From NCBI GenBank assembly GCA_022600955.1, contig JAHZJK010000017.1, positions 1-64,000 of the forward strand: 64,000 bases of DNA, given 5' to 3'. Under the pieces are notes generated by a model. The model was not told where the DNA came from. It was given only the letters and a program-made list of their open reading frames with translations, and did not search any database. Source of the stretch: Gammaproteobacteria bacterium. Its GTDB lineage: Bacteria; Pseudomonadota; Gammaproteobacteria; Steroidobacterales; Woeseiaceae. Both the position numbers and the translations under genes were made by a program. Positions 1-64,000 of the stretch are shown here, in pieces. Positions within the stretch are counted from its first letter, which is position 1, and each line of letters starts with the position of its first letter.

Positions 1-285
1 CGGATCGTCGCCTTGGTGAGCTTTTACCTCACCAACAAGCTAATCCGACTTAGGCTCATCCATTAGCGCGAGGTCCGAAGATCCCCCGCTTTCCCCCGTA
101 GGGCGTATGCGGTATTAGCATCCGTTTCCGAATGTTGTCCCCCACTAATGGGCAGATTCCTAAGTATTACTCACCCGTCCGCCACTCGACGCCTGGAAGC
201 AAGCTTCCATCGTTTCCGTTCGACTTGCATGTATTAGGCATGCCGCCAGCGTTCAATCTGAGCCAGGATCAAACTCTTCAGTTTA
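1..285 (-). rRNA. rrs: 16S ribosomal RNA, 5' part (truncated by window edge)
   Basis: The minus strand carries the universal bacterial 16S start: AGAGTTTGATCCTGGCTCAG lies at about 258-277, followed by the ATTGAACGCTGGCGGC block and the CATGCAAGTCGAACGG block. The 5' end of the mature RNA is placed near 284-285 by analogy with E. coli. The gene runs off the left edge, so only about 285 nt of V1-V2 sequence is present. The leader, boxA and promoters upstream (to about 640) show this is the start of an rrn operon transcribed leftward, away from the protein genes. Confidence 0.97.
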
Positions 286-411
286 AAGCTATTGCTTTTA
301 CTAAAGTGCGTAATCACCAGTACTCAATTACTTAAAACTGACTATTTGGTTCTTACGTCTTTTTGCCTTCGCAAAATCCGACGCAAGCACCCACACAAAT
401 TATCTGATTGA

Positions 412-424
412 GTTGTTAAAGAAC
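412..424 (-). promoter_or_regulatory. rrn leader boxA antitermination element
   Basis: On the minus strand the leader reads GTTCTTTAACAAC, a close match to the boxA core CTTTAACA (E. coli TGCTCTTTAACA). It lies about 130 nt upstream of the 16S 5' end, the normal place for the NusB/NusE-binding antitermination signal of an rRNA operon. The call rests on sequence match and position. Confidence 0.8.
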
Positions 425-478
425 GAGCCCTAGCCGGTCAGACAGCCTTAGCCGTCGCTTGATTAGGGCGGACCCACC

Positions 479-506
479 ATTATACAGGCGAAGGAGGTGT
501 TAGCAA
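479..506 (-). promoter_or_regulatory. rrn promoter P2 (proximal, sigma-70 type)
   Basis: Minus strand: -10 TATAAT at 479-484 and -35 TTGCTA at 501-506 with a 16-nt spacer. It is the promoter nearer the 16S gene, about 190 nt upstream of it. Together with the second promoter about 100 nt further upstream it forms the tandem P1-P2 arrangement common in gammaproteobacterial rrn operons. Confidence 0.75.
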
Positions 507-577
507 CAATCCTCTTGCGCCTGCGTCTATCTTTTGGGAGTCCCCTGAAGCGCACCGTGTGCTCCAGAGAGCCGCGC

Positions 578-640
578 ATTATACGGGCGAATCGGTTTCC
601 GTCAACACCTTTTTGCAATTATTTTTCAATTCGCTGAAAT
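578..640 (-). promoter_or_regulatory. rrn promoter P1 with UP-like A/T tract
   Basis: Minus strand: -10 TATAAT at 578-583, 16-nt spacer, -35 TTGACG at 600-605. Immediately upstream (606-640) is an A/T-rich tract with runs of A and T, as expected for an UP element bound by the RNA polymerase alpha subunit. The discriminator next to the -10 is GC-rich (complement of 568-577), consistent with stringent control, which is inferred rather than shown. The remainder of 286-725 (leader, and 641-725 behind the acetyltransferase gene) shows nothing else recognisable. Confidence 0.78.
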
Positions 641-725
641 CCCCGTCTGGCGCGGCTTCCAGCTGCCGTTGGAGCGGCCGAAAATGTGAGTTTTTCCCGG
701 GGAAAAGTGGCCGTTCGGTGAATAG

Positions 726-1205
726 CTACCGATCCGGCCGGTAGACCATGTAGACGTCAGAACGCTCGTAATCCGAGGGTTTCGGACGGAGCTGATGGTG
801 GAATCCCGCAGATTCATACAGCGTCAGAGCGGGCCCCAGGCTGCTGTGCGACTCCAGGTACAACGATTCCCCCTTGAGTTCGCCGAATCTGTCCACGGCC
901 GCGCACAATAACTGGCGGCCCAGACCCAGACCTTGAAAGCGCTCGGTTACCGCCATTTTGGTCAGCTCATAGACTTTGTCGCCCTGATGCTTAAGGGCGA
1001 CGGTACCGGCCACCTCATCACCCGCAAGCGCGTACAGGATGACGCCGCCGGAGGCGAGAATGGAGTTTTGTGGATCCGCAAGCACCTCCTCGTCGATTGG
1101 CTCGACCAAAAAATACTTCTCCAGCCACTCAACGTTCAGGCGTTTGAACGCATCACCATAGCGGGCGTCATAGTCGACGATCCGGGTGTTATTCGCGCCC
1201 CGCAC
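726..1205 (-). CDS. GNAT family N-acetyltransferase
   Basis: Protein of about 159 residues with a GNAT fold. The acetyl-CoA pyrophosphate loop RFQGLGLGRQLL is mid-protein and a typical C-terminal LYESAGF motif follows. Substrate unknown. The frame is open back to an ATG at 1244, but that start would overlap the upstream gene. A GTG at 1205 with AAGGA five bases before it fits better and is used here. It follows the TPR-like gene (stop at 1222) closely, so the two are probably co-transcribed. It ends about 120 nt before the divergent-oriented rrn promoter region. The family is clear; a specific role is not. Confidence 0.85.
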   Translation of the reverse strand: MRGANNTRIVDYDARYGDAFKRLNVEWLEKYFLVEPIDEEVLADPQNSILASGGVILYALAGDEVAGTVALKHQGDKVYELTKMAVTERFQGLGLGRQLLCAAVDRFGELKGESLYLESHSSLGPALTLYESAGFHHQLRPKPSDYERSDVYMVYRPDR

Positions 1206-1221
1206 GCCAGTCCTTGAATTG

Positions 1222-2358
1222 CTAGCTCGCCGCGAGCGCAGCAAAGCCGCGGAATTTATCCCTGCGCAGCTTCGCTTCAGTCAGTTCATGGCCGAAGTGA
1301 TCTTCAAGCTGCGTCAGCGCCTCCAGAGATCCCTCGTTATCGCCCGCCCCGGACCGCGCTCGAAGCAACGACCACCAGCCGAGCTCGAAATCCGGCTCCG
1401 ACTGCGTGGCCAGCAATGCGAAACGCTCAGCCTCAGACGTATTGGCCAGCGCGAGCGCCAGTGCAGACTGCCGGGACGCGGTCGCTGCATCCTGCACGCC
1501 GATGGCCGCCCCCAACTTGTCCAGCGAGTCGAGCGCAGACTGGTAGTCGCCTGCCATAAGGTGGTAATCCGCAATGCTCAATACGAAAAGAGGATCATCT
1601 GCCTTGTTGGCAATGATCCTGAGAGCCGCTTTCTGGTAACGCTCCGGATTCTGAACCCGTTCGGCGATGCGGAATTCTCGCTCATAGACCGCCGGATTGT
1701 TTTGCAGGCCTTCATCCAGACCATCCACGATCGCAAAAAACCGCTCACCCTGATTGTCGCGATACGCCTTCAGCAGCTCGCGCATCTGAAACGCCTGGTT
1801 CTCATCCGCACCCGGCATCGCGAACACTCGGCGCACGGCTGCTTCAGACGGCAGTACGGCAACAAGCTGTTCGGCCGCACGCTCGGAAAACCGCTTCGCC
1901 AACAAGTAGTTCACCCAATCCACTATTACAACGCGATCACGCGACGCCAGCTGCAGCTCAAAAACATGATAGGCATAGCGATAGTTTGGCAATCCAAATC
2001 TGACCACGGCGGTGCCGCGATCGCCCTCGGTCTGAAACGATATCAGCGTCCCCTGGATACTCTTGCCCTGCGCACTGGGAAACGCCTCGACGAACATCTC
2101 CTGGATGCCGCCCTCAAAAGATTCGTCCAACATGTTCCGAGCTTGCTGGGAGATCATCTGCGCGCTCACGATGCGCTGCGTCATATCATTCTTTGAAATC
2201 GCCCGGTGGAACAGCTCAAACGAATCTTCGTTCAGATCGTCGACAATGGCCTGGAAGCTCGCTTCATAGGCTGCACTCTGTTCATCAGCAGACGCATCAG
2301 CAAGCAAAAGGCAGGAAAACGCAACTAACAGCGATGCGGCATAGTTTATTGATTTCAT
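1222..2358 (-). CDS. secreted TPR-like repeat protein of unknown function
   Basis: 378 residues. The N-terminus (about 1-24) is a classic signal peptide: MKS, a hydrophobic stretch and an ADASADE cleavage region. The C-terminal half (about 220-360) is alanine-rich and helical with TPR-like pairs such as ADYHLMAGDYQSALDSL and LALALANTSEAERFALLA, suggesting a periplasmic protein-interaction scaffold. The middle part (about 110-200) resembles no family I can name. The gene lies just downstream of tyrS on the same strand (about 50 nt gap) and before an acetyltransferase. No enzyme motif is visible. Function unknown; export and repeat character are read from the sequence. Confidence 0.8.
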   Translation of the reverse strand: MKSINYAASLLVAFSCLLLADASADEQSAAYEASFQAIVDDLNEDSFELFHRAISKNDMTQRIVSAQMISQQARNMLDESFEGGIQEMFVEAFPSAQGKSIQGTLISFQTEGDRGTAVVRFGLPNYRYAYHVFELQLASRDRVVIVDWVNYLLAKRFSERAAEQLVAVLPSEAAVRRVFAMPGADENQAFQMRELLKAYRDNQGERFFAIVDGLDEGLQNNPAVYEREFRIAERVQNPERYQKAALRIIANKADDPLFVLSIADYHLMAGDYQSALDSLDKLGAAIGVQDAATASRQSALALALANTSEAERFALLATQSEPDFELGWWSLLRARSGAGDNEGSLEALTQLEDHFGHELTEAKLRRDKFRGFAALAAS

Positions 2359-2407
2359 ATTCAGTCACCTTATGCCGTGCGACAAACAGATGTTGCCGAC
2401 AGCTTTC

Positions 2408-3607
2408 TCAGGTAAGACTGACGCGAGCAAACTTGCGCTTGCCTACCTGATATACATGAGTTGTCCCCGCCAGCAGTTGCAGAGAGCGGTCCTCGATCTT
2501 CTCCCCGTCAATTTTTACGGCGCCCTGCTTGATCATCCGAAACGCTTCAGACGTACTGCTGACCAGGCCGGCGTTCTTCAGCACATGAGCGATCCCCATT
2601 GAACCGTCTTCGGTTGCCAGCGCAACCTCCGGGATCTCCTCCGGCATTGCACCTTGCTGGAATCGGGATACAAACTCCTGCTGCGCGGCGGCCGCTTCTG
2701 CTTCGCTATGAAATCTGGCAACAATTTCGTCGCCAAGTTCAAATTTTGCATCGCGCGGATTCTTGCCATCTTCCACAGCGCGCTTGAGCGCGCTGATATC
2801 GTCGAGCGACCGGAAGCTCAGAACCTCAAAATAACGCCACATCAGTTCGTCAGATATCGACATGATTTTGCCGAACATCTCCCCCGGTGCATCGGTTATG
2901 CCGATGTAATTGCCGAGTGACTTCGACATCTTCTGGACACCATCGAGACCCTCCAGCAACGGTGTCGTCATCACAATCTGCGGCTTTTGCCCGTAGTCCT
3001 GCTGCAGTTGGCGGCCGACCAGCAGGTTAAACTTCTGATCCGTCCCGCCAAGTTCGACGTCCGCTTTCAACGCGACAGAGTCATATCCCTGAACGAGCGG
3101 GTACAGAAACTCATGAATTGCGATGGGCTCACCACCCTTGTAGCGTTTACTGAAATCATCGCGCTCCAGCATGCGCGCCACCGTGTGGCGTGCAGCAAGC
3201 TTGATCAAACCGGCTGCGCCGAGCTTGTTCATCCAGCTTGAATTGAACTCGACCCGCGTTTTGCCGGCGTCCAGGATTTTGAATATCTGCTTCTCGTAGG
3301 TTTCTGCGTTAGCCTGGATTTCCTCGGGCGTCAGCGGCGGCCGAGTCGCATTCTTGCCGCTGGGATCACCGATCATTCCAGTGAAATCACCGATCAGAAA
3401 AACGACGTCATGACCTAACTGCTGGAACTGACGCATCTTGTTGATCAGCACTGTGTGTCCGATGTGCAGATCGGGTGCGGTCGGATCAAATCCCGCTTTC
3501 ACGACCAATGGCCGGCCTTCCTTGAGTTTCGCTGCGAGACCATCCTCCGGAAGCACCTCATCGGTGCCACGGGTCAGCTCGGCGATCTGGTCGTGTATTG
3601 CTGCCAT
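2408..3607 (-). CDS. tyrS: tyrosyl-tRNA synthetase (TyrRS)
   Basis: 399 residues, the usual length of the shorter bacterial TyrRS type. Class I signatures are intact: HIGH (in [11 protein letters not shown], about residue 48) and KMSKS (in [11 protein letters not shown], about residue 229). The C-terminal about 60 residues form the S4-like RNA-binding domain ([14 protein letters not shown]). It charges tRNA-Tyr with tyrosine in the cytoplasm. A divergent M23 peptidase gene and an rrn operon nearby reproduce a neighbourhood seen in several gammaproteobacteria. Start ATG at 3607. Confidence 0.97.
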
Positions 3608-3690
3608 ACCTGCTCAAATTGCATTGCGTTTCGGGAGCGGAACTGTAGCATTCTGTCCCCTGTTAACACCATGAGTTATAACACTTTTCT

Positions 3691-3719
3691 TTGACCTGAA
3701 AAAAATCGCACGGTAGAGT
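3691..3719 (+). promoter_or_regulatory. sigma-70 promoter for the M23 peptidase-anmK operon
   Basis: TTGACC at 3691-3696, 17-nt spacer, TAGAGT at 3714-3719, on the plus strand about 30 nt before the TTG start of the peptidase gene. Both hexamers differ from consensus at few positions and the spacer is optimal. It lies in the divergent gap between tyrS and the peptidase. Confidence 0.6.
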
Positions 3720-3749
3720 AGCGACTTCCAGCATCGGGGGGACACAGAC

Positions 3750-5150
3750 TTGAATCGTCCGGTCAGTCCACTACTACACGATTACAAGCCGTCCGCTTCC
3801 GCAAAGCCCGCGAAATCCAAAGCCCTTCAATGGTTTGCGGTGGGCCTCGGCATCCCCCTGCTCGCCGTTCTGCTGGTCAATACCCTGACTACCGAACCCG
3901 AACAGGTCGCGATACCGAGTGAGCCTGTCATGACTGCGAGCGCGGACGCTGCGCCAATCGAGATAGTTTTGCCGCCGGTTGCAGCCAGCGCTGCGCTGAC
4001 AACGCCGATACCAGAGCCGGAGCCCGAGCCAACCTTCGATCAACTCACGCTGAAAATTGGCAAGGGCGATACTCTCGAGCAATTGTTCCGTAAACACGAC
4101 CTCAGCATCAGTCACCTTATGCAGATTGCCGAACTGGACGAAGCGAAAAAACGCTTCCGCAGAATCAAGCCCGGTGATGAATTCGAGGTTACGCACGACT
4201 CCGGACAGCTCATCAGCATTTACGCGAAGCTCGATCTGACAAGCGCACTCAATATTGAGAAGCAAGAAGACAGCTTCGTCGCCGAAATCGTCGAGCGGCC
4301 CGTCGAAATACGAAAACGCCTGGCGCATGGCGTCATCAACACATCATTGTATGAAAGCGCTGTCGACGCCGGGATTTCTGACCGGGTCGTTATGAACATC
4401 GCGGGCATCTTTGCCTGGGATATCGATTTCGTACTGGATATTCGCCAGGGTGACAGCTACTACGTTCAGTACGAGGAAATCTGGCAAGACGGTGCACACG
4501 TCAGCGACGGAGAGATCGTCGCCGCTGAGTTCATTAACAAGGGCCGCAGCATACGAGCGATTCGATTCGTCGATGACAATCAACGCACTGACTATTTCAC
4601 ACCGTCGGGCGACAGCGTACGCAAAGCATTTCTTCGCTCACCGGTCGATTTTCGTGTCAGCTCATCGTTCAATCCGAATCGACTTCACCCGGTCCTGAAA
4701 ACGAGACGCCCGCATCGCGGCGTCGATTATGCCGCACCGCGCGGCACGCCGATCAAAGCGTCAGGTGACGGCAAGGTCATATTTCGAGGCGTGCAACGAG
4801 GATACGGTAACGTTGTAATCTTGCAGCACGGCGGCAACATCACAACGCTATACGCTCATATGTCTGGCTTTGTCCGCAATGTCCGGGTTGGCAACCGAGT
4901 CCGGCAGGGACAAACTATAGGCTATGTGGGCGCCAGCGGACTGGTAACTGGCGTGCACCTGCACTATGAGTATCGTTTGAACGGCGTACACAGAAACCCG
5001 CGCACTGTGCAGCTCCCTGATGCAGAGCCGATCGATAGCCGATATCGGCAGCGATTCCTGGCTGAAGCAGAACCCATTCTCGAAGAGTTGCAGCAGTTCA
5101 AGAACACGCAGGTCGCGACGATCGCGCACGACACATCCCGCAAACAATGA
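3750..5150 (+). CDS. M23 family peptidoglycan metalloendopeptidase (MepM/OapA-like)
   Basis: 466 residues. One N-terminal membrane anchor at about 26-45 places the rest in the periplasm. A LysM/OapA-type domain (about 98-145, IGKGDTLEQLFRKHDL) precedes the C-terminal LytM/M23 zinc peptidase domain (about 310-420). Its metal ligands are visible: HRGVDY near 321 and HLHYE near 403. The family cuts peptide cross-links of murein during growth. Translation starts at TTG (3750) behind a GGGGGG purine stretch. The gene overlaps anmK by 4 nt (ATGA), pairing a murein hydrolase with a recycling kinase. Which cross-link it cuts is not readable from sequence. Confidence 0.92.
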   Translation: MNRPVSPLLHDYKPSASAKPAKSKALQWFAVGLGIPLLAVLLVNTLTTEPEQVAIPSEPVMTASADAAPIEIVLPPVAASAALTTPIPEPEPEPTFDQLTLKIGKGDTLEQLFRKHDLSISHLMQIAELDEAKKRFRRIKPGDEFEVTHDSGQLISIYAKLDLTSALNIEKQEDSFVAEIVERPVEIRKRLAHGVINTSLYESAVDAGISDRVVMNIAGIFAWDIDFVLDIRQGDSYYVQYEEIWQDGAHVSDGEIVAAEFINKGRSIRAIRFVDDNQRTDYFTPSGDSVRKAFLRSPVDFRVSSSFNPNRLHPVLKTRRPHRGVDYAAPRGTPIKASGDGKVIFRGVQRGYGNVVILQHGGNITTLYAHMSGFVRNVRVGNRVRQGQTIGYVGASGLVTGVHLHYEYRLNGVHRNPRTVQLPDAEPIDSRYRQRFLAEAEPILEELQQFKNTQVATIAHDTSRKQ

Positions 5151-6250
5151 GTGACTACTTTGTCGGCCTGATATCCGGCACCAGCATGGATGGCATCGAT
5201 GCGGTCGTCGTCCGTTTTGGCGATCACTCGCTGGATGTCGCGGCCACCTGCAGCTACTCCTATCCCGAATCGCTTCGCACGGAGTTGCTCGCGGCTATTC
5301 GCGCGCCGCTCGATGTCGAACTGGATAGTGATCGAGCATTGCACAGACGAGTCGGTGAGTGTTTTCGCGATGCGGCGCTCAAAGTAATCAAGCGGAGCGA
5401 ATGCGGACAACACGAGCTGCGCTGTATTGGCAGTCATGGACAAACATTGCGACACCAGCCCGACATCGATGAACCGTTTTCGCTGCAAATCGGCGATGCA
5501 GACATCATTGCGGAAGGCACCGGTCTGCCTGTCATCGCAAATTTTCGCCAGGCTGACATTTCTGCCGGCGGCCAGGGAGCACCGCTGGTTCCACCTTTTC
5601 ACCAGTGGCTCTTCCGATCGGACAGACATGATCGGGTCGTCGTCAATATTGGCGGTATCGCCAACATTACAGTCTTGCCAGCCAGCAATGAGCTTGTGAC
5701 TGGCTTCGATACCGGGCCTGGCAATGGTTTGATGGACGCCTGGATTCGCCAGCACCGTGGCGACCCGTACGACGCGAACGGCGAATGGGCCGCCAGCGGC
5801 ACCGTCGACGAAGCACTACTTTTGCAAATGTTGCAGGACCCGTATTTCGCGACGGTCGCGCCAAAAAGTACTGGATTTGAGTACTTCAACCCGGCCTGGC
5901 TAGCCCGCTTTGGTCTGCACAACCTCAAGCCCGCGGATGTGCAGGCGACGTTGTGCGAACTCACGGCGCGAACAATCGCAGCGGACATTGCACGCGCCGC
6001 GCCGAACTGCGACGAGATCTTCATCTGCGGCGGTGGCGCTCACAATCAGAACCTCATGCAGCGCCTTTCACAAAACATTCCTGAAACAAAGGTTGAGAGC
6101 ACTGCAACTGTCGGCCTCGACCCGGATTGGGTCGAAGCAATCGCGTTTGCCTGGCTCGCGATGCGTACACAGAATAATGAGACCGGTAACCTGCCAAGTG
6201 TGACCGGTGCCAGTCAAAAGGTAGTGCTCGGCGAGTTACACTCCCCCTAG
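5147..6250 (+). CDS. anmK: anhydro-N-acetylmuramic acid kinase
   Basis: 367 residues, family length. The N-terminal GLISGTSMDGIDAVVV is the diagnostic AnmK signature, and NIGGIANITVL plus the FDTGPGNGLMD phosphate-binding motif confirm the ASKHA-kinase fold. It phosphorylates and hydrates 1,6-anhydro-MurNAc to MurNAc-6-P in cytoplasmic murein recycling. The start overlaps the stop of the upstream M23 peptidase gene (ATGA), indicating translational coupling. AmpD, acting earlier in the same pathway, is encoded further along the window (27047-27646). Confidence 0.97.
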   Translation: MSDYFVGLISGTSMDGIDAVVVRFGDHSLDVAATCSYSYPESLRTELLAAIRAPLDVELDSDRALHRRVGECFRDAALKVIKRSECGQHELRCIGSHGQTLRHQPDIDEPFSLQIGDADIIAEGTGLPVIANFRQADISAGGQGAPLVPPFHQWLFRSDRHDRVVVNIGGIANITVLPASNELVTGFDTGPGNGLMDAWIRQHRGDPYDANGEWAASGTVDEALLLQMLQDPYFATVAPKSTGFEYFNPAWLARFGLHNLKPADVQATLCELTARTIAADIARAAPNCDEIFICGGGAHNQNLMQRLSQNIPETKVESTATVGLDPDWVEAIAFAWLAMRTQNNETGNLPSVTGASQKVVLGELHSP

Positions 6251-6253
6251 ATC

Positions 6254-8308
6254 ATGAATAGCCAATACATCAACCGGGAACTCAGTTTGCTTGAGTTCAA
6301 TAAACGTGTGCTCGCTCAAGCCGAAGACACATCCGTGCCGCTGCTGGAGCGTCTGCGATTCTTATGCATTAGTTGCACTAATCTCGATGAGTTCTTTGAG
6401 ATCCGTGTCGCGGGCCTGAAACAACGCATGGAAATAGGTGCACCAGCACAGGGCCCCGAAAAGGTTACCGCGCAAGCAGTGTTTGATGAGCTGTGCGTTG
6501 GGGTCCGTCAGCTGGTTAAAAAACAGTACCAGCTGCTGAATACGAAAATGTTTCCTCAACTTGCCGACGCCGGCGTCCGCTTCGTGCAGAGCCAGGAATG
6601 GACCGACGCGCAAAGTGAGTGGCTGAATACGTACTTTGAAGAACAGGTCGTGCCTGTTCTCACACCCATTACGTTCGACCCGTCGCGGCCATTCCCCCGC
6701 ATTCTCAACAAGAGTCTCAATTTTGTGGTGCGCCTGCATGGCAAAGATGCGTTTGGCCGGCGACGGCATCGCGGAATGGTGCAGGCACCGCGTTCGTTAC
6801 CACGCATTATTCAGTTGCCGGAAGAACTCAGCAAACCGGGCGAGCATAACTTTGTGTTTCTTTCGTCCATTATCCGGGTCAACGTCGAGCGCTTGTTTCC
6901 GGGACTTGAGGTAGACGGCTGTTACCAGTTTCGCGTGACTCGCAACAGCAACCTGTACGTCGACGATGAAGAAGTCAGCGACCTGGTGCGCGCGCTTGAA
7001 GGTCAGCTTGAGGCCAGCCGCTACGGTGCCGCAGTGCGCATCGAGATCGGACACGAATGTCCCGATGACCTGAAAGAGTTTCTGCTGGATCATTTCCAGC
7101 TCGAAGAAGAAGACGCGTACATGGTCGACGGCCCGGTCAACCTGAATCGACTTGCGCAGGTTTGCGGGCTCGATGACAGGCCGCAGCTACTCTACGCGCC
7201 GTTCACGCAGGGCCTGCCCGATGAATTGCTAACGGACGCAGATATCTTTTCGATTCTGCGAAAGAAAAACGTGCTGTTGCACCACCCTTATCAATCGTTT
7301 GCACCTGTCATCGATTTTATTGGTACCGCGGCGGCTGACCCCAGTGTATTGGCGATCAAACAAACGCTGTATCGCACCGGCGCAGCCTCACCCATCGTCG
7401 ACCACCTTGTAACGGCTGCACGTGCCGGCAAGGAAGTGACCGTGGTGATTGAGTTAATGGCACGTTTTGACGAGGCCGCTAACATTTCGCTGGCAAACCG
7501 TTTGCAGGAGGCCGGTGCGCATGTCGTGTATGGACTCGTAGGCTTTAAGACACATGCGAAAATGACGCTTGTCGTGCGACGTGAACAAGACCAGCTGGTT
7601 CGCTATGTGCATTTGGGAACAGGCAATTACCACCTCGCCACCAGCGCGGTGTATACCGACTACGGTTACCTCAGCAGTAGTCGCAAACTTGGCGAAGATG
7701 TGCACAAGCTGTTCCTGCAGCTGACGAGTCTGACCGACACCGGGGCGATGCACCGAATGCTGGCATCACCGTTCAGCCTGTTTGACGCGCTGCTGCAAAA
7801 AATTGAGCGCGAAACACGCCACGCGTCGGAAGGGCGCGAGGCTCGTATCATTGCGAAAGTGAACTCGATCAATGAACCGCAGCTGATTGATGCGATGTAT
7901 GAAGCCTCGCAGGCCGGGGTGCAGATCGACCTGATCGTCCGCGGTATCTGCTCGCTGCGACCAGGCGTCGTGGGCCTGTCCGAAAACATCCGCGTCCGCT
8001 CGATTGTTGGCCGTTTCCTCGAGCACTCGCGTGTCTACTATTTCCACAATGACGGAAAAGAAGAGTTTTACTGCTCAAGTGCCGACTGGATGGACCGCAA
8101 CATGTTCCGCCGCAACGAGTCCTGTTTCGAAATTCGTCAGAAGGCGATGAAAGAACAGATTCGCAATGACCTCGACCTGTTCCTCGCCGACAATTGCCAG
8201 GCGTGGACGCTAAATGGTGACGGCAGCTACGATCGGGTTGTGACGGGTGATGCAGAATGCATCTCCGCGCAGGAGACGTTCCTCAGGGAGCTGGCGGCCG
8301 CTAACTAA
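6254..8308 (+). CDS. ppk: polyphosphate kinase 1
   Basis: 684 residues, the normal Ppk1 size. It begins with the family N-terminus (INRELSLLEFNKRVL), followed by NLDEFFEIRVAGLK. The catalytic core has the phospholipase-D-like domains, including KTHAKMTLVVRRE with the autophosphorylated histidine, and EHSRVYYFHNDG. It makes polyphosphate from ATP reversibly. The gene starts 3 nt after anmK and is probably in the same transcript. It faces ppx across an 8-nt gap, so synthesis and degradation genes are convergent neighbours. Confidence 0.97.
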   Translation: MNSQYINRELSLLEFNKRVLAQAEDTSVPLLERLRFLCISCTNLDEFFEIRVAGLKQRMEIGAPAQGPEKVTAQAVFDELCVGVRQLVKKQYQLLNTKMFPQLADAGVRFVQSQEWTDAQSEWLNTYFEEQVVPVLTPITFDPSRPFPRILNKSLNFVVRLHGKDAFGRRRHRGMVQAPRSLPRIIQLPEELSKPGEHNFVFLSSIIRVNVERLFPGLEVDGCYQFRVTRNSNLYVDDEEVSDLVRALEGQLEASRYGAAVRIEIGHECPDDLKEFLLDHFQLEEEDAYMVDGPVNLNRLAQVCGLDDRPQLLYAPFTQGLPDELLTDADIFSILRKKNVLLHHPYQSFAPVIDFIGTAAADPSVLAIKQTLYRTGAASPIVDHLVTAARAGKEVTVVIELMARFDEAANISLANRLQEAGAHVVYGLVGFKTHAKMTLVVRREQDQLVRYVHLGTGNYHLATSAVYTDYGYLSSSRKLGEDVHKLFLQLTSLTDTGAMHRMLASPFSLFDALLQKIERETRHASEGREARIIAKVNSINEPQLIDAMYEASQAGVQIDLIVRGICSLRPGVVGLSENIRVRSIVGRFLEHSRVYYFHNDGKEEFYCSSADWMDRNMFRRNESCFEIRQKAMKEQIRNDLDLFLADNCQAWTLNGDGSYDRVVTGDAECISAQETFLRELAAAN

Positions 8309-8316
8309 GCCGTCAC

Positions 8317-9852
8317 CTAGATCACAGTGAGTTTGTAACCCACTGCCAGCAGCAGCTCCTGTTCGCGCTCCAGGTCTGCAATTGTAAGTGGATTCGCAGC
8401 CAGCCATTCCGATTCAAAGCCGATCTCGATTGAATCGTCACTAACCCTGAAAGTTATTGGAGGCTGAGCATCCGCCTTGCGACTCCGGTTCAGCAATACA
8501 GCAAGCCTCAGGATCACAAGCAAACGAAGTGCAGAGCTGCGCCAGCTTCGCGGCATGGCATCCACTCTCGACATGTCGATCTTGTGGCGCTGCCCGCCAA
8601 TAAGCGCTGCGAGGAAACGCTGCTCTGCCCGCGGAAAACCAGGCATGTCAGCGTGCTCAGCAATATAGGCACCATGCCGCTGGTAACCATCATGGGAAAT
8701 ATCGAGACCAATCTCATGCAATCGCGAAGACCACTCCAGCATGTTTTGCGACAAGTCACGCTGCAAACCCCACGCGTCAGCACACTGCGCATGCAGCGTG
8801 GTCGCGGTTTCGGCGACACGCTGCGCCTGTTCCTTGTCGACCTGGTATCGAGACGCCATTGCCCGGACTGTTCGTTCTCGCGCGTCTTCATGCTGCAGTC
8901 GCCCAAGCAAGTCATACAACAGGCCTTCACGCAGAGCGCCATCGGAAACGCGCATCTCCTCGATCCGCAATGTACTGAGTATTTCGGCAAGAATGGCGAG
9001 GCCGCCTGGCCATACCTGGGCTCGCCGCTCAGAGAGACCTTTCAGCGATAACTCGCGCGTATTCCCGAATGACTTAACCTCTCTTATCAGGGCTTCGGCA
9101 ACGTCGAGCGTAATGCCTGTCTCGGCCAGGCCGAGCGCTTGCGCGACAGCCACTGTCGAACGTATCGTGCCCGACGTACCGATTACATCAATGTCTCTCG
9201 CATCGCGGAAGAACGCCTTCACGGGCCGCAACTCGAGCCTTGCAGCCATGCGTGCCTTTCTGAATCCGGAGCTCGAAATATCGCCGTCCGGAAAAAAGCG
9301 CTCCGTCATCGAAACACATCCCATGTGCAGACTTTCAAGCGCCCGCGGTGACGCTCCCTGACCCAAGATAATTTCTGTGCTGCCGCCACCGATGTCCGAG
9401 ACGAGGCGCATGCCCTCGGTGGGCGGCAAGCTTTGAGTCACTCCGCTGTAGACAAGGCGTGCCTCTTCGATTCCGGAAACAATTTCTATGGGGTGGCCAA
9501 GCAGCGTTTCTGCCTCGGCCATGAATCCGCTGTCTTCCTTCGCTCTGCGAATCGTGCTGGTGCCAGCCGCGCGCACCCGGTTTGCGTGTATTTCTCTCAG
9601 CCGCTCGCCAAAGCGGGACAGGCAATCCAGCGCGCGCTTGCGTGCTGCTGCGGAAAGATCACCTCTGGAGGACAAACCCTCGGCAAGACGGACGGTCTCG
9701 CGAATGCGGTCAATAATTGCGAGCTGGCCATGGCGCAGCTCGCCAACGATCATGTGAAAACTGTTCGAGCCGAGATCAACGGCCGCGATGATTTCGGGCC
9801 GGGTATCGTCAGACGGTGAAGGACGATCCGCAGCCGCAGGTTGTTTGTGCAT
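8317..9852 (-). CDS. ppx: exopolyphosphatase (Ppx/GppA family)
   Basis: About 511 residues from the chosen ATG at 9852 ([11 protein letters not shown]). The frame stays open 20 codons further, but that would lengthen the overlap with erpA. Ppx/GppA motifs are present: [38 protein letters not shown] and GTSGTIRS. The C-terminal half carries the HD-like region ([12 protein letters not shown]). It releases phosphate from polyphosphate ends; GppA-like pppGpp hydrolysis cannot be excluded, but the pairing with ppk favours Ppx. It overlaps the 3' end of erpA by about 44 nt, implying co-transcription. Confidence 0.93.
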
Positions 9853-10168
9853 TCGGATTCCGGATGATGAACTGCGCTCCCTGCAGGTCTTCCTTGTAAT
9901 CAATCTCGGCACCCATCAGGTACTGGATACTCATTGGGTCAACAAGCAGCGTAACGCCCTGATTCTGTACCTGGCTGTCACCGTCCTCGATGCTCTCATC
10001 GAAAGTAAATCCGTACTGGAACCCGGAACAGCCGCCACCGGAAATGTAGACCCGTAACTTGAGGTTCGGGTTGTCTTCTTCCGTAATCAGCTCGCTGACC
10101 TTGGCCGCTGCCGCGTCGGTAAACACAACGCTCGGTGGTGGTGGTGCACTGTTAACTGCTGTTTCCAT
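9809..10168 (-). CDS. erpA: iron-sulfur cluster insertion protein ErpA
   Basis: 119 residues of the A-type carrier (HesB/IscA) family. The three cluster-ligand cysteines are present: one in [12 protein letters not shown] and two in the C-terminal [11 protein letters not shown]. The [14 protein letters not shown] beginning is typical of ErpA rather than IscA, and no isc genes are adjacent. It delivers Fe-S clusters to apoproteins such as those of isoprenoid synthesis. It lies between the bactofilin gene and ppx, all leftward. Confidence is high for the family and good for ErpA. Confidence 0.93.
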
Positions 10169-10179
10169 GAAAGTCTCTG

Positions 10180-10599
10180 TTACTCCGCCGCCGCTGCGGC
10201 CTCGTCCAGGCGGTTCGTTTGCTCAAGCAATGGAACCTGCCCCTGAGGCTGATGCACAAGTTTGCCGTTGATCTCAGCACCTTCAGCCATTTGAATCAAA
10301 TTGTAATATACATTACCTACGACGCGCGCGGTTGAACCAAGTTCGACTCGTTGACTCGCAAATACGTCGCCTTTAACAATCCCGTTAAGAATGACGTAAG
10401 GCACAGTTACTCCGCCATCAACGGTACCGATATCGCTTATGCTTAATGCCGAATCGGTGTCATTGTCCGCACTCACATTGCCTTTGACGGTGCCATCAAT
10501 ATGGCACCCACCTTGAAAATGCACGTCGCCGCTTATCTTGCTGTTGGATCCAACGAGCGTATCAACGACGGTATGTCTGGATTGCTTCTTGCCGAACAT
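10180..10599 (-). CDS. bactofilin (polymer-forming cytoskeletal protein)
   Basis: About 139 residues from the ATG at 10599 ([17 protein letters not shown]), which has GGAGA at good spacing. The frame is open further to 10680, but that overlaps the upstream gene. The core is a right-handed beta-helix of repeated hydrophobic/glycine turns ([41 protein letters not shown]), typical of bactofilins. These polymerise without nucleotides and position envelope or peptidoglycan enzymes. The tail is glutamate/alanine-rich. It sits between erpA and a membrane coiled-coil protein of the DUF6776 type, a grouping also known from other gammaproteobacteria. Confidence 0.9.
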
Positions 10600-10654
10600 C
10601 TGGTTCTCCATGGTGTCGCATGGCGACATGGGGCCGCACTGCGACGTTTCAATA

Positions 10655-11374
10655 TCAGCTCTGGCTGGTTGCCCAGGCAAAACTCTCTTCTATGCTGGAA
10701 ATCGAGCGTGTACGTGAACGTACTTCGACTTTGACCCGTTCCGGTGTGAAGCCATCAGGCAACACCAACTGACGATCAAAGTCCTGAAAATAGCGAAACG
10801 AGAATACCCATCCTGTGTCCGCGCCTGCCGGTAGCAATTCCGAGAAAGCGTAGGTCTTCTGCTCGCCCCCCTGATTACCCTCAACGCTCAGGTTAACGTC
10901 GCCTGAGACCTTGCGATCGTGCTTCATCGCCTGCACCAATACCAGCCGTACCGTGTACTCGCGTTCTTCTTTGCCGCGGGTAAGCCGGAGATTCTGCACT
11001 CTTAATCCGGCATTGCCATCTGAGGGAGACACGATGCCACGGTAAAACGCAATCGCGTCTCGTTGTTCCTGGATCTTCGCCTGCAGAGTCTGAAGGCTGG
11101 TTTCGACTTCTTTGTACGCCTCCCTATCCACCTCGCGGTGTGTCTCCAGCAGAGCAACCTCTTGTTTTAGATCGATTATCTCGTTCTCAAAGTTCTCAAT
11201 CCGATCCTCATAGACCTGCCGTTCGTTGTCTGCATCGACAACGTCATAACCGGCCTTGATCCGGCCGAACTCGAATACCAGGTAGCCGCTGGCAAGCACC
11301 AGAACAGCCACGACGCTACGTACAGCCCAGGTTCGACCGGTGCCATGCTGCTGAAACGGAGACTTTGCTGCCAC
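10655..11374 (-). CDS. membrane-anchored coiled-coil protein (DUF6776-like)
   Basis: 239 residues. A single transmembrane helix at about 20-37 is followed by a long coiled coil (about 45-120, heptad-like E/K/L/Q pattern) and a compact beta-rich C-terminal domain (about 125-235). The architecture and its position directly upstream of bactofilin and erpA match the uncharacterised DUF6776 family. The 3' end overlaps the open frame of the bactofilin gene but not its chosen start region by much (56 nt between 10599 and 10655). Likely a periplasmic-facing partner of the bactofilin; this is inference from neighbourhood. Confidence 0.75.
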   Translation of the reverse strand: MAAKSPFQQHGTGRTWAVRSVVAVLVLASGYLVFEFGRIKAGYDVVDADNERQVYEDRIENFENEIIDLKQEVALLETHREVDREAYKEVETSLQTLQAKIQEQRDAIAFYRGIVSPSDGNAGLRVQNLRLTRGKEEREYTVRLVLVQAMKHDRKVSGDVNLSVEGNQGGEQKTYAFSELLPAGADTGWVFSFRYFQDFDRQLVLPDGFTPERVKVEVRSRTRSISSIEESFAWATSQS

Positions 11375-11496
11375 AGTGGATGCTCGTATTAATTGCCAGA
11401 ATTCGACGTTATGTTACGCGGGTCACCGCAGCAACAGAAGTGCGCCAGGTCACGGAATGCGAATATACTTGGCGCCGCATCAATCGAAGAGTGCAT

Positions 11497-11925
11497 ATGG
11501 CTACTTATTACATCTGGATCAAAGCGCTGCATGTCGCATTCATGGTCACCTGGTTCGCGGGCCTGTTCTACCTGCCGCGGTTGTTTATCTACCACGTGCA
11601 GTCCGAGGACCAAATCAGCCGGGAACGCTTCACGGTAATGGAACGACGCCTGTTCGCGATCATGACCATCGGCGCCGCGCTTACCTGGATACTCGGGCTG
11701 ACGCTAGCTGCAATAAACCCGGCTATCGCACATAGCAGCTGGTTCATGACCAAGTTCGCGCTGGTCATTGGCTTGGTGGTCTACCATTACCGCTGCCTGC
11801 TCTGGATTCGCCGACTGACGGAGACTCAGGCAACCCAGGATTCAAAATGGCTGCGCTGGTTCAATGAGATTCCGGTTGCATTCCTGTTGGCGATTGTCCT
11901 GCTGGCAGTCGCCAAACCCTATTGA
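11497..11925 (+). CDS. hemJ: HemJ-type protoporphyrinogen IX oxidase (membrane protein)
   Basis: About 142 residues from the ATG at 11497 (MATYYIWIKALHVAFMV). The open frame extends 44 codons upstream but without support. Four hydrophobic helices and the family motifs are visible: KALHVAFMVTWFAGLFYLPRL with the conserved histidine, and a C-terminal FNEIPVAFLL stretch. HemJ oxidises protoporphyrinogen IX to protoporphyrin IX in heme synthesis and replaces HemG/HemY. The gene is divergent from the DUF6776-like gene and convergent with rppH; the gap to rppH is essentially zero. Confidence 0.93.
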   Translation: MATYYIWIKALHVAFMVTWFAGLFYLPRLFIYHVQSEDQISRERFTVMERRLFAIMTIGAALTWILGLTLAAINPAIAHSSWFMTKFALVIGLVVYHYRCLLWIRRLTETQATQDSKWLRWFNEIPVAFLLAIVLLAVAKPY

Positions 11926-12507
11926 TCATGCACCGCTCGTGGCCTCTGCAGCTTCGGCAATATCCTTGTCAAACACGGTACGCCAGCGTTTTGGCCACCA
12001 CCTGGGTCGTGGCGGCACACCATCCGGGTAGATCGCTGGCCCCAGTTCGTGCAGCGCTCGCGCGTAGACCCGCCGCTTGAAATAGATGACTTCGTTAACC
12101 GGTCGCCAGAAGTCCACCCAGCGCGTGCGATCGAATTCGGGTTTGTCACACCGATCGAAGCGCACGGCATCCTCACCGACAGTCAGTCGCAACATGAACC
12201 AGCGCTGCTTCTGACCAATACAAAGCGGCTTACTGTGTCGTCGGATGAATTTGTCAGGGAGTTTGTAGCGCAGCCAGTCGGCCGTAACATCGAGTATCTC
12301 GACGTCGGTCTCAAGCAGACCAACCTCTTCATGTAACTCGCGGTACATTGCCTCGTGAGGTTCTTCGTCTTCGAGTATCCCGCCTTGCGGAAACTGCCAG
12401 CCTTTCGCTCCGACACGCCCACCGAGCATGAGCTTGTCTGCAGAATTCACAAGGATGATTCCGACGTTCGCACGAAAACCTTCGGCGTCTATCCAATCGT
12501 TGCTCAT
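11926..12507 (-). CDS. rppH: RNA pyrophosphohydrolase RppH (Nudix)
   Basis: 193 residues. The start ID(A)EGFRANVGIIL and WQFPQGGI are RppH hallmarks. The Nudix box runs from GGILEDEEPHEAMYREL into HEEVGL. It also has the QKQRWFMLRL strand. RppH removes pyrophosphate from the 5' end of triphosphorylated mRNAs and so triggers RNase E decay. The C-terminal 30 residues beyond the canonical domain are proline/tryptophan-rich (PPRPRWWPKRW). It is preceded by about 50 nt of non-coding sequence after the solute-binding lipoprotein gene. Confidence 0.95.
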   Translation of the reverse strand: MSNDWIDAEGFRANVGIILVNSADKLMLGGRVGAKGWQFPQGGILEDEEPHEAMYRELHEEVGLLETDVEILDVTADWLRYKLPDKFIRRHSKPLCIGQKQRWFMLRLTVGEDAVRFDRCDKPEFDRTRWVDFWRPVNEVIYFKRRVYARALHELGPAIYPDGVPPRPRWWPKRWRTVFDKDIAEAAEATSGA

Positions 12508-12554
12508 AGCAACCGTAACAAAACCTTAACTGCCCCCTACTCTACACTAATCGG

Positions 12555-13442
12555 CTATTCCCGATAGCCTGCGCGATCAGCCAGCAGCCGGGCATCCTCG
12601 TCCATCCAACCCGCAATGCCGCTGTTGCGGTCATTAGACGGTGCGGGATGCGGTCGTGAATTGCGGATAGTCCAGTCAAGCAGAACCTGCGCCGACTCCG
12701 GGTAACGTGCATGCCGCGCGATGCCCATACCACTGATGTTCAGATACGACCGCTCAGGACGAATGAAACGAACCGCATCATCCTGCAGATTGCTCGACAA
12801 GATTCCGTAGCCACACTGACCGGATGCAAGCGCTTCGAGCAATTGTCCCTCAGTTTCAAACGGTGGCACCTTGAGATTCATGGCCCATCCGCGCACAACC
12901 CGCTCTGCCGGACGTGCACCGAGCTCGTCAATCAGCATGGCAATTAACGCCCGGTTTACAGGCAAAGCTGGCGATGACAGGCACAACTGGCCACGCGTGC
13001 TCGACTTTGCCAACGCGACGTAGCCGTCAACCGGAACTGTGCGAACGCTTTTCGATGTCGCGATAGCCGCAAATCGAACGTCCTCGGCGACCCACATGCC
13101 GTCCGGGTCTTTAAGAACAGCGTTCACATCGCGCAAGGCTTCGGAAGTTACAGGTCGCAGCGCGCCCTGGTCTGCAGCACGCCAGATATCGGCAACATTA
13201 TCAGTAAGCAATACATCTGCCGGCGGTGCACCTTTGTTGGCTATGACGTTCTCGGTATTCGCACTACTGCTGTCCAGACGAAACATCACTGGTATGCCAG
13301 TATCAGTCGTGAATGCGGCGAAGCGTTGCCGCAACTCTGTATCGTCCTCCGCCGTCGCATAGATAACCACAGGCTCGTAGCGAACCTCGGACTCGCAGGC
13401 TGCCAACACAAGAAAAAGTGCCGAGTAGAAAAATATCCTCAT
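12555..13442 (-). CDS. periplasmic solute-binding lipoprotein (FbpA/Fe(III)-type)
   Basis: 295 residues. The N-terminus is a lipoprotein signal with lipobox LVLAAC at about 14-19. The rest resembles type II periplasmic binding proteins of the iron(III)/sulfate class: VVIYATAEDDTELRQRFAAF at the start, PADVLLTDNVADIWRA for a domain core and ISGMGIARHARYPESAQVLLDW at the C-terminus. No permease or ATPase gene is adjacent. Instead its start overlaps the stop of a diguanylate cyclase gene by 4 nt, so it may act as a sensor or partner rather than a transporter component. The ligand is unknown. Confidence 0.82.
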   Translation of the reverse strand: MRIFFYSALFLVLAACESEVRYEPVVIYATAEDDTELRQRFAAFTTDTGIPVMFRLDSSSANTENVIANKGAPPADVLLTDNVADIWRAADQGALRPVTSEALRDVNAVLKDPDGMWVAEDVRFAAIATSKSVRTVPVDGYVALAKSSTRGQLCLSSPALPVNRALIAMLIDELGARPAERVVRGWAMNLKVPPFETEGQLLEALASGQCGYGILSSNLQDDAVRFIRPERSYLNISGMGIARHARYPESAQVLLDWTIRNSRPHPAPSNDRNSGIAGWMDEDARLLADRAGYRE

Positions 13443-14539
13443 GCCGCCTCCACAATTACTCGGTCTCGTCCCGCCGATTTCGCCGCGTATAACGCGACGT
13501 CAGCACGTGCGATTAGTGAGTCGCCGAGCGTCTTGAAGTCATTGTCATCGGCACCTGGGCGTACCTCGGCGATACCAATGGACACCGTGATTGCAACGGC
13601 TTCACCTCCAGGTATCTCGAATGCGGACTCGGAGATTGCGTTCCTGATCCTTTCTGCCAGCAGCCTCGCCGCACTGGTCGCGGTGTTCGGCAACAGCACA
13701 ATAAATTCCTCGCCGCCATAGCGTGCCGCCACATCGCTTGCTCGGACCTGAGTTTCGATACGCTGCGCAAGCTCACGCAATACAGCGTCACCCGCTGCAT
13801 GACCATAGGTATCGTTGACGCTCTTGAAAAAGTCGACGTCCAGCATCAGGCAGACCAGGCCTGACTGATCGCGTCGCGCCCGCGCCAGTTCTTCGCGTAG
13901 GCGCACCGCGAGGTAGCGCCGATTGTGCCAGCCTGTCAGAACATCGGTAAATCCACTGCGCATCAGGCGCGCACGATTGACCGTATTCTCGACGCAGAAT
14001 GACGCGATAACCCCGAGGTGGGCCAGGAAGTCACTTGCATGCTCGCGCGTAAATCTCTGTTCGTCGCTACTGCAAAGATTGATGCTACCGATAAGCTTGG
14101 CGCGGTGCGTTAGCGGGATCATCGCGATGCTCCTGGCAGCAACAGCATTCGGACAGATCATCTGGTGATCACAGGCTGCAAATCGCCCAAGCCAGGGTTG
14201 GTGCAAAGCTATGTACTGGGGTGCCAGCCCGGCAAGCGATTCGACCATCTTCAGGTCTGGAAAATGCTCGGCCGGTGTGCCACTGGCCAGCAACAAGTGA
14301 CGGATATCGTGGTCAGGATCACACAACACAACACTCACATACTCAAGCCCGTAGCTCTTGCGCAAGCCGCTAATCAATGCGGCGAATAACGAGCCAAGAT
14401 CGTCTGCCTGCAACAGCTGCATTTCACGCTGGTGCGTAAGCTGCATCTTCTTGTCGTTGCGCGCAGCCGCTTCGGTCAGCTCGTCAAGCTGCCGGCGAAC
14501 CGCGCCAAGTTGCGCGGCAAGTTCATCTCTTGATTGCAT
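13439..14539 (-). CDS. diguanylate cyclase with DUF484/GAF-like sensor and GGDEF domain
   Basis: 366 residues. An N-terminal coiled coil (about 1-45) leads into a GAF/DUF484-like sensor (about 50-190), with the typical AHLGVIASFCVENTVNRARL exit helix. The C-terminal GGDEF domain (about 200-360) has an intact active motif, RYGGEEF, and an I-site RxxD (RASD) five residues before it. It should therefore make c-di-GMP under product inhibition. No membrane segment, so it is cytoplasmic. It starts 24 nt after tyrA and overlaps the solute-binding lipoprotein gene (ATGA). The sensed signal is unknown. Confidence 0.92.
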   Translation of the reverse strand: MQSRDELAAQLGAVRRQLDELTEAAARNDKKMQLTHQREMQLLQADDLGSLFAALISGLRKSYGLEYVSVVLCDPDHDIRHLLLASGTPAEHFPDLKMVESLAGLAPQYIALHQPWLGRFAACDHQMICPNAVAARSIAMIPLTHRAKLIGSINLCSSDEQRFTREHASDFLAHLGVIASFCVENTVNRARLMRSGFTDVLTGWHNRRYLAVRLREELARARRDQSGLVCLMLDVDFFKSVNDTYGHAAGDAVLRELAQRIETQVRASDVAARYGGEEFIVLLPNTATSAARLLAERIRNAISESAFEIPGGEAVAITVSIGIAEVRPGADDNDFKTLGDSLIARADVALYAAKSAGRDRVIVEAA

Positions 14540-14563
14540 GAGACTGGCCTCTCCCTAGCGTCT

Positions 14564-15649
14564 CTATCCCCTCAGCGCGAGGTAATCGCGGCCCTTGTTC
14601 ATAAGCTCCACGAATGCCTCCTCATCGCCGCCCGCCACTGTCTCGCGGATTCTCCCTGCGGCTTCACACAGTGCGTCGAGCGGTCCCAGCCCGAACTTGT
14701 TGAGATTCTGGATTTCAAAATACAGGTGCGGGTTGTCCTGTGCAACGGCCTCCGACACCAACAACTGCGAGTCAAACGTCGTCGATGACATCTGTGCCAG
14801 TTTCGGTGCCGCCTCGCCACTCTCGGCCAACGCTGTAAAGAACGCGATATTGAGAGCGTGCGACAGGCCGAGCACGTAAGCAATCAGTCGATCGTGATCT
14901 TCCAGCCCCATGTCCAGCTGTTCAACCATGGTCGCAGCAAACAGCTCTTTGGCCGCAAGCGTCGCCTCGGCGTCTCCGGCATCACAAAAAATCAGATGCC
15001 TGCCTGACAGCAGTCGCGTATCCGGGCCGTACATCGGATGCAGCGATGTTACGTGACAACCCGCGGAACGCAGCTCTCTGAGCCCATCCAGTAGCGGCGA
15101 CTTCAGCGAGCCGATATCGAAAATCAGCCCCTTCGGCTTAAGCACGGCCAGCTGCGCGAGAATACGGCCGGATACCGCCAACGGCGCCGCAACAACGATG
15201 ACATCGAAGTCCACGCCTGCATCGGTCCAGCTATTGAAGGCCGCGGGGCCGTCTTCGATCGTCGGGTCAGCGATAGTCGTCGAGAATCCCTGCGAAATGA
15301 AGAAATCGGCGAACCAGCGCCCCATCTTACCCGCACCACCGATGACCAGCGCCTTGCGTCCATCGCCTTTGCCTTCCGCGGCGACCCGGTCGCGCTCCTG
15401 ACTTTCAAGAGAAGTGCGAATCAGCATCTGCAGCAGGTTTTCCACAAGATCCGGGTCTACACCCATTTCTGCGGCCTGAACACGGCCCATGTCGAGCACA
15501 TTCTTCTCACGCGCATAGTCGCGTGTTCCGGCGCCGGCATCCTGCTTGGTCCTGCCGATTTCACCAACCAGACGCTGGCGTTCGGCGATCATTTCGACCA
15601 GTTGCCGATCAACGGCCGAGAGCTTACTTCGAAGTTTGTCGAGACTCAT
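14564..15649 (-). CDS. tyrA: bifunctional chorismate mutase/prephenate dehydrogenase
   Basis: 361 residues. Residues 1-85 are the AroQ-type chorismate mutase (LRSKLSAVDRQLVEMIAERQ). From about 98 a NAD-binding dehydrogenase follows, with the nucleotide loop VIGGAGKMGRWFADFF and the active-site region VTSLHPMYGPDTRLL. It converts chorismate via prephenate to 4-hydroxyphenylpyruvate for tyrosine. The T-protein fusion is typical of enteric and related gammaproteobacteria. Downstream lies the diguanylate cyclase gene in the same direction. Confidence 0.96.
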   Translation of the reverse strand: MSLDKLRSKLSAVDRQLVEMIAERQRLVGEIGRTKQDAGAGTRDYAREKNVLDMGRVQAAEMGVDPDLVENLLQMLIRTSLESQERDRVAAEGKGDGRKALVIGGAGKMGRWFADFFISQGFSTTIADPTIEDGPAAFNSWTDAGVDFDVIVVAAPLAVSGRILAQLAVLKPKGLIFDIGSLKSPLLDGLRELRSAGCHVTSLHPMYGPDTRLLSGRHLIFCDAGDAEATLAAKELFAATMVEQLDMGLEDHDRLIAYVLGLSHALNIAFFTALAESGEAAPKLAQMSSTTFDSQLLVSEAVAQDNPHLYFEIQNLNKFGLGPLDALCEAAGRIRETVAGGDEEAFVELMNKGRDYLALRG

Positions 15650-15710
15650 ACTGCCCAGGCATCAAGAGATCATTCGTGTTCCTTTTACAGCAGAGTCGAT
15701 CACAGTGAAA

Positions 15711-15736
15711 GCCGGCCCGAAGATTTTCAGGCCGGC
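15711..15736 (-). terminator. possible intrinsic terminator of the small secreted protein gene
   Basis: A 7-bp GC stem, GCCGGCC at 15711-15717 with GGCCGGC at 15730-15736, encloses a 12-nt loop about 30 nt beyond the stop of the small gene at 15767. In the minus direction it is followed only by TTTC, so the T tract is weak. Confidence 0.45.
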
Positions 15737-15766
15737 TCGTCTTCGCATACTAATTAGTTACGATTG

Positions 15767-16123
15767 TTAGTGTCTGTGGTAGCGGAAGTAAGCTCGCTCC
15801 CAGCGGTAGATTTCGAACAGCTGGTTCCACGTCAGTCGACGACTCTTTCGCAGCGGTGTTTCTTTGTACCAGCGGCGAAACGACTTCTTCTTTTTCAGCC
15901 AGCGAGGCATCTTTCCGACACGTCCGTGGCGAGCATTTCGATCGTAGTAATCACGACGATACTGTTGTCCCCGATAGCCATCACGATCGCGGTGATCGAC
16001 ATAGTGCTGGGCCGGCGGTCGGTGTTTGTTTTTCACTACCGTATGAGCTGCGGCCTCCGGGGAATCCAAAAGCAACAGGCCACCGGCGAGAATTGCTGTA
16101 GTCAGTATTTTGTTCATGATCAA
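15767..16123 (-). CDS. small secreted basic protein of unknown function
   Basis: 118 residues. The N-terminus (about 1-26) is a signal peptide (KILTTAILAGGLLLLDSPEAAAH). The mature part is short and very rich in arginine, lysine, tyrosine and histidine, e.g. HRDRDGYRGQQYRRDYYDR and RWLKKKKSFRRWYKETPL. No domain recognised. It may bind polyanions such as LPS, nucleic acid or cell wall polymers, but that is only composition-based. It is transcribed alone, with a candidate terminator downstream and a divergent dehydrogenase gene upstream. Confidence 0.7.
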   Translation of the reverse strand: MIMNKILTTAILAGGLLLLDSPEAAAHTVVKNKHRPPAQHYVDHRDRDGYRGQQYRRDYYDRNARHGRVGKMPRWLKKKKSFRRWYKETPLRKSRRLTWNQLFEIYRWERAYFRYHRH

Positions 16124-16242
16124 GCTCCGGTTTGTCCTGGTACGGTTGCAGAATAGGCCGCAGCCAATGAACGCGGACTGAATACAAGCCTATGTTTTTA
16201 TTAATTTAATGAACGTGAGATGAACGAGTTCTGTAATCGTGA

Positions 16243-17397
<1,155 letters not shown>

Positions 17398-17409
17398 AAT
17401 GCTCCGTTT

Positions 17410-18936
17410 GTGTCCAGCGTCGCAGTAGCCACAAGCTCTCAGCTCGCCGCTGATGCCGCACAGGAAGTTGCCGCCGACGGCGGTAACGCGGTCGACTGTG
17501 CGCTGGCGGCGTCGCTGCTAACAATGAATACCGAGCCCGGCGTCTGTGCGCTGGCTGGAAGTGCCTTCATCACGATTTGGCCCGCTGGCAATGATCCCGT
17601 CACTATCGACGGCAATGTCAGTGTGCCTGGCAAGGGCCTCGCCGACGATGAGCGTCGCGGCGGCGCTGTCAGCGTATCCATGGAGTATGGCGGGGGTGTT
17701 GAAACCCTGGTCGGCACCGGATCTGTCGCAGTGCCCGGGTCTCTCGCCGCACTGCAACATGCCTGGAAGCGCTACGGATCCGCACATTGGGGATCGATTT
17801 TCGCGCCTTCAATTCGAGCGGTGCGAGACGGCTTTCCACTACCTTCGGCCTGCCGCTACTATCTTGGCTATTCGGGAGACTCTGTGTTTGGCCGGAGTGT
17901 CGACGGTCATACCGCCCTGCACCGCGCGGATGGCACTCTTTGTGATTCCGGCGAAGCCATTCGAATACCACATCTGGCGGACACACTGACTGCGATTGCG
18001 GCGGAAGGTGCCGAACTGTTCTACCAGGGTGAACTTGCTGACCGAATCAGTGACCACTGCCGCGCGGGTGGCGGTGCAATGACGAAACTGGACCTCACAA
18101 GCTACCAGGCAATCGAACGGCGACCGCTGATGGCCGATATGGGCAACTGGCGCATTGCAACCAATCCGCCTCCTGCCGTTGGTGGCGCGGTACTGGCCGC
18201 AATGCTGATGGCGTGCCGCGACATAGAGGGGACCGCGTGGAATCGAGAGCAGCTGCACAAACTGATCGAGTCGCAGCGCGCATGCCTCGATTTTCGAAAA
18301 CGAAATCTGGATCTTGCTGAGGATGTCGGTGCCGAGGCCGCAAAACTCATAGCCGCTGCGACAAGCGGCCGCTTGCTGAGCCGCTGGAGCTCAGCGTCGA
18401 CAGTGCATACTTCGGTCGTCGACGACAACGGCATGGGCTGTGCAATTACCGCTTCGTCCGGCTATGGATCGGGCGAGATGCCTGCCGGCACCGGCCTCTG
18501 GCTCAACAATTGTCTCGGTGAAATCGAGTTGAATCGACGCGGGCTCGACGCCGGACCGCCTGGTGCGAGACTGCCTTCGAACATGGCACCGTGTGTTGCT
18601 CGCAATGGTGATGCTGTTCTCGCCGCGGGTTCACCCGGTGCCGACCGTATCACCACCGCCTTGCAGCAGTTCCTGATAAACCACCTGCAATTTCAGATGC
18701 CTTTGCAGAAAGCTATCGCACACCCACGCGTCCATATCGATACCAGCGGTATGGATGTTCGACTTATGGCGGAACCGGGTTTCGACTTGCCCGTCACGGA
18801 TTTGCCGGTGCATGAATACGAAGAGCTCGTGATGTACTTTGGCGGTGTCGGTGCGGCCGTGTTATCCGACGACAATGAACTCGCATGCGCGGCTGATCCG
18901 CGCCGGGAAGGTGGGACGTGCATTTACCGCGGCTAG
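17410..18936 (+). CDS. gamma-glutamyltransferase family protein without signal peptide
   Basis: 508 residues. The GGT N-terminal fold (SSQLAADAAQEVAADGGNAVDCALAAS) and GSVAVPGSLAAL are clear. The small-subunit start is STVHTSVVDDNGMG (about 335), where the threonine before V-H would be the autoprocessing nucleophile; most GGTs have TTH here, so this is slightly atypical. The C-terminal APCVARNGDAVLAAGSPGADR fits. No signal peptide is seen from the GTG at 17410, so the protein is probably cytoplasmic, unlike periplasmic E. coli Ggt. No Shine-Dalgarno is evident. Substrate may be glutathione or another gamma-glutamyl amide. Confidence 0.87.
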   Translation: MSSVAVATSSQLAADAAQEVAADGGNAVDCALAASLLTMNTEPGVCALAGSAFITIWPAGNDPVTIDGNVSVPGKGLADDERRGGAVSVSMEYGGGVETLVGTGSVAVPGSLAALQHAWKRYGSAHWGSIFAPSIRAVRDGFPLPSACRYYLGYSGDSVFGRSVDGHTALHRADGTLCDSGEAIRIPHLADTLTAIAAEGAELFYQGELADRISDHCRAGGGAMTKLDLTSYQAIERRPLMADMGNWRIATNPPPAVGGAVLAAMLMACRDIEGTAWNREQLHKLIESQRACLDFRKRNLDLAEDVGAEAAKLIAAATSGRLLSRWSSASTVHTSVVDDNGMGCAITASSGYGSGEMPAGTGLWLNNCLGEIELNRRGLDAGPPGARLPSNMAPCVARNGDAVLAAGSPGADRITTALQQFLINHLQFQMPLQKAIAHPRVHIDTSGMDVRLMAEPGFDLPVTDLPVHEYEELVMYFGGVGAAVLSDDNELACAADPRREGGTCIYRG

Positions 18937-20537
18937 CTGCCTTACTGTTTCTGTTTGTTGCCCAATTCGCACTCGCGCAGATCACCATCACGCGTGGCGC
19001 GGATTTGTCGGTCGATGCAAGCGGCGACGGCCGACTTGCGATCGACCTGCGTGGCGATATCTGGATTGTCCCGGGTGGCGGCGGTGACGCGCGCCAGCTT
19101 ACACACAATCTCAGAACGGCACAGCGACCTCGTTGGTCACCTGATGCGTCGCAACTTGTATATCAGGCAATCGATAACGGTCGACAAGGTGTCTGGCTGT
19201 ACGACCTGGAGAGCGATGAGTCTCGACAACTTAGCGGCCAGTCAAGCGTTGATCTGCATCCTGCCTGGCACCCTGGCGGCGAAAGAATCGTCATAACATC
19301 CGATACGGCTGGCCGGGGCTTTGACCTCTGGGAGCTGGACGTGCCCACGGGCTTGCGCTGGAAGTTGACTGACAGGGAAGGAGATGAGGCGGAACCAGCC
19401 TGGTCCAGCGATGGTCGGGATCTGGTGTATATCCATCGCCTGGGCGACTACTGGTCACTGATACTTCGGCGCCACTCACAAAGCGAAGAAGTGCTGCTGC
19501 GTTCAACACAAAAACTCGCTGCGCCATCGTGGCGGCCCGACGGCAGCCTGATTACTTTCTATCAGCAAGGCGATCGCAGTCAGCAACTCAGGATGATCAT
19601 CCTGGCGAAACCGCGTCTGATTCGCACCTATGCCGACGATGAGGGTTTTGTTACGTCTCCCGTCAGCTGGCAGGACCGGCATCGCATGTACTACGCCGCA
19701 AATGGTGAGATCCGGCAACGGCAGTTTGATGCCTGGAAATCCAGACCGCTCCGTTTCAGGGCAACAGTGCAACCTGTGACAGCTGCAGAAGCGAGCCGTG
19801 ACCGCGTGCCGCTGCCATGGCTTGATGAACCACAAGGGTCGTTCATTATTCACGCGTCGAGACTCTACGACGGGGTCAGTCAGGACTATCAATTTGACAA
19901 GGACATCCTGATCGATGGCGGCAGAATCGCTTCGGTACGAGCACATTCGTCTCACGCCGGTGCCATCACCATAGATATGGGAGATCTGACAGTGCTACCG
20001 GGATTCATCGACGCTGATGCCCGACTGCCTGCCGATCTCAACGCGAGCCATGGGCCAGACCTGCTAACCACTGGTATTACGACGATTGTCGGTCGCCACC
20101 CGCAGGCGACGGAATTTAATGCACTATGGTCAGGCAAACAGGTACCTGGGCCTCGACTGCTCGACGCGAGTGAGTGGCAGATTGGTGCGGTGTCGCGACC
20201 TGAACTTGATATCACAGGCGCGGTTTCGACAAGCCGCGCCACGGGAATGAGCAGCGGCCAGGCTCTCGCGACGCAGCTTCGAACACTGCAGATTGCCGGG
20301 CTCAACCCAACCCAGTCTCTGCGAGCTGTCGGCGTAAACGCTGCCGCCGCGATGCTGGCCGATCCATACCTGGGTCGCATCGCGACGGGAGCGGCCGCCG
20401 ATCTTGTTTTCGTCGATGGCGATCCGCTGGCCGCCAGCGACGACGCGCTACATGTGGTCGCCGTGGTCCGGAACGGCCGCTTCTTTAGTGTCTCGGGTTT
20501 GATTGATAGAGCCAAGAGTGCAGAAAGCGTCGATTAA
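18918..20537 (+). CDS. secreted beta-propeller plus degenerate amidohydrolase-like protein
   Basis: 539 residues, starting at GTG 18918 with GGTGGG before it and overlapping the ggt stop by 19 nt. A signal peptide (about 1-20, ending AQFALAQ) precedes a TolB/WD40-like propeller: repeated WSPDASQLVYQA, HPGGERIVITSD, WSSDGRDLVYIH, WRPDGSLITFYQ. From about 318 it resembles the beta-sandwich and barrel ends of amidohydrolases, with a C-terminal GRIATGAAADLVFVDGDPL. The expected metal motif after LPGFID (HxH) is replaced by ADARL, and most of the barrel is missing compared with the roughly 1000-residue relatives, so catalysis is doubtful. Confidence 0.8.
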   Translation: MHLPRLAALLFLFVAQFALAQITITRGADLSVDASGDGRLAIDLRGDIWIVPGGGGDARQLTHNLRTAQRPRWSPDASQLVYQAIDNGRQGVWLYDLESDESRQLSGQSSVDLHPAWHPGGERIVITSDTAGRGFDLWELDVPTGLRWKLTDREGDEAEPAWSSDGRDLVYIHRLGDYWSLILRRHSQSEEVLLRSTQKLAAPSWRPDGSLITFYQQGDRSQQLRMIILAKPRLIRTYADDEGFVTSPVSWQDRHRMYYAANGEIRQRQFDAWKSRPLRFRATVQPVTAAEASRDRVPLPWLDEPQGSFIIHASRLYDGVSQDYQFDKDILIDGGRIASVRAHSSHAGAITIDMGDLTVLPGFIDADARLPADLNASHGPDLLTTGITTIVGRHPQATEFNALWSGKQVPGPRLLDASEWQIGAVSRPELDITGAVSTSRATGMSSGQALATQLRTLQIAGLNPTQSLRAVGVNAAAAMLADPYLGRIATGAAADLVFVDGDPLAASDDALHVVAVVRNGRFFSVSGLIDRAKSAESVD

Positions 20538-20810
20538 ATTTACAAAACCAGATCAATTGAGCACGCATTTCCGAGTTTTTCCTGGTTTCAAAACGGATTG
20601 ATCGCGCTGATCTCCTTCCGGTTTCAGCACTCATCACAATATGTAGCATTTATCGCTGTATTTCAGCTAGATAGGGGATGGAGCTGCACCGCTGGATCAG
20701 CTATTTGCTATCAAGTTTGTCGACTTTCTTTACAAATCGATGACGACTGGATCAATAACAAGCCTTGAGCAATTGCTAAAGCATTGAATTGGCGGTAGCC
20801 CGCACAAGGT
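20538..20810. other. gene-free region upstream of the sigma-54 promoter
   Basis: No ORF of substance on either strand. Features seen: a spaced inverted repeat AAACCAG (20545-20551) / CTGGTTT (20582-20588), a small GCTGA/TCAGC pair (20606-20628), and the 10-bp perfect palindrome AGCAATTGCT (20768-20777) about 60 nt before the predicted transcription start. The region is AT-richer than its neighbours. It is the natural place for enhancer sites of a sigma-54 activator; none can be assigned to a named regulator. Confidence 0.4.
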
Positions 20811-20826
20811 TGGCACAGCTCTTGCT
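20811..20826 (+). promoter_or_regulatory. sigma-54 (RpoN) promoter
   Basis: TGGCAC (20811-20816), five bases, TTGC (20822-20825) followed by T. The GG and GC dinucleotides are exactly 12 bases apart, the invariant -24/-12 layout of RpoN promoters. The predicted start of transcription is near 20837-20838. No protein gene follows before a strong terminator at 21011, so the product would be a roughly 205-nt RNA. Sigma-54 promoters need an enhancer-binding activator; 20538-20810 is the available upstream space and holds a perfect palindrome AGCAATTGCT at 20768-20777. Confidence 0.8.
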
Positions 20827-20837
20827 TTTAATACCCT

Positions 20838-21042
20838 GCCCAAGCGAAGTGTAGCTGCGGTAGATAACAACAAACGGTCAGAAACAGGATTTAGACGCCA
20901 GAAGAATAATAACTATAAAAACAAGAAGATCCAGATCCAATAACAATAAGAAAGCATCTGTTACCGGTTATCAAATTCGCAGTTACCTCTTTTGTAAAAA
21001 AGAGAAATCCAGCCCCGCCGCTCACGCCGCGGGGCTTTTTCT
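20838..21042 (+). ncRNA. candidate CrcZ-like Hfq-sequestering small RNA
   Basis: About 205 nt between a near-consensus sigma-54 promoter and an intrinsic terminator, with no ORF or ribosome-binding site. It carries AANAANAA motifs: AACAACAA at 20866-20873; AAGAATAATAA at 20902-20912 (two overlapping copies); AACAAGAA at 20920-20927; AATAACAATAAGAA at 20939-20952 (three overlapping copies). This is the motif through which Hfq with Crc binds targets in Pseudomonas, and CrcZ/CrcY/CrcX carry repeated copies and are transcribed from sigma-54 promoters under CbrB. Sequence layout is seen directly; decoy function is inferred. In Pseudomonas the RNA lies elsewhere (crcZ near cbrAB), so the context here differs. 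It could also be an unrelated A-rich RNA. Confidence 0.68.
21011..21042 (+). terminator. intrinsic terminator of the small RNA
   Basis: Stem AGCCCCGC (21011-21018) with GCGGGGCT (21029-21036), 10-nt loop, then TTTTTCTT. A strong Rho-independent terminator on the plus strand that ends the sigma-54 transcript. It lies about 75 nt before the start of the next gene and so separates the RNA gene from it. Confidence 0.92.
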
Positions 21043-21117
21043 TGGCCCCGAAATGTTCAGCACTTTGCCCTTTGCTTCCGGTCCGAATAGGATCACTGAA
21101 TCTAACGGGGAGAAACC

Positions 21118-21948
21118 ATGAACAGGCAACTACACACTCGCGGGCTGACCGTGCTTCTTTGCATGCTCTGTGTGGCGGCATGTGGCCGAGACGCACCTGA
21201 CACCGAAAACACGGCCGAGAGCGCAACTGCCGAGTCCGCAGCTGTTGCCCCGGCAGCAGCGTCGATCTACGACCTCGCCGTCGCCAGCGAATCCCGACTG
21301 GACGGCGATCAAGAGCGTGATGCAGGCCGCAAGCCGGCTGAAGTACTTGAGTTCCTTGGCATTGCCCCCGGCATGGCCGTACTCGACATGTTTTCCGGTG
21401 GCGGTTACTACGCCGAGCTTCTCAGCAATGTTGTCGGCGCTGACGGTCGGGTTGTTGCACACTCGAACGAAGCCTATCTCAAGTTTGTAGGCGACGAATT
21501 CACAAAGCGCTTTGGCGCCGACCGCCTGAGCAACGTCGACATAATGATGGCAGAAAACAATCAGCTAATGCTGGATGCCGATAGTTTTGATGCCGTCATG
21601 ATGGTGCTCTCTTTCCACGACCTGGTCCTGGATGACCCTGAAAACGGATGGGAAAAAATCGACAGCCCGGCATTCCTTGCAGAGCTCTACAAGAGCCTGC
21701 GGCCAGGCGGCATTGTGGGCATCGTTGATCACTATGCAGAGGCCGGTGCATCCGCCGACTCTGGCAACACCGTGCATCGCATTGACCCGGCCATTGTCAT
21801 CGCCGACATGGAAGCCGCTGGTTTCGAGATGGATGGACAGAGCCAGGTCCTCCGCAATCCCGACGACGACTACAGCAGGAACGTATTTGAAAAAGACATT
21901 CGCGGCAAGTCAGACCGCTTCGTATTGCGGTTTCGCAAGCCGGGCTAA
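21118..21948 (+). CDS. SAM-dependent methyltransferase-like lipoprotein (COG4798 type)
   Basis: 276 residues. A lipoprotein signal (lipobox CVAAC, cysteine near residue 22) is followed by a low-complexity Ala/Glu/Thr linker (about 25-50) and a class I methyltransferase domain: the glycine motif AVLDMFSGGGYYAELL (about 88-103), and DADSFDAVMMVLSFHDLVL further on. COG4798 predicted methyltransferases commonly carry export signals, which is puzzling because SAM is cytoplasmic. The gene has GGGGAG before its ATG and joins the following amidase gene with a 1-nt overlap. Substrate unknown. Confidence 0.83.
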   Translation: MNRQLHTRGLTVLLCMLCVAACGRDAPDTENTAESATAESAAVAPAAASIYDLAVASESRLDGDQERDAGRKPAEVLEFLGIAPGMAVLDMFSGGGYYAELLSNVVGADGRVVAHSNEAYLKFVGDEFTKRFGADRLSNVDIMMAENNQLMLDADSFDAVMMVLSFHDLVLDDPENGWEKIDSPAFLAELYKSLRPGGIVGIVDHYAEAGASADSGNTVHRIDPAIVIADMEAAGFEMDGQSQVLRNPDDDYSRNVFEKDIRGKSDRFVLRFRKPG

Positions 21949-23474
21949 TGTACAAGCTGGCTATTTTTCTGGGCATATCGCTGCTCGCTGCCTGCAGCAG
22001 CGAGCGCGATTTTTCCGAGCACAGCATCTCGGACCTGCATGACTCTCTGCAGCGTGGTGAACTCTCCTCGGAAGAGCTGGTTGGCTGGTACATCGAACGT
22101 ATTGACTCAATTGACCGCAACGGTCCCGCCCTCAATTCGATACTGGAGATTAATCCCGATGCGCTCGGCATTGCGCGTGCGCTTGACAAAGAATGGCGCG
22201 CGTCTGGCCCGCGAGGACCATTGCACGGAATTCCCGTCGTGTTAAAAGCCAATATCGATACGTCTGATCAGATGTACACAACAGCGGGTTCTTTAGCGCT
22301 CGCCGATCATGTCCCTCCCGAAGATGCGTTTGTGGTCAAGCGCCTGCGGGATGCCGGCGCTATCATTCTCGGCAAGGCCAACTTGAGTGAATGGGCCAAT
22401 TTTCGCTCGACCCGCTCCTCAAGTGGCTGGAGCAGTATCGGCGGACAGACGCTCAATCCCTACGACACGCTACGGACACCCTGTGGGTCATCGAGCGGAT
22501 CTGCTGTAGCCGTTGCGGCCAACCTGACATCAGTGGCTATTGGGACGGAGACGGACGGCTCTGTCGTTTGCCCATCGGGTATCAATGGCATTGTCGGCAT
22601 CAAGCCAACCCTGGGACTGGTCAGTCGCAGCGGCATTATCCCGATCGCACATAGTCAGGACACAGCCGGCCCGATGGGCCGTACAGTCCGCGACGCCGCC
22701 ATTCTTCTGACAGCAATGACGGGCATCGACCCGGATGACATCGCGACGGCCGACGCTGAGATACATCACGACTACACGGCAAACCTTACCGCTGACGGCT
22801 TGCTCGACAAGCGTGTTGGTGTACTGCGCTCTTACCACGGAGCGGGTGACAATCCAGGGGTGGAGTCTATTCTTGCCAGCAGCATTGCGGCGATCGAAAA
22901 CGCCGGTGCGATTGTTGTCGATGACCTGCGCATTGAGATAACCGAGGCGTACGATGACGAGTACGAGGTTTTGCTGTACGAGTTTCACGACGGACTGAAT
23001 TCCTACCTGCAAGACTCGGGCGCCCCGGTTAGCAGCCTGTCCGAGCTCATCCAGTTCAACGACGCGCACGCAACCAGCGTCATGCCAATTTTTGGTCAGG
23101 AAATATTGCTGTCCGCCGTGGAGAAAGGCCCACTGACAGAGTCCGCTTACACTGACGCGCTCGCAACCAGCAAACGTATCGCTCAAACAGGCATCGACAA
23201 GCTCTTACTCGAACATGATCTGGACGCGTTGATTGCGCCGACGAATGGTCCGGCCTGGATGATCGATCACGCCAACGGCGACAATTTCAGCATTGGCAGT
23301 TCATCAATAGCGGCCATCTCGGGTTACCCGGGAATTACAGTACCGGCGGGCTTCGCCTCCGGGCTGCCTATCGGGCTCACTTTCGTATCAAAACCCTGGA
23401 ATGAGAAACAGCTCATAGAGCTGGCGTACGCCTTCGAGCAAACTACGAGAGTCCGTAAGCCACCTGACCTTTAG
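21948..23474 (+). CDS. amidase-signature lipoprotein
   Basis: 508 residues. The N-terminal signal ends in a lipobox (LLAAC, about residue 16). The amidase signature fold has its Ser-cisSer-Lys triad: the lysine in PVVLKANIDT (about 101) and the serines in TPCGSSSGSAVAVAA (about 180). Relatives include secreted amidases that hydrolyse amide bonds of unknown or diverse substrates; the exported location suggests a periplasmic substrate. The ATG shares one base with the TGA/TAA end of the methyltransferase gene, so the two are translationally coupled. Confidence 0.9.
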   Translation: MYKLAIFLGISLLAACSSERDFSEHSISDLHDSLQRGELSSEELVGWYIERIDSIDRNGPALNSILEINPDALGIARALDKEWRASGPRGPLHGIPVVLKANIDTSDQMYTTAGSLALADHVPPEDAFVVKRLRDAGAIILGKANLSEWANFRSTRSSSGWSSIGGQTLNPYDTLRTPCGSSSGSAVAVAANLTSVAIGTETDGSVVCPSGINGIVGIKPTLGLVSRSGIIPIAHSQDTAGPMGRTVRDAAILLTAMTGIDPDDIATADAEIHHDYTANLTADGLLDKRVGVLRSYHGAGDNPGVESILASSIAAIENAGAIVVDDLRIEITEAYDDEYEVLLYEFHDGLNSYLQDSGAPVSSLSELIQFNDAHATSVMPIFGQEILLSAVEKGPLTESAYTDALATSKRIAQTGIDKLLLEHDLDALIAPTNGPAWMIDHANGDNFSIGSSSIAAISGYPGITVPAGFASGLPIGLTFVSKPWNEKQLIELAYAFEQTTRVRKPPDL

Positions 23475-23477
23475 ATC

Positions 23478-24248
23478 ATGTTCAAAGCTGTTCGCATCAC
23501 AATACTGTTGTTTGTGCTGTTCTTCGTCTCTGTTAGCACCTGGCTGACACAGGCACGCAGCACCGACTGGAACAGCAGCCTGTGGATCAAGATCTATCCT
23601 ATCAATGCGGACGGCAGCGAAACGTCTGAAAAATATATCCGCGGTCTCAAGACGAGCGATTTCGAGGGCATAGAATCATTCGTTGCACGAGAGACCGAAC
23701 GATACTCCCGTGCCGTAAACAAACCAGTGCGACTCGAGCTAGGCAGCCCAGTCAACGAGCAACCGCCAAAAATGGGAGCCGAACCTAACGTGCTCTCGGT
23801 AATGCTCTGGTCAATGAAGATGCGTTGGTGGGCGAGTTCGATCACGGATGCACAAGACGAAATCGAGCCCGATGTGAGAATTTTTGTGCGCTATCACAAA
23901 CCCGACCTCAACGTAAAACTGGAAAATTCAGTCGGCCTGCAAAAAGGCATGGTCGGCATTGTCAACGGATATGCGAGCCGACGCCTGCGAGGCGTTAATA
24001 ACGTAATCATCGCGCATGAGTTTCTGCACACGCTCGGTGCAACCGACAAGTACCGCCCGAATGATGGACAACCGATTGGTCCGGATGGCCTTGCAGAACC
24101 CGGGCGAACTCCGTTGTACCCGCAACGCTTTGCCGAGATTATGGGCGGCCGTATCGCAGAATCTGAAAGTAGCGCCTACATTCCGAAGAATCTTAAATAC
24201 GCGGTTATCGGTCCGTTGACTGCCAGTGAGATTAATCTCGCCAGGTAG
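23478..24248 (+). CDS. membrane-anchored metzincin-like zinc metalloprotein, unknown function
   Basis: 256 residues. The N-terminal hydrophobic segment (about 7-24) is a signal peptide or anchor. Near residue 178 the sequence IAHEFLHTLGATDKY has the extended zinc motif HExxHxxGxxD, in which an aspartate can replace the third histidine of metzincins. Further on, FAEIMGG resembles the Met-turn. I do not recognise a named family. It is 3 nt after the amidase gene on the same strand, forming a three-gene exported set with the methyltransferase. A protease role is inferred from the motif only. Confidence 0.75.
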   Translation: MFKAVRITILLFVLFFVSVSTWLTQARSTDWNSSLWIKIYPINADGSETSEKYIRGLKTSDFEGIESFVARETERYSRAVNKPVRLELGSPVNEQPPKMGAEPNVLSVMLWSMKMRWWASSITDAQDEIEPDVRIFVRYHKPDLNVKLENSVGLQKGMVGIVNGYASRRLRGVNNVIIAHEFLHTLGATDKYRPNDGQPIGPDGLAEPGRTPLYPQRFAEIMGGRIAESESSAYIPKNLKYAVIGPLTASEINLAR

Positions 24249-24251
24249 GCG

Positions 24252-25046
24252 TCAATCGACGTGCCCTCTCAGTGTCTTCAGGTACTCCGCGTGCAATGCC
24301 GGGCTTGCAGCCAGCACGGAACGAATCTCAAGGTTCGGCGCGACACCATTCAGATCTGTGAATACTCCGCCCGACTCGGCGACGATGATCGATAGCGCCG
24401 CAATATCCAGAATATTCACATCAGATTCGATCACGGCTTCGATCTTGCCTGCCGCCAACAAGTGATAGTGGTAGAAATCGCCGTAGCCGCGAATGCGATC
24501 GGCGCGCGCCACGATCTTGCCTAGCGAGTTCCATCCGGGCGTCGTCGCCAGCGATTTAAGATTGCCCGTCGAAACCGCAGCGCGGTCCGGATTCGAAATA
24601 TCACTAACCGTCAGCCGGTGACCGTTCAGCCACGCGCCGCCACCTTTTTCGGCCCACGCCAGTTCATCCATCATCGTGCCGCTCGACACGCCGAGAACAA
24701 TCTCACCGTCATGCATCAGAGCGATTTGCGTCGAAAAGAACGGATACTGCCTGACGAATCCTTTGGTGCCATCGATCGGATCAACCAGCCACAGATATTC
24801 GGCGTCCGCCTGCGTCTGCCCCGTTTCTTCACCGTAGAAACCATGCTCCGGGAACGCACTCAGAATAATCTCGCGAATCGCGTGTTCGCACTCGACATCC
24901 GCCTGCGTGACTGGCGTCAGGTCCGCCTTGGTCGTTACGGTGAAATTACCGGCGTAGTAGTCGCGGCTGATAGCGGCAGCCTTATCGGCCGCGGCCAGCG
25001 CTACTTTCAGGAAGTCGGACGCATTGTCCGCATTAAAGCTATCCAC
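24252..25046 (-). CDS. inositol-monophosphatase family phosphatase (HisN-like)
   Basis: About 264 residues from a GTG at 25046 (VDSFNADN). The frame is open to a TTG at 25085, and the start is uncertain because neither has a good ribosome site. The FIG/IMPase metal sites are intact: GEETG, DPIDGTKGFV and the C-terminal ILDIAALSIIVAESGG. The close DGTKGF motif and length are typical of the histidinol-phosphatase (HisN) or IMPase branches, so the substrate may be histidinol phosphate or inositol/nucleoside phosphates. No his genes are adjacent. It is convergent with the metzincin-like gene, 3 nt apart. Confidence 0.85.
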   Translation of the reverse strand: MDSFNADNASDFLKVALAAADKAAAISRDYYAGNFTVTTKADLTPVTQADVECEHAIREIILSAFPEHGFYGEETGQTQADAEYLWLVDPIDGTKGFVRQYPFFSTQIALMHDGEIVLGVSSGTMMDELAWAEKGGGAWLNGHRLTVSDISNPDRAAVSTGNLKSLATTPGWNSLGKIVARADRIRGYGDFYHYHLLAAGKIEAVIESDVNILDIAALSIIVAESGGVFTDLNGVAPNLEIRSVLAASPALHAEYLKTLRGHVD

Positions 25047-25158
25047 TGTGAGTACCAGTCCTGTACACAAAATCTGTCGGCGCAACTATGGCTGCAACCG
25101 CGAGTAGAAACAAGCGTCGCTTCTTGACAGTGATCCGGTGCCTACCTAAGGTCCGCGC

Positions 25159-25710
25159 ATGGGTAACCGACTTAGCAAAATCTATACACGCACCGGCGAC
25201 GACGGCACGACCGGACTGGGCGACGGCAGCCGCGTCCCGAAAGATACCGCGCGCGTTGAGGCGTACGGGACCGTGGACGAGGCCAACAGCGCGATCGGAG
25301 TCGTGCTCGCGACAGAGTCGATACCGGACGATGTCCGCCGCAGCCTGACTGACGTGCAACATGACCTGTTCGAACTGGGTGGCGAACTCTGTATTCCAGG
25401 ACATACCGCCGTTCAGCAGGCGTTTATTGATCGCCTCGAAGCCGACCTTGATGGATTCAATGAAAACCTGCCGATGCTCAAGGAGTTTATCTTGCCCGGC
25501 GGAGGGCCTGCTGCCGCGGCTTGTCACCTGGCGAGAACCATTGCAAGACGTGCCGAGCGTCGGGTCTCGACGCTGGCCAGTCAGGAAAGTGTTCGACCCG
25601 AAGCTGTCAGGTACCTGAATCGACTGTCTGATTTGCTGTTTGTTATTGCGCGAGTACTCAGTCGTGCCGAATCGGGCCAGGAAGTTTTATGGAATCGAGA
25701 ACGCAGTTAA
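25159..25710 (+). CDS. ATP:cob(I)alamin adenosyltransferase (PduO type)
   Basis: 183 residues. The PduO-type signature is clear: KIYTRTGDDGTTGLGDGSRV at the N-terminus, VEAYGTVDEANSAIGV, LPGGGPAAAACHLARTIARRAERR near residue 120, and NRLSDLLFVIAR. It transfers adenosyl from ATP to cob(I)alamin to make coenzyme B12. No cobalamin riboswitch is seen upstream and no other B12 gene is nearby, which fits a salvage role. Its 3' end overlaps the convergent ArsN2-like gene by 24 nt. Confidence 0.95.
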   Translation: MGNRLSKIYTRTGDDGTTGLGDGSRVPKDTARVEAYGTVDEANSAIGVVLATESIPDDVRRSLTDVQHDLFELGGELCIPGHTAVQQAFIDRLEADLDGFNENLPMLKEFILPGGGPAAAACHLARTIARRAERRVSTLASQESVRPEAVRYLNRLSDLLFVIARVLSRAESGQEVLWNRERS

Positions 25711-26142
25711 ACGCTTGCACATGAGGATGGCATCACCAGGACACAGGCTGGAGAATTCCTCGGTCTCCTGAATCGGTGCTGGCGCGTCGGTGCGGTCATA
25801 TTGCTGGTAGCCCAGTCGGCTGAAGAACGCATCGGCATCAATGGTCAGCAACCACATTTCCCCCACCCCGGCAGCAGCAGCACTGGCCTCAAGTGCCGTT
25901 ACAAGGGCTGCCCCCGCGCCCACACCACGGGCTGCAGTCGTTATCGCGAGCGACCGTAACAGCGCCACGCTGCCGAAGTGTTCGATACCTATAACACCTT
26001 GAAGTTGATCGTCTTTTTCAATGCACAGTTGCAGTTGCGCGGGATCAAGATCTGCCACCGGCAATCCCGCGGACTGTAGCAGGCGACGCGCGCTGTCAAA
26101 ATCCGCGGCAACGGCCGGTCGGATCAACAGCCCCGGACTCAC
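25687..26142 (-). CDS. ArsN2-like GNAT acetyltransferase
   Basis: 151 residues of the GNAT fold with the features of the ArsN2 family: LLRSLAITTAARGVGAGAAL (acetyl-CoA loop), a LLTIDADAFFSRLGY segment, and the C-terminal TEEFSSLCPGDAILMCKRL block. ArsN2 proteins are annotated as arsenic-resistance acetyltransferases by association with ars operons; no arsenic gene is in this window, so the role here is uncertain. Its ATG overlaps the ampE stop (ATGA), suggesting transcription with ampD-ampE. Confidence 0.82.
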   Translation of the reverse strand: MSPGLLIRPAVAADFDSARRLLQSAGLPVADLDPAQLQLCIEKDDQLQGVIGIEHFGSVALLRSLAITTAARGVGAGAALVTALEASAAAAGVGEMWLLTIDADAFFSRLGYQQYDRTDAPAPIQETEEFSSLCPGDAILMCKRLTAFSIP

Positions 26143-27050
26143 CGCGTCAGACCATACAACGTCATCGCCGCGATTATTACAGCCCAGATCAGCAATAACC
26201 GGAACACGAGCTTGTTCGCCGCCAGCGCACCGCGAACACCGCGTTCGGTCAGGGATTCATCGGGTCGCACCTGCAACGCCAGCGCTGCGACGCCAACACG
26301 CGCAAGCAGGTGCTCACTGTGCTCGGAAATACTCGCTTCGCGCTCTTCGGCTGGTGCCCGTAATGCCGCAATAGCTTCATCAGCATGTCCGGCAGTGGCG
26401 TAACCCAGAGCAGTCAGACGCGCCGGAATCCACGCCAGCCAGCCGTGCAGCATTTCGGCCGCTTCACGAATACGCTCAGCACCCGCGGCGCCTTCCGTGT
26501 CGCGCGATGCGCTGAACACTGCGCGTCGCCGAATCAGGTCAGTGACGCGGTAGCTCCACGCGGCCAGCGGCCCGAGCACGACAAACCAGAAGATCACCGC
26601 AAACAGACGATTGTTAGCCTGCACGCAAACAGCCTCTTCTACTCGCGCAACGCGGTCTTCCGCTTTCTCCGGAACATCGCCTTCGATGATGGATTTGGCG
26701 GCGCTCTGAATTTGCTCTTCGTCTTCTGCCTCAAGTGCTTTGCAGTATTCCTGAACTTCCTCGCCAATGTCCTTCGGTCCGATAGAAAACAGCAGGACGA
26801 TGACCGCGAGAATCAGGTAGGTAAAGCCCTGTAGAGTTTCACCGAGGCTGAAAATTATGGCCGCAACCGGCAGAACCAGCACAATTGCCAGGACCAATAA
26901 AGGAATTAGCGCAGGCCAGTTGGGCAGTTTGTTCACCTGCCGAAATCCGGCATCAATAATCCGGTCCAGCCAACGCATGCGGCGCCAGTGAAAAAACTGC
27001 GTCGCAAGACGCTCGATAACCAAGCCAATCAATAGCGCAATCAGGTTCAT
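26139..27050 (-). CDS. ampE: AmpE family inner-membrane protein
   Basis: 303 residues. The start MNLIALLIGLVIERLATQ and paired hydrophobic helices at about 45-90, 145-165 and the C-terminus (LLLIWAVIIAAMTLYGL) are typical of AmpE/CbiB-related proteins. A soluble region lies at about 95-140. AmpE is co-transcribed with ampD and linked to beta-lactamase induction and peptidoglycan sensing, but its biochemistry is not established. It overlaps the end of ampD by 4 nt. Confidence 0.9.
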   Translation of the reverse strand: MNLIALLIGLVIERLATQFFHWRRMRWLDRIIDAGFRQVNKLPNWPALIPLLVLAIVLVLPVAAIIFSLGETLQGFTYLILAVIVLLFSIGPKDIGEEVQEYCKALEAEDEEQIQSAAKSIIEGDVPEKAEDRVARVEEAVCVQANNRLFAVIFWFVVLGPLAAWSYRVTDLIRRRAVFSASRDTEGAAGAERIREAAEMLHGWLAWIPARLTALGYATAGHADEAIAALRAPAEEREASISEHSEHLLARVGVAALALQVRPDESLTERGVRGALAANKLVFRLLLIWAVIIAAMTLYGLTR

Positions 27051-27646
27051 GTTGTGTTGCTCTCTTTTCGCTCCCCTATCGCATCATACAAGCGTAGCCA
27101 GTCGAAAGCAGGGCCTGGGTCGCTCTTGCGGCCGGGAGCAATATCACAGTGGCCAGCGATTTCGCGCGCCGAGATACCCGGATAGGCTACTGTCAGCGCG
27201 TCGACAACAGCGGCGAGTACCTGGTACTGGCATTCTTCGTAAGCCGTTTCGTCTTCGCCCTCCATCTCGATGCCGATGGAGAAATCATTGCAACGAGACC
27301 GGCCACGAAATGTAGATTCACCGGCGTGCCATGCGCGCGCGGTAAACGGCACGAACTGCAATAACTCGCCATCGCGTCGAATCAACAGGTGCGCAGACAC
27401 TCGCATTCCCCGAATTTCATCGAAGTACGGGTGTGCATCCCAGTCGAGCGTATTGCAAAACAGGGCTTCAATTTCACCGCCGCCATATTCGCCGGGAGGC
27501 AGACTGATTCCATGCACAACAAGCATGCTGAGGTCCTCAGGTTCAGAGCGCGCGTCCTGATTAGGACTCAAGCACAAGCGCGCGGGCGTGATCAGGCCAC
27601 TGCCAGTGTCGACGCTAAAGTCGCTCGCTACGTTTAGATCAGGCAT
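27047..27646 (-). CDS. ampD: 1,6-anhydro-N-acetylmuramyl-L-alanine amidase
   Basis: 199 residues, slightly longer than E. coli AmpD (about 183). Amidase_2 fold with zinc ligands: SMLVVHGISLPPGEYGG (the first histidine), ARAWHAGESTFRGRSRCNDFSIGIEMEG and the C-terminal AGHCDIAPGRKSDPGPAF. It cuts the stem peptide from anhydro-MurNAc in the cytoplasm, providing the substrate of AnmK (5147-6250). Forms an overlapping ampD-ampE pair; divergent from rsmE, 12 nt apart. Confidence 0.97.
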   Translation of the reverse strand: MPDLNVASDFSVDTGSGLITPARLCLSPNQDARSEPEDLSMLVVHGISLPPGEYGGGEIEALFCNTLDWDAHPYFDEIRGMRVSAHLLIRRDGELLQFVPFTARAWHAGESTFRGRSRCNDFSIGIEMEGEDETAYEECQYQVLAAVVDALTVAYPGISAREIAGHCDIAPGRKSDPGPAFDWLRLYDAIGERKESNTT

Positions 27647-27658
27647 GATTTCGTACTC

Positions 27659-28396
27659 ATGAGTACGAGGCTATTGGTTTCCGGCACGTTGATCAACGGT
27701 GCCGAGGTAGAACTCGACAGAGATCGTTCGCGATACGTCGGTAAAGTGTTGCGCGCGCGCGTCGGTGACTCGCTGCAACTCTTCAACGGCGAAGGTCCGG
27801 AGTGGACAGCTACGATTGCGCAGATCAGCAAGACTTCGGTTCGGCTAAGAGTCGGAGAATGCGTTGAGAAACAGGTCGAATCGCCGCTGAAAATCCACCT
27901 GGTCCAGGGTATATCGCGCGGCGATCGCATGGACCTTGTCGTACAGAAAGCCGCGGAGCTAGGCGTAAAGCGCGTAACGCCTGTGTTGACGGAATACGGC
28001 GTTGTGAAACTGGACGCACAACGCGCCGAAAAACGACGCGAGCATTGGCAAAAAATAGCGAACAGCGCCTGCGAACAATCCGGACGGACCCGCTTGCCGT
28101 TGATCGACAGCCCTCTGCCGCTCAAGCATTGGTTTGGTGATAAGCCGGCATCCGTTGGTGCCGAGTTAATCTTGCAACCACGCGCGAGGGAACCACTCGC
28201 TGCCGTTCCCGCACCAGAAACCAAGGTGTGTGTCTTGATCGGTCCCGAAGGCGGATTCAGCGATACTGAGTACGAAGATGCTTCAGTTGCGGGGTTTCGT
28301 GCGGTCTCCCTGGGTCCCCGCGTGTTACGTACAGAGTCCGCGGCAATAGCAACACTGGCCGTGCTGCAGGCCCTGTGGGGAGACTTCAAGTCGTGA
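27659..28396 (+). CDS. rsmE: 16S rRNA (uracil-1498-N3)-methyltransferase
   Basis: 245 residues, SPOUT family. It has the PUA-like N-terminal domain (about 1-75) and the knotted SAM-binding C-terminus: LVQGISRGDRMDLVVQKAAELGV, CEQSGRT, VCVLIGPEGGFSDTEYE and SLGPRVLRTESAAIATLA. It methylates U1498 in the 3' minor domain of 16S rRNA. The gene begins within 12 nt of the divergent ampD start, so the two share a very short regulatory gap. Confidence 0.97.
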   Translation: MSTRLLVSGTLINGAEVELDRDRSRYVGKVLRARVGDSLQLFNGEGPEWTATIAQISKTSVRLRVGECVEKQVESPLKIHLVQGISRGDRMDLVVQKAAELGVKRVTPVLTEYGVVKLDAQRAEKRREHWQKIANSACEQSGRTRLPLIDSPLPLKHWFGDKPASVGAELILQPRAREPLAAVPAPETKVCVLIGPEGGFSDTEYEDASVAGFRAVSLGPRVLRTESAAIATLAVLQALWGDFKS

Positions 28397-28407
28397 TCGT
28401 CAGGGAA

Positions 28408-28878
28408 TCAGGCTTGTAACGACTCGCGCGCCAGCATGCTCTCAAGTTTCTCGAGATCCGGAATCAGGGGAAACTCGTTAATCATGCGTACGCGGCAAAG
28501 AATGGGCGCGTCCTCCGGCCAACCGTCTTTTGCCTCGAGTTTCAGTACGTCGCGATTCACGCGCACCAGCTGAGGAAAGCCCTGCGTCAGCACGCCGAAA
28601 TAGCCGGTTTTGAGCTGTCCGGTAGCCGCATAGAAAACCACGATTCGTGTACGGCCGGTAGGCGCTGGTGACGTCTTGCCTATTGCGGACTCAAACGCGA
28701 CAACCGGAAGGTCCCGTCCGTTCCAGTTCACGGTGCCCAGCATCCAGTCATGCGCCCCTTCGGCCTGCGCAGGCGTAGTAAAACGCACGACCTCAGCGAC
28801 GCAGGCGCGCGGCACGATCATGCGATCCTCCGACAACGGTACGAGCAGGCTGTAGAGTTCTTCGGTTTCCGCACTCAT
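28408..28878 (-). CDS. chpC: CheW-like adaptor ChpC
   Basis: 156 residues, essentially a single CheW domain: YSLLVPLSEDRMIVPRACVAEVV, WMLGTVNWNGRDLPVVAFE and a C-terminal DAPILCRVRMINEFPLIP stretch. It overlaps the end of chpA by 4 nt. In P. aeruginosa chpC is the last gene of the pil-chp cluster and is proposed to couple extra receptors to ChpA. The methylesterase gene chpB, which precedes it there, is absent here. Confidence 0.88.
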   Translation of the reverse strand: MSAETEELYSLLVPLSEDRMIVPRACVAEVVRFTTPAQAEGAHDWMLGTVNWNGRDLPVVAFESAIGKTSPAPTGRTRIVVFYAATGQLKTGYFGVLTQGFPQLVRVNRDVLKLEAKDGWPEDAPILCRVRMINEFPLIPDLEKLESMLARESLQA

Positions 28879-31800
28879 TGCAGCTCAATTCCTCTGTCTT
28901 CGAACTGACGGCGAATCGCCTCCAGCAATTGTGAGTCCTGGTACGGCTTGCCCAGGTAGTCATTGACACCAAGCTCAATGGCCCGCGCACGATGCTTGTC
29001 ACCTACGCGTGACGTAATCATGATGATCGGAACATCAGACACACGCTTGTCGTTGCGCACATGCGATGCAAACTCGTAGCCGTCCATACGCGGCATTTCA
29101 ATATCGAGAAGGATCACATCCGGTTTTGCCTCCTGCATGACGCTGATGGCGTCGAGGCCGTCTTTCGCGGTCATGCAGCGCATACCATTGCGTTGCAGGA
29201 AGCGTTCCGTAACGCGGCGCACCGTAATTGAATCGTCCACGACCAACGCCAGGGGCCGATCATCGGTTGGGGTCGGCGCCGCACTCTTGATCTCCACGAC
29301 CGGGGCCCCGGTCCTGACCAGTGCATGGATGTCGAGAATCAACACAATGCTGCCATCGCCGAGAATTGTGGCGCCGGAAAGGCCACGTATGCTCGCGAGC
29401 TGCGGGCCGACGGCCTTCACGACAATTTCGCGACTGGCCAGCATCTCGTCGACGAGCAATGCAGCGGAGTATTCCCCTGCCTGCACAAGAATGACGGGAA
29501 TGTATGCCTCATCCTCGGGAAGCTTCGCAGCCTGACCACCAAGGTACATGCCAAGGTGCCTGAACTTGTAGGCCTGCTCACCGTATTGATAGCTTGGTTC
29601 TGACTGGCTCAACAAATTCTCAAGTTCGGCGCGCGGAATCCGTGCAACACCTTCAACCGTCGGCAACGGCAGTGCGTAAACCTCTTCCCCGGTGCGCACG
29701 ATCAACGCCTGGGTAATAGCAAGCGTGAATGGCAAGCGGACTGTGAAATTGGTGCCCTGTCCGGTAACGGAACTTATGCGCAATGAGCCACCGAGCTTCT
29801 TGACCTCGTTGGCAACAACGTCCATGCCGACACCACGACCAGCGGACTGCGTGACGGAACTTGCTGTCGTAAAGCCTGGCGTGAGAATCAGTTGCATGAT
29901 TTCATCGTCGTCGGCTTTGCTTTCCGGCTTCAGCATATCGAGTTCGTAGGCCTTGCGCCGAATAGCTTCAACATCGAGACCGGCACCGTCATCAGCAACG
30001 TCGATAACCATCTCAGCGCCTTCGCGATGCAAGCGAATCGTAATGCGACCAACGGCCGGCTTGCCCGCCGCCTGTCTGTCACCGGCATCTTCGATTCCGT
30101 GCACGATGGAGTTTCGAAGCATGTGCTCGAATGGCGGCAACATCTTGTCAAGCACCTGGCGATCAAGTTCACCTGACGCTCCTTCTACAGCGAGCTCAGC
30201 ACGCTTGCCTGACTCCTGCGCTGCCTGCCGCACCAGGCGAGTCAACCGTCCGACGTGTCGTTCGAACGGCACCATGCGCGTGCGCATGAGACCATCCTGC
30301 AGTTCGGCGGTAACGCGCGACTGCTGAACCAGTAGCGCCTCTGCCTCGGTCGTAACATTCTGCAACAGGTCTTTGAGACTACCGAGGTCACTTGCGGACT
30401 CGGCCAACGCTCTCGACAACTGCTGAATATTGGAATAACGATCTAGTTCCAGCGGATCAAAGTCACGTGCAACCAGCGTATCCTGGTGGCCGTGCATGAT
30501 TTGCGCCTCGGTCTCAATCTCCAGCTTGCGCAGCTGCTCGCGCAACCGAGCGATGGTCTGTTCGAGTTCCTCGACGTGAAAGTCAAAAGTGTTTACCTGT
30601 TGGCTGAGGCGTGAGTGGAAAATACTGATCTCACCAGCGGCATTCAGCAGGTCCTCAAGCAGGTCCGCGTCGATGCGGGCAAATTCCTGCCGCTGCTCAG
30701 CGCCCTTAGCAGGACGAACCTCGGCAGGCGCACTAGCGGCTGCGGGTTGCGGTTCAGGTTTCGATTCTGGCGCTGGGCGCGGTTCAGGCGCAGCTGCCGG
30801 TTGCGGCACGGCCGTAATTTCCGGCTCGGCCACGGCTTCTGGCTCCGGAACGGGCTCGGGGTCAGGAGTGGCAGCCGGTTCCGGCAACGGTTTCTTGTCA
30901 TCGGCAAGTTCCGCCAGTTCATCCGCGAGCGGCGAATCGACAATGACCATGCTGATCGTATCGTCCGGTTCAATCGTGAACTCTGCTGGCGCTGACGCCT
31001 CGACGCCTGGATCATCGGCGGGCGTCTCAACCTCGACGTCGTCGGCGACTTCGAACCCGGCATTGGCATGTTTTATTCGTTGTTCGAGATCGACTGACGA
31101 ACGCACTGGCTTGCCTGCAATTACCGTATCGCGCATGCGGTGCAATTCGTCAACAGCCCGTTGCAGCAAATCCTCAACCGCTGGAGTTGCCTTGACCCGG
31201 CCACCATCGAGCGAGATTAACAGCGTCTCCAACTCATGACTCAGGTTGCCCATCGCCGAAATCCCGGCCATGCGGGCGCCGCCCTTCAGCGTGTGGAGGT
31301 GGCGTTTGAGTTCTTCCATTGGTTGCGCGGAGCGATCCTTCGTCCAGTCGATCAATGCCTGATCGGCTTGTTCGAGCAGCTCAGCCGACTCTTCCGTGAA
31401 GATCGCTGCGATCTCGGCGTCGTACTCGACTTCGACCTCGACATCCTCTTCAATCGCTTGTGGTGCTGGCGCAGCTACTGGCTTCTCTGCAAAGTCCGGT
31501 TCCGGATGCGGCTCCGCCTCGACCACGTCAGCAGGGCGAACGGCGTTCGACAAGTTGGTTATATGATTGATAAGCGCCGTGTAGTCAGCCCTTTCCCGAT
31601 TCGAGTTATTGATGTCTCCGACAATCGTTGTCAGGGCGCGAGACGCAGCACGCAATGCATCCAAACCCGATTGCTGAAAACCGATCTTATGATCGTAGAC
31701 GCGGCGCACAAAGCGATTCAGTGCCGCTGCAACCGCAACGCCGCGCTCGACGTTGGCCATGTTCGCACTGCCGTGCAGTGTGTGACAGGCACGATGCAAT

Positions 31801-34292
31801 TTGTCTGTGACATCAAACGGCGGCTGATGACCCTCGCAAGCCGCGAGATAGTCTTCAATCACCCGCAGGTGGCCCGCGGTCTCTTTCGAGAAGATATCGT
31901 ACAGTACCGGATCCATTTCGAGCGCTGGCTCAGGCTCTGCGCGCGCGGCCGTTGGCGCTGCCGCGATCGTCAACACTGCTGCATTCGGGTCACCGTCGGC
32001 GAACGCATTCGCGCGGGCTATCAGGAGATTGATGTCGGACTCGGGATCCGCACCGACCTCAAGCTGCTCCACCAGCTCCGGTACGGCGGCAGCCGCGATC
32101 TGTACAAAGTCGACCATCGGTGGCGTACGCGCGAGCGTTCGGTTGATGAGTCGATTCAGAAGATTTTCGACGGACCAGCAATACTCACCGATACGCTCGG
32201 CGCCGACCATTCGGCCGCTACCTTTAAGCGTGTGAAATGACCGGCGTACGGTAATGAGCAATTCCATATCATCCGGCGAATCTATCCAAGGTGGGAGATG
32301 CCGCTTGATCGAAGCGATTTCTTCTTTCGCCTCCTCGATAAACAACTCCAGCAATTCAGGGTCGATGTGCTCTGCCCCCGGTGATACAACCGGCAATGGG
32401 ATGACGTCGGTCGCCTGCAATTGCGGCGGTGGTGTCGGGGTCGGATCGACGGGTTCGAGCAAAGCCGCCTCCGCCTGCTCGCGAATCTGTTCGACTGAGA
32501 GCTTTTGAGTCGACTCGATGCCCGACGGTGCTTCGTCTGTCTCCTGCTGCAGCCTGTCTTCGACATCCCGCAGCACGGAGAGACAGGCTTCTGCATTGTC
32601 CAGCATGTACCAGGGCTCGCTCCGCCCTGCCTTCACCGTTTCCATGTAGTACTCGATGCTCACTATCGCATCCGCGAGCCGGTCCGTTTCTTTTTGATTG
32701 AGCAGGCTCGGACCGCCGGTACTGAGCATTACGGATATGAACTTACCAACGCGGTCCACAACCTCCATAGCGCGAGTCTTGTCGAGCATGAGCAATCCGG
32801 ACTTAATGCCACGCACAAGCGATGGAATACTATCAAGTCCCTGCGACGGCGATTTCGACGCAAAACTCTGGCTAACAGTTTCCTTGATACGGGCGAGGTT
32901 GATGATGCACTCGCGCATCACCGACTCAGCAACCTTGCGGAACTCGTCGTCGTCCAGATCGAGCGCGGCAGCATCCTCTGGCGCATCAGCGGGCGTCGTC
33001 AATCGCATCAGCTGTTGGTCAAGGCGGTCTTCCACACGCAGCAACGTAGATGCTATGTCGAGCACAACCTGTTCATTGGCGACACCGCCACGCTCGACCA
33101 CCGATTTCAGACGGTCAATTTCACCGTCGACGTCACCGCGCAATTCTCCAAGGCCCAGTACGCCAAGCGTATCGCTGATTTTTTTCAGCAGCTCCAGCTG
33201 CGGCACGAGCTCCGAAGACTTGTTCATGCCCGTGCGAACGAAAATGTCGAGTACGTCTTTGACGCGACTCAGATCATCCTTAATCGCCGACGCGACGGTT
33301 TCCATGAGCTTCGCGCTCGGCGCAGATAGCGCCTCGCGTGCACTTTCAACCTGCTCATCGCCAGGCAGCAATTCCGAGAGGTTGAACGCCGCACGAATCT
33401 CGCCGATGCGTTCACCCGCCTCGCTGGAACGCGCAACGTAGTACAACAGGTTGTTCAGCAGGTCATCGATAGCGTGTGTGTCATACGCCGATATGCCTTC
33501 ATCGATGACGTATTTTAACTGGCGATCTGCTTGTCCCAATAAACGCTTCAATGCCACAGAGGTTTCAAGACCACCGTTGCGCAACGATTCAAGCACACCG
33601 CCGACGACCCACCACAACTGGTACATATCATCACGGGTGGCAGAGTTCTCCATCGCCGCGGCAACTCTTGCCAGGGTATCGAGGTGGCGCTGATTTTCAC
33701 CACCCTTGATCCAGCCCAGCAGTGCCAGCTGGAACTTCGGCCGCAGTCTTGTCGCTACAACTACGGGATCTTCACCACTGCCTGTGCGTGCCGCTTTTTT
33801 CTCGGTGCGGCTCGGGGACAAGTTCAGTAACAGCAATGTGCCTTCGGACAGCAAGGGCTCGCCTCGAGCAGCGCGCAGGTCATTGAGCATAGGCAACAAC
33901 ACCAGCGCGATGTCACGACCGCCACCCAGAATGCGTTCGATGTATATCGGCAACTGCACCATCGCGCGCGTCAATGCATCGAGTCCGTCCTCGCGACCTT
34001 TCCCGGAACGCAACGCGCTCAGGTAGTCGCAGGCCAGCTCCATTTCTTCGACAAGCAGAGCTGCGCCATAGGTTTCTGTAATTCTCAGCGCGCCCCGCGC
34101 CTGGTGCAGCAATTCGCCCGCACGTCGCAGCGCCGCCGCTCCGCCACGTCCGTCGACACAATCTTCGAGCGCAAGGTGTGCGTTGCGAATCGTCTCCATA
34201 AGCTCGGCACTAACAATAGCCAGCGCGCTCACGGTACCGCCGCCGGTACCGTCGCCAACCATTTGCAAATGAATGCCTGTATCGCCCGTCAT
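28875..34292 (-). CDS. chpA: hybrid chemosensory histidine kinase ChpA/PilL
   Basis: 1805 residues, a CheA-type hybrid. The N-terminal 600 residues include a PilL-N/Hpt-like helical region (LLHQARGALRITETYG, H near 63). Three clear Hpt domains have phospho-histidines in HTLKGSGRM (about 687), HTLHGSANM (about 836) and HTLKGGARM (about 999). A proline/glutamate-rich linker (about 1100-1210) precedes the CheA dimerisation and ATPase domains (HMLRNSIVHGIEDAG near 1392; ADDGAGLD; GRGVGMDVV), a CheW domain (about 1530-1660) and a C-terminal receiver (about 1680-1800, LALVVDDSITVRR, ILLDIEMPRMDGYEF). It controls twitching through PilG and PilH. Pseudomonas ChpA is longer with more Hpt domains. Confidence 0.95.
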   Translation of the reverse strand: MTGDTGIHLQMVGDGTGGGTVSALAIVSAELMETIRNAHLALEDCVDGRGGAAALRRAGELLHQARGALRITETYGAALLVEEMELACDYLSALRSGKGREDGLDALTRAMVQLPIYIERILGGGRDIALVLLPMLNDLRAARGEPLLSEGTLLLLNLSPSRTEKKAARTGSGEDPVVVATRLRPKFQLALLGWIKGGENQRHLDTLARVAAAMENSATRDDMYQLWWVVGGVLESLRNGGLETSVALKRLLGQADRQLKYVIDEGISAYDTHAIDDLLNNLLYYVARSSEAGERIGEIRAAFNLSELLPGDEQVESAREALSAPSAKLMETVASAIKDDLSRVKDVLDIFVRTGMNKSSELVPQLELLKKISDTLGVLGLGELRGDVDGEIDRLKSVVERGGVANEQVVLDIASTLLRVEDRLDQQLMRLTTPADAPEDAAALDLDDDEFRKVAESVMRECIINLARIKETVSQSFASKSPSQGLDSIPSLVRGIKSGLLMLDKTRAMEVVDRVGKFISVMLSTGGPSLLNQKETDRLADAIVSIEYYMETVKAGRSEPWYMLDNAEACLSVLRDVEDRLQQETDEAPSGIESTQKLSVEQIREQAEAALLEPVDPTPTPPPQLQATDVIPLPVVSPGAEHIDPELLELFIEEAKEEIASIKRHLPPWIDSPDDMELLITVRRSFHTLKGSGRMVGAERIGEYCWSVENLLNRLINRTLARTPPMVDFVQIAAAAVPELVEQLEVGADPESDINLLIARANAFADGDPNAAVLTIAAAPTAARAEPEPALEMDPVLYDIFSKETAGHLRVIEDYLAACEGHQPPFDVTDKLHRACHTLHGSANMANVERGVAVAAALNRFVRRVYDHKIGFQQSGLDALRAASRALTTIVGDINNSNRERADYTALINHITNLSNAVRPADVVEAEPHPEPDFAEKPVAAPAPQAIEEDVEVEVEYDAEIAAIFTEESAELLEQADQALIDWTKDRSAQPMEELKRHLHTLKGGARMAGISAMGNLSHELETLLISLDGGRVKATPAVEDLLQRAVDELHRMRDTVIAGKPVRSSVDLEQRIKHANAGFEVADDVEVETPADDPGVEASAPAEFTIEPDDTISMVIVDSPLADELAELADDKKPLPEPAATPDPEPVPEPEAVAEPEITAVPQPAAAPEPRPAPESKPEPQPAAASAPAEVRPAKGAEQRQEFARIDADLLEDLLNAAGEISIFHSRLSQQVNTFDFHVEELEQTIARLREQLRKLEIETEAQIMHGHQDTLVARDFDPLELDRYSNIQQLSRALAESASDLGSLKDLLQNVTTEAEALLVQQSRVTAELQDGLMRTRMVPFERHVGRLTRLVRQAAQESGKRAELAVEGASGELDRQVLDKMLPPFEHMLRNSIVHGIEDAGDRQAAGKPAVGRITIRLHREGAEMVIDVADDGAGLDVEAIRRKAYELDMLKPESKADDDEIMQLILTPGFTTASSVTQSAGRGVGMDVVANEVKKLGGSLRISSVTGQGTNFTVRLPFTLAITQALIVRTGEEVYALPLPTVEGVARIPRAELENLLSQSEPSYQYGEQAYKFRHLGMYLGGQAAKLPEDEAYIPVILVQAGEYSAALLVDEMLASREIVVKAVGPQLASIRGLSGATILGDGSIVLILDIHALVRTGAPVVEIKSAAPTPTDDRPLALVVDDSITVRRVTERFLQRNGMRCMTAKDGLDAISVMQEAKPDVILLDIEMPRMDGYEFASHVRNDKRVSDVPIIMITSRVGDKHRARAIELGVNDYLGKPYQDSQLLEAIRRQFEDRGIELQ

Positions 34293-34328
34293 TCTGCTGT
34301 CCGTCTCACTCGCCAGGGTTTGATTTTT

Positions 34329-36338
34329 TTAACCCGCCTTCTGTGCTGCGCTGTCGTTAGCCGGAGCCGCGGCTGCAGGAGGCACGGCGCCCGATGTGGT
34401 ACGTGCCAATACGCTGGCCTGCATCATTTCTGCCGGAAGTGCGAACCCTTCGACGGTCTTTCTCAGCTGCGTCGCGAGTTCGGACAGCTTGGCGATAGAT
34501 ACCGCTGTCGCTGAGGTTGCCTGACCGGTTTGACTACCGATTTCACGCAGTCTCGTTGTCCGCCGTGTAACGTCGGCGGCCGAGCTCGCCTGCTCCCTCG
34601 CCGAGCTTGAGATGTTCTGCACAAGGCTCGCAATCTGGTTCGAGACCTGTTCGATCTCATCAAGTGCCGCGCCCGCATTTTCAGCCAGCAGCGCACCGCC
34701 AACTACATCAGTCGTACTACGCTCCATCGAGACAACAGCCTCATTGGTATCAGCCTGAATGGTGCGCACCAGCACCTCTATCTGTTTGGTGGCATTTGTT
34801 GATCGCTCTGCCAGTCGCTGCACTTCATCGGCAACCACCGCGAAACCGCGTCCGGCTTCTCCGGCCATAGACGCCTGAATCGAGGCGTTCAGTGCAAGAA
34901 TATTGGTCTGCTCAGCGATGTCGTTGATGAGTTCAACGATGTTGCCAATCTCTTGCGAGCTTTCGCCAAGCCGCTTGATGCGCTTTGACGTCTCCTGAAT
35001 GGTTTCGCGAATTGCGTTCATACCGTCAATCGTCCGACGCACTGCCTCACCACCTTTGTGCGCTACCTCGACCGAATGGCGCGCAACATCGGAGGAACGT
35101 TCTGCATTGCCGGAGACCTCTTCAATCGACGCCGCCATCGACACGATTGATTCCGTCGCAGCATTGATTTCCTTGGCCTGATTGTCTGTTGCCTTGGCAA
35201 GATGTGCCGCCGTGTTTTCTGTTTGTTTCGTCGCCGTGTCAACCATGAGTGCCGTATCGTTCACGGTTGCAACCAGTTTTCTGAGTTCTTCGATAGCGAA
35301 GTTAAACGAATCCGCAATAGTGCCCGTGATGTCCTCGGTAACCGTCGCTTCGACGGTCAGGTCACCATCGGCGAGGCTGCCCATCTCATCAAGCAGGCGC
35401 AAGATAGCTTGCTGGTTGCGTTCGTTCTGGTCGGCCTGTTCACGTGCAGCTCTTTCAAACACTGCGCTTTTGGAGTTCAGGAATATCAAGCCGAGAATTA
35501 ACAACGCTGCAATACTGGCCAGGCTGATCGGTAACCATGCATTGTTCAGGAAAGACGGCAGGAATGAAGTCCCACCACCCGACCCAAAAGTGGACCCCAG
35601 CATGTTCGCCGCTCTGGCACTCAATTCGGTTTGTATCGCCGCCAGTCCGTCGGTCGCGACAATATTCTCATTGAGAGCTGCGCTTTGTTGTTCGAGGCTT
35701 GTCAGGCTGCTGATGACAGGCACCAGCGCAATTTCGCGGCCCGCCGCGTTTAATTGCCGGATATCGAGATCGCTGGGCTGACCGCCAAGTGCATTGGCGA
35801 CGTTACGCAGAAAACCAACATCTTCTGCAATGGCGCTCGCGGCCGCTGTATCCAGAGCCGTTAAATCCGATGCCGTCTGCCGGATCCGGTCCGCACGCTG
35901 TTGAAACTCCTGAATGCTCGACGTCGCTCCGGAGCGATTCAGCAATTCGTTCGACAGATCAACGAGACTGCTGGCATCTGTCGCCATGCGCGAGGCTGCC
36001 CCCTGAACCGCTTCAACTTCTGCGCGCTTCGCCGCAATTGCAGCTGCATGCTGACCCAGCGTCTGCCAGTCCGCATCGCGGCCCGGGGCGTCGCCTTCCT
36101 GTAGCAGGCTCGACAACTTTCGAACGCTGCGGTCCAGTTTCTCAAACGCGCCTTCCTCGCCTGCCAGCGCTTGTGCAGACTGTGCCGGGATTGCCTGCGA
36201 CAATGCCGCCAGTTCGGGCGCGGTCTTGCCGCCCCCGCCGGACTGCAGAAACACCAGCGCGGCTGCGCCAACCAGGAGGAATACCGCGAAAGCGGCAATC
36301 GCCCGGAACGTGGATGCGGTGTCGATTTTATTGGCCAT
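34329..36338 (-). CDS. pilJ: methyl-accepting chemotaxis protein PilJ
   Basis: 669 residues. Two membrane helices (about 12-31 and 268-288) enclose a periplasmic PilJ-type sensor helix bundle. A HAMP segment (about 300-345, LRLLDEMGSLADGDLTVEATV) and the cytoplasmic signalling hairpin follow, with the conserved tip INDIAEQTNILALNASIQAS near 475. It senses pilus/surface signals and feeds PilI and ChpA. The C-terminus ends in an alanine/proline tail without a CheR-docking pentapeptide that I recognise. No pilK (CheR) gene lies between it and chpA. Confidence 0.95.
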   Translation of the reverse strand: MANKIDTASTFRAIAAFAVFLLVGAAALVFLQSGGGGKTAPELAALSQAIPAQSAQALAGEEGAFEKLDRSVRKLSSLLQEGDAPGRDADWQTLGQHAAAIAAKRAEVEAVQGAASRMATDASSLVDLSNELLNRSGATSSIQEFQQRADRIRQTASDLTALDTAAASAIAEDVGFLRNVANALGGQPSDLDIRQLNAAGREIALVPVISSLTSLEQQSAALNENIVATDGLAAIQTELSARAANMLGSTFGSGGGTSFLPSFLNNAWLPISLASIAALLILGLIFLNSKSAVFERAAREQADQNERNQQAILRLLDEMGSLADGDLTVEATVTEDITGTIADSFNFAIEELRKLVATVNDTALMVDTATKQTENTAAHLAKATDNQAKEINAATESIVSMAASIEEVSGNAERSSDVARHSVEVAHKGGEAVRRTIDGMNAIRETIQETSKRIKRLGESSQEIGNIVELINDIAEQTNILALNASIQASMAGEAGRGFAVVADEVQRLAERSTNATKQIEVLVRTIQADTNEAVVSMERSTTDVVGGALLAENAGAALDEIEQVSNQIASLVQNISSSAREQASSAADVTRRTTRLREIGSQTGQATSATAVSIAKLSELATQLRKTVEGFALPAEMMQASVLARTTSGAVPPAAAAPANDSAAQKAG

Positions 36339-36347
36339 AATTCACCT

Positions 36348-36911
36348 TTATTCCGCAGACGCCTGCAGGAATACATTGCTTTCGACTAAATCGGACAAAT
36401 TGAAAACCGGCCAGGACTCATCACTCCGTTGGTAAACCCCGGTAAGAAAGCGATCGCAGCGAACAATCGTCTCCCTGGTCTCATTTGCGAATTCGTGGTC
36501 CATGAAGCGACGGAAACCAAGCACCTCGTCAACGACGAGCCCGGCCGGAACTTCACGGTGGTTTATTGAAATTACGCGCGTTGTACGTCGCAAGGTTGTG
36601 CGGCCGCTGCCAAGCATCAGCTTTAGGTCGATCAGGGGCAGCAAGTGACCACGCAGATTGGCTATTCCGAGCAACCAGCGACTGGCACCGGGAACACGTG
36701 TCATGTTCTCCGGCAACATTAATACTTCCCGGACCTGTTCGCGATTGGCCACGAACTGCTCTTCGCCAATACGAAAACCAACGCCGACCCACTCCGAGGG
36801 CATGGACCCGGAGCCCTGACCGGCGTGCGCATCGCGGCTGCGACGCTCCATCTCCGCAAGCAATTCAAATGGTTGCTCTACCAGCGCTGCAAGATCAGCA
36901 GAACTACTCAT
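36348..36911 (-). CDS. pilI: CheW-like coupling protein PilI
   Basis: 187 residues with one CheW domain: VGFRIGEEQFVANREQVREVLMLPENM, WLLGIANLRGHLLPLIDL and LVVDEVLGFR. It links PilJ to ChpA. Its start directly abuts the pilH stop (no gap), and pilJ follows after 9 nt, so the operon is tightly packed. Confidence 0.92.
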   Translation of the reverse strand: MSSSADLAALVEQPFELLAEMERRSRDAHAGQGSGSMPSEWVGVGFRIGEEQFVANREQVREVLMLPENMTRVPGASRWLLGIANLRGHLLPLIDLKLMLGSGRTTLRRTTRVISINHREVPAGLVVDEVLGFRRFMDHEFANETRETIVRCDRFLTGVYQRSDESWPVFNLSDLVESNVFLQASAE

Positions 36912-37277
36912 TCAGTCCGCCATCACCGTGTTAATCAGGCCTATCAGATCTTTGTCCTTGACCGGCTTGACGATGTACTCAACGGCACCCTGTCGCATGC
37001 CCCATATCTTGTCGGTTTCCTGATCCTTGGTCGTGATCATGATCACAGGAATATCGGCTGTTGCCGGATCCTTGGTTAGCTGCCGGGTCGCCTGGAAACC
37101 ATTCATGCCTGGCATCACCACGTCCATAAGAATGATATCCGGCCTCGCCGCACGTGCGGCTTTGACGCCCTCTTCCCCGCTGTCAGCCACTAGAGTCTCG
37201 AAGCCAGCTTTCTCCAGCATGTTCTGAAACAAGTGCAGCTCAGTTGGCGAATCATCAATGATGAGTACAACTGCCAT
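36912..37277 (-). CDS. pilH: response regulator PilH
   Basis: 121 residues, a stand-alone receiver: VVLIIDDSPTELHLFQNML (acidic pair), IILMDVVMPGMNGF (phospho-aspartate) and VIMITTKDQETDK, VEYIVKPVKDKD (Thr and Lys). It is the second regulator of the cluster and, by family, opposes or balances PilG, tied to PilT/PilU retraction control. A purine-rich GAGGA precedes the ATG. Confidence 0.93.
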   Translation of the reverse strand: MAVVLIIDDSPTELHLFQNMLEKAGFETLVADSGEEGVKAARAARPDIILMDVVMPGMNGFQATRQLTKDPATADIPVIMITTKDQETDKIWGMRQGAVEYIVKPVKDKDLIGLINTVMAD

Positions 37278-37314
37278 CTAACAATTCCTCTGTTGGTCTT
37301 AAGCCAATACTGGC

Positions 37315-37707
37315 CTAGTTGATCTGGTTCGAAATCGCACCGAGTAGTTCGTCCTTGGTAAACGGCTTCGTCAGGTACTGCTCCGAACCAACTATGCGCC
37401 CGCGTGCGCGGTCGAACAGGCCATCCTTGCTGGATAGCATGATGACCGGCGTCTCTTTGAACACCTTGTTGTGCTTGATCAATGAGCAGGTTTCATAGCC
37501 GTCGAGTCGCGGCATCATGATGTCCACGAAAATCAGGTCTGGCTGGTGATCGGCGATTTTCGACAGAGCATCGAAGCCATCGATCGCCGTGAACACCTGG
37601 CAACCTTCTTTCGAAAGCAGCGTTTCTGCCGTTCGGCGGATTGTTTTACTGTCATCTATGACAAGTATTTTAAGCCCGCTAAGACTCGCGCGTGCGTTAC
37701 CAGACAC
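37315..37707 (-). CDS. pilG: response regulator PilG
   Basis: About 130 residues, single receiver domain: ILVIDDSKTIRRTAETLL, LIFVDIMMPRLDGYETC and PVIMLSSKDGLFDRARGRIV, with EQYLTKPFTKDEL. It heads the pilG-pilH-pilI-pilJ-chpA-chpC operon and by family acts on PilB-driven extension. The GTG at 37707 is used because GGGGA lies six bases before it; a TTG one codon upstream (37710) is too close to that site. Confidence 0.93.
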   Translation of the reverse strand: MSGNARASLSGLKILVIDDSKTIRRTAETLLSKEGCQVFTAIDGFDALSKIADHQPDLIFVDIMMPRLDGYETCSLIKHNKVFKETPVIMLSSKDGLFDRARGRIVGSEQYLTKPFTKDELLGAISNQIN

Positions 37708-37866
37708 CAATTTTCCCCAGGTTGAAAAACGACTTTTACCATATTGACATAAGTCCCGCCACGACGCGCGCCACGTTACGCAAAATCATGAGATTTCGGG
37801 TGCTTACGGCCGTTTTCACGGTATAGTTGGCCGCCACTCGCCCAAACACTCGCTGAAGCGGAAAAG

Positions 37867-38829
37867 ATGGCTGTAAAACCACTCAAAATTGGCATGATCA
37901 TGGACCCAATTGCGTCGATCACGCCGAAGAAAGACTCCTCACTCGCCATGCTGCTCGAAGCACAACGTCGCGGCGCTGAAATTCACTATTTCGAGCAACA
38001 CGACCTCAGCATGCTGTCGGGCAAGGCCATGGGCAGCTCAACCCGCCTCACCGTTCGCGATGACGACGATGACTGGTTCGAACTCGGCGCGCGCCAGGAT
38101 ATCGCGCTGGGCGAGCTTGATGCGATCCTGATGCGCAAGGATCCGCCTTTTGACATGGAGTACATCTACACGACCTACATTCTTGATCGTGCGGAACAGG
38201 CCGGTGCACTGATCGTCAACAAGCCGCAGGCATTGCGCGACATGAACGAGAAAGCCTATACAGCATGGTTTCCCGATCACACTCCGCTAACGCTTGTCAC
38301 TCGTTCAATGGCGGATATGAAGGCATTTCTTGCAAAAGAGGGCCGAGCCGTCGTGAAGCCTCTCGACGGCATGGGTGGACGCTCAATTTTTGTGGTCGAG
38401 AATGGCGACAAGAATGCCAACGTTATTTTCGAAACACTGACGGACTATGGTCGTCAATTTGCGATGGCGCAGGCCTATATCCCGGAGATTGTTGCCGGCG
38501 ACAAGCGCATCCTGCTGATTGACGGTGTTGCGGTGCCTTATGCTCTCGCTCGCATCCCGACTGGCGATGACAATCGCGGCAACATGGTGGCAGGTGCAGT
38601 CGCGAAAGGTCAGGAATTGTCGGACGCAGACCGTCGTATCTGCGATGTCATCGGACCGGTGTTACGAGAGCACGGCGTTTTGTTTTGCGGTATTGACGTG
38701 ATCGGCGACTACATGACCGAGGTCAACGTGACCAGTCCGACCGGTATTCGGGAGCTCGACCGCCAGTTTGACCTGAATATTGCCGGCTTGATGTTCGATG
38801 CGATCGAAAACGGGATTTCTGCGCGCTAG
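37867..38829 (+). CDS. gshB: glutathione synthetase
   Basis: 320 residues, family length. ATP-grasp enzyme: the N-terminus KIGMIMDPIASITPKKDSS and the nucleotide-binding VVKPLDGMGGRSIF, with ILLIDGVAVPYALARIP and VTSPTGIRELDR near the end, are diagnostic. It adds glycine to gamma-glutamylcysteine. It starts the gshB-tonB-like-yqgE-ruvX-pyrB run, an order shared with Pseudomonas and other gammaproteobacteria. Confidence 0.97.
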   Translation: MAVKPLKIGMIMDPIASITPKKDSSLAMLLEAQRRGAEIHYFEQHDLSMLSGKAMGSSTRLTVRDDDDDWFELGARQDIALGELDAILMRKDPPFDMEYIYTTYILDRAEQAGALIVNKPQALRDMNEKAYTAWFPDHTPLTLVTRSMADMKAFLAKEGRAVVKPLDGMGGRSIFVVENGDKNANVIFETLTDYGRQFAMAQAYIPEIVAGDKRILLIDGVAVPYALARIPTGDDNRGNMVAGAVAKGQELSDADRRICDVIGPVLREHGVLFCGIDVIGDYMTEVNVTSPTGIRELDRQFDLNIAGLMFDAIENGISAR

Positions 38830-38871
38830 TCCCTTGTTTATGTAAACAAATTGGCGGATTATGCGCGCCAA

Positions 38872-39780
38872 ATGGCCAATATTGCGCTGCAAACCGATCC
38901 ACTCGACGAGCTGCGTCTCGTCTCACCCGTCGCACCCGACCGGCTGCCGGCCATGCTGTTTCTCGCCGCCCTGATTCACGGCATCCTCATCATAGGCGTC
39001 ACGTTTAACCCGCAGATCGCTGACCAGTTCGCCGATGCGATATCGCTCGAGGTTACTATCGTTGCTGATGCCGATCAGCAGATCGATCGGCCGGACGAAG
39101 CCTCATACCTTGCTCAGGCCAGCCAGGAAGGCGGCGGCAATACCACGGAACAGGTGCGCCCTGCTGCGCCGCTACAGAGCGCGATGCCGGTCGACAATGA
39201 CGGTGTCGAAGATGGCTCGGCACTCGATGATGCGAAACCCCATCTTGAGTCTGCCGATGAAGTGCTTGCATCGCAGAATAACAGCGACCGCCAGATTGAG
39301 ATCGACCCTCGCGACGACCCGCAGCCTGATGCAGCGACCGCCATAGCGATGGAGGCCGGCAGTGAGGTCACTCTACCTTTGCCGCAGGAAGACGATGCGA
39401 CAATGCTGATCCGCGACGACGAACCACGCCAGCTGATTATCAGCGCCGATACGCGCGAATCCGTTGTCGCTGCGTACCTCGACGACTGGAAGCGAAGAAT
39501 CGAAGCCGTCGGCGATGCCTATCTGCCGCAGCTCAGCGAGCTGGATGGTATCAATGGCAGTCCGACCCTGATGGTCGCAATCGACACCAATGGCGACCTT
39601 CTCGAAGCTCAAATCCGGAAAACGAGTGGTTCGACGGTTCTCGACCTCGCGGCGCTGGATATTCTACAGCGCGCTTCGCCCTTCAATCCGTTTCCCGCTG
39701 AGGTCGCAGAGGAATACGACACGGTCCGCTTCGAGTACAAGTGGCTGTTCGGTGACTCCGTCGCCGCGAGTGCTCAGTAA
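38872..39780 (+). CDS. TonB-like energy transducer
   Basis: About 302 residues from the ATG at 38872 (MANIALQTDP); the frame opens seven codons earlier at a TTG, and no ribosome site settles the choice. One transmembrane helix at about 26-45 is followed by a long acidic, low-complexity periplasmic linker (about 60-185) and a C-terminal TonB-like domain (about 205-290: YLDDWKRRIEAVGDAYLPQ, ALDILQRASPFNPFPA). It follows gshB, as the tonB-family gene does in other gammaproteobacteria. Its partner receptors are unknown. Confidence 0.85.
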   Translation: MANIALQTDPLDELRLVSPVAPDRLPAMLFLAALIHGILIIGVTFNPQIADQFADAISLEVTIVADADQQIDRPDEASYLAQASQEGGGNTTEQVRPAAPLQSAMPVDNDGVEDGSALDDAKPHLESADEVLASQNNSDRQIEIDPRDDPQPDAATAIAMEAGSEVTLPLPQEDDATMLIRDDEPRQLIISADTRESVVAAYLDDWKRRIEAVGDAYLPQLSELDGINGSPTLMVAIDTNGDLLEAQIRKTSGSTVLDLAALDILQRASPFNPFPAEVAEEYDTVRFEYKWLFGDSVAASAQ

Positions 39781-39822
39781 CCGCAGCTTGTACCGCGCGC
39801 GCTAAGCGCGGATACTAAACCC

Positions 39823-40386
39823 ATGAGTACAGATGTCTCACTGACAAATCAGTTACTTATCGCGATGCCAGGCTTGGAAGATCCTAATTTTAGTGCGACC
39901 GTCACGCTGATTTGCGAACACAATGACGACGGTGCCCTTGGCATCATCATCAATCGCCCTTTGAACCTGCAGCTGTCGGGGCTTTTCGAGCAGCTCGCCG
40001 TCGACGACCCTGATCCTGACGCCGCGTCCGACCCGGTTTTGTCCGGCGGACCGGTCGGCACGGAGCGTGGCTTCGTATTGCACGATCGCAGCCATAGCTT
40101 TGAGAACACGTTGACTGTATCCGACGACATTCGGCTAACGTTGTCGCGGGACGTTATCGACGCGATCGCGACGGGCGACGGGCCCAGGAAATCGCTGGTC
40201 GCAATCGGCTATGCGGGCTGGGAAGCCGGACAACTTGAAGAAGAGATGCTGGCCAACTCATGGCTGAATGTGCCGGCGACCCCGGAGTTGGTTTTCGATA
40301 CCCCGTTCTCCGAACGCTGGAACAGCGCCGCCCTCTCTCTCGGCATCGATATCGCCAGTATCTCGCCGGACGCCGGCCACGCCTGA
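39823..40386 (+). CDS. YqgE/AlgH family protein
   Basis: 187 residues. The UPF0301 signature is complete: LLIAMPGLEDPNFSATVTLICEH, ALGIIINRPL, VLSGGPVGTERGFVLH and a C-terminal VPATPELVFDTPFSERWNSA. Function of the family is unsettled; it is widely found beside ruvX, as here. The stop TGA is followed immediately by the GTG start of ruvX. Confidence 0.93.
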   Translation: MSTDVSLTNQLLIAMPGLEDPNFSATVTLICEHNDDGALGIIINRPLNLQLSGLFEQLAVDDPDPDAASDPVLSGGPVGTERGFVLHDRSHSFENTLTVSDDIRLTLSRDVIDAIATGDGPRKSLVAIGYAGWEAGQLEEEMLANSWLNVPATPELVFDTPFSERWNSAALSLGIDIASISPDAGHA

Positions 40387-40812
40387 GTGACCAGGCCAAG
40401 AACCCTGCTTGCCTTCGATTTCGGGCTGCGACGTATTGGCGTTGCGGTCGGCCAGGACGTGACTGCCTCCGCAAGCCCATTGGGGGTCGTTGCAAACCGG
40501 GACGACGGCGTTGACCACGATGCGATTGCCGCATTGATAGACGAATGGCGGCCCAGTGAAATTGTGGTTGGCATGCCATCGCATGCGGACGGCTCTGCCA
40601 GCACCCTGCAAGAGCCGGTCGAAGCGTTCATAGAAGAACTGCTCAGGTATGCGTTGCCGGTCTCCACTGTGGACGAACGCTATACTTCGGTCGAGGCTGA
40701 GCGCGTACTCAAGCAAGCCAGAACCTCCGGTTCGCGCGGCAAGATTTCCAGGGAAATGATAGACAGTGCTGCCGCAGTATTTATCGCTGAAAGATACCTC
40801 TCTTCTGGGTAG
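40387..40812 (+). CDS. ruvX: RuvX/YqgF family Holliday junction resolvase / pre-16S RNase
   Basis: 141 residues, RNase H fold. The start LAFDFGLRRIGVAVGQ carries the first catalytic aspartate, VGMPSHADGSAS and VDERYTSVEAERVL follow, and the C-terminal DSAAAVFIAERYL carries the last. E. coli YqgF processes the 16S 5' end and related enzymes resolve junctions. It begins at GTG directly after the yqgE stop. Confidence 0.94.
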   Translation: MTRPRTLLAFDFGLRRIGVAVGQDVTASASPLGVVANRDDGVDHDAIAALIDEWRPSEIVVGMPSHADGSASTLQEPVEAFIEELLRYALPVSTVDERYTSVEAERVLKQARTSGSRGKISREMIDSAAAVFIAERYLSSG

Positions 40813-40824
40813 AATGCCCCCGCG

Positions 40825-41799
40825 ATGGACCAAGATGACAACCAACTTCAGTTTGATGCGCAGGGCAACTTGCGTCATCTGCTGTCGTTGCAGGGAATTG
40901 ACAGGTCGCTGCTGACCGAAATACTCAACGATGCGGAATCCTATCTGACGGAGCCTGGCGCACCACCTGCTCGTGGCACGTCGCTTGCCGGCCGTACTGT
41001 AGGCAACCTGTTCTTTGAGCCAAGCACACGAACGCGCGCGTCATTCGATCTGGCTGGTCGCCGTCTCGGCGCTGATGTGCTGAACCTTGACGTCAATACT
41101 TCCTCGCGCAAGAAAGGCGAGAGCATTCTCGACACGATATACACGCTGGAAGCGATGCACGTTGATGTCATGGTGGTGCGGGATGCGAGCGACGGTGTTC
41201 CTGCTTATATTGCACGCAACGTGAAAGACCACGTAAGCGTCCTCAACGCAGGCGAATCCGATGTTTCGCATCCGACCCAGGGGTTACTGGATGTGTTGAC
41301 TATTCGCCAACACAATCCGGATTTCGCAAATATGGCGGTAGCGATCGTCGGTGACATACAGCATTCACGTGTCGCGACCTCAGCGTCGCAGGCACTGCAA
41401 ACGCTTGGCGTGGGTGAGCTCCGCCTGATCTCGCCACCGGCACTGGCGCCAGATGCGGAACGGTTTCCGGGCGCGAGAATCGTCGACAACATTGCCGCCG
41501 GCCTGAAAGACGCTGACGTCGTCATAGCGCTGCGAATACAACGTGAACGGATCGGCAATCTGGACGGCGTGCCGGGCATCGATGAGTACTTCTCCAACTT
41601 CGGAGTCAGCACCGAAAACATGAAGCACGCGAAACCGAATGCCATTGTCATGCATCCTGGCCCGATGAACCGCGGTATCGAGATTGAGGGTGCGCTGGCC
41701 GATGGACCCCGTTCTGTTATTACGCAGCAAGTCACCAACGGCGTTGCAGTTCGTATGGCGGTGCTCAAGCGCATCGGCAAACGAATGAGCGGCCAGTGA
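40825..41799 (+). CDS. pyrB: aspartate carbamoyltransferase catalytic subunit
   Basis: 324 residues. Carbamoyl-phosphate binding FFEPSTRTRASFDLAGRRLG, then SRKKGESILDT, LLDVLTIR and VMHPGPMNRGIEI. It is the first committed step of pyrimidine synthesis. A regulatory pyrI is not seen; a GTGA overlap couples it to the PyrK-like gene that follows. Pseudomonas-type relatives have pyrR before and an inactive pyrC-like gene after it; neither is here. Confidence 0.97.
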   Translation: MDQDDNQLQFDAQGNLRHLLSLQGIDRSLLTEILNDAESYLTEPGAPPARGTSLAGRTVGNLFFEPSTRTRASFDLAGRRLGADVLNLDVNTSSRKKGESILDTIYTLEAMHVDVMVVRDASDGVPAYIARNVKDHVSVLNAGESDVSHPTQGLLDVLTIRQHNPDFANMAVAIVGDIQHSRVATSASQALQTLGVGELRLISPPALAPDAERFPGARIVDNIAAGLKDADVVIALRIQRERIGNLDGVPGIDEYFSNFGVSTENMKHAKPNAIVMHPGPMNRGIEIEGALADGPRSVITQQVTNGVAVRMAVLKRIGKRMSGQ

Positions 41800-42686
41800 T
41801 TACAGCGGCACAGCAACAAGCGCAACAGAATCGCGACACGATTTTTGTAGAAGACGGCACACTGCTTTCGGTAGACGTTTTTCCAGGCGAGCAATTCATC
41901 ATGCGCATACGGGCGCCGAAGTGTGCCGCGGCCGCAGAACCGGGAAGCTTCGCACATCTTACGTGTGACCCATCACTGCCCATGCGGCGGCCATTGTCGA
42001 TAATGCGTGTCGGCGGTGACTGGATCGAGATTCTGTTCAAAATTGTCGGCCAGGGCCTGCGCCTTTTGTCACAGAAGCAGCCCGGCGACACGATTAGTGT
42101 CCTCGGACCCATCGGACGCGCGTTCAAACATTCGCCGGATCGCCCGAACACACTGCTGATAGGTGGCGGCGTCGGTATTCCGCCGATGGTGTACCTGGCG
42201 GACCATCTCCGGCAACAGGGCGCAGAATGGAAACCGCTTGCAATCCTCGGTTCCGAAATCCCGTTTCCGTTCGAACTGCAAGCATCACGGATCTCAACAC
42301 CGTGGCTCGATGCGGCGGTGAACAACACTATGCCGCTTTTGGAAGAATGGGGCATACCCTGCCGACTTGCGACACTTGCGGGATTCGTGGGTTGTTACGA
42401 GGGCTATGTCACCGATCTGGCGGAGCAATGGCTCGCCACGCTGGACGACGATGCACTTGGCAAAACGGAGATATTTTCCTGTGGGCCGACGCCGATGCTG
42501 AAAGCAGTGGCCGGATTAGCCGAAAAATATGGCCTGCCCTGCCAGGTATCGCTGGAGGAATTCATGGCGTGTGCCGTTGGTGGCTGCGCGGGCTGCACGG
42601 TGCTCGTTGACACAGCCGATGGCAGGGCGATGAAGCGTGTATGCGTTGACGGTCCGGTGTTCGACGCCGCTACGGTCGTCTGGTAA
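41796..42686 (+). CDS. dihydroorotate dehydrogenase electron-transfer subunit-like (PyrK-like) flavoprotein
   Basis: 296 residues. FAD domain with MRRPLSIMRVGGDWIEI (the RPLS flavin motif), a NAD-binding region GGGVGIPPMVYLADHLR (about 125), and a C-terminal 2Fe-2S cluster site SLEEFMACAVGGCAGCTVL with the last cysteine in KRVCVDGPVF. This is the PyrK arrangement of class 1B dihydroorotate dehydrogenases. It starts at GTG overlapping the pyrB stop. No pyrD gene is in the window, so its partner must lie elsewhere or it serves another dehydrogenase. Confidence 0.87.
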   Translation: MITAAQQQAQQNRDTIFVEDGTLLSVDVFPGEQFIMRIRAPKCAAAAEPGSFAHLTCDPSLPMRRPLSIMRVGGDWIEILFKIVGQGLRLLSQKQPGDTISVLGPIGRAFKHSPDRPNTLLIGGGVGIPPMVYLADHLRQQGAEWKPLAILGSEIPFPFELQASRISTPWLDAAVNNTMPLLEEWGIPCRLATLAGFVGCYEGYVTDLAEQWLATLDDDALGKTEIFSCGPTPMLKAVAGLAEKYGLPCQVSLEEFMACAVGGCAGCTVLVDTADGRAMKRVCVDGPVFDAATVVW

Positions 42687-42697
42687 TACTCGCCTTA

Positions 42698-43756
42698 CTA
42701 GCCGCCGAAATTGACCTTCGCTTCGAGGTTGGCGCGCGAATCAGCATGTGACATCGCCTCGTCCATAGTGATCGTACCGTCTTTGTACAATTGCAACAGT
42801 GCATCGTCGAAGTTTTGCATGCCCTGCTCACCACTGTCTTTGTGAGCTTCCTTAACCGCTGAAATATCACCTTTCAGAATCAGGTCTTTGATATGCGGAG
42901 TGTTCAGCATCAGTTCGACTGCCGCGACACGCTTGCCGTTGCGAGCACGCACCAGGCGCTGTGAGAGAATCGCGCGCAAGTAATGCGCAAGATCCATGAA
43001 CACCTGCGCATGTTGTTCCTGCGGGAACATATTGATGATGCGATCCAGCGTCTCGGGCGCGTTGTTTGAGTGCACTGTCGCGAGAACCAGGTGACCTGTA
43101 CCGGCCATGTCCAGGGCGGCACGCATCGACTCAATATCTCGAATCTCGCCAATCTGGATGACATCAGGCGCACCGCGCACAGCACTCTTCAGGGCGCGCG
43201 CATAGGAACGCGTATCCAGGCCAACTTCACGCTGATTGATGATTGACTGCTTGTTCGGGTGCAGAAATTCGATCGGGTCCTCGATGGTCAGGATATGCGA
43301 CGAGGTCTTCTCGTTACGGTGGTTGATCATTGCCGCCAGGGTCGTCGACTTACCCGCGCCCGTCGAACCCACCATCAAGACCAGGCCGCGACGTAACATG
43401 ACCAGCTCTTTGAGCTGCTCTGGCATGCCAAGCTCGTCAAGCGTTGGCAACTCCGAAGTGATGTAGCGCAACACCATGGCGACACTGCCGCGTTGGTGAA
43501 AAACGTTCACACGAAAACGCCCCAGACCCTGTTCCGACAACGCGAAATCGATTTCGAGTTCCTTGTTGAACTGGTCCATCTGCTCTTCGGTCATGAGCTC
43601 GAATGCCGCCTGCTTTACCATCTTCGGCGTCATCTCAAGTTTGTTGACCGGCATTATCTTGCCTTCGATCTTGATCTTGGCCGGAGAGAACGGCGCAAAG
43701 AAAAGGTCAGATGCCTTCTTCTCGACCATCAGCTTGAATAGTGGTTTGACGTTCAT
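42698..43756 (-). CDS. third PilT/PilU-family ATPase (paralogue)
   Basis: 352 residues. PilT-like ATPase with Walker A GSTGAGKSTTLA, the Asp box IEDPIEFLH, Walker B VIQIGEIRD and the His box HLVLATVHSNNAPETLDRI. In place of the AIRNLIRE motif of PilT it has HIKDLILKGD, similar to PilU. It starts 19 nt after pilU. Gammaproteobacteria usually have only pilT and pilU here, so this is a further paralogue, perhaps modulating retraction. Convergent with the PyrK-like gene. Confidence 0.9.
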   Translation of the reverse strand: MNVKPLFKLMVEKKASDLFFAPFSPAKIKIEGKIMPVNKLEMTPKMVKQAAFELMTEEQMDQFNKELEIDFALSEQGLGRFRVNVFHQRGSVAMVLRYITSELPTLDELGMPEQLKELVMLRRGLVLMVGSTGAGKSTTLAAMINHRNEKTSSHILTIEDPIEFLHPNKQSIINQREVGLDTRSYARALKSAVRGAPDVIQIGEIRDIESMRAALDMAGTGHLVLATVHSNNAPETLDRIINMFPQEQHAQVFMDLAHYLRAILSQRLVRARNGKRVAAVELMLNTPHIKDLILKGDISAVKEAHKDSGEQGMQNFDDALLQLYKDGTITMDEAMSHADSRANLEAKVNFGG

Positions 43757-43775
43757 CGGTCAGTCCCTGTCGTGC

Positions 43776-44933
43776 TCAGAAAGTCTGAGCAGTATCCTCT
43801 TCCATGATGCGCAAGCTCTCTGACTGCTGATCGGCAATCGCGGAGTCCCGCTTACTTTCGAGTTTGATTCGCAATCTGAGTTCGTTCTTCGAGTCAGCGT
43901 TGCGCATGGCTTCTTCATAGCTGATCGTGCCGTCCTCGTACAGCGAGAACAGCGACTGATCGAATGTCTGCATGCCGAGTCGCGTTGACTTGGACATGAT
44001 CTCTTTGATCTGGCCAACCTCGCCCTTGAAGATCAGGTCCTGAATCAACGGTGTATTGAGCAGAATCTCCATTGAGGCGACACGCCCGATGCCACCTTCA
44101 CGTGGCACGAGTCGCTGTGAAATGAATGCTTTGGTGTTCAGCGACAGGTCCATGAGCAATTGCTGACGCCGCTCTTCAGGGAAGAAGTTGATTATTCGGT
44201 CAAGCGCCTGATTCGCACTGTTTGCGTGCAGCGTCGCGAGACACAGATGACCGGTCTCGGCGAACTGAATGCCGTATTCCATCGTTTCCTTGTCGCGGAT
44301 TTCACCAATCAGGATGACATCCGGTGCCTGTCGCAATGTGTTTTTCAGCGCGGCATGCCAGGATTCCGTATCAACGCCAACCTCGCGCTGCGTAATGACG
44401 CAGCCCTTATGTGGGTGTACGTACTCGATCGGATCTTCGACCGACACAATATGGCCGCGAGAATTTTCATTGCGGTGACCGATCATCGCTGCGAGCGTTG
44501 TCGACTTACCGGAACCTGTACCGCCAACGATGATGCAAAGACCGCGCTTGTTCATAACGACGTCTTTGAGGATGGGTGGTAGCTCGAGGTCTTCCAGTGT
44601 CGGAATCTCGGTCGTGATCGTACGCAACACCGCGCCAACCATGCCTTGCTGGATAAACGCACTGACACGGAAGCGACCTATACCCTGCGGCGCGATAGCG
44701 AAATTCGACTCGTTGGTCGCGTCGAATTCCTTGATCTGTTTGTCGTTCATGATCGAACGCACCATGATCGCAGCCTGATCGGCTTTCAGCGGCGTATCGG
44801 TCGCCTTGTGGATAGTGCCGTCAACTTTGATCGCTGGGGGAAAACCCGCTGTGATGAACAAGTCCGAACCTTCCCGTTCGACCATCTTGCGCAACAAATT
44901 TTGCGTAAGTCGTACCGCTTGTTCGCGTTCCAT
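43776..44933 (-). CDS. pilU: type IV pilus retraction ATPase PilU
   Basis: 385 residues, PilU length. N-terminus LLRKMVEREGSDLFITAGFPP, Walker A GGTGSGKSTTLA, VEDPIEYVHPHKGC, Walker B VILIGEIRD, and His box HLCLATLHANSANQALDRI match PilU of Pseudomonas closely; instead of PilT's AIRNLIR it has LIQDLIFKGEV. PilU works with PilT to raise retraction force. It starts 38 nt after pilT. Confidence 0.93.
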   Translation of the reverse strand: MEREQAVRLTQNLLRKMVEREGSDLFITAGFPPAIKVDGTIHKATDTPLKADQAAIMVRSIMNDKQIKEFDATNESNFAIAPQGIGRFRVSAFIQQGMVGAVLRTITTEIPTLEDLELPPILKDVVMNKRGLCIIVGGTGSGKSTTLAAMIGHRNENSRGHIVSVEDPIEYVHPHKGCVITQREVGVDTESWHAALKNTLRQAPDVILIGEIRDKETMEYGIQFAETGHLCLATLHANSANQALDRIINFFPEERRQQLLMDLSLNTKAFISQRLVPREGGIGRVASMEILLNTPLIQDLIFKGEVGQIKEIMSKSTRLGMQTFDQSLFSLYEDGTISYEEAMRNADSKNELRLRIKLESKRDSAIADQQSESLRIMEEDTAQTF

Positions 44934-44971
44934 TGTCCTCTGCTCCCTTAAGCCACGGTGTCACCGCAAGC

Positions 44972-46012
44972 CTAGAAATTTTCCTTATTGACGGCTCTGA
45001 AGCGCGCCTCTTCTTTGTTGATCAGGCCCTTGCCCATCAGCTCCTGCAGATTTTGATCGAGCGTCTGCATGCCAGAACCCTGACCGGTCTGAATCGCGGA
45101 ATACATCTGCGCGATTTTGCCTTCACGAATCAGGTTCCTGATCGCAGGCGTGCCGATCATGATCTCGTGAGCGGCAATGCGTCCTCCGCCAACTTTCTTC
45201 AACAGAGTCTGCGAAATAACGGCGCGAAGAGATTCGGACAGCATCGCCCGAACCATCTCTTTCTCAGCAGCCGGAAAAACGTCAACGACTCGGTCAATCG
45301 TCTTCGCGGCTGAGCTTGTATGCAGCGTGCCGAACACAAGGTGACCGGTTTCGGCACCGGTAAGCGCCAGTCGAATTGTCTCGAGATCACGCAACTCACC
45401 AACAAGAATGACGTCAGGGTCTTCACGCAACGCCGAACGCAACGCCTCGTTAAAACCGAGCGTGTCTCGATGCACTTCGCGCTGGTTGATCAGTGACTTT
45501 TTGGATTCGTGTACAAACTCGATGGGATCCTCGATCGTGAGAATGTGGTCGGGTTTGTTTTCGTTGATGTAGTCAACCATTGCGGCGAGCGTCGTCGATT
45601 TGCCTGAGCCCGTCGGGCCTGTAACAAGTACGATGCCGCGTGGATGCATCGAAATATCTTTGAAGATCGGCGGCGCACCCAGGTCCTCAAGCGTCAGAAT
45701 CTCCGACGGAATGGTCCTGAACACAGCAGCTGAGCCACGATTCTGGTTGTAGGCATTGACGCGAAAACGTGCCAGTTTCGGGATTTCGAACGAGAAATCG
45801 GTCTCGAGAAACTCCTCGTAGTCCTTGCGCTGCTTGTCATTCATGATGTCGTACACCATGCTATTGACATCCTTGTGGGTGAGCGCCGGCATGTTGATTC
45901 GCTTGATGTCACCATCAACGCGAATCATGGGCGGCACACCACCTGACAAGTGCAGGTCGGAGGCGTTGTTCTTTACCGTGAACGACAATAGCTGGGCAAC
46001 GTCGACGGCCAT
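44972..46012 (-). CDS. pilT: type IV pilus retraction ATPase PilT
   Basis: About 346 residues from the ATG at 46012 (MAVDVAQLLSFTVKNNASDLH), which has GGGAGAAAT before it; the open frame extends 27 codons further without support. Walker A GPTGSGKSTTLAAMVDY, ILTIEDPIEFVH, Walker B VILVGELRD, His box HLVFGTLHTSSAAKTIDRV, and the retraction motif AIRNLIREGK near residue 270 are all intact. It powers pilus retraction and twitching, the output controlled by the pil-chp cluster in this window. Divergent from yggS. Confidence 0.96.
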   Translation of the reverse strand: MAVDVAQLLSFTVKNNASDLHLSGGVPPMIRVDGDIKRINMPALTHKDVNSMVYDIMNDKQRKDYEEFLETDFSFEIPKLARFRVNAYNQNRGSAAVFRTIPSEILTLEDLGAPPIFKDISMHPRGIVLVTGPTGSGKSTTLAAMVDYINENKPDHILTIEDPIEFVHESKKSLINQREVHRDTLGFNEALRSALREDPDVILVGELRDLETIRLALTGAETGHLVFGTLHTSSAAKTIDRVVDVFPAAEKEMVRAMLSESLRAVISQTLLKKVGGGRIAAHEIMIGTPAIRNLIREGKIAQMYSAIQTGQGSGMQTLDQNLQELMGKGLINKEEARFRAVNKENF

Positions 46013-46096
46013 ATTTCTCCCTCTTTTATGTAGGCCGGACTTACCATAACCCGGCACAGAATTGAGCCTAGTATAGCGAAGCACCGGGACCAAAAC

Positions 46097-46780
46097 GTGA
46101 TTAGAGTCACGGAAAACCTAGCGATAATCAGCGATTTGCTGGCGATTTCGGCCTCAGAGGCTCAACGTCCTGCAAATGCCGTGAAATTGCTTGCTGTCAG
46201 CAAAAAACAGCCCATTTCGAAGATTCGTGCCGCTGCTGCCGCAGGGCAACGCGATTTTGGCGAAAACTTCGTTCAGGAAGGCATCGACAAGATTGACCAG
46301 TGCCGCGATCTGGACCTGGTCTGGCACTTTATCGGTCACCTGCAGAGCAATAAAACACGTGTCGTCGCCGAGTACTTTGACTGGGTTCACACCGTCGACA
46401 AACTCAAGACGGCAAAGCGACTGAATGATCAACGTCCAGCCTGCCAGTCGGCACTGAACGTCTGCCTGCAGGTGAATCTGGACGACGAGAGCAGCAAATC
46501 CGGCGTGACCGCGGCGGGCTTACCGGCCCTCGCCGCCGCGGTCGCCGAGCTGCCGAATTTGCGATTCCGAGGGTTGATGTGCCTGCCGCGGCCTGCCGAC
46601 GAGCTTGCAGCACAACGTAAACCCTTCGCCGAACTCCGAAAAATGGCAGAATCGCTGCGCGCAAACGGAATCGAAACTGACACACTGTCGATGGGCATGA
46701 GCGGCGACTACCAGGCTGCGATTCTCGAGGGCGCGACCATCGTGCGTATAGGCACGGCCCTGTTTGGCGAAAGGAAATAG
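46097..46780 (+). CDS. yggS: YggS-family pyridoxal phosphate homeostasis protein
   Basis: 227 residues, family length. PLP-lysine in KLLAVSKKQPISKI (the VSK motif) near residue 35; then DFGENFVQE, WHFIGHLQSNKTR and C-terminal LSMGMSGDYQAAILEGATIVRIGTALFG. It binds PLP and affects its homeostasis. Translation begins at a GTG (46097). The gene is divergent from pilT and followed by proC, yggT, the conserved neighbour order. Confidence 0.94.
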   Translation: MIRVTENLAIISDLLAISASEAQRPANAVKLLAVSKKQPISKIRAAAAAGQRDFGENFVQEGIDKIDQCRDLDLVWHFIGHLQSNKTRVVAEYFDWVHTVDKLKTAKRLNDQRPACQSALNVCLQVNLDDESSKSGVTAAGLPALAAAVAELPNLRFRGLMCLPRPADELAAQRKPFAELRKMAESLRANGIETDTLSMGMSGDYQAAILEGATIVRIGTALFGERK

Positions 46781-46781
46781 C

Positions 46782-47624
46782 ATGGACCTCGATACAGTCG
46801 GCTTCATCGGCGGCGGCAATATGACGCGGGCAATTGCCGGCGGTTTGCTTGACGATGGCTACGCAGCCGAAAAAATTGCAATAGCGGAGCCTGTCGAAGC
46901 ACAGCGGGTATCGCTACAGGAAGCGCTGCCAGGTGTATTCGTAAGCTCGGACAATGCCGCCGTGGTGGCGCAAAGCGAGTGCGTCGTCCTGTCTGTGAAA
47001 CCACAGATAATTGCTGCGGTATGCAGGGACCTTGCCGACGCAGTACAAGCTTCAAACCCGTTGGTCATCTCGATCGCCGCCGGACCCCGTATCGATGATA
47101 TCGATAGCTGGCTTGGCGGCAATATTGCCGTGGTCAGAGTCATGCCCAATCAGCCCGCCCTGCTCGGCAAGGGCATCTCCGGAATGTTTGGCAATCGGGC
47201 AACCAGTAGCCAGCAGCTCAGTGCCGCGACAGACATTCTCGCGGCCGTGGGGCCCGTGGTAAACGTCTCGAATGAAGCACTGATTGATGCTGTCACTGCG
47301 GTATCCGGTAGCGGGCCTGCATACTTTTATCTGCTTATCGACATGCTTGCGAAGACCGGCAAGCAGCTTGGCCTCGATGAAGACGCTGCGCTGAAGCTTG
47401 CTGCCGAAACGGCATTCGGCGCGTCCACACTGGCCCGTGATTCGGGCGAGTCCATGGACGAGCTTATCGCTCGCGTGCGTTCGCCGGGCGGTACGACAGC
47501 CGCCGCCCTGGACTCACTTGAGGACCAGGGTGTCCGTGATATCTTCAATAACGCGCTAACGGCTGCCCGCGACCGGGCGACAAAGCTTGCGGACCAGGCG
47601 CACCAATCCGGAAAGGACGAATAA
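46782..47624 (+). CDS. proC: pyrroline-5-carboxylate reductase
   Basis: About 280 residues from the ATG at 46782 (MDLDTVGFIGGGNMTRAI), with AAGGA eight bases before. Rossmann loop GFIGGGNMTRAI; signature AVSGSGPAYFYLLIDML; the C-terminal RVRSPGGTTAAALDSLEDQGV. It makes the last step in proline synthesis. The gap to yggS is one base and to yggT four bases, so the trio is one transcript. Confidence 0.96.
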   Translation: MDLDTVGFIGGGNMTRAIAGGLLDDGYAAEKIAIAEPVEAQRVSLQEALPGVFVSSDNAAVVAQSECVVLSVKPQIIAAVCRDLADAVQASNPLVISIAAGPRIDDIDSWLGGNIAVVRVMPNQPALLGKGISGMFGNRATSSQQLSAATDILAAVGPVVNVSNEALIDAVTAVSGSGPAYFYLLIDMLAKTGKQLGLDEDAALKLAAETAFGASTLARDSGESMDELIARVRSPGGTTAAALDSLEDQGVRDIFNNALTAARDRATKLADQAHQSGKDE

Positions 47625-47628
47625 GACC

Positions 47629-48174
47629 GTGAGAGCACTGCACTACATAATCGACGCGCTAACGAGCCTGTATATCTTGCTGTTGCTGCTGCGCCTCGTT
47701 TTTCCGTACATCAACGCAAATTTTCAAAACCAGCTGGCACAGGGAATCATGCGTCTTACCTCGCCGCTTGTGATACCGCTGCGACGTGTACTACCCGCAA
47801 TCGGGCGTACCGATACAGCGACGCTGCTTGTTGCGTTTGTAATCCAGTACGCCGCCGTCCTGCTAATCGTTTCGCTGTACGGATTTCCAATTCACATGTG
47901 GGCTGTCGCCCTGACAGCGCTACTCAAGCTTGTTGTCTTGTTCATTCACCTGTTTGCGTTCGCCTGCCTCATTCGGATCATTCTCGGCTGGCTCGCTCCT
48001 GGCCAGTACAATCCTGCAACCGAGATCATTGATTCGCTGACAGAACCGTTGCTTGCTCCTTTTCGCCGTTTGATTCCGAGTGTTGGCGGACTCGATGTTT
48101 CGCCTATTTTCGTGATTATCGGATTGTTTGCGCTCGGCATCTTTATTGGTGATTTTCGACCCTACCAGGTCTAG
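47629..48174 (+). CDS. yggT: YggT family inner-membrane protein
   Basis: About 181 residues from the GTG at 47629 (VRALHYIIDALTSLY), with AAGGA upstream. Two YggT repeats, each with paired hydrophobic helices and a PF/RR polar turn: LVFPYINANFQN... and AFACLIRIILGWLAPGQYNPATEII. The family is linked to membrane/osmotic stress but is not characterised in detail. Conserved behind proC. Confidence 0.9.
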   Translation: MRALHYIIDALTSLYILLLLLRLVFPYINANFQNQLAQGIMRLTSPLVIPLRRVLPAIGRTDTATLLVAFVIQYAAVLLIVSLYGFPIHMWAVALTALLKLVVLFIHLFAFACLIRIILGWLAPGQYNPATEIIDSLTEPLLAPFRRLIPSVGGLDVSPIFVIIGLFALGIFIGDFRPYQV

Positions 48175-48264
48175 TCACTTCTTTAGCGGCGCTGGCCAAA
48201 GCCCTCGCAATTCCTCATCCGCCGCTAAATGGTTTATAGTGAATGGAAAAAGGGGATAAGGGCC

Positions 48265-48756
48265 ATGACAAGAAAAACTCTACTTACATCCTTGTTAGCG
48301 CTGCTACTGACCGCATGCGGCGGGCCTGGCGACAACGCTACAGTACCTCAGGCGCAAACGGCCGGAGCGACCTCGGCCGATATTGGCGATCACATCGTGC
48401 ACTTCAGCGCACAGACTACCGACCAGTTGCCACCTGCCGTCGCTCGTGAATACAACATCGTTCGCAGCAAGAATCGTGCAATGCTTAACGTCTCGGTAAT
48501 CAGAGAGTCGGACAACACCCCTGTCAGCGCAACCGTCACGGTCAAGACCGTAAACCTGACCGGACAACTCAAGAACGTCACGATGCGGGAAATCCGTGAG
48601 GGCAACGCAGATACGGACGCATTCGTTGCAATCTATTACATAGGTGACACGACTGTCGCCAATCGTGAATCACTGGTGTTTACAATCAGCGTGTCCCCGG
48701 AAGGGGTCGACGGTTCCTCAGAGGTCAAATTCCAGCGCGAGTTTTTTACCGACTAA
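48265..48756 (+). CDS. DUF4426-like lipoprotein
   Basis: About 163 residues from the ATG at 48265 (MTRKTLLTSLLALL), with AAGGG before it. Lipobox LLTAC gives an anchored cysteine near residue 19. The mature part is beta-rich with segments AREYNIVRSKNRAMLNVSVI and DAFVAIYYIGDTTVANRESLVFTI, matching DUF4426. In Pseudomonas the DUF4426 gene follows yggT and precedes metX/metW; those are absent here and an HU-like gene follows. Confidence 0.82.
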   Translation: MTRKTLLTSLLALLLTACGGPGDNATVPQAQTAGATSADIGDHIVHFSAQTTDQLPPAVAREYNIVRSKNRAMLNVSVIRESDNTPVSATVTVKTVNLTGQLKNVTMREIREGNADTDAFVAIYYIGDTTVANRESLVFTISVSPEGVDGSSEVKFQREFFTD

Positions 48757-48849
48757 AAATATCGGTTACCTCAAAAAAGCCTAAAAATAAAGCGTCTTTT
48801 TCGCTTACACACATAGAATACTTGTGTTATCGTCGCTGCGCTTTCGTTG

Positions 48850-48878
48850 CGGGCATCAGCCCGTTTTTGTTTTTTTTG
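48850..48878 (+). terminator. hairpin plus T tract in front of the HU-like gene
   Basis: Stem CGGGC (48850-48854) with GCCCG (48859-48863), ATCA loop, then TTTTTGTTTTTTTT. It is terminator-like, but lies directly before the GAGGAG ribosome site (48878-48883) of the HU-like gene. It may end the yggS-DUF4426 transcript or act as a leader attenuator if the HU promoter lies further upstream (for example TAGAAT at 48814-48819). Confidence 0.55.
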
Positions 48879-48894
48879 AGGAGTCACTTCTAAC

Positions 48895-49215
48895 ATGGCA
48901 GCAAATACCAAGAAGCCACCGACCAAGTCCGAGATCTATGCAAAGATTGTTGACGACACCGGTCTGTCGCGCAAAGACGTAGCAGCAGTATTCGAATCAC
49001 TCAATGGCCAGATCAAGAAAAATCTTGGTGGCCGCGGCGCAGCGGGCATGTTCACCGTACCCGGACTGCTGAAAATGCGTGTTGTCAAGAAACCGGCTCG
49101 CAAAGCTCGTAAGGGCACCAACCCGTTCACGGGTGAAGAGATGATGTTCAAAGCAAAGCCAGCGACCAAGGTTGTTAAGGTTTCTGCTCTGAAAGGCCTG
49201 AAAGACATGGTCTGA
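48895..49215 (+). CDS. HU-like (histone-like) DNA-binding protein
   Basis: 106 residues, slightly longer than canonical HU (about 90). Features: KSEIYAKIVDDTGLSRKDVAAVFESL (helical HU dimerisation part), a DNA-wrapping arm in TNPFTGEEMMFKAKPATKVVKV, and a lysine-rich body with KKPARKARKG. It probably bends and compacts DNA. A strong GAGGAG ribosome site and its own terminator suggest a highly expressed single gene. Confidence 0.9.
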   Translation: MAANTKKPPTKSEIYAKIVDDTGLSRKDVAAVFESLNGQIKKNLGGRGAAGMFTVPGLLKMRVVKKPARKARKGTNPFTGEEMMFKAKPATKVVKVSALKGLKDMV

Positions 49216-49240
49216 TTCGAGCTACATGTTCGAATTGAAA

Positions 49241-49264
49241 AGCCGGGCTTTGCCCGGCTTTTTT
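49241..49264 (+). terminator. intrinsic terminator of the HU-like gene
   Basis: Perfect stem AGCCGGGC (49241-49248) / GCCCGGCT (49252-49259) with a TTT loop, followed by TTTTT. Textbook Rho-independent terminator, plus strand, 26 nt after the stop. The stem's 5' side is preceded by AAAA, so it might also work for the convergent hydrolase gene. Confidence 0.93.
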
Positions 49265-49285
49265 GTGCGCATCGCAAACTCGTAT

Positions 49286-49933
49286 CTAAACCGGCAAGTA
49301 ACTATCCGCGACGAATTCGAGTACGGCGTCGCGAAGCTCCACAAGACGACCATGAAAGAAATGCTCGCCGTCAACAACGATCAGCAGCTCGGGACCGGGC
49401 TCCAGGTCATCCACCCAGGCAATCGTTTCCTCGACGTCCACAAGCTCATCCTGGTCACCCTGAACAATCAGCCAGGGGCACCTTGGTTGGGTCGTGAGGC
49501 CGGTGGCAAATCGACTGATCGCGGGCGCCACGCTGATCAGTCCATCAACTTCGGTTTCGACAGCCGCTTTGACGGCAATCGCCGCACCAAATGAAAAGCC
49601 GCCAAGCCACAACGCTTGTCCGGGGTACTTTGTGCGCATCCAGTCAACTGCAGCCAGCGCGTCATCAAGCTCGCCGATGCCTTCATCAAATGCGCCATCA
49701 CTCTGCTCAGTGCCTCGGAAATTGAAGCGCAATGTCACGAAGCCACTGCGCACAAATGCACGCGCCAGAGTGTGCGCGACCTTGTTGTGCATTGTGCCCC
49801 CATGCTGCGGGTGCGGATGGCAAACTACCGCGCATCCTTTCACTTCTTCGTCTGCAGGCTGCTCCAGAATCGCCTGCAAGCGGCCGACGGGGCCATCGAA
49901 AAACAGGGTCTCGGTGCCAGGGGGTTTTGCCAT
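49286..49933 (-). CDS. alpha/beta hydrolase
   Basis: 215 residues. Catalytic triad visible: nucleophile serine in WLGGFSFGAAIA (GxSxG), acid in VQGDQDELVDV and histidine in GEHFFHG near the end. The CHPHPQHGGTMHNKV oxyanion segment and RFNFRGTEQSDG place it with the dienelactone hydrolase-like YpfH/COG2945 proteins. Substrate unknown. Convergent with the HU-like gene across the shared terminator. Confidence 0.9.
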   Translation of the reverse strand: MAKPPGTETLFFDGPVGRLQAILEQPADEEVKGCAVVCHPHPQHGGTMHNKVAHTLARAFVRSGFVTLRFNFRGTEQSDGAFDEGIGELDDALAAVDWMRTKYPGQALWLGGFSFGAAIAVKAAVETEVDGLISVAPAISRFATGLTTQPRCPWLIVQGDQDELVDVEETIAWVDDLEPGPELLIVVDGEHFFHGRLVELRDAVLEFVADSYLPV

Positions 49934-50022
49934 TAACTCATTCCGGGGTGGATAGAAACGTGAATACTGCTGTAAAATTATGATCTTATGTAATAAAGGG
50001 CGTCAAACCGTGGAAATGATCA

Positions 50023-51030
50023 ATGCCTGAGATTACCGCCATACACATTGTGATGCTTATCAGCGCTGCTGTCATCGGTAGCGTTGCCGGCTGGGTCATA
50101 CGCGGCAATCGGGCGACTCAGGAAAAGGCCGCCGTCAACGCAGGCTGGCAGGATCAGATCAACGCGCAACGTACCGAGCATGAGAGGTTGACGGATCAGA
50201 ACAAAGGGCTGATGGAGCAGATTAACCAGTATCAAGCCTCTAACAAGGACGCCAAAAATCGCGCCAAAGAACTCTCTGAGGCTGTCCGGGAAGCATTCGC
50301 CCGTCGCGATGAGCTGCAACGCGAAATCAAGAATATTCGCGGCAATCTCGAAGTTGCCGTTGTTGAGCGCGATGAATTGCAATCCAGCATGAATGCGCAT
50401 TCCGAGGATGCCGCCGATGCTGAAGTCAAGGATGCCCGCATCAAGAAGCTCAAACTGGAACTCGAAAGCTGGCAAGGCCGACTGCCGCCATTGATAGAGA
50501 AGTTTCGGCAACGAAACGAAGACGCCGAGCGTCTGGAGCGTGAACTCGACGAAGCGCGGCAGCGAATTGCAGAGCTGGAGTCAAAGGCCGAGCCCGGTCA
50601 GACACGTATAGAGCCTGTCAGCGACCCCGATGCGTTGACAGACGGTCGCGATGCATCGAATGATTCTCTCGAAGAGGATGAGGGCGATTCAATCGCGGAC
50701 GCAGACGACCCGGATCCGTGGCCGCAAGTTGAAGAAGCGAACGACGGCGAAGTCGACGAAGACGAAGACGAAGACGAAGAGAATGCCGGCACCAACGAGC
50801 TAGCCGATAACCATTCGCGGGATAATCTGAAGCGCATCAAAGGCGTTGGCCCTGCGATCGAGAAAACACTCAATGAGCTGGGGATCTTTCGCTTTCAACA
50901 AATCGCCGACATGAGCGAGTATGACATCGACCGAGTTGCCAACCGCCTGAAAGGTTTTCGCAGTCGCATTTATCGGGAAGACTGGATTGGCCAGGCTCGT
51001 GAGCTACGTGATCAAGCGTCAGCCGGCTAG
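50023..51030 (+). CDS. membrane-anchored coiled-coil protein with C-terminal helix-hairpin-helix
   Basis: 335 residues. N-terminal membrane helix (about 3-24), long coiled coil (about 30-195), a strongly acidic stretch (about 210-262, runs of E and D), then a helix-hairpin-helix domain (about 272-335: LKRIKGVGPAIEKTLNELGI, ADMSEYDIDRVANRLKGF), the type found in flap-endonuclease-like and NuoE-tail DNA-binding proteins. It may tether DNA or a protein to the membrane; no catalytic motif is seen. It overlaps the following OmpA-like gene by about 23 nt. Confidence 0.75.
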   Translation: MPEITAIHIVMLISAAVIGSVAGWVIRGNRATQEKAAVNAGWQDQINAQRTEHERLTDQNKGLMEQINQYQASNKDAKNRAKELSEAVREAFARRDELQREIKNIRGNLEVAVVERDELQSSMNAHSEDAADAEVKDARIKKLKLELESWQGRLPPLIEKFRQRNEDAERLERELDEARQRIAELESKAEPGQTRIEPVSDPDALTDGRDASNDSLEEDEGDSIADADDPDPWPQVEEANDGEVDEDEDEDEENAGTNELADNHSRDNLKRIKGVGPAIEKTLNELGIFRFQQIADMSEYDIDRVANRLKGFRSRIYREDWIGQARELRDQASAG

Positions 51031-51874
51031 AATTGCGGCCTTTGCAGCACTGCTTACAGGTCTTTGCATCACGCCGCTACTGCACGATCCGCTTCTGAAC
51101 GACAATAGCAGCGCACCGACTCCGGACGTCGCTATTGAAGCTATCGAGCCGTATTTCGAGATTCGCTGGCAGCGAGGCCGCCTGCATCTCGCCGGGCATA
51201 CGTACTCCGAACGACACGAAACTGACTTGCTGTCTGTTGCGGCCTCAACCTTTCCAAACGCCGAGCTTACTCATGCTTTTGCGCCGCATGGCATCGTCCC
51301 CGACCACTGGGGCGACACGACCTTGCAAATAATCTATGTTCTTGAGGAAACACAGTCAGCTACGGCCCAACTCGGCCCTGACACATTACAACTCCGCAGT
51401 GTTGCGACGGATGAGATCGCATGGAAAAACCGGCTCCGCGCACTGCTCAACGTGTTGCCAGCAACTATCAATGTCGATAACGATACACTGTTGTTAACTG
51501 CTGTTGTAGAACACGAACCTGTCTGCGAACGTGCGTTCGAAAGCTTTAGCGCCGGGCCAATTAACTTTGAGGAATCAACGGCAACGTTTCGCAATTCTGC
51601 GTACCCGCGCCTCGACAGAATTGCAGGCCTCGCCCACTTTTGCAGCGATGCGACGATTACGGTAACGGGGCACACAGACGCTTCCGGTAGCGAGCCCTGG
51701 AATATGCGACTTAGCAGGCAGCGCTCAGACGCGGTACGTGACTATTTGATCAAGCACGGCGTACAAGCAGACCGGCTAACGGCCGAAGGTGCCGGCTCAG
51801 CCGTTCCTGTCGCCAGCAATGCAACACGCTATGGTCGTAGCAAGAACCGCCGTATCGAAATCGAGTGGCGATAA
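51008..51874 (+). CDS. OmpA-family C-terminal domain protein
   Basis: About 288 residues. The start is uncertain: GTG at 51008 is used, with GTG at 50999 and TTG at 50987 as alternatives, none with a strong ribosome site. A signal anchor (about 5-25) precedes a middle region of BON-like alpha/beta character and a C-terminal OmpA domain (about 175-285) with TVTGHTDASGSEPWNMRLSR and AEGAGSAVPVASNATRYGRSKNRRIEIEW, the peptidoglycan-binding signature. It probably holds the envelope to the murein. It overlaps the HHH gene. Confidence 0.85.
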   Translation: MIKRQPARIAAFAALLTGLCITPLLHDPLLNDNSSAPTPDVAIEAIEPYFEIRWQRGRLHLAGHTYSERHETDLLSVAASTFPNAELTHAFAPHGIVPDHWGDTTLQIIYVLEETQSATAQLGPDTLQLRSVATDEIAWKNRLRALLNVLPATINVDNDTLLLTAVVEHEPVCERAFESFSAGPINFEESTATFRNSAYPRLDRIAGLAHFCSDATITVTGHTDASGSEPWNMRLSRQRSDAVRDYLIKHGVQADRLTAEGAGSAVPVASNATRYGRSKNRRIEIEWR

Positions 51875-51890
51875 CGACCGTGACTGCGTA

Positions 51891-52400
51891 TTACTCCGGC
51901 GACGTAAGCCGCTGCAATTCCAGGTCGTAGATAATCGCTGCATTAGGTGGTATTGGTGCGCGTCCGCGCTCACCATACGCGAGCTCTGCAGCAATAATGA
52001 GTTCGCGCCGCTCACCAACGAGCATGCACTCAATACCCATTGTCCAGCCATCGATGAGTCCACTGTCTCCAAGCTGAAACTGGAACGGGCTGTCACCGGA
52101 CTCCCATACGAACAGGCCCTTGCCGTCGTCGGCAGTTTCGTCGTAGACCCACAGTTTCGCCGCCACGTCAGCGTAGTCTTGCATTGCTGCAGATCTGCCA
52201 TAGCCCTTTTTCAGGATCGTTGCCGTCAGGCCGGGTGCGATTTCCACCCGCCCGTTTTCATCGGCTACAGGGCAGTCTTTCGCGACAACAGCCGCCTCTG
52301 TCGACGTCTTCGCCTCGAGAGATACTTCATCAGCCTGCTTTTGACAGCCGGACAATGCGGCGGCGACTAAAACAGCTGGCACCAAAAAACGTATGTTCAT
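51891..52400 (-). CDS. FKBP-type peptidyl-prolyl isomerase lipoprotein
   Basis: 169 residues. Lipobox LSGC near residue 19 gives a lipoprotein. The FKBP fold is visible in [26 protein letters not shown] and [30 protein letters not shown]. It should assist folding of periplasmic proteins. It overlaps the msrB stop by 4 nt (ATGA), so oxidation repair and folding genes are coupled. Confidence 0.9.
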
Positions 52401-52795
52401 TCTTCCATATCCTCAAAGTCCAGAGACGCAGAATTGATGCAGTAGCGGAGCCCGGTTGGCTGCGGGCCGTCTTCAAAGACGTGACCCAAATGCGCATCGC
52501 ATTGCTTGCAAACGACTTCGCGACGCTCCATCCCATGACTCGTATCCACATTCGTACGAACGGCCTCGCCTGCCATCGGCAGCCAAAAGCTTGGCCAGCC
52601 TGAGCCCGAATCATACTTGTGTTCAGAGCTGAACAGGGCCGCGTCACAACACACGCAACGGTAGGTCCCGTCCGCCTTGTGGTCGACGAACTTACCCGTA
52701 AATGCGCGTTCAGTCCCTGCGTTCTGGGTAACCTGGTACTGCTCATCAGTCAGCTTGTTTTTGAGATCGTCCGCATCACCCATTTCAGGCACCAT
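52397..52795 (-). CDS. msrB: peptide-methionine (R)-S-oxide reductase
   Basis: 132 residues, family size. Zinc cysteines in [11 protein letters not shown] and [18 protein letters not shown], a SGSGWPSFW core and the catalytic cysteine in [12 protein letters not shown]. It reduces R-methionine sulfoxide with thioredoxin. No signal peptide, so cytoplasmic. The ATG at 52795 overlaps the htpG stop by 11 nt; an ATG at 52783 (MGDADD) is an alternative start. Confidence 0.96.
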
Positions 52796-54653
52796 TTCCA
52801 GTGTTCAGCAGGTACTGGTTCATACGCTGCACGTATTCCGCCGGATTCTCAAGCTGAGACCCTTCGGCAAGCAAGGCGTGGTCGAGAACAATATTTGACA
52901 AGGCATCGAAGCGCCCGTCATCGGGCTCATCTGACAGGCGGGCAACCAGTGGATGCTGAACATTGATTTCCAGTATTGGTTTCGACTCCGGTATCTCCTG
53001 GCCACTTGCCTCGAGCATCCGCCGTACCTGCGGGTTCAGGTCTTGCTCCCCCGCAACAACACAAGCGGGTGAATCGACCAGCCTGCGGCTGACATTAACC
53101 GACTCGACACGCGCGCTCAGTACTTCGCCTACCTTCTGCAATAGTGGCTCGTGCTCCTTATTGAGATCATCCTGAGGTTTGTCTTCCTCGCCCTCAGGCA
53201 AGTCGAGTGCAGCACGTGCGACGTCAACAAGCGCCTTGCCTTCATACTCGACAAGACTTTCAGCCAGCCATGCATCGATTCGATCGGTTAGCAGCAGTAC
53301 CTCGACGCCCTTGCTGCGCAGTTGCTCGAGGTGTGGGCTCGCAACCGCCGTCGAATAGTTTTCGGCAAGAATGTAGTAGATCTTGTCCTGGTCGTCCGCA
53401 GCGCGCTGCAGATAGTCATCCAGTGACTGGTCTTGTGCGTCGTCGGCATTTTGCGTGGTCGCAAACCGCAACAGTTTTGCCAATTTTTCCTTGTTTGCAT
53501 GATCTTCGACCAGGCCTTCTTTCAACACTTGTCCGAATTCACTCCAGAATGCCGCATACTCATCACCGCCTGATAGCTTTTTCAGCATATCCAGGACGCG
53601 CCGTGTCAATGCGCCGCGCATAGCCGTGAGATCGGGGTTTTGCTGCAGAAGTTCACGCGAAACGTTCAGCGGCAGATCCGATGAATCGACCACACCTTTC
53701 ACGAAGCGCAGATACAGCGGCAGAAACTGTTCTGCATCATCCATGATGAAAACTCGCTGCACATAAAGCTTAAGTCCTCGCGGTGCCTCGCGATTCCACA
53801 TATCGAACGGCGCTGCGGCCGGAATGTAGAGCAGGCTCGTGTACTCGCGCTTGCCCTCGACCTTGTTGTGGCTCCACGTCAGTGGATCTGAAAAGTCATG
53901 TGACAGGTGCTTGTAGAATTCTCTGTACTCATCGTCAGAGAGATCGTTGCGCGAACGCGTCCACAATGCAGTAGCAGAGTTTACGACTTTGGTCTCTGCT
54001 TCCTCATCGGCTACGTCAGTCACCGACACAGGAAAACCGATGTGATCACTGTACTTGCGAATCAATGCCTCGATACGAAATCCCTCGGCGAACTCGCCTT
54101 CGTCCTCTTTCAGGTGCAGCGTGACACGGGTTCCGCGCACATTGCTTTCCATCGGCTCTATCGTGAATTCGCCTTGTCCTTCGGACTCCCAGCGCACAGC
54201 ATCTGCTGGATCGCTCCCCGCACGCAGAGATTCGACCGTGACTTTGTCCGCAACGATAAACGCCGAGTAGAATCCGACGCCAAACTGTCCAATCAATCGC
54301 GCATCGTGCTGTTTGTCGCCGGTCATCTGCTGCAGGAACTCCGCGGTGCCGGACTTTGCGATCGTACCAAGGTTATCGACAAGCTCATCGCGGCTCATGC
54401 CGATGCCGTTGTCTATGATCGACAGCTGGTGTTTTTCCTTGTCGATCTCGATTCGGATACCCAGTTCTGTATCACTGCCGAGCAGATCCGGCGAGGCCAG
54501 CGACTCAAACCTGAGTTTGTCGGCAGCGTCCGAAGCATTGGAAATCAGCTCACGAAGGAAAATCTCCTTGTTGCTGTAGAGAGAATGAATCATCAGCTGC
54601 AGTAACTGACGGACCTCGGTCTGAAAGCCGAGGGTTTCGCGCTTGTCGCTCAC
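52785..54653 (-). CDS. htpG: Hsp90-type chaperone HtpG
   Basis: 622 residues, close to E. coli (624). ATPase motifs are in [29 protein letters not shown] and [17 protein letters not shown]; the middle domain has [18 protein letters not shown]. It is an ATP-dependent chaperone. A heat-shock-type promoter lies upstream (54689-54714). It is followed by msrB and the FKBP gene with overlaps, giving a stress operon. Confidence 0.97.
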
Positions 54654-54688
54654 GCAAGTGTCTCCAGTGAAAACGTGGGACAGACACG

Positions 54689-54714
54689 ATATAGCCTCCG
54701 CCGCCTATTTCAAG
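54689..54714 (-). promoter_or_regulatory. sigma-32 (heat-shock) promoter candidate for htpG
   Basis: Minus strand: a perfect sigma-32 -35 CTTGAAA at 54708-54714, 13-nt spacer, and CTATAT at 54689-54694 at the -10. This gives a 5' leader of about 30 nt before the htpG ATG. The -35 is consensus; the -10 lacks the CCCC run. Confidence 0.55.
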
Positions 54715-54742
54715 GTCGTTGGCAGGGCAATTTGTGAAGATT

Positions 54743-54994
54743 TCAGGCTGATTGAGGCTTTTGGACGGGTGCGCTGGTTGCTGAGCGGTACAACAGCGTA
54801 ACGAACAGCAGGATACTGGTGGCCGCGGCGATAGGTACATGCGCAAATGCCAGCCAGGTACCGGCTGCAGCGCCTGCGAACATGGATACCAGGGTGAACA
54901 GCGCTATCATGAAACGGCGCAGTCGCTCGAACATCAGACCAATCATGCCGTAGAGATCATCCAGATCATCGAGATACTGCAGCAAGCATTCCAT
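54743..54994 (-). CDS. small inner-membrane protein, unknown
   Basis: 83 residues. The N-terminal about 28 residues are amphipathic with a DDLDDLYG acidic start; two hydrophobic helices follow (about 29-50 and 53-70). No family recognised. It is on the minus strand, 7 nt downstream of the next small gene's stop, and upstream of htpG, so it could share that transcript, although the heat-shock promoter lies between. Confidence 0.6.
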   Translation of the reverse strand: MECLLQYLDDLDDLYGMIGLMFERLRRFMIALFTLVSMFAGAAAGTWLAFAHVPIAAATSILLFVTLLYRSATSAPVQKPQSA

Positions 54995-55001
54995 GGCGAT
55001 C

Positions 55002-55199
55002 CTAGCGAACTATCGTGAGTAACGGGCCAGCAACCTCTGAGTCGCCAACGTTGCAGTCGCCGTCATCAAGAGCGGCATTATTGGATTCCTTCGCATGCGC
55101 GATGGCGCGATGAAATAACTCCCAACGCTGTCGCGCTGACTCGTTTTTCAGTGCCTCGATTGGCAGATCCAGATTTACTTGTTTCTTTGACATACTCAA
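55002..55199 (-). CDS. small protein, unknown
   Basis: 65 residues, soluble. It begins MSMSKKQVNLDLPIEALKNESARQRWELF, then a helical H/A/E-rich stretch and a short hydrophobic tail. No motif recognised. A possible -10 (TATAGT) lies about 35 nt upstream. Size and codon pattern look coding, but evidence is limited to the ORF and tight spacing with the next small gene. Confidence 0.5.
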   Translation of the reverse strand: MSMSKKQVNLDLPIEALKNESARQRWELFHRAIAHAKESNNAALDDGDCNVGDSEVAGPLLTIVR

Positions 55200-55395
55200 A
55201 CAACAGGTTCTAACAGGTAGTGAAGTGACTATAGTAAGCCGCGTATAAACACTCCGTGAGGCAAGTCACAGCTTGCTTAGTTCATCTTTCTATAGCCGTC
55301 ATTTACGGCAAAAATCCGACTCAGTTCCGCCCTGTCGCGCGACCCGCTTCACATCGTTCGTGTGCTCGGAATTGTTTAGCATGCGCGTTAAGTAA

Positions 55396-55418
55396 AACGC
55401 CGGCACAAGGCCGGCGTT
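55396..55418 (-). terminator. intrinsic terminator of the 104-residue protein gene
   Basis: 9-bp stem AACGCCGGC (55396-55404) / GCCGGCGTT (55410-55418), loop of 5. In the minus direction it is followed by TTTACTT. It lies about 28 nt beyond the stop of the gene at 55446. Confidence 0.75.
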
Positions 55419-55445
55419 GACATAACTGATTCGCGGAATCGCAGC

Positions 55446-55760
55446 TTAGTTTTCTCCGTCCTGATCCTTGTTCCAACTTCGCTTCACTTGATCTGACCAG
55501 TCCCTGTAGCCTTTCCAGGAATACAGCGACGGATCAATGCCGGAGCGACGACCGCGCGGCGCAGGCGCTTTGGATACCCAGCGACGGTACTGTTGCCAAC
55601 CATCCGCATCGTTGGCAGCGGGTTCGCTGCTATCGATTTTGGAATCTTCGGCCTTGGCTTCCTGCCCGGCGTCCGTACCGTGGTTGTCAGCCCATTTCAT
55701 ATGTTTGCTATCTGGCATGTGATTGCTCAGTAAGTCCTTTGAACAAATCCTAATTGCCAT
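55446..55760 (-). CDS. small tryptophan-rich protein, unknown
   Basis: Up to 104 residues; a later ATG at 55718 (MPDSKHMKW) is an alternative start and may be the real one. The sequence is polar and aromatic, with a Q/W region DGWQQYRRWVSKAPAPRGRR, then LYSWKGYRDWSDQVKRSWNKDQ. No signal peptide or known domain. It may be cytoplasmic and binding through its basic/aromatic patch, but this is a guess. It has its own terminator. Confidence 0.6.
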   Translation of the reverse strand: MAIRICSKDLLSNHMPDSKHMKWADNHGTDAGQEAKAEDSKIDSSEPAANDADGWQQYRRWVSKAPAPRGRRSGIDPSLYSWKGYRDWSDQVKRSWNKDQDGEN

Positions 55761-55838
55761 TCACCATAAATCACAGGAACTGCATCACAATGCAACCCGT
55801 CACTTTTTCTTTTAATTACAATGAGTTAAGTGTTGGTT

Positions 55839-57212
55839 TTACTTAATCACGTAGCAGGGGTCGTAGTCTGCGCCAGAAATCTTCATGCGCTTTTGCAAAA
55901 CGAAGCTTGCCAGCAATTTGTCGAGCATATCCATGATGCGCTGTGAACCCTGAATTTCGAACGGCCCCAGCTCTTCAATTTTTTGCGCGGTGTCTTCTCG
56001 CACATTGCCCGAGACGATGCCAGAAAAGACACGTCGCAAATTGGCTGCGAGTATATGGACCGGCAACCCTTCTCCTATATCGAGTTGTCGCATCGACTCA
56101 TGGGTCGCGACGAATGGCGTCTGAAATTCACGATCAATTTTCAGTCGCCAGTTAAAATAGTACGCATCGCCATGAAGATTGCGGAACTTGCGAACCCGCT
56201 TGAGCCCTTTTTTCATAGCCCTGGCAACCGCAGCCGGGTCGTTAATTATGATTTTGTAACGTCCCTGTGCTTCTTCGCCGAGCGTTGCACCCACAAACGC
56301 GTCAATCTGCCGAAAGTACTCTGCCGCGGACTCCGGTCCGGTCATCACAAGCGGCATCGGCATCTCTTTGTTATCCGGATGCAGTAGCACACCCAGCAAG
56401 TACAGGATTTCTTCCGCAGTACCGACACCCCCCGGAAAAATCACGATGCCGTGACCGGTGCGCACGAATGCCTCAAGGCGCTTTTCCATGTCAGGCATTA
56501 TGACCAGCGAATTGACGATCGGATTCGGAGACTCCGCCGCAATGATTCCTGGTTCCGTGATGCCAACGTAGCGCCCGTCGTTGATGCGCTGTTTCGCATG
56601 ACCGATGGTTGCCCCTTTCATAGGGCCCTTCATCGCGCCCGGGCCGCAGCCCGTGGTGACATTCAATGCCCGCAGCCCCATCTGGTACCCCACCAGCTTG
56701 GTGTAGTCGTATTCGGGCCGGCTGATTGCGTGCCCACCCCAGCAAACCACCATATTTACGGCAGCCGGCAGGCGCATAAGCTTCGCATTGCGTGCAATGT
56801 GGAAAACGGCGTTGGTAATGCCCTCCGACGACTCGAGATCGAACCGCCCGCTATCCATGATCTCATGACCGGTATAGACGATGTCTCGCAGTACAGCGGA
56901 CAAAAGCTCCCGCGTACCACGAATCATCTTGCCGTCGACGAAAGCATTCGCAGGTGCATTCTTGACGGAAACCTTGAGGCCACGATACTGCTGGATGAAA
57001 CTGACCTCGAAATCACTGTACGACTCGAGCACTTCGCGTGCATCGTCAGATTCGCTACCTGAATTCAAGACCGCCAGCAGGCAGCGCCGTAACAAGGCAT
57101 ACAAGCCGCCGGCACCACCGCTCTTGAGCATGTCGGCTTCCTGCTGGGACAGAACTTCGAGACTGCCCTCAGGCCATACCTCGGCATCTACGCGGGCTAT
57201 GTCGTCAGTCAT
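55839..57212 (-). CDS. ppnN: nucleotide 5'-monophosphate nucleosidase PpnN (YgdH/LOG family)
   Basis: 457 residues, the long PpnN form (E. coli YgdH about 454). LOG motifs: VCWGGHAI near 170, GCGPGAMKGPMKGATIGH and PGGVGTAEEILYLLG (the PGGxGT motif). It cleaves nucleotide monophosphates into base and ribose phosphate and is activated by (p)ppGpp in E. coli. It starts 3 nt after the L,D-transpeptidase gene, so they are likely co-transcribed. Confidence 0.94.
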   Translation of the reverse strand: MTDDIARVDAEVWPEGSLEVLSQQEADMLKSGGAGGLYALLRRCLLAVLNSGSESDDAREVLESYSDFEVSFIQQYRGLKVSVKNAPANAFVDGKMIRGTRELLSAVLRDIVYTGHEIMDSGRFDLESSEGITNAVFHIARNAKLMRLPAAVNMVVCWGGHAISRPEYDYTKLVGYQMGLRALNVTTGCGPGAMKGPMKGATIGHAKQRINDGRYVGITEPGIIAAESPNPIVNSLVIMPDMEKRLEAFVRTGHGIVIFPGGVGTAEEILYLLGVLLHPDNKEMPMPLVMTGPESAAEYFRQIDAFVGATLGEEAQGRYKIIINDPAAVARAMKKGLKRVRKFRNLHGDAYYFNWRLKIDREFQTPFVATHESMRQLDIGEGLPVHILAANLRRVFSGIVSGNVREDTAQKIEELGPFEIQGSQRIMDMLDKLLASFVLQKRMKISGADYDPCYVIK

Positions 57213-57215
57213 GAA

Positions 57216-57719
57216 TCAGGGACGTATTTCAATAGGAGTGTTGTCCGGCGTCATCAGCCAGATATCAATCATGTCGGAGTTGGATACAGCGATGCATCCA
57301 TTGGTCCAGTCCTGACTGCGGTAAAACGCCTCTGAACGCTTCGGCTCATTGGGCTGCCCGTGAATCATGATCGCACCACCTGGACTGACGCCGCGTGCGC
57401 GTGCCTCGCGACTATCGCTGGCGTTCGGGTATGACACGTGAATAGACAGGAAGAAATCACTCCTTGGGTTGCGTGTATCCAGCATGTAGCGGCCTTCCGG
57501 CGTTCTGAAATCGCCTTCCTCGCGCTTGTCGCCCTCCGGGCGAATCCCCAACGCAATCTTGAAAGTACGAAGCACCTCTCCACCCTTCATAAGCTGCAGC
57601 ACCCGGTCCGATTTGTCGATGATTACTTCGTCGGCAACAGGAAATTCGCTTGCCCTGGCAGCCGTCGGCAATACCAGAAACAAGGCACACACAGTAAGAA
57701 AGGTCTTCTTCATTGACAC
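57216..57719 (-). CDS. L,D-transpeptidase family protein
   Basis: 167 residues. Signal peptide (about 1-23, ending PTAARASE) then a YkuD domain. The catalytic pair is MIHGQPNEP (histidine) and SQDWTNGCIAVSNSDM (cysteine), with TNGC replacing the commoner SHGC. It forms or breaks 3-3 murein cross-links or attaches proteins to peptidoglycan. It lies upstream of ppnN, with an overlapping-transcript arrangement. Confidence 0.9.
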   Translation of the reverse strand: MSMKKTFLTVCALFLVLPTAARASEFPVADEVIIDKSDRVLQLMKGGEVLRTFKIALGIRPEGDKREEGDFRTPEGRYMLDTRNPRSDFFLSIHVSYPNASDSREARARGVSPGGAIMIHGQPNEPKRSEAFYRSQDWTNGCIAVSNSDMIDIWLMTPDNTPIEIRP

Positions 57720-57763
57720 AAGACTAGCAAACCTCGTCTGGCTGGAAAATGCTCCATTTCACA

Positions 57764-58165
57764 CTAAACATTGCGACCAACAATCCAGCCGATCGCGAAT
57801 CCAATGCCGCCCGCAACCGTCGTGTAAGCCGGTAAATAGCGAAACACGCGGTCAGGATACTCGGTATCTGTGAACATATCGTTAAGATTGATCGAATAAG
57901 CGTAATGAAGATACAGCGATAGTCCGAGCGCAGGAATCGCATAGCCGAGCACGCCAAGCGGCCACCGCATTCCCGCTCCAGCCCAATGACCACCGCCGCG
58001 ATACAGATTTATCCATGACAATAGCAAGAGCAACGCGAGAGGCGCCAGGTTGCGCAGTACGAACGGGCCGCCTGACTGAACGTCGTTAAACCAGAATCCT
58101 GCGGCCAACGTTAAGAATAGAACTGGCAGCAAACGCCAGACGGCGTATTTAGGGGCACTGTTCAC
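57764..58165 (-). CDS. small membrane protein with four predicted helices, unknown
   Basis: 133 residues. Hydrophobic helices at about 11-26, 35-52, 66-86 and 112-130. No family recognised. Translation begins at GTG (58165), sharing one base with the TAG stop of the MltD-like gene, so it is translationally coupled to it. Probably a small envelope partner of that murein enzyme; inference from neighbourhood only. Confidence 0.7.
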   Translation of the reverse strand: MNSAPKYAVWRLLPVLFLTLAAGFWFNDVQSGGPFVLRNLAPLALLLLLSWINLYRGGGHWAGAGMRWPLGVLGYAIPALGLSLYLHYAYSINLNDMFTDTEYPDRVFRYLPAYTTVAGGIGFAIGWIVGRNV

Positions 58166-60072
58166 TAGCTGTTGTCTGCGTCGGTCAGCAAAGGTATCTG
58201 TACCTTGGTGCCAGGGCGCACGCGATGCAGATCGACGCCGGGATTGTACTGACGAAACAACCAGATCGGCACATCATACTGTCGAAGTGCGAGTATCCAG
58301 ATGGACTCACCTGAGCTGATAGTGTGCTCGGTTACTCCGCTGATGACATGCTGTCGAAAAAAATGGTCTTGTTGAATTCGGTGGTAAGCGATACGACGTT
58401 CTTCAAACGCTTTTGCCTCAACCGTGTTCAGATCCAGTCGGAGACGCTGGCCCACCGAAACCGGTGTACGGAATGCGAGGCCGTTCAGATCGCGCAAACG
58501 CTGCGTCTTTATCGCGAGCCAGTCACCATAGTGTCCCAACGTTTCAAGTGGCTGCACCTCAATAGTGTTATCGGATGCAACACTGTAGTCGCTGGGGTCC
58601 GACAACAACGCGGTTTGGACCGTATCGGTCCGCGCTGTCGCAAGGTCGCCAGACATTGCGCCCGGTGTCAGCTCGGCGATCTCGATTTCCGCTTCGGCCG
58701 AAACATCCGCGACAACTTCTGCCCGGACTTCGACTTCAGCAGGAACAGGTTGTGCCGGCGCAGGGCCTGCAGCGGGCAGTCGCAGTCGCTGTCCGGCACG
58801 AATCCGATTGCCGCTCCGCAGGCTGTTGATCGCGACAAGCGTTGAGACCCGCGTGTCATAAGTCTCGGCTATCTGCGACAACGTATCGCCTCTCGAAACA
58901 GTGTGAAACATGTCTGGCAGCTGTTTGCTGAACACGGCATCGGCCGGGAGAGACGCGACAACGTCGTCAAGAGGACGCTGCAGGCCGCTGCTCGGGTAAC
59001 GCAGCGTAAAACCTTTGGGAAGGTATTTGCTCCCCTGCCAGACCGTCGCCTGCAGTGCCGGGTTGTGCCTGGCGAGTGTTGCCGGCGTCGTGCCAATCGC
59101 GGCACTCAGTCCATCAACCGACAAGTAGTCGGCCAGGTTTGTTACCGCATAGTCGGTCGGTTGCTCTGCGGTAACCCCCGGAAAATACTTCTCCACATTC
59201 TGATCCACTTCCTTTGCCGCCAGGAACGCGACATAGAAGTTTCTCGATGCAAACCCAAACGTGCGCCCGTTGTAGTTGCGCAAGATATCGACATACGCCG
59301 TGTCACCGTGCTTGCGCATGGCGCGACGCACACCGGCAAGACCATGATTATAGGCAGTGATCGCCATCGGCCAGTTGCCGGTAATGGAGTAGTTATAAGC
59401 GAGCAGTTTTCCCGCCGCTTCTGTCGCCGTGAATGGATCGTTGCGTTCATCCACGACATGATCGACACGCATGAATCGGCGCCCCGTGCTCCGCGTGAAC
59501 TGCCAGATTCCGGAAGCACCAACATGCGACCTTGCAGCTGGATTGTATGAAGACTCCACGTGCGGCAGCGCTGCAATTTCGATTGGTACTCCACGCGCCG
59601 CGAATTCCCTGTTGATATGCGCTCGCCATCGACCTGAACGTTCCAGCCCCTCGCGGAAGCGATCCTTTAGACCGTGTTGGTAGCGAATCCGTCCCGTCGC
59701 TGCGCGCAGTGTGTCGTTGCTGACGCCCGCTGGCCATAACGCCAGAATGCGCGCCTCCTCGGCGCTGAGGTTGTCGCGCTTGCCACCGGCAAGGCTTGTA
59801 AGCACCGCTTTGATTGCTTTGCGCTGTTTTTCCGCGCGTCGCTGGCGCTCGCGCCGGGACAGCGATTCCGGGGCGGCAATGCGGGCGTAAACGACCCCAA
59901 GATTGCGGTTGTCGTGCAGCACTCCCTCGTCGTTGTTGTATTCCGTGAATATGGAAATCCAGAAATCCACATCGGGCTGCAGCTCAGCGGGCTGAGGAAA
60001 TGTCTCGTCTGCCGCCGCTGGCGAGCAAAAAAGTGCCAGCAGCAGTAATAAAACGGGTCTTGAGCTTGTCAT
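58165..60072 (-). CDS. MltD-like lytic murein transglycosylase with LysM domains
   Basis: About 635 residues from the ATG at 60072 (MTSSRPVLLLLLALFC); the open frame extends about 100 codons upstream but reads poorly and crosses a divergent gene's region. Signal peptide at about 1-21. SLT domain at about 150-260 with catalytic glutamate in LPHVESSYNP (about 172), VGASGIWQFTRSTG and AITAYNHGLAG. LysM repeats at about 390-435 (HTVSRGDTLSQIAETY), a degenerate one at about 495-545, and about 580-630 (HTISSGESIWILALRQY). It cuts the glycan strand between MurNAc and GlcNAc, leaving anhydro-MurNAc. Confidence 0.92.
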   Translation of the reverse strand: MTSSRPVLLLLLALFCSPAAADETFPQPAELQPDVDFWISIFTEYNNDEGVLHDNRNLGVVYARIAAPESLSRRERQRRAEKQRKAIKAVLTSLAGGKRDNLSAEEARILALWPAGVSNDTLRAATGRIRYQHGLKDRFREGLERSGRWRAHINREFAARGVPIEIAALPHVESSYNPAARSHVGASGIWQFTRSTGRRFMRVDHVVDERNDPFTATEAAGKLLAYNYSITGNWPMAITAYNHGLAGVRRAMRKHGDTAYVDILRNYNGRTFGFASRNFYVAFLAAKEVDQNVEKYFPGVTAEQPTDYAVTNLADYLSVDGLSAAIGTTPATLARHNPALQATVWQGSKYLPKGFTLRYPSSGLQRPLDDVVASLPADAVFSKQLPDMFHTVSRGDTLSQIAETYDTRVSTLVAINSLRSGNRIRAGQRLRLPAAGPAPAQPVPAEVEVRAEVVADVSAEAEIEIAELTPGAMSGDLATARTDTVQTALLSDPSDYSVASDNTIEVQPLETLGHYGDWLAIKTQRLRDLNGLAFRTPVSVGQRLRLDLNTVEAKAFEERRIAYHRIQQDHFFRQHVISGVTEHTISSGESIWILALRQYDVPIWLFRQYNPGVDLHRVRPGTKVQIPLLTDADNS

Positions 60073-60153
60073 TAGTATAGATTCAAGTTTCAATCGCAAA
60101 TTATTGATTACTTCACAGAAATAACCAGTGAAATCCCTTACCTTGGGCGAGAT

Positions 60154-61452
60154 ATGAGCATCGCACGCCAACAATCTGACAGCAACGCAAGTATTTGCCA
60201 AACCATTGGCGGTATTGTCCTGGCTCTGTTCGCCGCCAGCGCGTACGCCGGCGAGGCAGCTGTCGACCCTGCGGACAATGGTGTCGACGTCCTTCAGGAT
60301 ACGACCATTGATACCGATTCTCGTTCCAGCGAGACTTCGGCGGTTGCCGAGCAAATGATTACGCCGCCGCCGGCGCATGAACCGGTAGGACCGCTCATTG
60401 ACGCTGTTGAAGACGCGCGAGGCAAGGCAGAAGCGCTGCAGCTGCTGGGCTCTGAAATTGCACCCGGTACCTCAGAGCGGCTGTCATGGGCAGCTACTGA
60501 ACTCTTCGAGGGCGTGCCGGTATCTACTCCCGTTCTGGTCGTCAACGGCACCCAACCCGGACCCACGCTGTGTTTGACTGCCGCAGTACATGGCGACGAG
60601 TTGAACGGAATAGAAATGGTGCGACGCGTATTTCACGACGTCGATCCGAAGAAGCTTTCGGGCTCGATTATCGGCGTACCGATCGTCAATGTGCAGGGTT
60701 TTCGCCGTGGTTCACGTTACTTGCCAGACCGCCGTGACCTGAATCGTTACTTCCCCGGAAACCCAAACGGCAGCGCTGCCGCGCGCATCGCGCACGCGCT
60801 GTTTACCGACATCATCCTGCATTGCGACGCGCTCGTCGATTTGCATACCGGCTCTTTCGAGCGCGCCAACCTGCCGCAGATTCGCGCGGATCTGCGCAAT
60901 CCCGATGTACTGACGCTCACACACGGATTCGGCTCGATGGTCGTACTACACAGCACGCCCACGATAGGCACTCTTCGCCACGCAGCGACGATGGCTGGCA
61001 TCCCCGCAGTCACGGTCGAGGCTGGCGGGCCTTCGCAACTCGAGCTGGTTGAAGTCAAGCACGGCGTCAAAGGCGTAGAAACACTGCTGACCGAGCTTGG
61101 CATGGTCCGACGCATGCGCTTATGGGGAGACCCCGAGCCGGTGTACTACCGCTCCAGCTGGGTACGTGCAGACAACGGCGGCATCTTGCTATCTGACGTG
61201 TCGCTTGGCAGTACAGTTCGTAAAGGCGATGTACTCGGATCGATCACTGACCCTATGAGTAATGCTCGTACGCAGCTTATATCGCCGTACTCCGGGCGAA
61301 TTATTGGCATGGCACGAAATCAGGTCGTAATGCCGGGATTTGCGGCATTCCATGTCGGCATCCAGACCGACGACATCCCGGCCATCGCTGAAGACCCCGC
61401 ACCAGTCGAAAAAACCGCCGATGGTGGTTACGTAGACGGAATGTCCGAGTAA
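60154..61452 (+). CDS. exported succinylglutamate desuccinylase/aspartoacylase-family protein
   Basis: 432 residues. A signal peptide is likely (about 15-32, ending in ASAYAGE), then an acidic/threonine-rich segment to about 110. The M14-like zinc site is present: AAVHGDELNGIE (HxxE near 145), VDLHTGSFERANL (third ligand near 231) and VEAGGPSQLE. The C-terminus carries a biotinyl-lipoyl-like barrel (SLGSTVRKGDVLGSITDPM). Substrate unknown; the canonical enzymes are cytoplasmic, so export is unusual. Divergent from mltD. Confidence 0.85.
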   Translation: MSIARQQSDSNASICQTIGGIVLALFAASAYAGEAAVDPADNGVDVLQDTTIDTDSRSSETSAVAEQMITPPPAHEPVGPLIDAVEDARGKAEALQLLGSEIAPGTSERLSWAATELFEGVPVSTPVLVVNGTQPGPTLCLTAAVHGDELNGIEMVRRVFHDVDPKKLSGSIIGVPIVNVQGFRRGSRYLPDRRDLNRYFPGNPNGSAAARIAHALFTDIILHCDALVDLHTGSFERANLPQIRADLRNPDVLTLTHGFGSMVVLHSTPTIGTLRHAATMAGIPAVTVEAGGPSQLELVEVKHGVKGVETLLTELGMVRRMRLWGDPEPVYYRSSWVRADNGGILLSDVSLGSTVRKGDVLGSITDPMSNARTQLISPYSGRIIGMARNQVVMPGFAAFHVGIQTDDIPAIAEDPAPVEKTADGGYVDGMSE

Positions 61453-61464
61453 ACTCCGGTCGCT

Positions 61465-62403
61465 ATGGCCGGCGACAGAAAACCACTCACAAGTTATTGG
61501 GCACCTCGGTTCTGGCCGACCTGGGCTGGCATGGGGTTGCTGCGCCTCGTCTGCATGTTGCCTCATCCGGCCGCTCTTGCCGTTGGCCGCGCCATCGGCA
61601 GGCTTGCGCATCGGGTCAGCGGGTCACGCCGTGCTGTCGTGCGACGCAACATTGAGCTGTGTTTCCCGGAACTTTCAGTCGCAGAAAGAAACTCTCTTGC
61701 GGCGGCGCATTTCAGGGCGCTTGGCATGTCGGTCATCGAAATGGGGCTCGGCCGCTGGGCCAGCGACGATCACCTCGCCGCAATTACCGAAATTAATGGT
61801 GTCGAACACCTGCAAGCGGCCATCGACAAGGGACAGGGTGTCATACTACTCAGCGCGCATTTCACGACACTTGAAATAAGTGGTCGCGTGCTCGCGCTCA
61901 ACAGCCCGCCATTCGACGCAGTATTTCGCAAAAATCGCAGCGACTTCATCACCGAGTTGCAACGCTCCGGGCGAGAGCGCGCCGCGGAAGATACTATCGA
62001 AAAACGCGATATCAAAAAAATGGTCCGTAGCCTGCGAAGCGGTCGGCCGGTCTGGTACGCACCCGATCAGAGCTACAACCGAAAGGGCTCCGAGGTGCTG
62101 GAGTTTTTTGGCGTGCCCTCGATGCACACGACCGCAACCTCGACACTCGCGCGACTCGGCAAAGCAGCAACCGTTCCGTTTTTTCCGCGCCGCAACACAG
62201 ACGGCACATATGTTCTGACGCTACTGCCCGCTTTCGAAGACTTTCCCAGCAATGATCCTGCGGCCGACACGCGCCGTTATATTGAGGTACTCGAAAAGCA
62301 CGTGCGGACCTGCCCGGAGCAATACTTCTGGATTCACCGCAAGTTTAAGGACCTGCCGGCTGAACATCCGGACCTGTATGCGGACCTCGACAGCCTCCGT
62401 TAG
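61465..62403 (+). CDS. Kdo2-lipid A acyltransferase family (LpxL/HtrB type)
   Basis: 312 residues. Membrane-associated acyltransferase with the HxxxxE catalytic box in SAHFTTLEISGRVL (about residue 132) and YAPDQSYNRKGSEVLEFFGVPS, typical of lauroyl/myristoyl transferases. It completes the acyl chains of lipid A. The gene sits 12 nt after the aspartoacylase-like gene and near waaF and kdkA, all LPS genes. Confidence 0.94.
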   Translation: MAGDRKPLTSYWAPRFWPTWAGMGLLRLVCMLPHPAALAVGRAIGRLAHRVSGSRRAVVRRNIELCFPELSVAERNSLAAAHFRALGMSVIEMGLGRWASDDHLAAITEINGVEHLQAAIDKGQGVILLSAHFTTLEISGRVLALNSPPFDAVFRKNRSDFITELQRSGRERAAEDTIEKRDIKKMVRSLRSGRPVWYAPDQSYNRKGSEVLEFFGVPSMHTTATSTLARLGKAATVPFFPRRNTDGTYVLTLLPAFEDFPSNDPAADTRRYIEVLEKHVRTCPEQYFWIHRKFKDLPAEHPDLYADLDSLR

Positions 62404-62414
62404 AGCTCATGCAA

Positions 62415-63413
62415 TCAGGTGAGCCGCTTCGCAACGCGTTCCGGATCGATGCCTTGCAGGCAGTTCAGATGCTGCAATGGACACTTGCGCTTAAAGCATG
62501 GGCTGCACTCAAGGTCGAGGTAGTGGATCGTCTTGTTGTCGGTCAGAGGTGGCGTAAAGCGCGGTGAAGAGGAACCGTAAATTGCCTGTACATGTACGCC
62601 GGCCGCCGCAGCGACATGCATTAATCCGGAATCATTGCTGATCGCATGCTCACACAAGGCAAGCAGGTCTACAACATCAGCAAGTTGAGTTTTTCCGCAC
62701 AAATTTATCGCAGCACTACCCGCAGCGATAGTCTCGCCCAGAGCCCGTTCCTTGGCAGAACCCATCACCCAGACAGCATAGCCCTTGTCATCCAGAAGAC
62801 TCGCTAGCCGCGCAAATTTCTCGGCAGGCCAGCACTTGGCTGGACCATATTCTGCGCCAGGCAGGAATGCGACCGCTTTCCTGCCAACCTCGAGATCGAG
62901 CTCACCCAGAAGCTGCTGTTGGCGCGCAGCGCATACCTGCAGTGCCGGATTCGGGAGCCTGGGAAGAGGTTCTGCGGGTTCAAGCGCCAACGCTGCGAAT
63001 CGTTTAACCGTCTGGTCGAGTACCGCAGCCTGGAACTCACGGACATCGTTAATGAGACCATAGCGAAACTCGCCACGAAATCCGGTGCGCTTCGGAATAT
63101 TTGCCAGCCAGGGAATCACTGCGGCTTTGAACGAGCGCGGCAAGACGACGGCAGAATCATAGTTGTTGCCGCGTAGCTCGGCGGCTATTCGCCAGCGTCT
63201 GAGTAGGTTCATTCGTCCGTGACCTGTTCCAGAAGCATAACCACGCCGTATTTCTGGCATGCGCGCGACGATCGGCAATGACCAGGCCGGGGCCAGTACA
63301 TCGAGAGCAGCGCCGGGATGGCGTTTTCGCAAGAGCATGAATAGCGACTGCGCCATCACCATGTCACCAACCCACGAAGGGCCGACTATCAATATGCTGT
63401 TGGCGTCACTCAC
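62415..63413 (-). CDS. waaF: ADP-heptose:LPS heptosyltransferase II
   Basis: 332 residues, GT9 family. ILIVGPSWVGDMVMAQSLF at the N-terminus, VVLPRSFKAAVIPWLA, VAFLPGAEYGPAKCWPAEKF and the C-terminal HAISNDSGLMHVAAAAGV motif. It adds the second heptose to the LPS inner core. It is convergent with the acyltransferase gene and lies 9 nt after kdkA on the minus strand. Confidence 0.95.
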   Translation of the reverse strand: MSDANSILIVGPSWVGDMVMAQSLFMLLRKRHPGAALDVLAPAWSLPIVARMPEIRRGYASGTGHGRMNLLRRWRIAAELRGNNYDSAVVLPRSFKAAVIPWLANIPKRTGFRGEFRYGLINDVREFQAAVLDQTVKRFAALALEPAEPLPRLPNPALQVCAARQQQLLGELDLEVGRKAVAFLPGAEYGPAKCWPAEKFARLASLLDDKGYAVWVMGSAKERALGETIAAGSAAINLCGKTQLADVVDLLALCEHAISNDSGLMHVAAAAGVHVQAIYGSSSPRFTPPLTDNKTIHYLDLECSPCFKRKCPLQHLNCLQGIDPERVAKRLT

Positions 63414-63422
63414 AGGCTCAGC

Positions 63423-64000
63423 TCAGGCGGACTTTGAGGCATCAAAGTAGCCTTCCAGAAGCCGCTCCCAGTTTTGCGTCGAGAAATGCAGCCTGGGGTC
63501 GAGCGTCAGTACTTTACGGAGCGATCGATGCAGCCGCTCAAGCGTCTCCTGCTGCCAGCGCCCGGCTGGCCTGAGGCAACCTTTGTCAAAATCCAGCAGC
63601 CAAAGATCGCCGTCACGATCAATCTGGACGTTGTAAGCATTCAGATCGGCATGGTAGACGCCAGCATCATGAAACTTCCAGATCGATGCGCCGACAGAGT
63701 GCCAGAATTCATCGCTGCGGTTTTCTGCTGCGATGTACTGTGACAACGCGACGACACCGGGAATACGTACCGTAATAATGTCGGCTGTGTACCAGGTACC
63801 GCGGCGGCAATAACGCGCCGCCGCAGGGCGAGGCACATTCATGTTGTTTGCCGCCAGCTTGTCGAGCAAGCGCCATTCCATGAACGAGCGAGTCTTGTCT
63901 TCACCCGAATACATATAAGAGTCGCGCACCAGCTTTCCGTACCAGCCACCTCGTCGGTAGTGGCGTAACACAAACTGACGTGGAATCTGGCCAACGAAAA
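63423..64000 (-). CDS. kdkA: 3-deoxy-D-manno-octulosonic acid kinase (5' end beyond window)
   Basis: Partial. The visible open frame begins with a GTG at 63971 (VLRHYRRGGWYGKLV), but the frame stays open to the window edge and reads FVGQIPRQF just before it, matching KdkA; the true start lies outside. Kinase motifs are HDAGVYHADLNAYNVQID (catalytic loop) and LLDFDKGCLRPAG (DFD metal-binding). It phosphorylates Kdo of the LPS core at O-4. Adjacent to waaF in a core-biosynthesis set. Confidence 0.93.
   Translation of the reverse strand, partial: FVGQIPRQFVLRHYRRGGWYGKLVRDSYMYSGEDKTRSFMEWRLLDKLAANNMNVPRPAAARYCRRGTWYTADIITVRIPGVVALSQYIAAENRSDEFWHSVGASIWKFHDAGVYHADLNAYNVQIDRDGDLWLLDFDKGCLRPAGRWQQETLERLHRSLRKVLTLDPRLHFSTQNWERLLEGYFDASKSA

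Follow-up and report, generated by a model that had tools for sequence, protein, structure and literature searches.

A conserved sigma-54 small RNA gene of Woeseiaceae with AAN repeats: a probable Hfq decoy resembling CrcZ in action but outside the CrcZ family

The window, by which we mean the whole 64,000-nucleotide stretch of Woeseiaceae DNA analyzed here, contains a small RNA gene between two protein-coding genes (Table 1). A preliminary description had presented it as a CrcZ-like element with a sigma-54 promoter, repeated AAN motifs, a terminator, and no open reading frame, and on re-reading the window every element named there was found in its place. The promoter has the form TGGCAC-N5-TTGC and the terminator is an 8-bp stem, AGCCCCGC/GCGGGGCT (21011-21018/21029-21036), followed by TTTTTCTT. 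The motifs AACAACAA (20866), AAGAATAATAA (20902), AACAAGAA (20920), and AATAACAATAAGAA (20939) are all present, although the first, located where the homologs vary, is not conserved. The lack of a coding frame was borne out by 81 homologs, in which the longest frame with a start codon has a median of only 16 codons. As described, the upstream gene encodes an amidohydrolase domain, and it has a tblastn match in 77 of the 80 other Woeseiaceae (f1) loci; the supposed lipoprotein gene downstream is a methyltransferase gene with a lipoprotein-like N-terminus, matched in 46 of these 80 loci, many of which have short flanks. In the alignment of homologs, the conserved RNA block starts 12 nt past the C of the -12 element, and sigma-54 transcripts are expected to start about 12 nt after that C. 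A covariance model built from 81 sequences and limited to the RNA body (R1) matches positions 20837-21040 with 225.8 bits, the window sequence being itself part of R1. Elsewhere in the window are the 5' part of a 16S rRNA gene (1-284, minus strand), truncated by the window edge, and a gene for a 256-aa protein without Pfam match (23478-24248), which is found near the RNA locus in both f1 and family f6.

Table 1. Features of the small RNA locus in the window.
Feature	Position	Strand	Basis or remark
Upstream gene: PD40 repeats and amidohydrolase C-terminus	18918..20537	+	Pfam
Distal activator-like site CGTCGATTAAATTTACA	20528..20544	+	overlaps stop codon of upstream gene
Proximal activator-like site TGTCGACTTTCTTTACA, TGTC-N9-KACA type	20718..20734	+	conservation among homologs
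IHF-like site TAAAGCATTGAAT	20777..20789	+	one mismatch to consensus
Sigma-54 -24/-12 promoter TGGCACAGCTCTTGC	20811..20825	+	Woeseiaceae: 29/29 BLAST-found and 31/31 model-found loci; f15: 9/9; f6: 2/5
sRNA transcript (predicted)	20837..21043	+	predicted +1 at ~20837, end within T tract; ~204 nt
P1 5' strand GTAGCTGC, pairs with 20979-20986	20851..20858	+	81 homologs
P2 hairpin: GGATTT (20887-20892) with AGATCC (20933-20938); loop carries AGACGCCAGAAGAA and AAN cluster 1	20887..20938	+	
AAN cluster 1: two (ARN)4 runs within P2 loop	20902..20928	+	AA at these positions in 76-81 of 81; predicted unpaired 0.91-0.95
AAN cluster 2: (ARN)5 linker AATAACAATAAGAAA	20939..20953	+	AA at these positions in 71-79 of 81; predicted unpaired 0.90
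P1 3' strand GCAGTTAC	20979..20986	+	same pairing data as 5' strand
P3 hairpin CTCTTTT/AAAAGAG	20987..21004	+	seen by eye in alignments
Intrinsic terminator	21011..21043	+	81 homologs
Downstream gene: methyltransferase, lipoprotein-like N-terminus	21118..21948	+	Pfam

The RNA is widely conserved within Woeseiaceae, a family abundant in marine sediment. When region 20540-21060 served as BLAST query, 29 of the 37 genomes of the genus, its own included, matched strongly (E at most 1.6e-25), as opposed to none of 23 genomes elsewhere in the order (best E 0.017); order here refers to the GTDB order, NCBI placing Woeseia in Woeseiaceae, Woeseiales. With R1, 31 strong matches (165-226 bits) were retrieved from 196 genomes of the order, all of them in f1, where they cover 31 of the 41 listed genomes and six genera; the BLAST-found and model-found sets overlap. 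The -24/-12 box lies 28-29 nt upstream of CCCAAGCGAA in 31/31 of the R1 loci, 30 of which have the proximal activator-like site and 29 both sites. Taken alone, the promoter match does not exceed chance (seven matches with at most one mismatch in the window against 7.04 expected), but we consider the small RNA gene to be real, with hardly any doubt, because its box is conserved throughout both sets. The window also contains a second exact TGGCAC-N5-TTGC match at 40974-40988.

Further homologs came from a pattern search, in which 114 stretches were chosen by requiring the promoter and CCCAAGCGA; promoter counts are therefore quoted from BLAST-found, model-found, and other-family loci, and part of the RNA 5' end was likewise a condition of this search though not of BLAST. 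Host records listed for 80 of the 114 name Woeseiaceae, Woeseia, or gammaproteobacterial or proteobacterial MAGs, with some chance matches elsewhere. Filtering for CCCAAGCGAA plus the terminator dropped chance matches (for instance in actinobacteria, Azospirillum, and Pseudomonas) and left 83 distinct sequences, of which the 81-row alignment omits one chance match (L041) and one copy with an internal deletion (L030); three true copies cut at contig ends (L015, L053, and L087) failed the filter. In three Pseudomonas stretches (L078, L110, and L131), CCCAAGCGAACCC comes after a sigma-54-like box and ahead of a gene that by eye resembles one for a TRAP-transporter binding protein; their likeness to the RNA 5' end looks accidental.

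Within Woeseiaceae, the conserved segment begins at the proximal activator-like site and ends with the terminator; it includes the -24/-12 box, the AAN repeats, and the terminator itself, features whose retention in relatives had been proposed as a check. The 5' block of the RNA, TGCCCAAGCGAAG, is near-fixed and the core TTAGACGCCAGAAGAA near-invariant; this invariant 5' end, together with GGATTTAGACGCCAGAAG, suggests that the RNA may have a further function in the family. It is nonetheless dispensable, since 10 of the 41 listed family genomes have no R1 match, including a large, 98% complete one (G005). Loss of RpoN was considered as the cause of its absence in the genus and rejected: all eight members without a strong BLAST match have RpoN. 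One RNA-bearing genome (G036, 76% complete) shows no RpoN.

Two putative activator sites lie upstream of the promoter. The proximal one is at most one mismatch from GTCGN6TTTACA and located at -90 to -104 from the -24 box in 79/79 homologs with enough upstream sequence, and the distal one, under the same mismatch limit, at -206 to -296 in 77/79. In 12/12 loci of other families and genera with a detected promoter (a set to which L228, L253, and L255 of family f6 do not belong), the proximal site is found at -90 to -92, accompanied in nine by a distal-like site. The spacing between TGTC and KACA is also well defined, N9 occurring in 59 of 82 cases and no other spacing between N6 and N13 in more than four. 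Genome-wide, GTCGN6TTTACA is not enriched, with seven occurrences, two of them at the RNA locus, and a reversed control equally frequent. Between proximal site and promoter, the TAA and TTGA columns of a third element reach about 1.5 bits over 81 upstream regions; based on what we take to be the IHF consensus, it may be an IHF site. The enhancer-binding proteins (EBPs) found in the genome include NtrC and PrsR above the cut-off, two GlrR-like proteins, and others (8 of 15 strong EBPs scanned). That activator sites and promoter are conserved although the RNA body drifts offers a direct route to the inducing signal.

The most distinctive trait of the RNA is its wealth of AAN triplets. The window transcript (205 nt) contains eight copies of AANAANAA against 0.75 in dinucleotide shuffles, only 1 of 2000 of which had as many; in the whole window, on both strands, there are 33 against 19.7 (0/100 shuffles as high). 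In the 81 homologs the mean is 7.1 (range 3-12) against 0.82 when shuffled, with p<=0.05 in 80 of them. Within the two AAN clusters, the third columns admit two to four bases, most of them three or four, with both purines and pyrimidines (as in A37 C29 T13 or G35 T25 C13 A7); in cluster 1, one triplet also varies at its first base. A fixed AA followed by a free third base is predicted by A-A-N binding on the distal face of Hfq and not by lysine/asparagine (K/N) codons. At least one (ARN)n run with n>=4 is present in 81/81 homologs (21% in a mononucleotide-shuffled control), at least two in 76/81, and one of at least six triplets in 32. The window RNA has four such runs in 205 nt, three of them predicted to be unpaired at 0.90-0.95 and the fourth at 0.41. 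Some copies depart from this pattern: AAN cluster 2 is missing from L027 and L028, as is the P2 3' strand; the copy of one genome (L030/L059) has neither the P2 hairpin nor the two AAN clusters, through assembly collapse or real loss; and in L068 the AAN tract has turned into an inverted repeat (AGTAATT...AATTACT, seen by eye) that may hide it.

In the 81 homologs, the RNA is organized by a closing helix, P1 (GTAACTGN/NCAGTTAC), and the terminator, which covary: P1 has 97.5% of its cells paired and two-sided changes in 3/8 pairs, and the terminator 98.9% and 4/7, respectively. Over 29 pairs we counted 45 two-sided cells against 8.9 in shuffled alignments (0/500 as high) and at most 14 in slid structures; another measure of covariation, the number of further pair types, did not exceed chance (27 against 25.1, 88/500 shuffles as high). 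P2 has 98.7% of its cells paired with one-sided changes only, a weak covariation, so its pairing is consistent with the data without being proven. P3 reaches just 69.1% since A1 is gapped differently, that is, misaligned, on the 3' side, and a CGG helix is weak (81.9%). RNAalifold likewise predicts P1, P2, and the terminator.

Outside Woeseiaceae, R1 matched weakly in nine genomes of family f15 (E 1e-4 to 7e-3) and five of family f6 (E 0.02-0.09), E-values of both covariance models used here being rough because of a short calibration. A match in family f16 (G429) was discarded as a terminator alone without AAN, as were second matches in f15 genomes (L249-L252), which are terminators of other genes. 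The promoter sequence TGGCAY-N5-TTGC is common to all nine f15 loci, which also have the proximal site at -91/-92, 8-12 copies of AANAANAA, and a terminator with eight T; eight of the loci have a second activator-like site at -225 to -300. In f6, box and proximal site are found in two of the five loci (L227/L256 and L254); no sigma-54 box was seen in L228, L253, and L255. The RNA body is kept in these three: L228 and L255 (genus g312) have a TATAAT-like sequence upstream, an apparent promoter switch for which loss of RpoN was rejected as the cause, RpoN being present, and L253 belongs to genus g306. From family to family the RNA body changes, yet all 14 loci retain AAN clusters and terminator, and 11/14 the sigma-54 box and TGTC-N9-KACA activator-like site; AANAANAA occurs 7-12 times in each of the 11 sequences counted, which exclude L253-L255. 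A second covariance model, R2, built from f15 sequences only, recovers the window RNA (44.3 bits, genome-wide E 6.6e-7) and the f6 RNAs (19-40 bits, two mainly via their 3' part), and its RNAalifold structure has a long stem of different sequence (GGTTTCTG/CAGAAACC) at the position of P1. The cobalamin adenosyltransferase gene of the window (25159-25710) has a match near the RNA in 6/9 f15 and 5/5 f6 loci, and the amidohydrolase was detected in f6 by tblastn in two loci and by eye in the remaining ones. Because of this synteny and the shared AAN clusters, the f1, f15, and f6 sets are most simply explained as one RNA family at one locus, the body of which has drifted.

At the level of the class, the promoter-plus-5'-end pattern turned up in two genomes out of 369, which belong to the same genus. 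R2 matched 25 of the 369, three matches being the RNA itself; of the remaining 22 genomes, 17 had their loci inspected (L262-L278), and none of these loci has a sigma-54-like box followed by at least five AANAANAA. Plasmids and viral contigs gave no match. Near the 3' end of its locus, a gammaproteobacterial MAG (L089) carries TGGCACAGGCGTTGC, TGCCCAAGCGA, and an AATAACAAGAAGAAA stretch; this may be a more distant member, truncated where the locus stops.

What might such an RNA do? Hfq, one of the genes that the preliminary description proposed to look for, is present in the genome and carries IYLVNGIKLQGQ and KHAIS, which we take to be the distal and proximal motifs of E. coli Hfq, and the RNA very probably binds it through the AAN triplets. 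In the mechanism that we propose, an EBP bound to the two TGTC-N9-KACA-like sites would activate the sigma-54 holoenzyme, perhaps with the help of IHF, and the promoter would yield a ~204-nt untranslated RNA. P1 would close a domain whose P2 loop and linker expose single-stranded AAN triplets that may fit the A-R-N pockets of the Hfq distal face; once induced, the RNA would bind Hfq hexamers and draw them off other A-rich RNAs. The net effect would be that of a signal-controlled Hfq decoy acting like CrcZ via another activator and apparently without Crc. We consider it probable that the RNA is a sigma-54-induced Hfq-binding RNA of this kind, CrcZ-like in action and external to the CrcZ family, and, by analogy with CrcZ, that titration of Hfq is its main role. 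Counting against this reading are the chance-level frequency of AANAANAA at start codons (given below), the negative searches for Crc and a CbrAB-like pair, and the invariant 5' end and core, which call for another role as well.

A different use of the same Hfq contacts would be that of a class II small RNA. Class II sRNAs bind the Hfq distal face through ARN motifs; here the AAN triplets would merely anchor the RNA while its 5' end TGCCCAAGCGAAG or core TTAGACGCCAGAAGAA pairs with target mRNAs. The near-invariance of both elements within Woeseiaceae would fit this reading, and the two class II features, ARN motif and intrinsic terminator, are indeed present in the window RNA. However, f15 and f6, which keep the AAN clusters, have another 5' end and a partly different core, although GCCAGAAG of the core is common to 7/9 f15 sequences. 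In addition, the two or more ARN runs exceed the need of a single anchor, and no 8-mer anti-seed is clearly enriched at gene starts, a weak test with counts of 0-2 in 427 genes. A class II sRNA is a serious alternative that we nevertheless think unlikely.

Common descent with CrcZ, the RNA being a true but very diverged ortholog, is disfavored. The sigma-54 promoter, several ARN runs, and the terminator are common to both, and the crcZ locus of G220, our positive control (cbrB and cbrA being named there by position), encodes an RNA with 11 AANAANAA and five (ARN)n>=4 runs in 396 nt. In contrast, the CrcZ covariance model RF01675 gives the window RNA 7.8 bits (E 6.8) against a cut-off of 95 and finds no match in its genome (G000), compared with 306.8 bits in G220; conversely, R2 scores the CrcZ locus at 11.6 bits (E 0.39). 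Membership of the CrcZ family is thereby not supported. Neighbors and activator sites differ as well, and searches for the CbrAB and Crc partners, suggested in the preliminary description, came out negative. Of the 15 strong EBPs, 14 were compared (all but L159) and none is a CbrB ortholog, nor is there a CbrA-like gene in 12 stretches around them; the best full-length match to G220 CbrB (38% identity) is PilR-like, beside a PilS-like kinase, and G220 CbrA matches kinase parts only (27-30%). Seven PF03372 matches were found in the 93.6% complete assembly, the best two ExoIII-like (L170 and L169) and the other five scoring 28-96 bits. L170 is closest to PDB 2jc5, with Crc behind, and retains GDWN, presumably a nuclease motif that Crc has lost. 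Nor are AAN motifs concentrated at start codons, where they had been expected: at -25 to +15, AANAANAA occurs six times against 6.4 expected, and at -60 to -20 eight times against 2.6, in 427 genes from 66 sources that are mostly orthologs of the same region in related genomes (mononucleotide shuffles). A review, in the part cited, calls CbrAB unique to Pseudomonadaceae (PMC8871633). Orthology with CrcZ is therefore very improbable. What stands of the original proposal of a distant or independent CrcZ-type decoy is a sigma-54 sRNA gene with AAN repeats and a terminator in a non-Pseudomonas lineage; the CrcZ family, the Crc/CbrAB circuit, and the start-codon motifs are not supported.

An sRNA of the GlmY/GlmZ type controlled by GlrR (QseF) would share the promoter logic (sigma-54, IHF, and several TGT...ACA sites), and the genome encodes two GlrR-like proteins (L151 and L160, 630 and 558 bits, under the cut-off of 763), while four genus members without RNA match (G001, G003, G004, and G010) also have no GlrR match. 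Yet neither GlmY nor GlmZ is among the 14 Rfam matches up to E 10, and the sites here read TGT-N11-ACA (N10-spaced TGTC sites 4/82 against N9 59/82), one base shorter than the TGT-N12-ACA of QseF given in the cited portions of PMC6075780 and, for GlrR spacing, PMC8745638. Moreover, G050 has the RNA and both sites without any GlrR match at 1e-130, all its 22 candidates having been scored, whereas G005, G008, G025, and G030 have GlrR and no RNA match (G008 and G025 being incomplete); up to 23 candidates were scored per genome, which makes most absences, G050's excepted, weak. GlrR was accordingly rejected as activator because its sites would be one base too short and co-distribution is missing, and we regard a GlmY/GlmZ-type RNA as highly unlikely. 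Finally, a gene for a small Lys/Asn-rich peptide, evoked by a frame that in many homologs, judged by eye, gives K/N codons across the AAN run until it reaches a stop, and by a 59-codon GTG frame running off the end in L023 and L137, has next to no likelihood and was ruled out by the free third bases, whose purine/pyrimidine swaps are K/N changes, and by the short frames, there being no ATG in 58/81 transcripts, upstream length changes that shift the frame, and a sole widely shared start (71/81), a GTG at position 13, that meets a stop at once in most.

If the RNA is indeed an Hfq decoy, it would be a second, unrelated RNA of the same design and would make Hfq titration a recurrent regulatory solution, one that could be studied apart from Crc, as the searches for Crc and for a CbrAB-like pair were negative. 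More tentatively, a sigma-54-controlled family of Hfq decoys with its own EBP and no Crc may span at least three families of a non-Pseudomonadaceae order, in which case titration of Hfq by AAN-repeat RNAs in response to nutrient or stress signals might have arisen at least twice and be a general bacterial strategy; we hold this broader view possible, though somewhat short of probable. Among the matches listed from open-licence papers, we found no paper on Woeseiaceae sRNAs and no CrcZ-like RNA outside Pseudomonadaceae. In the literature covered, Hfq-decoy RNAs of such design are known from Pseudomonas and Azotobacter (PMC8871633 and PMC4063720, in the parts cited).

Three known systems help to place this RNA. 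The GlmY and GlmZ RNAs of Enterobacteriaceae, about 200 nt in size, are sigma-54 sRNAs assisted by IHF and preceded by TGT...ACA activator sites, traits also seen or predicted in the window RNA, which differs by its lack of Rfam match, its shorter site spacing, the absence of co-distribution with GlrR, and its AAN richness. ChiX and MgrR, distal-face (class II) Hfq sRNAs, share ARN motifs and an intrinsic terminator with it, whereas the window RNA has more ARN runs, a sigma-54 promoter, and no seed found. Closest in design are CrcZ, CrcY, and CrcX (RF01675) of Pseudomonas and Azotobacter. According to the cited parts of the respective papers, CrcZ is a 407-nt RNA with six (A-R-N)n motifs (n>=4), bound via the Hfq distal face, that titrates Hfq (PMC4063720), and the cbrA-cbrB-crcZ arrangement is restricted to those two genera (PMC8871633 and PMC6296734). 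Unlike these RNAs, the one described here has no sequence match to them, half the length, another locus, TGTC-N9-KACA instead of TGTTAC/GTAACA activator sites, no CbrAB-like pair or Crc found, and no AAN enrichment at the start codons counted; like them, it has several (ARN)n>=4 runs predicted to be unpaired, a sigma-54 promoter, a terminator, and no ORF, and presumably serves as a decoy for the distal face of Hfq.
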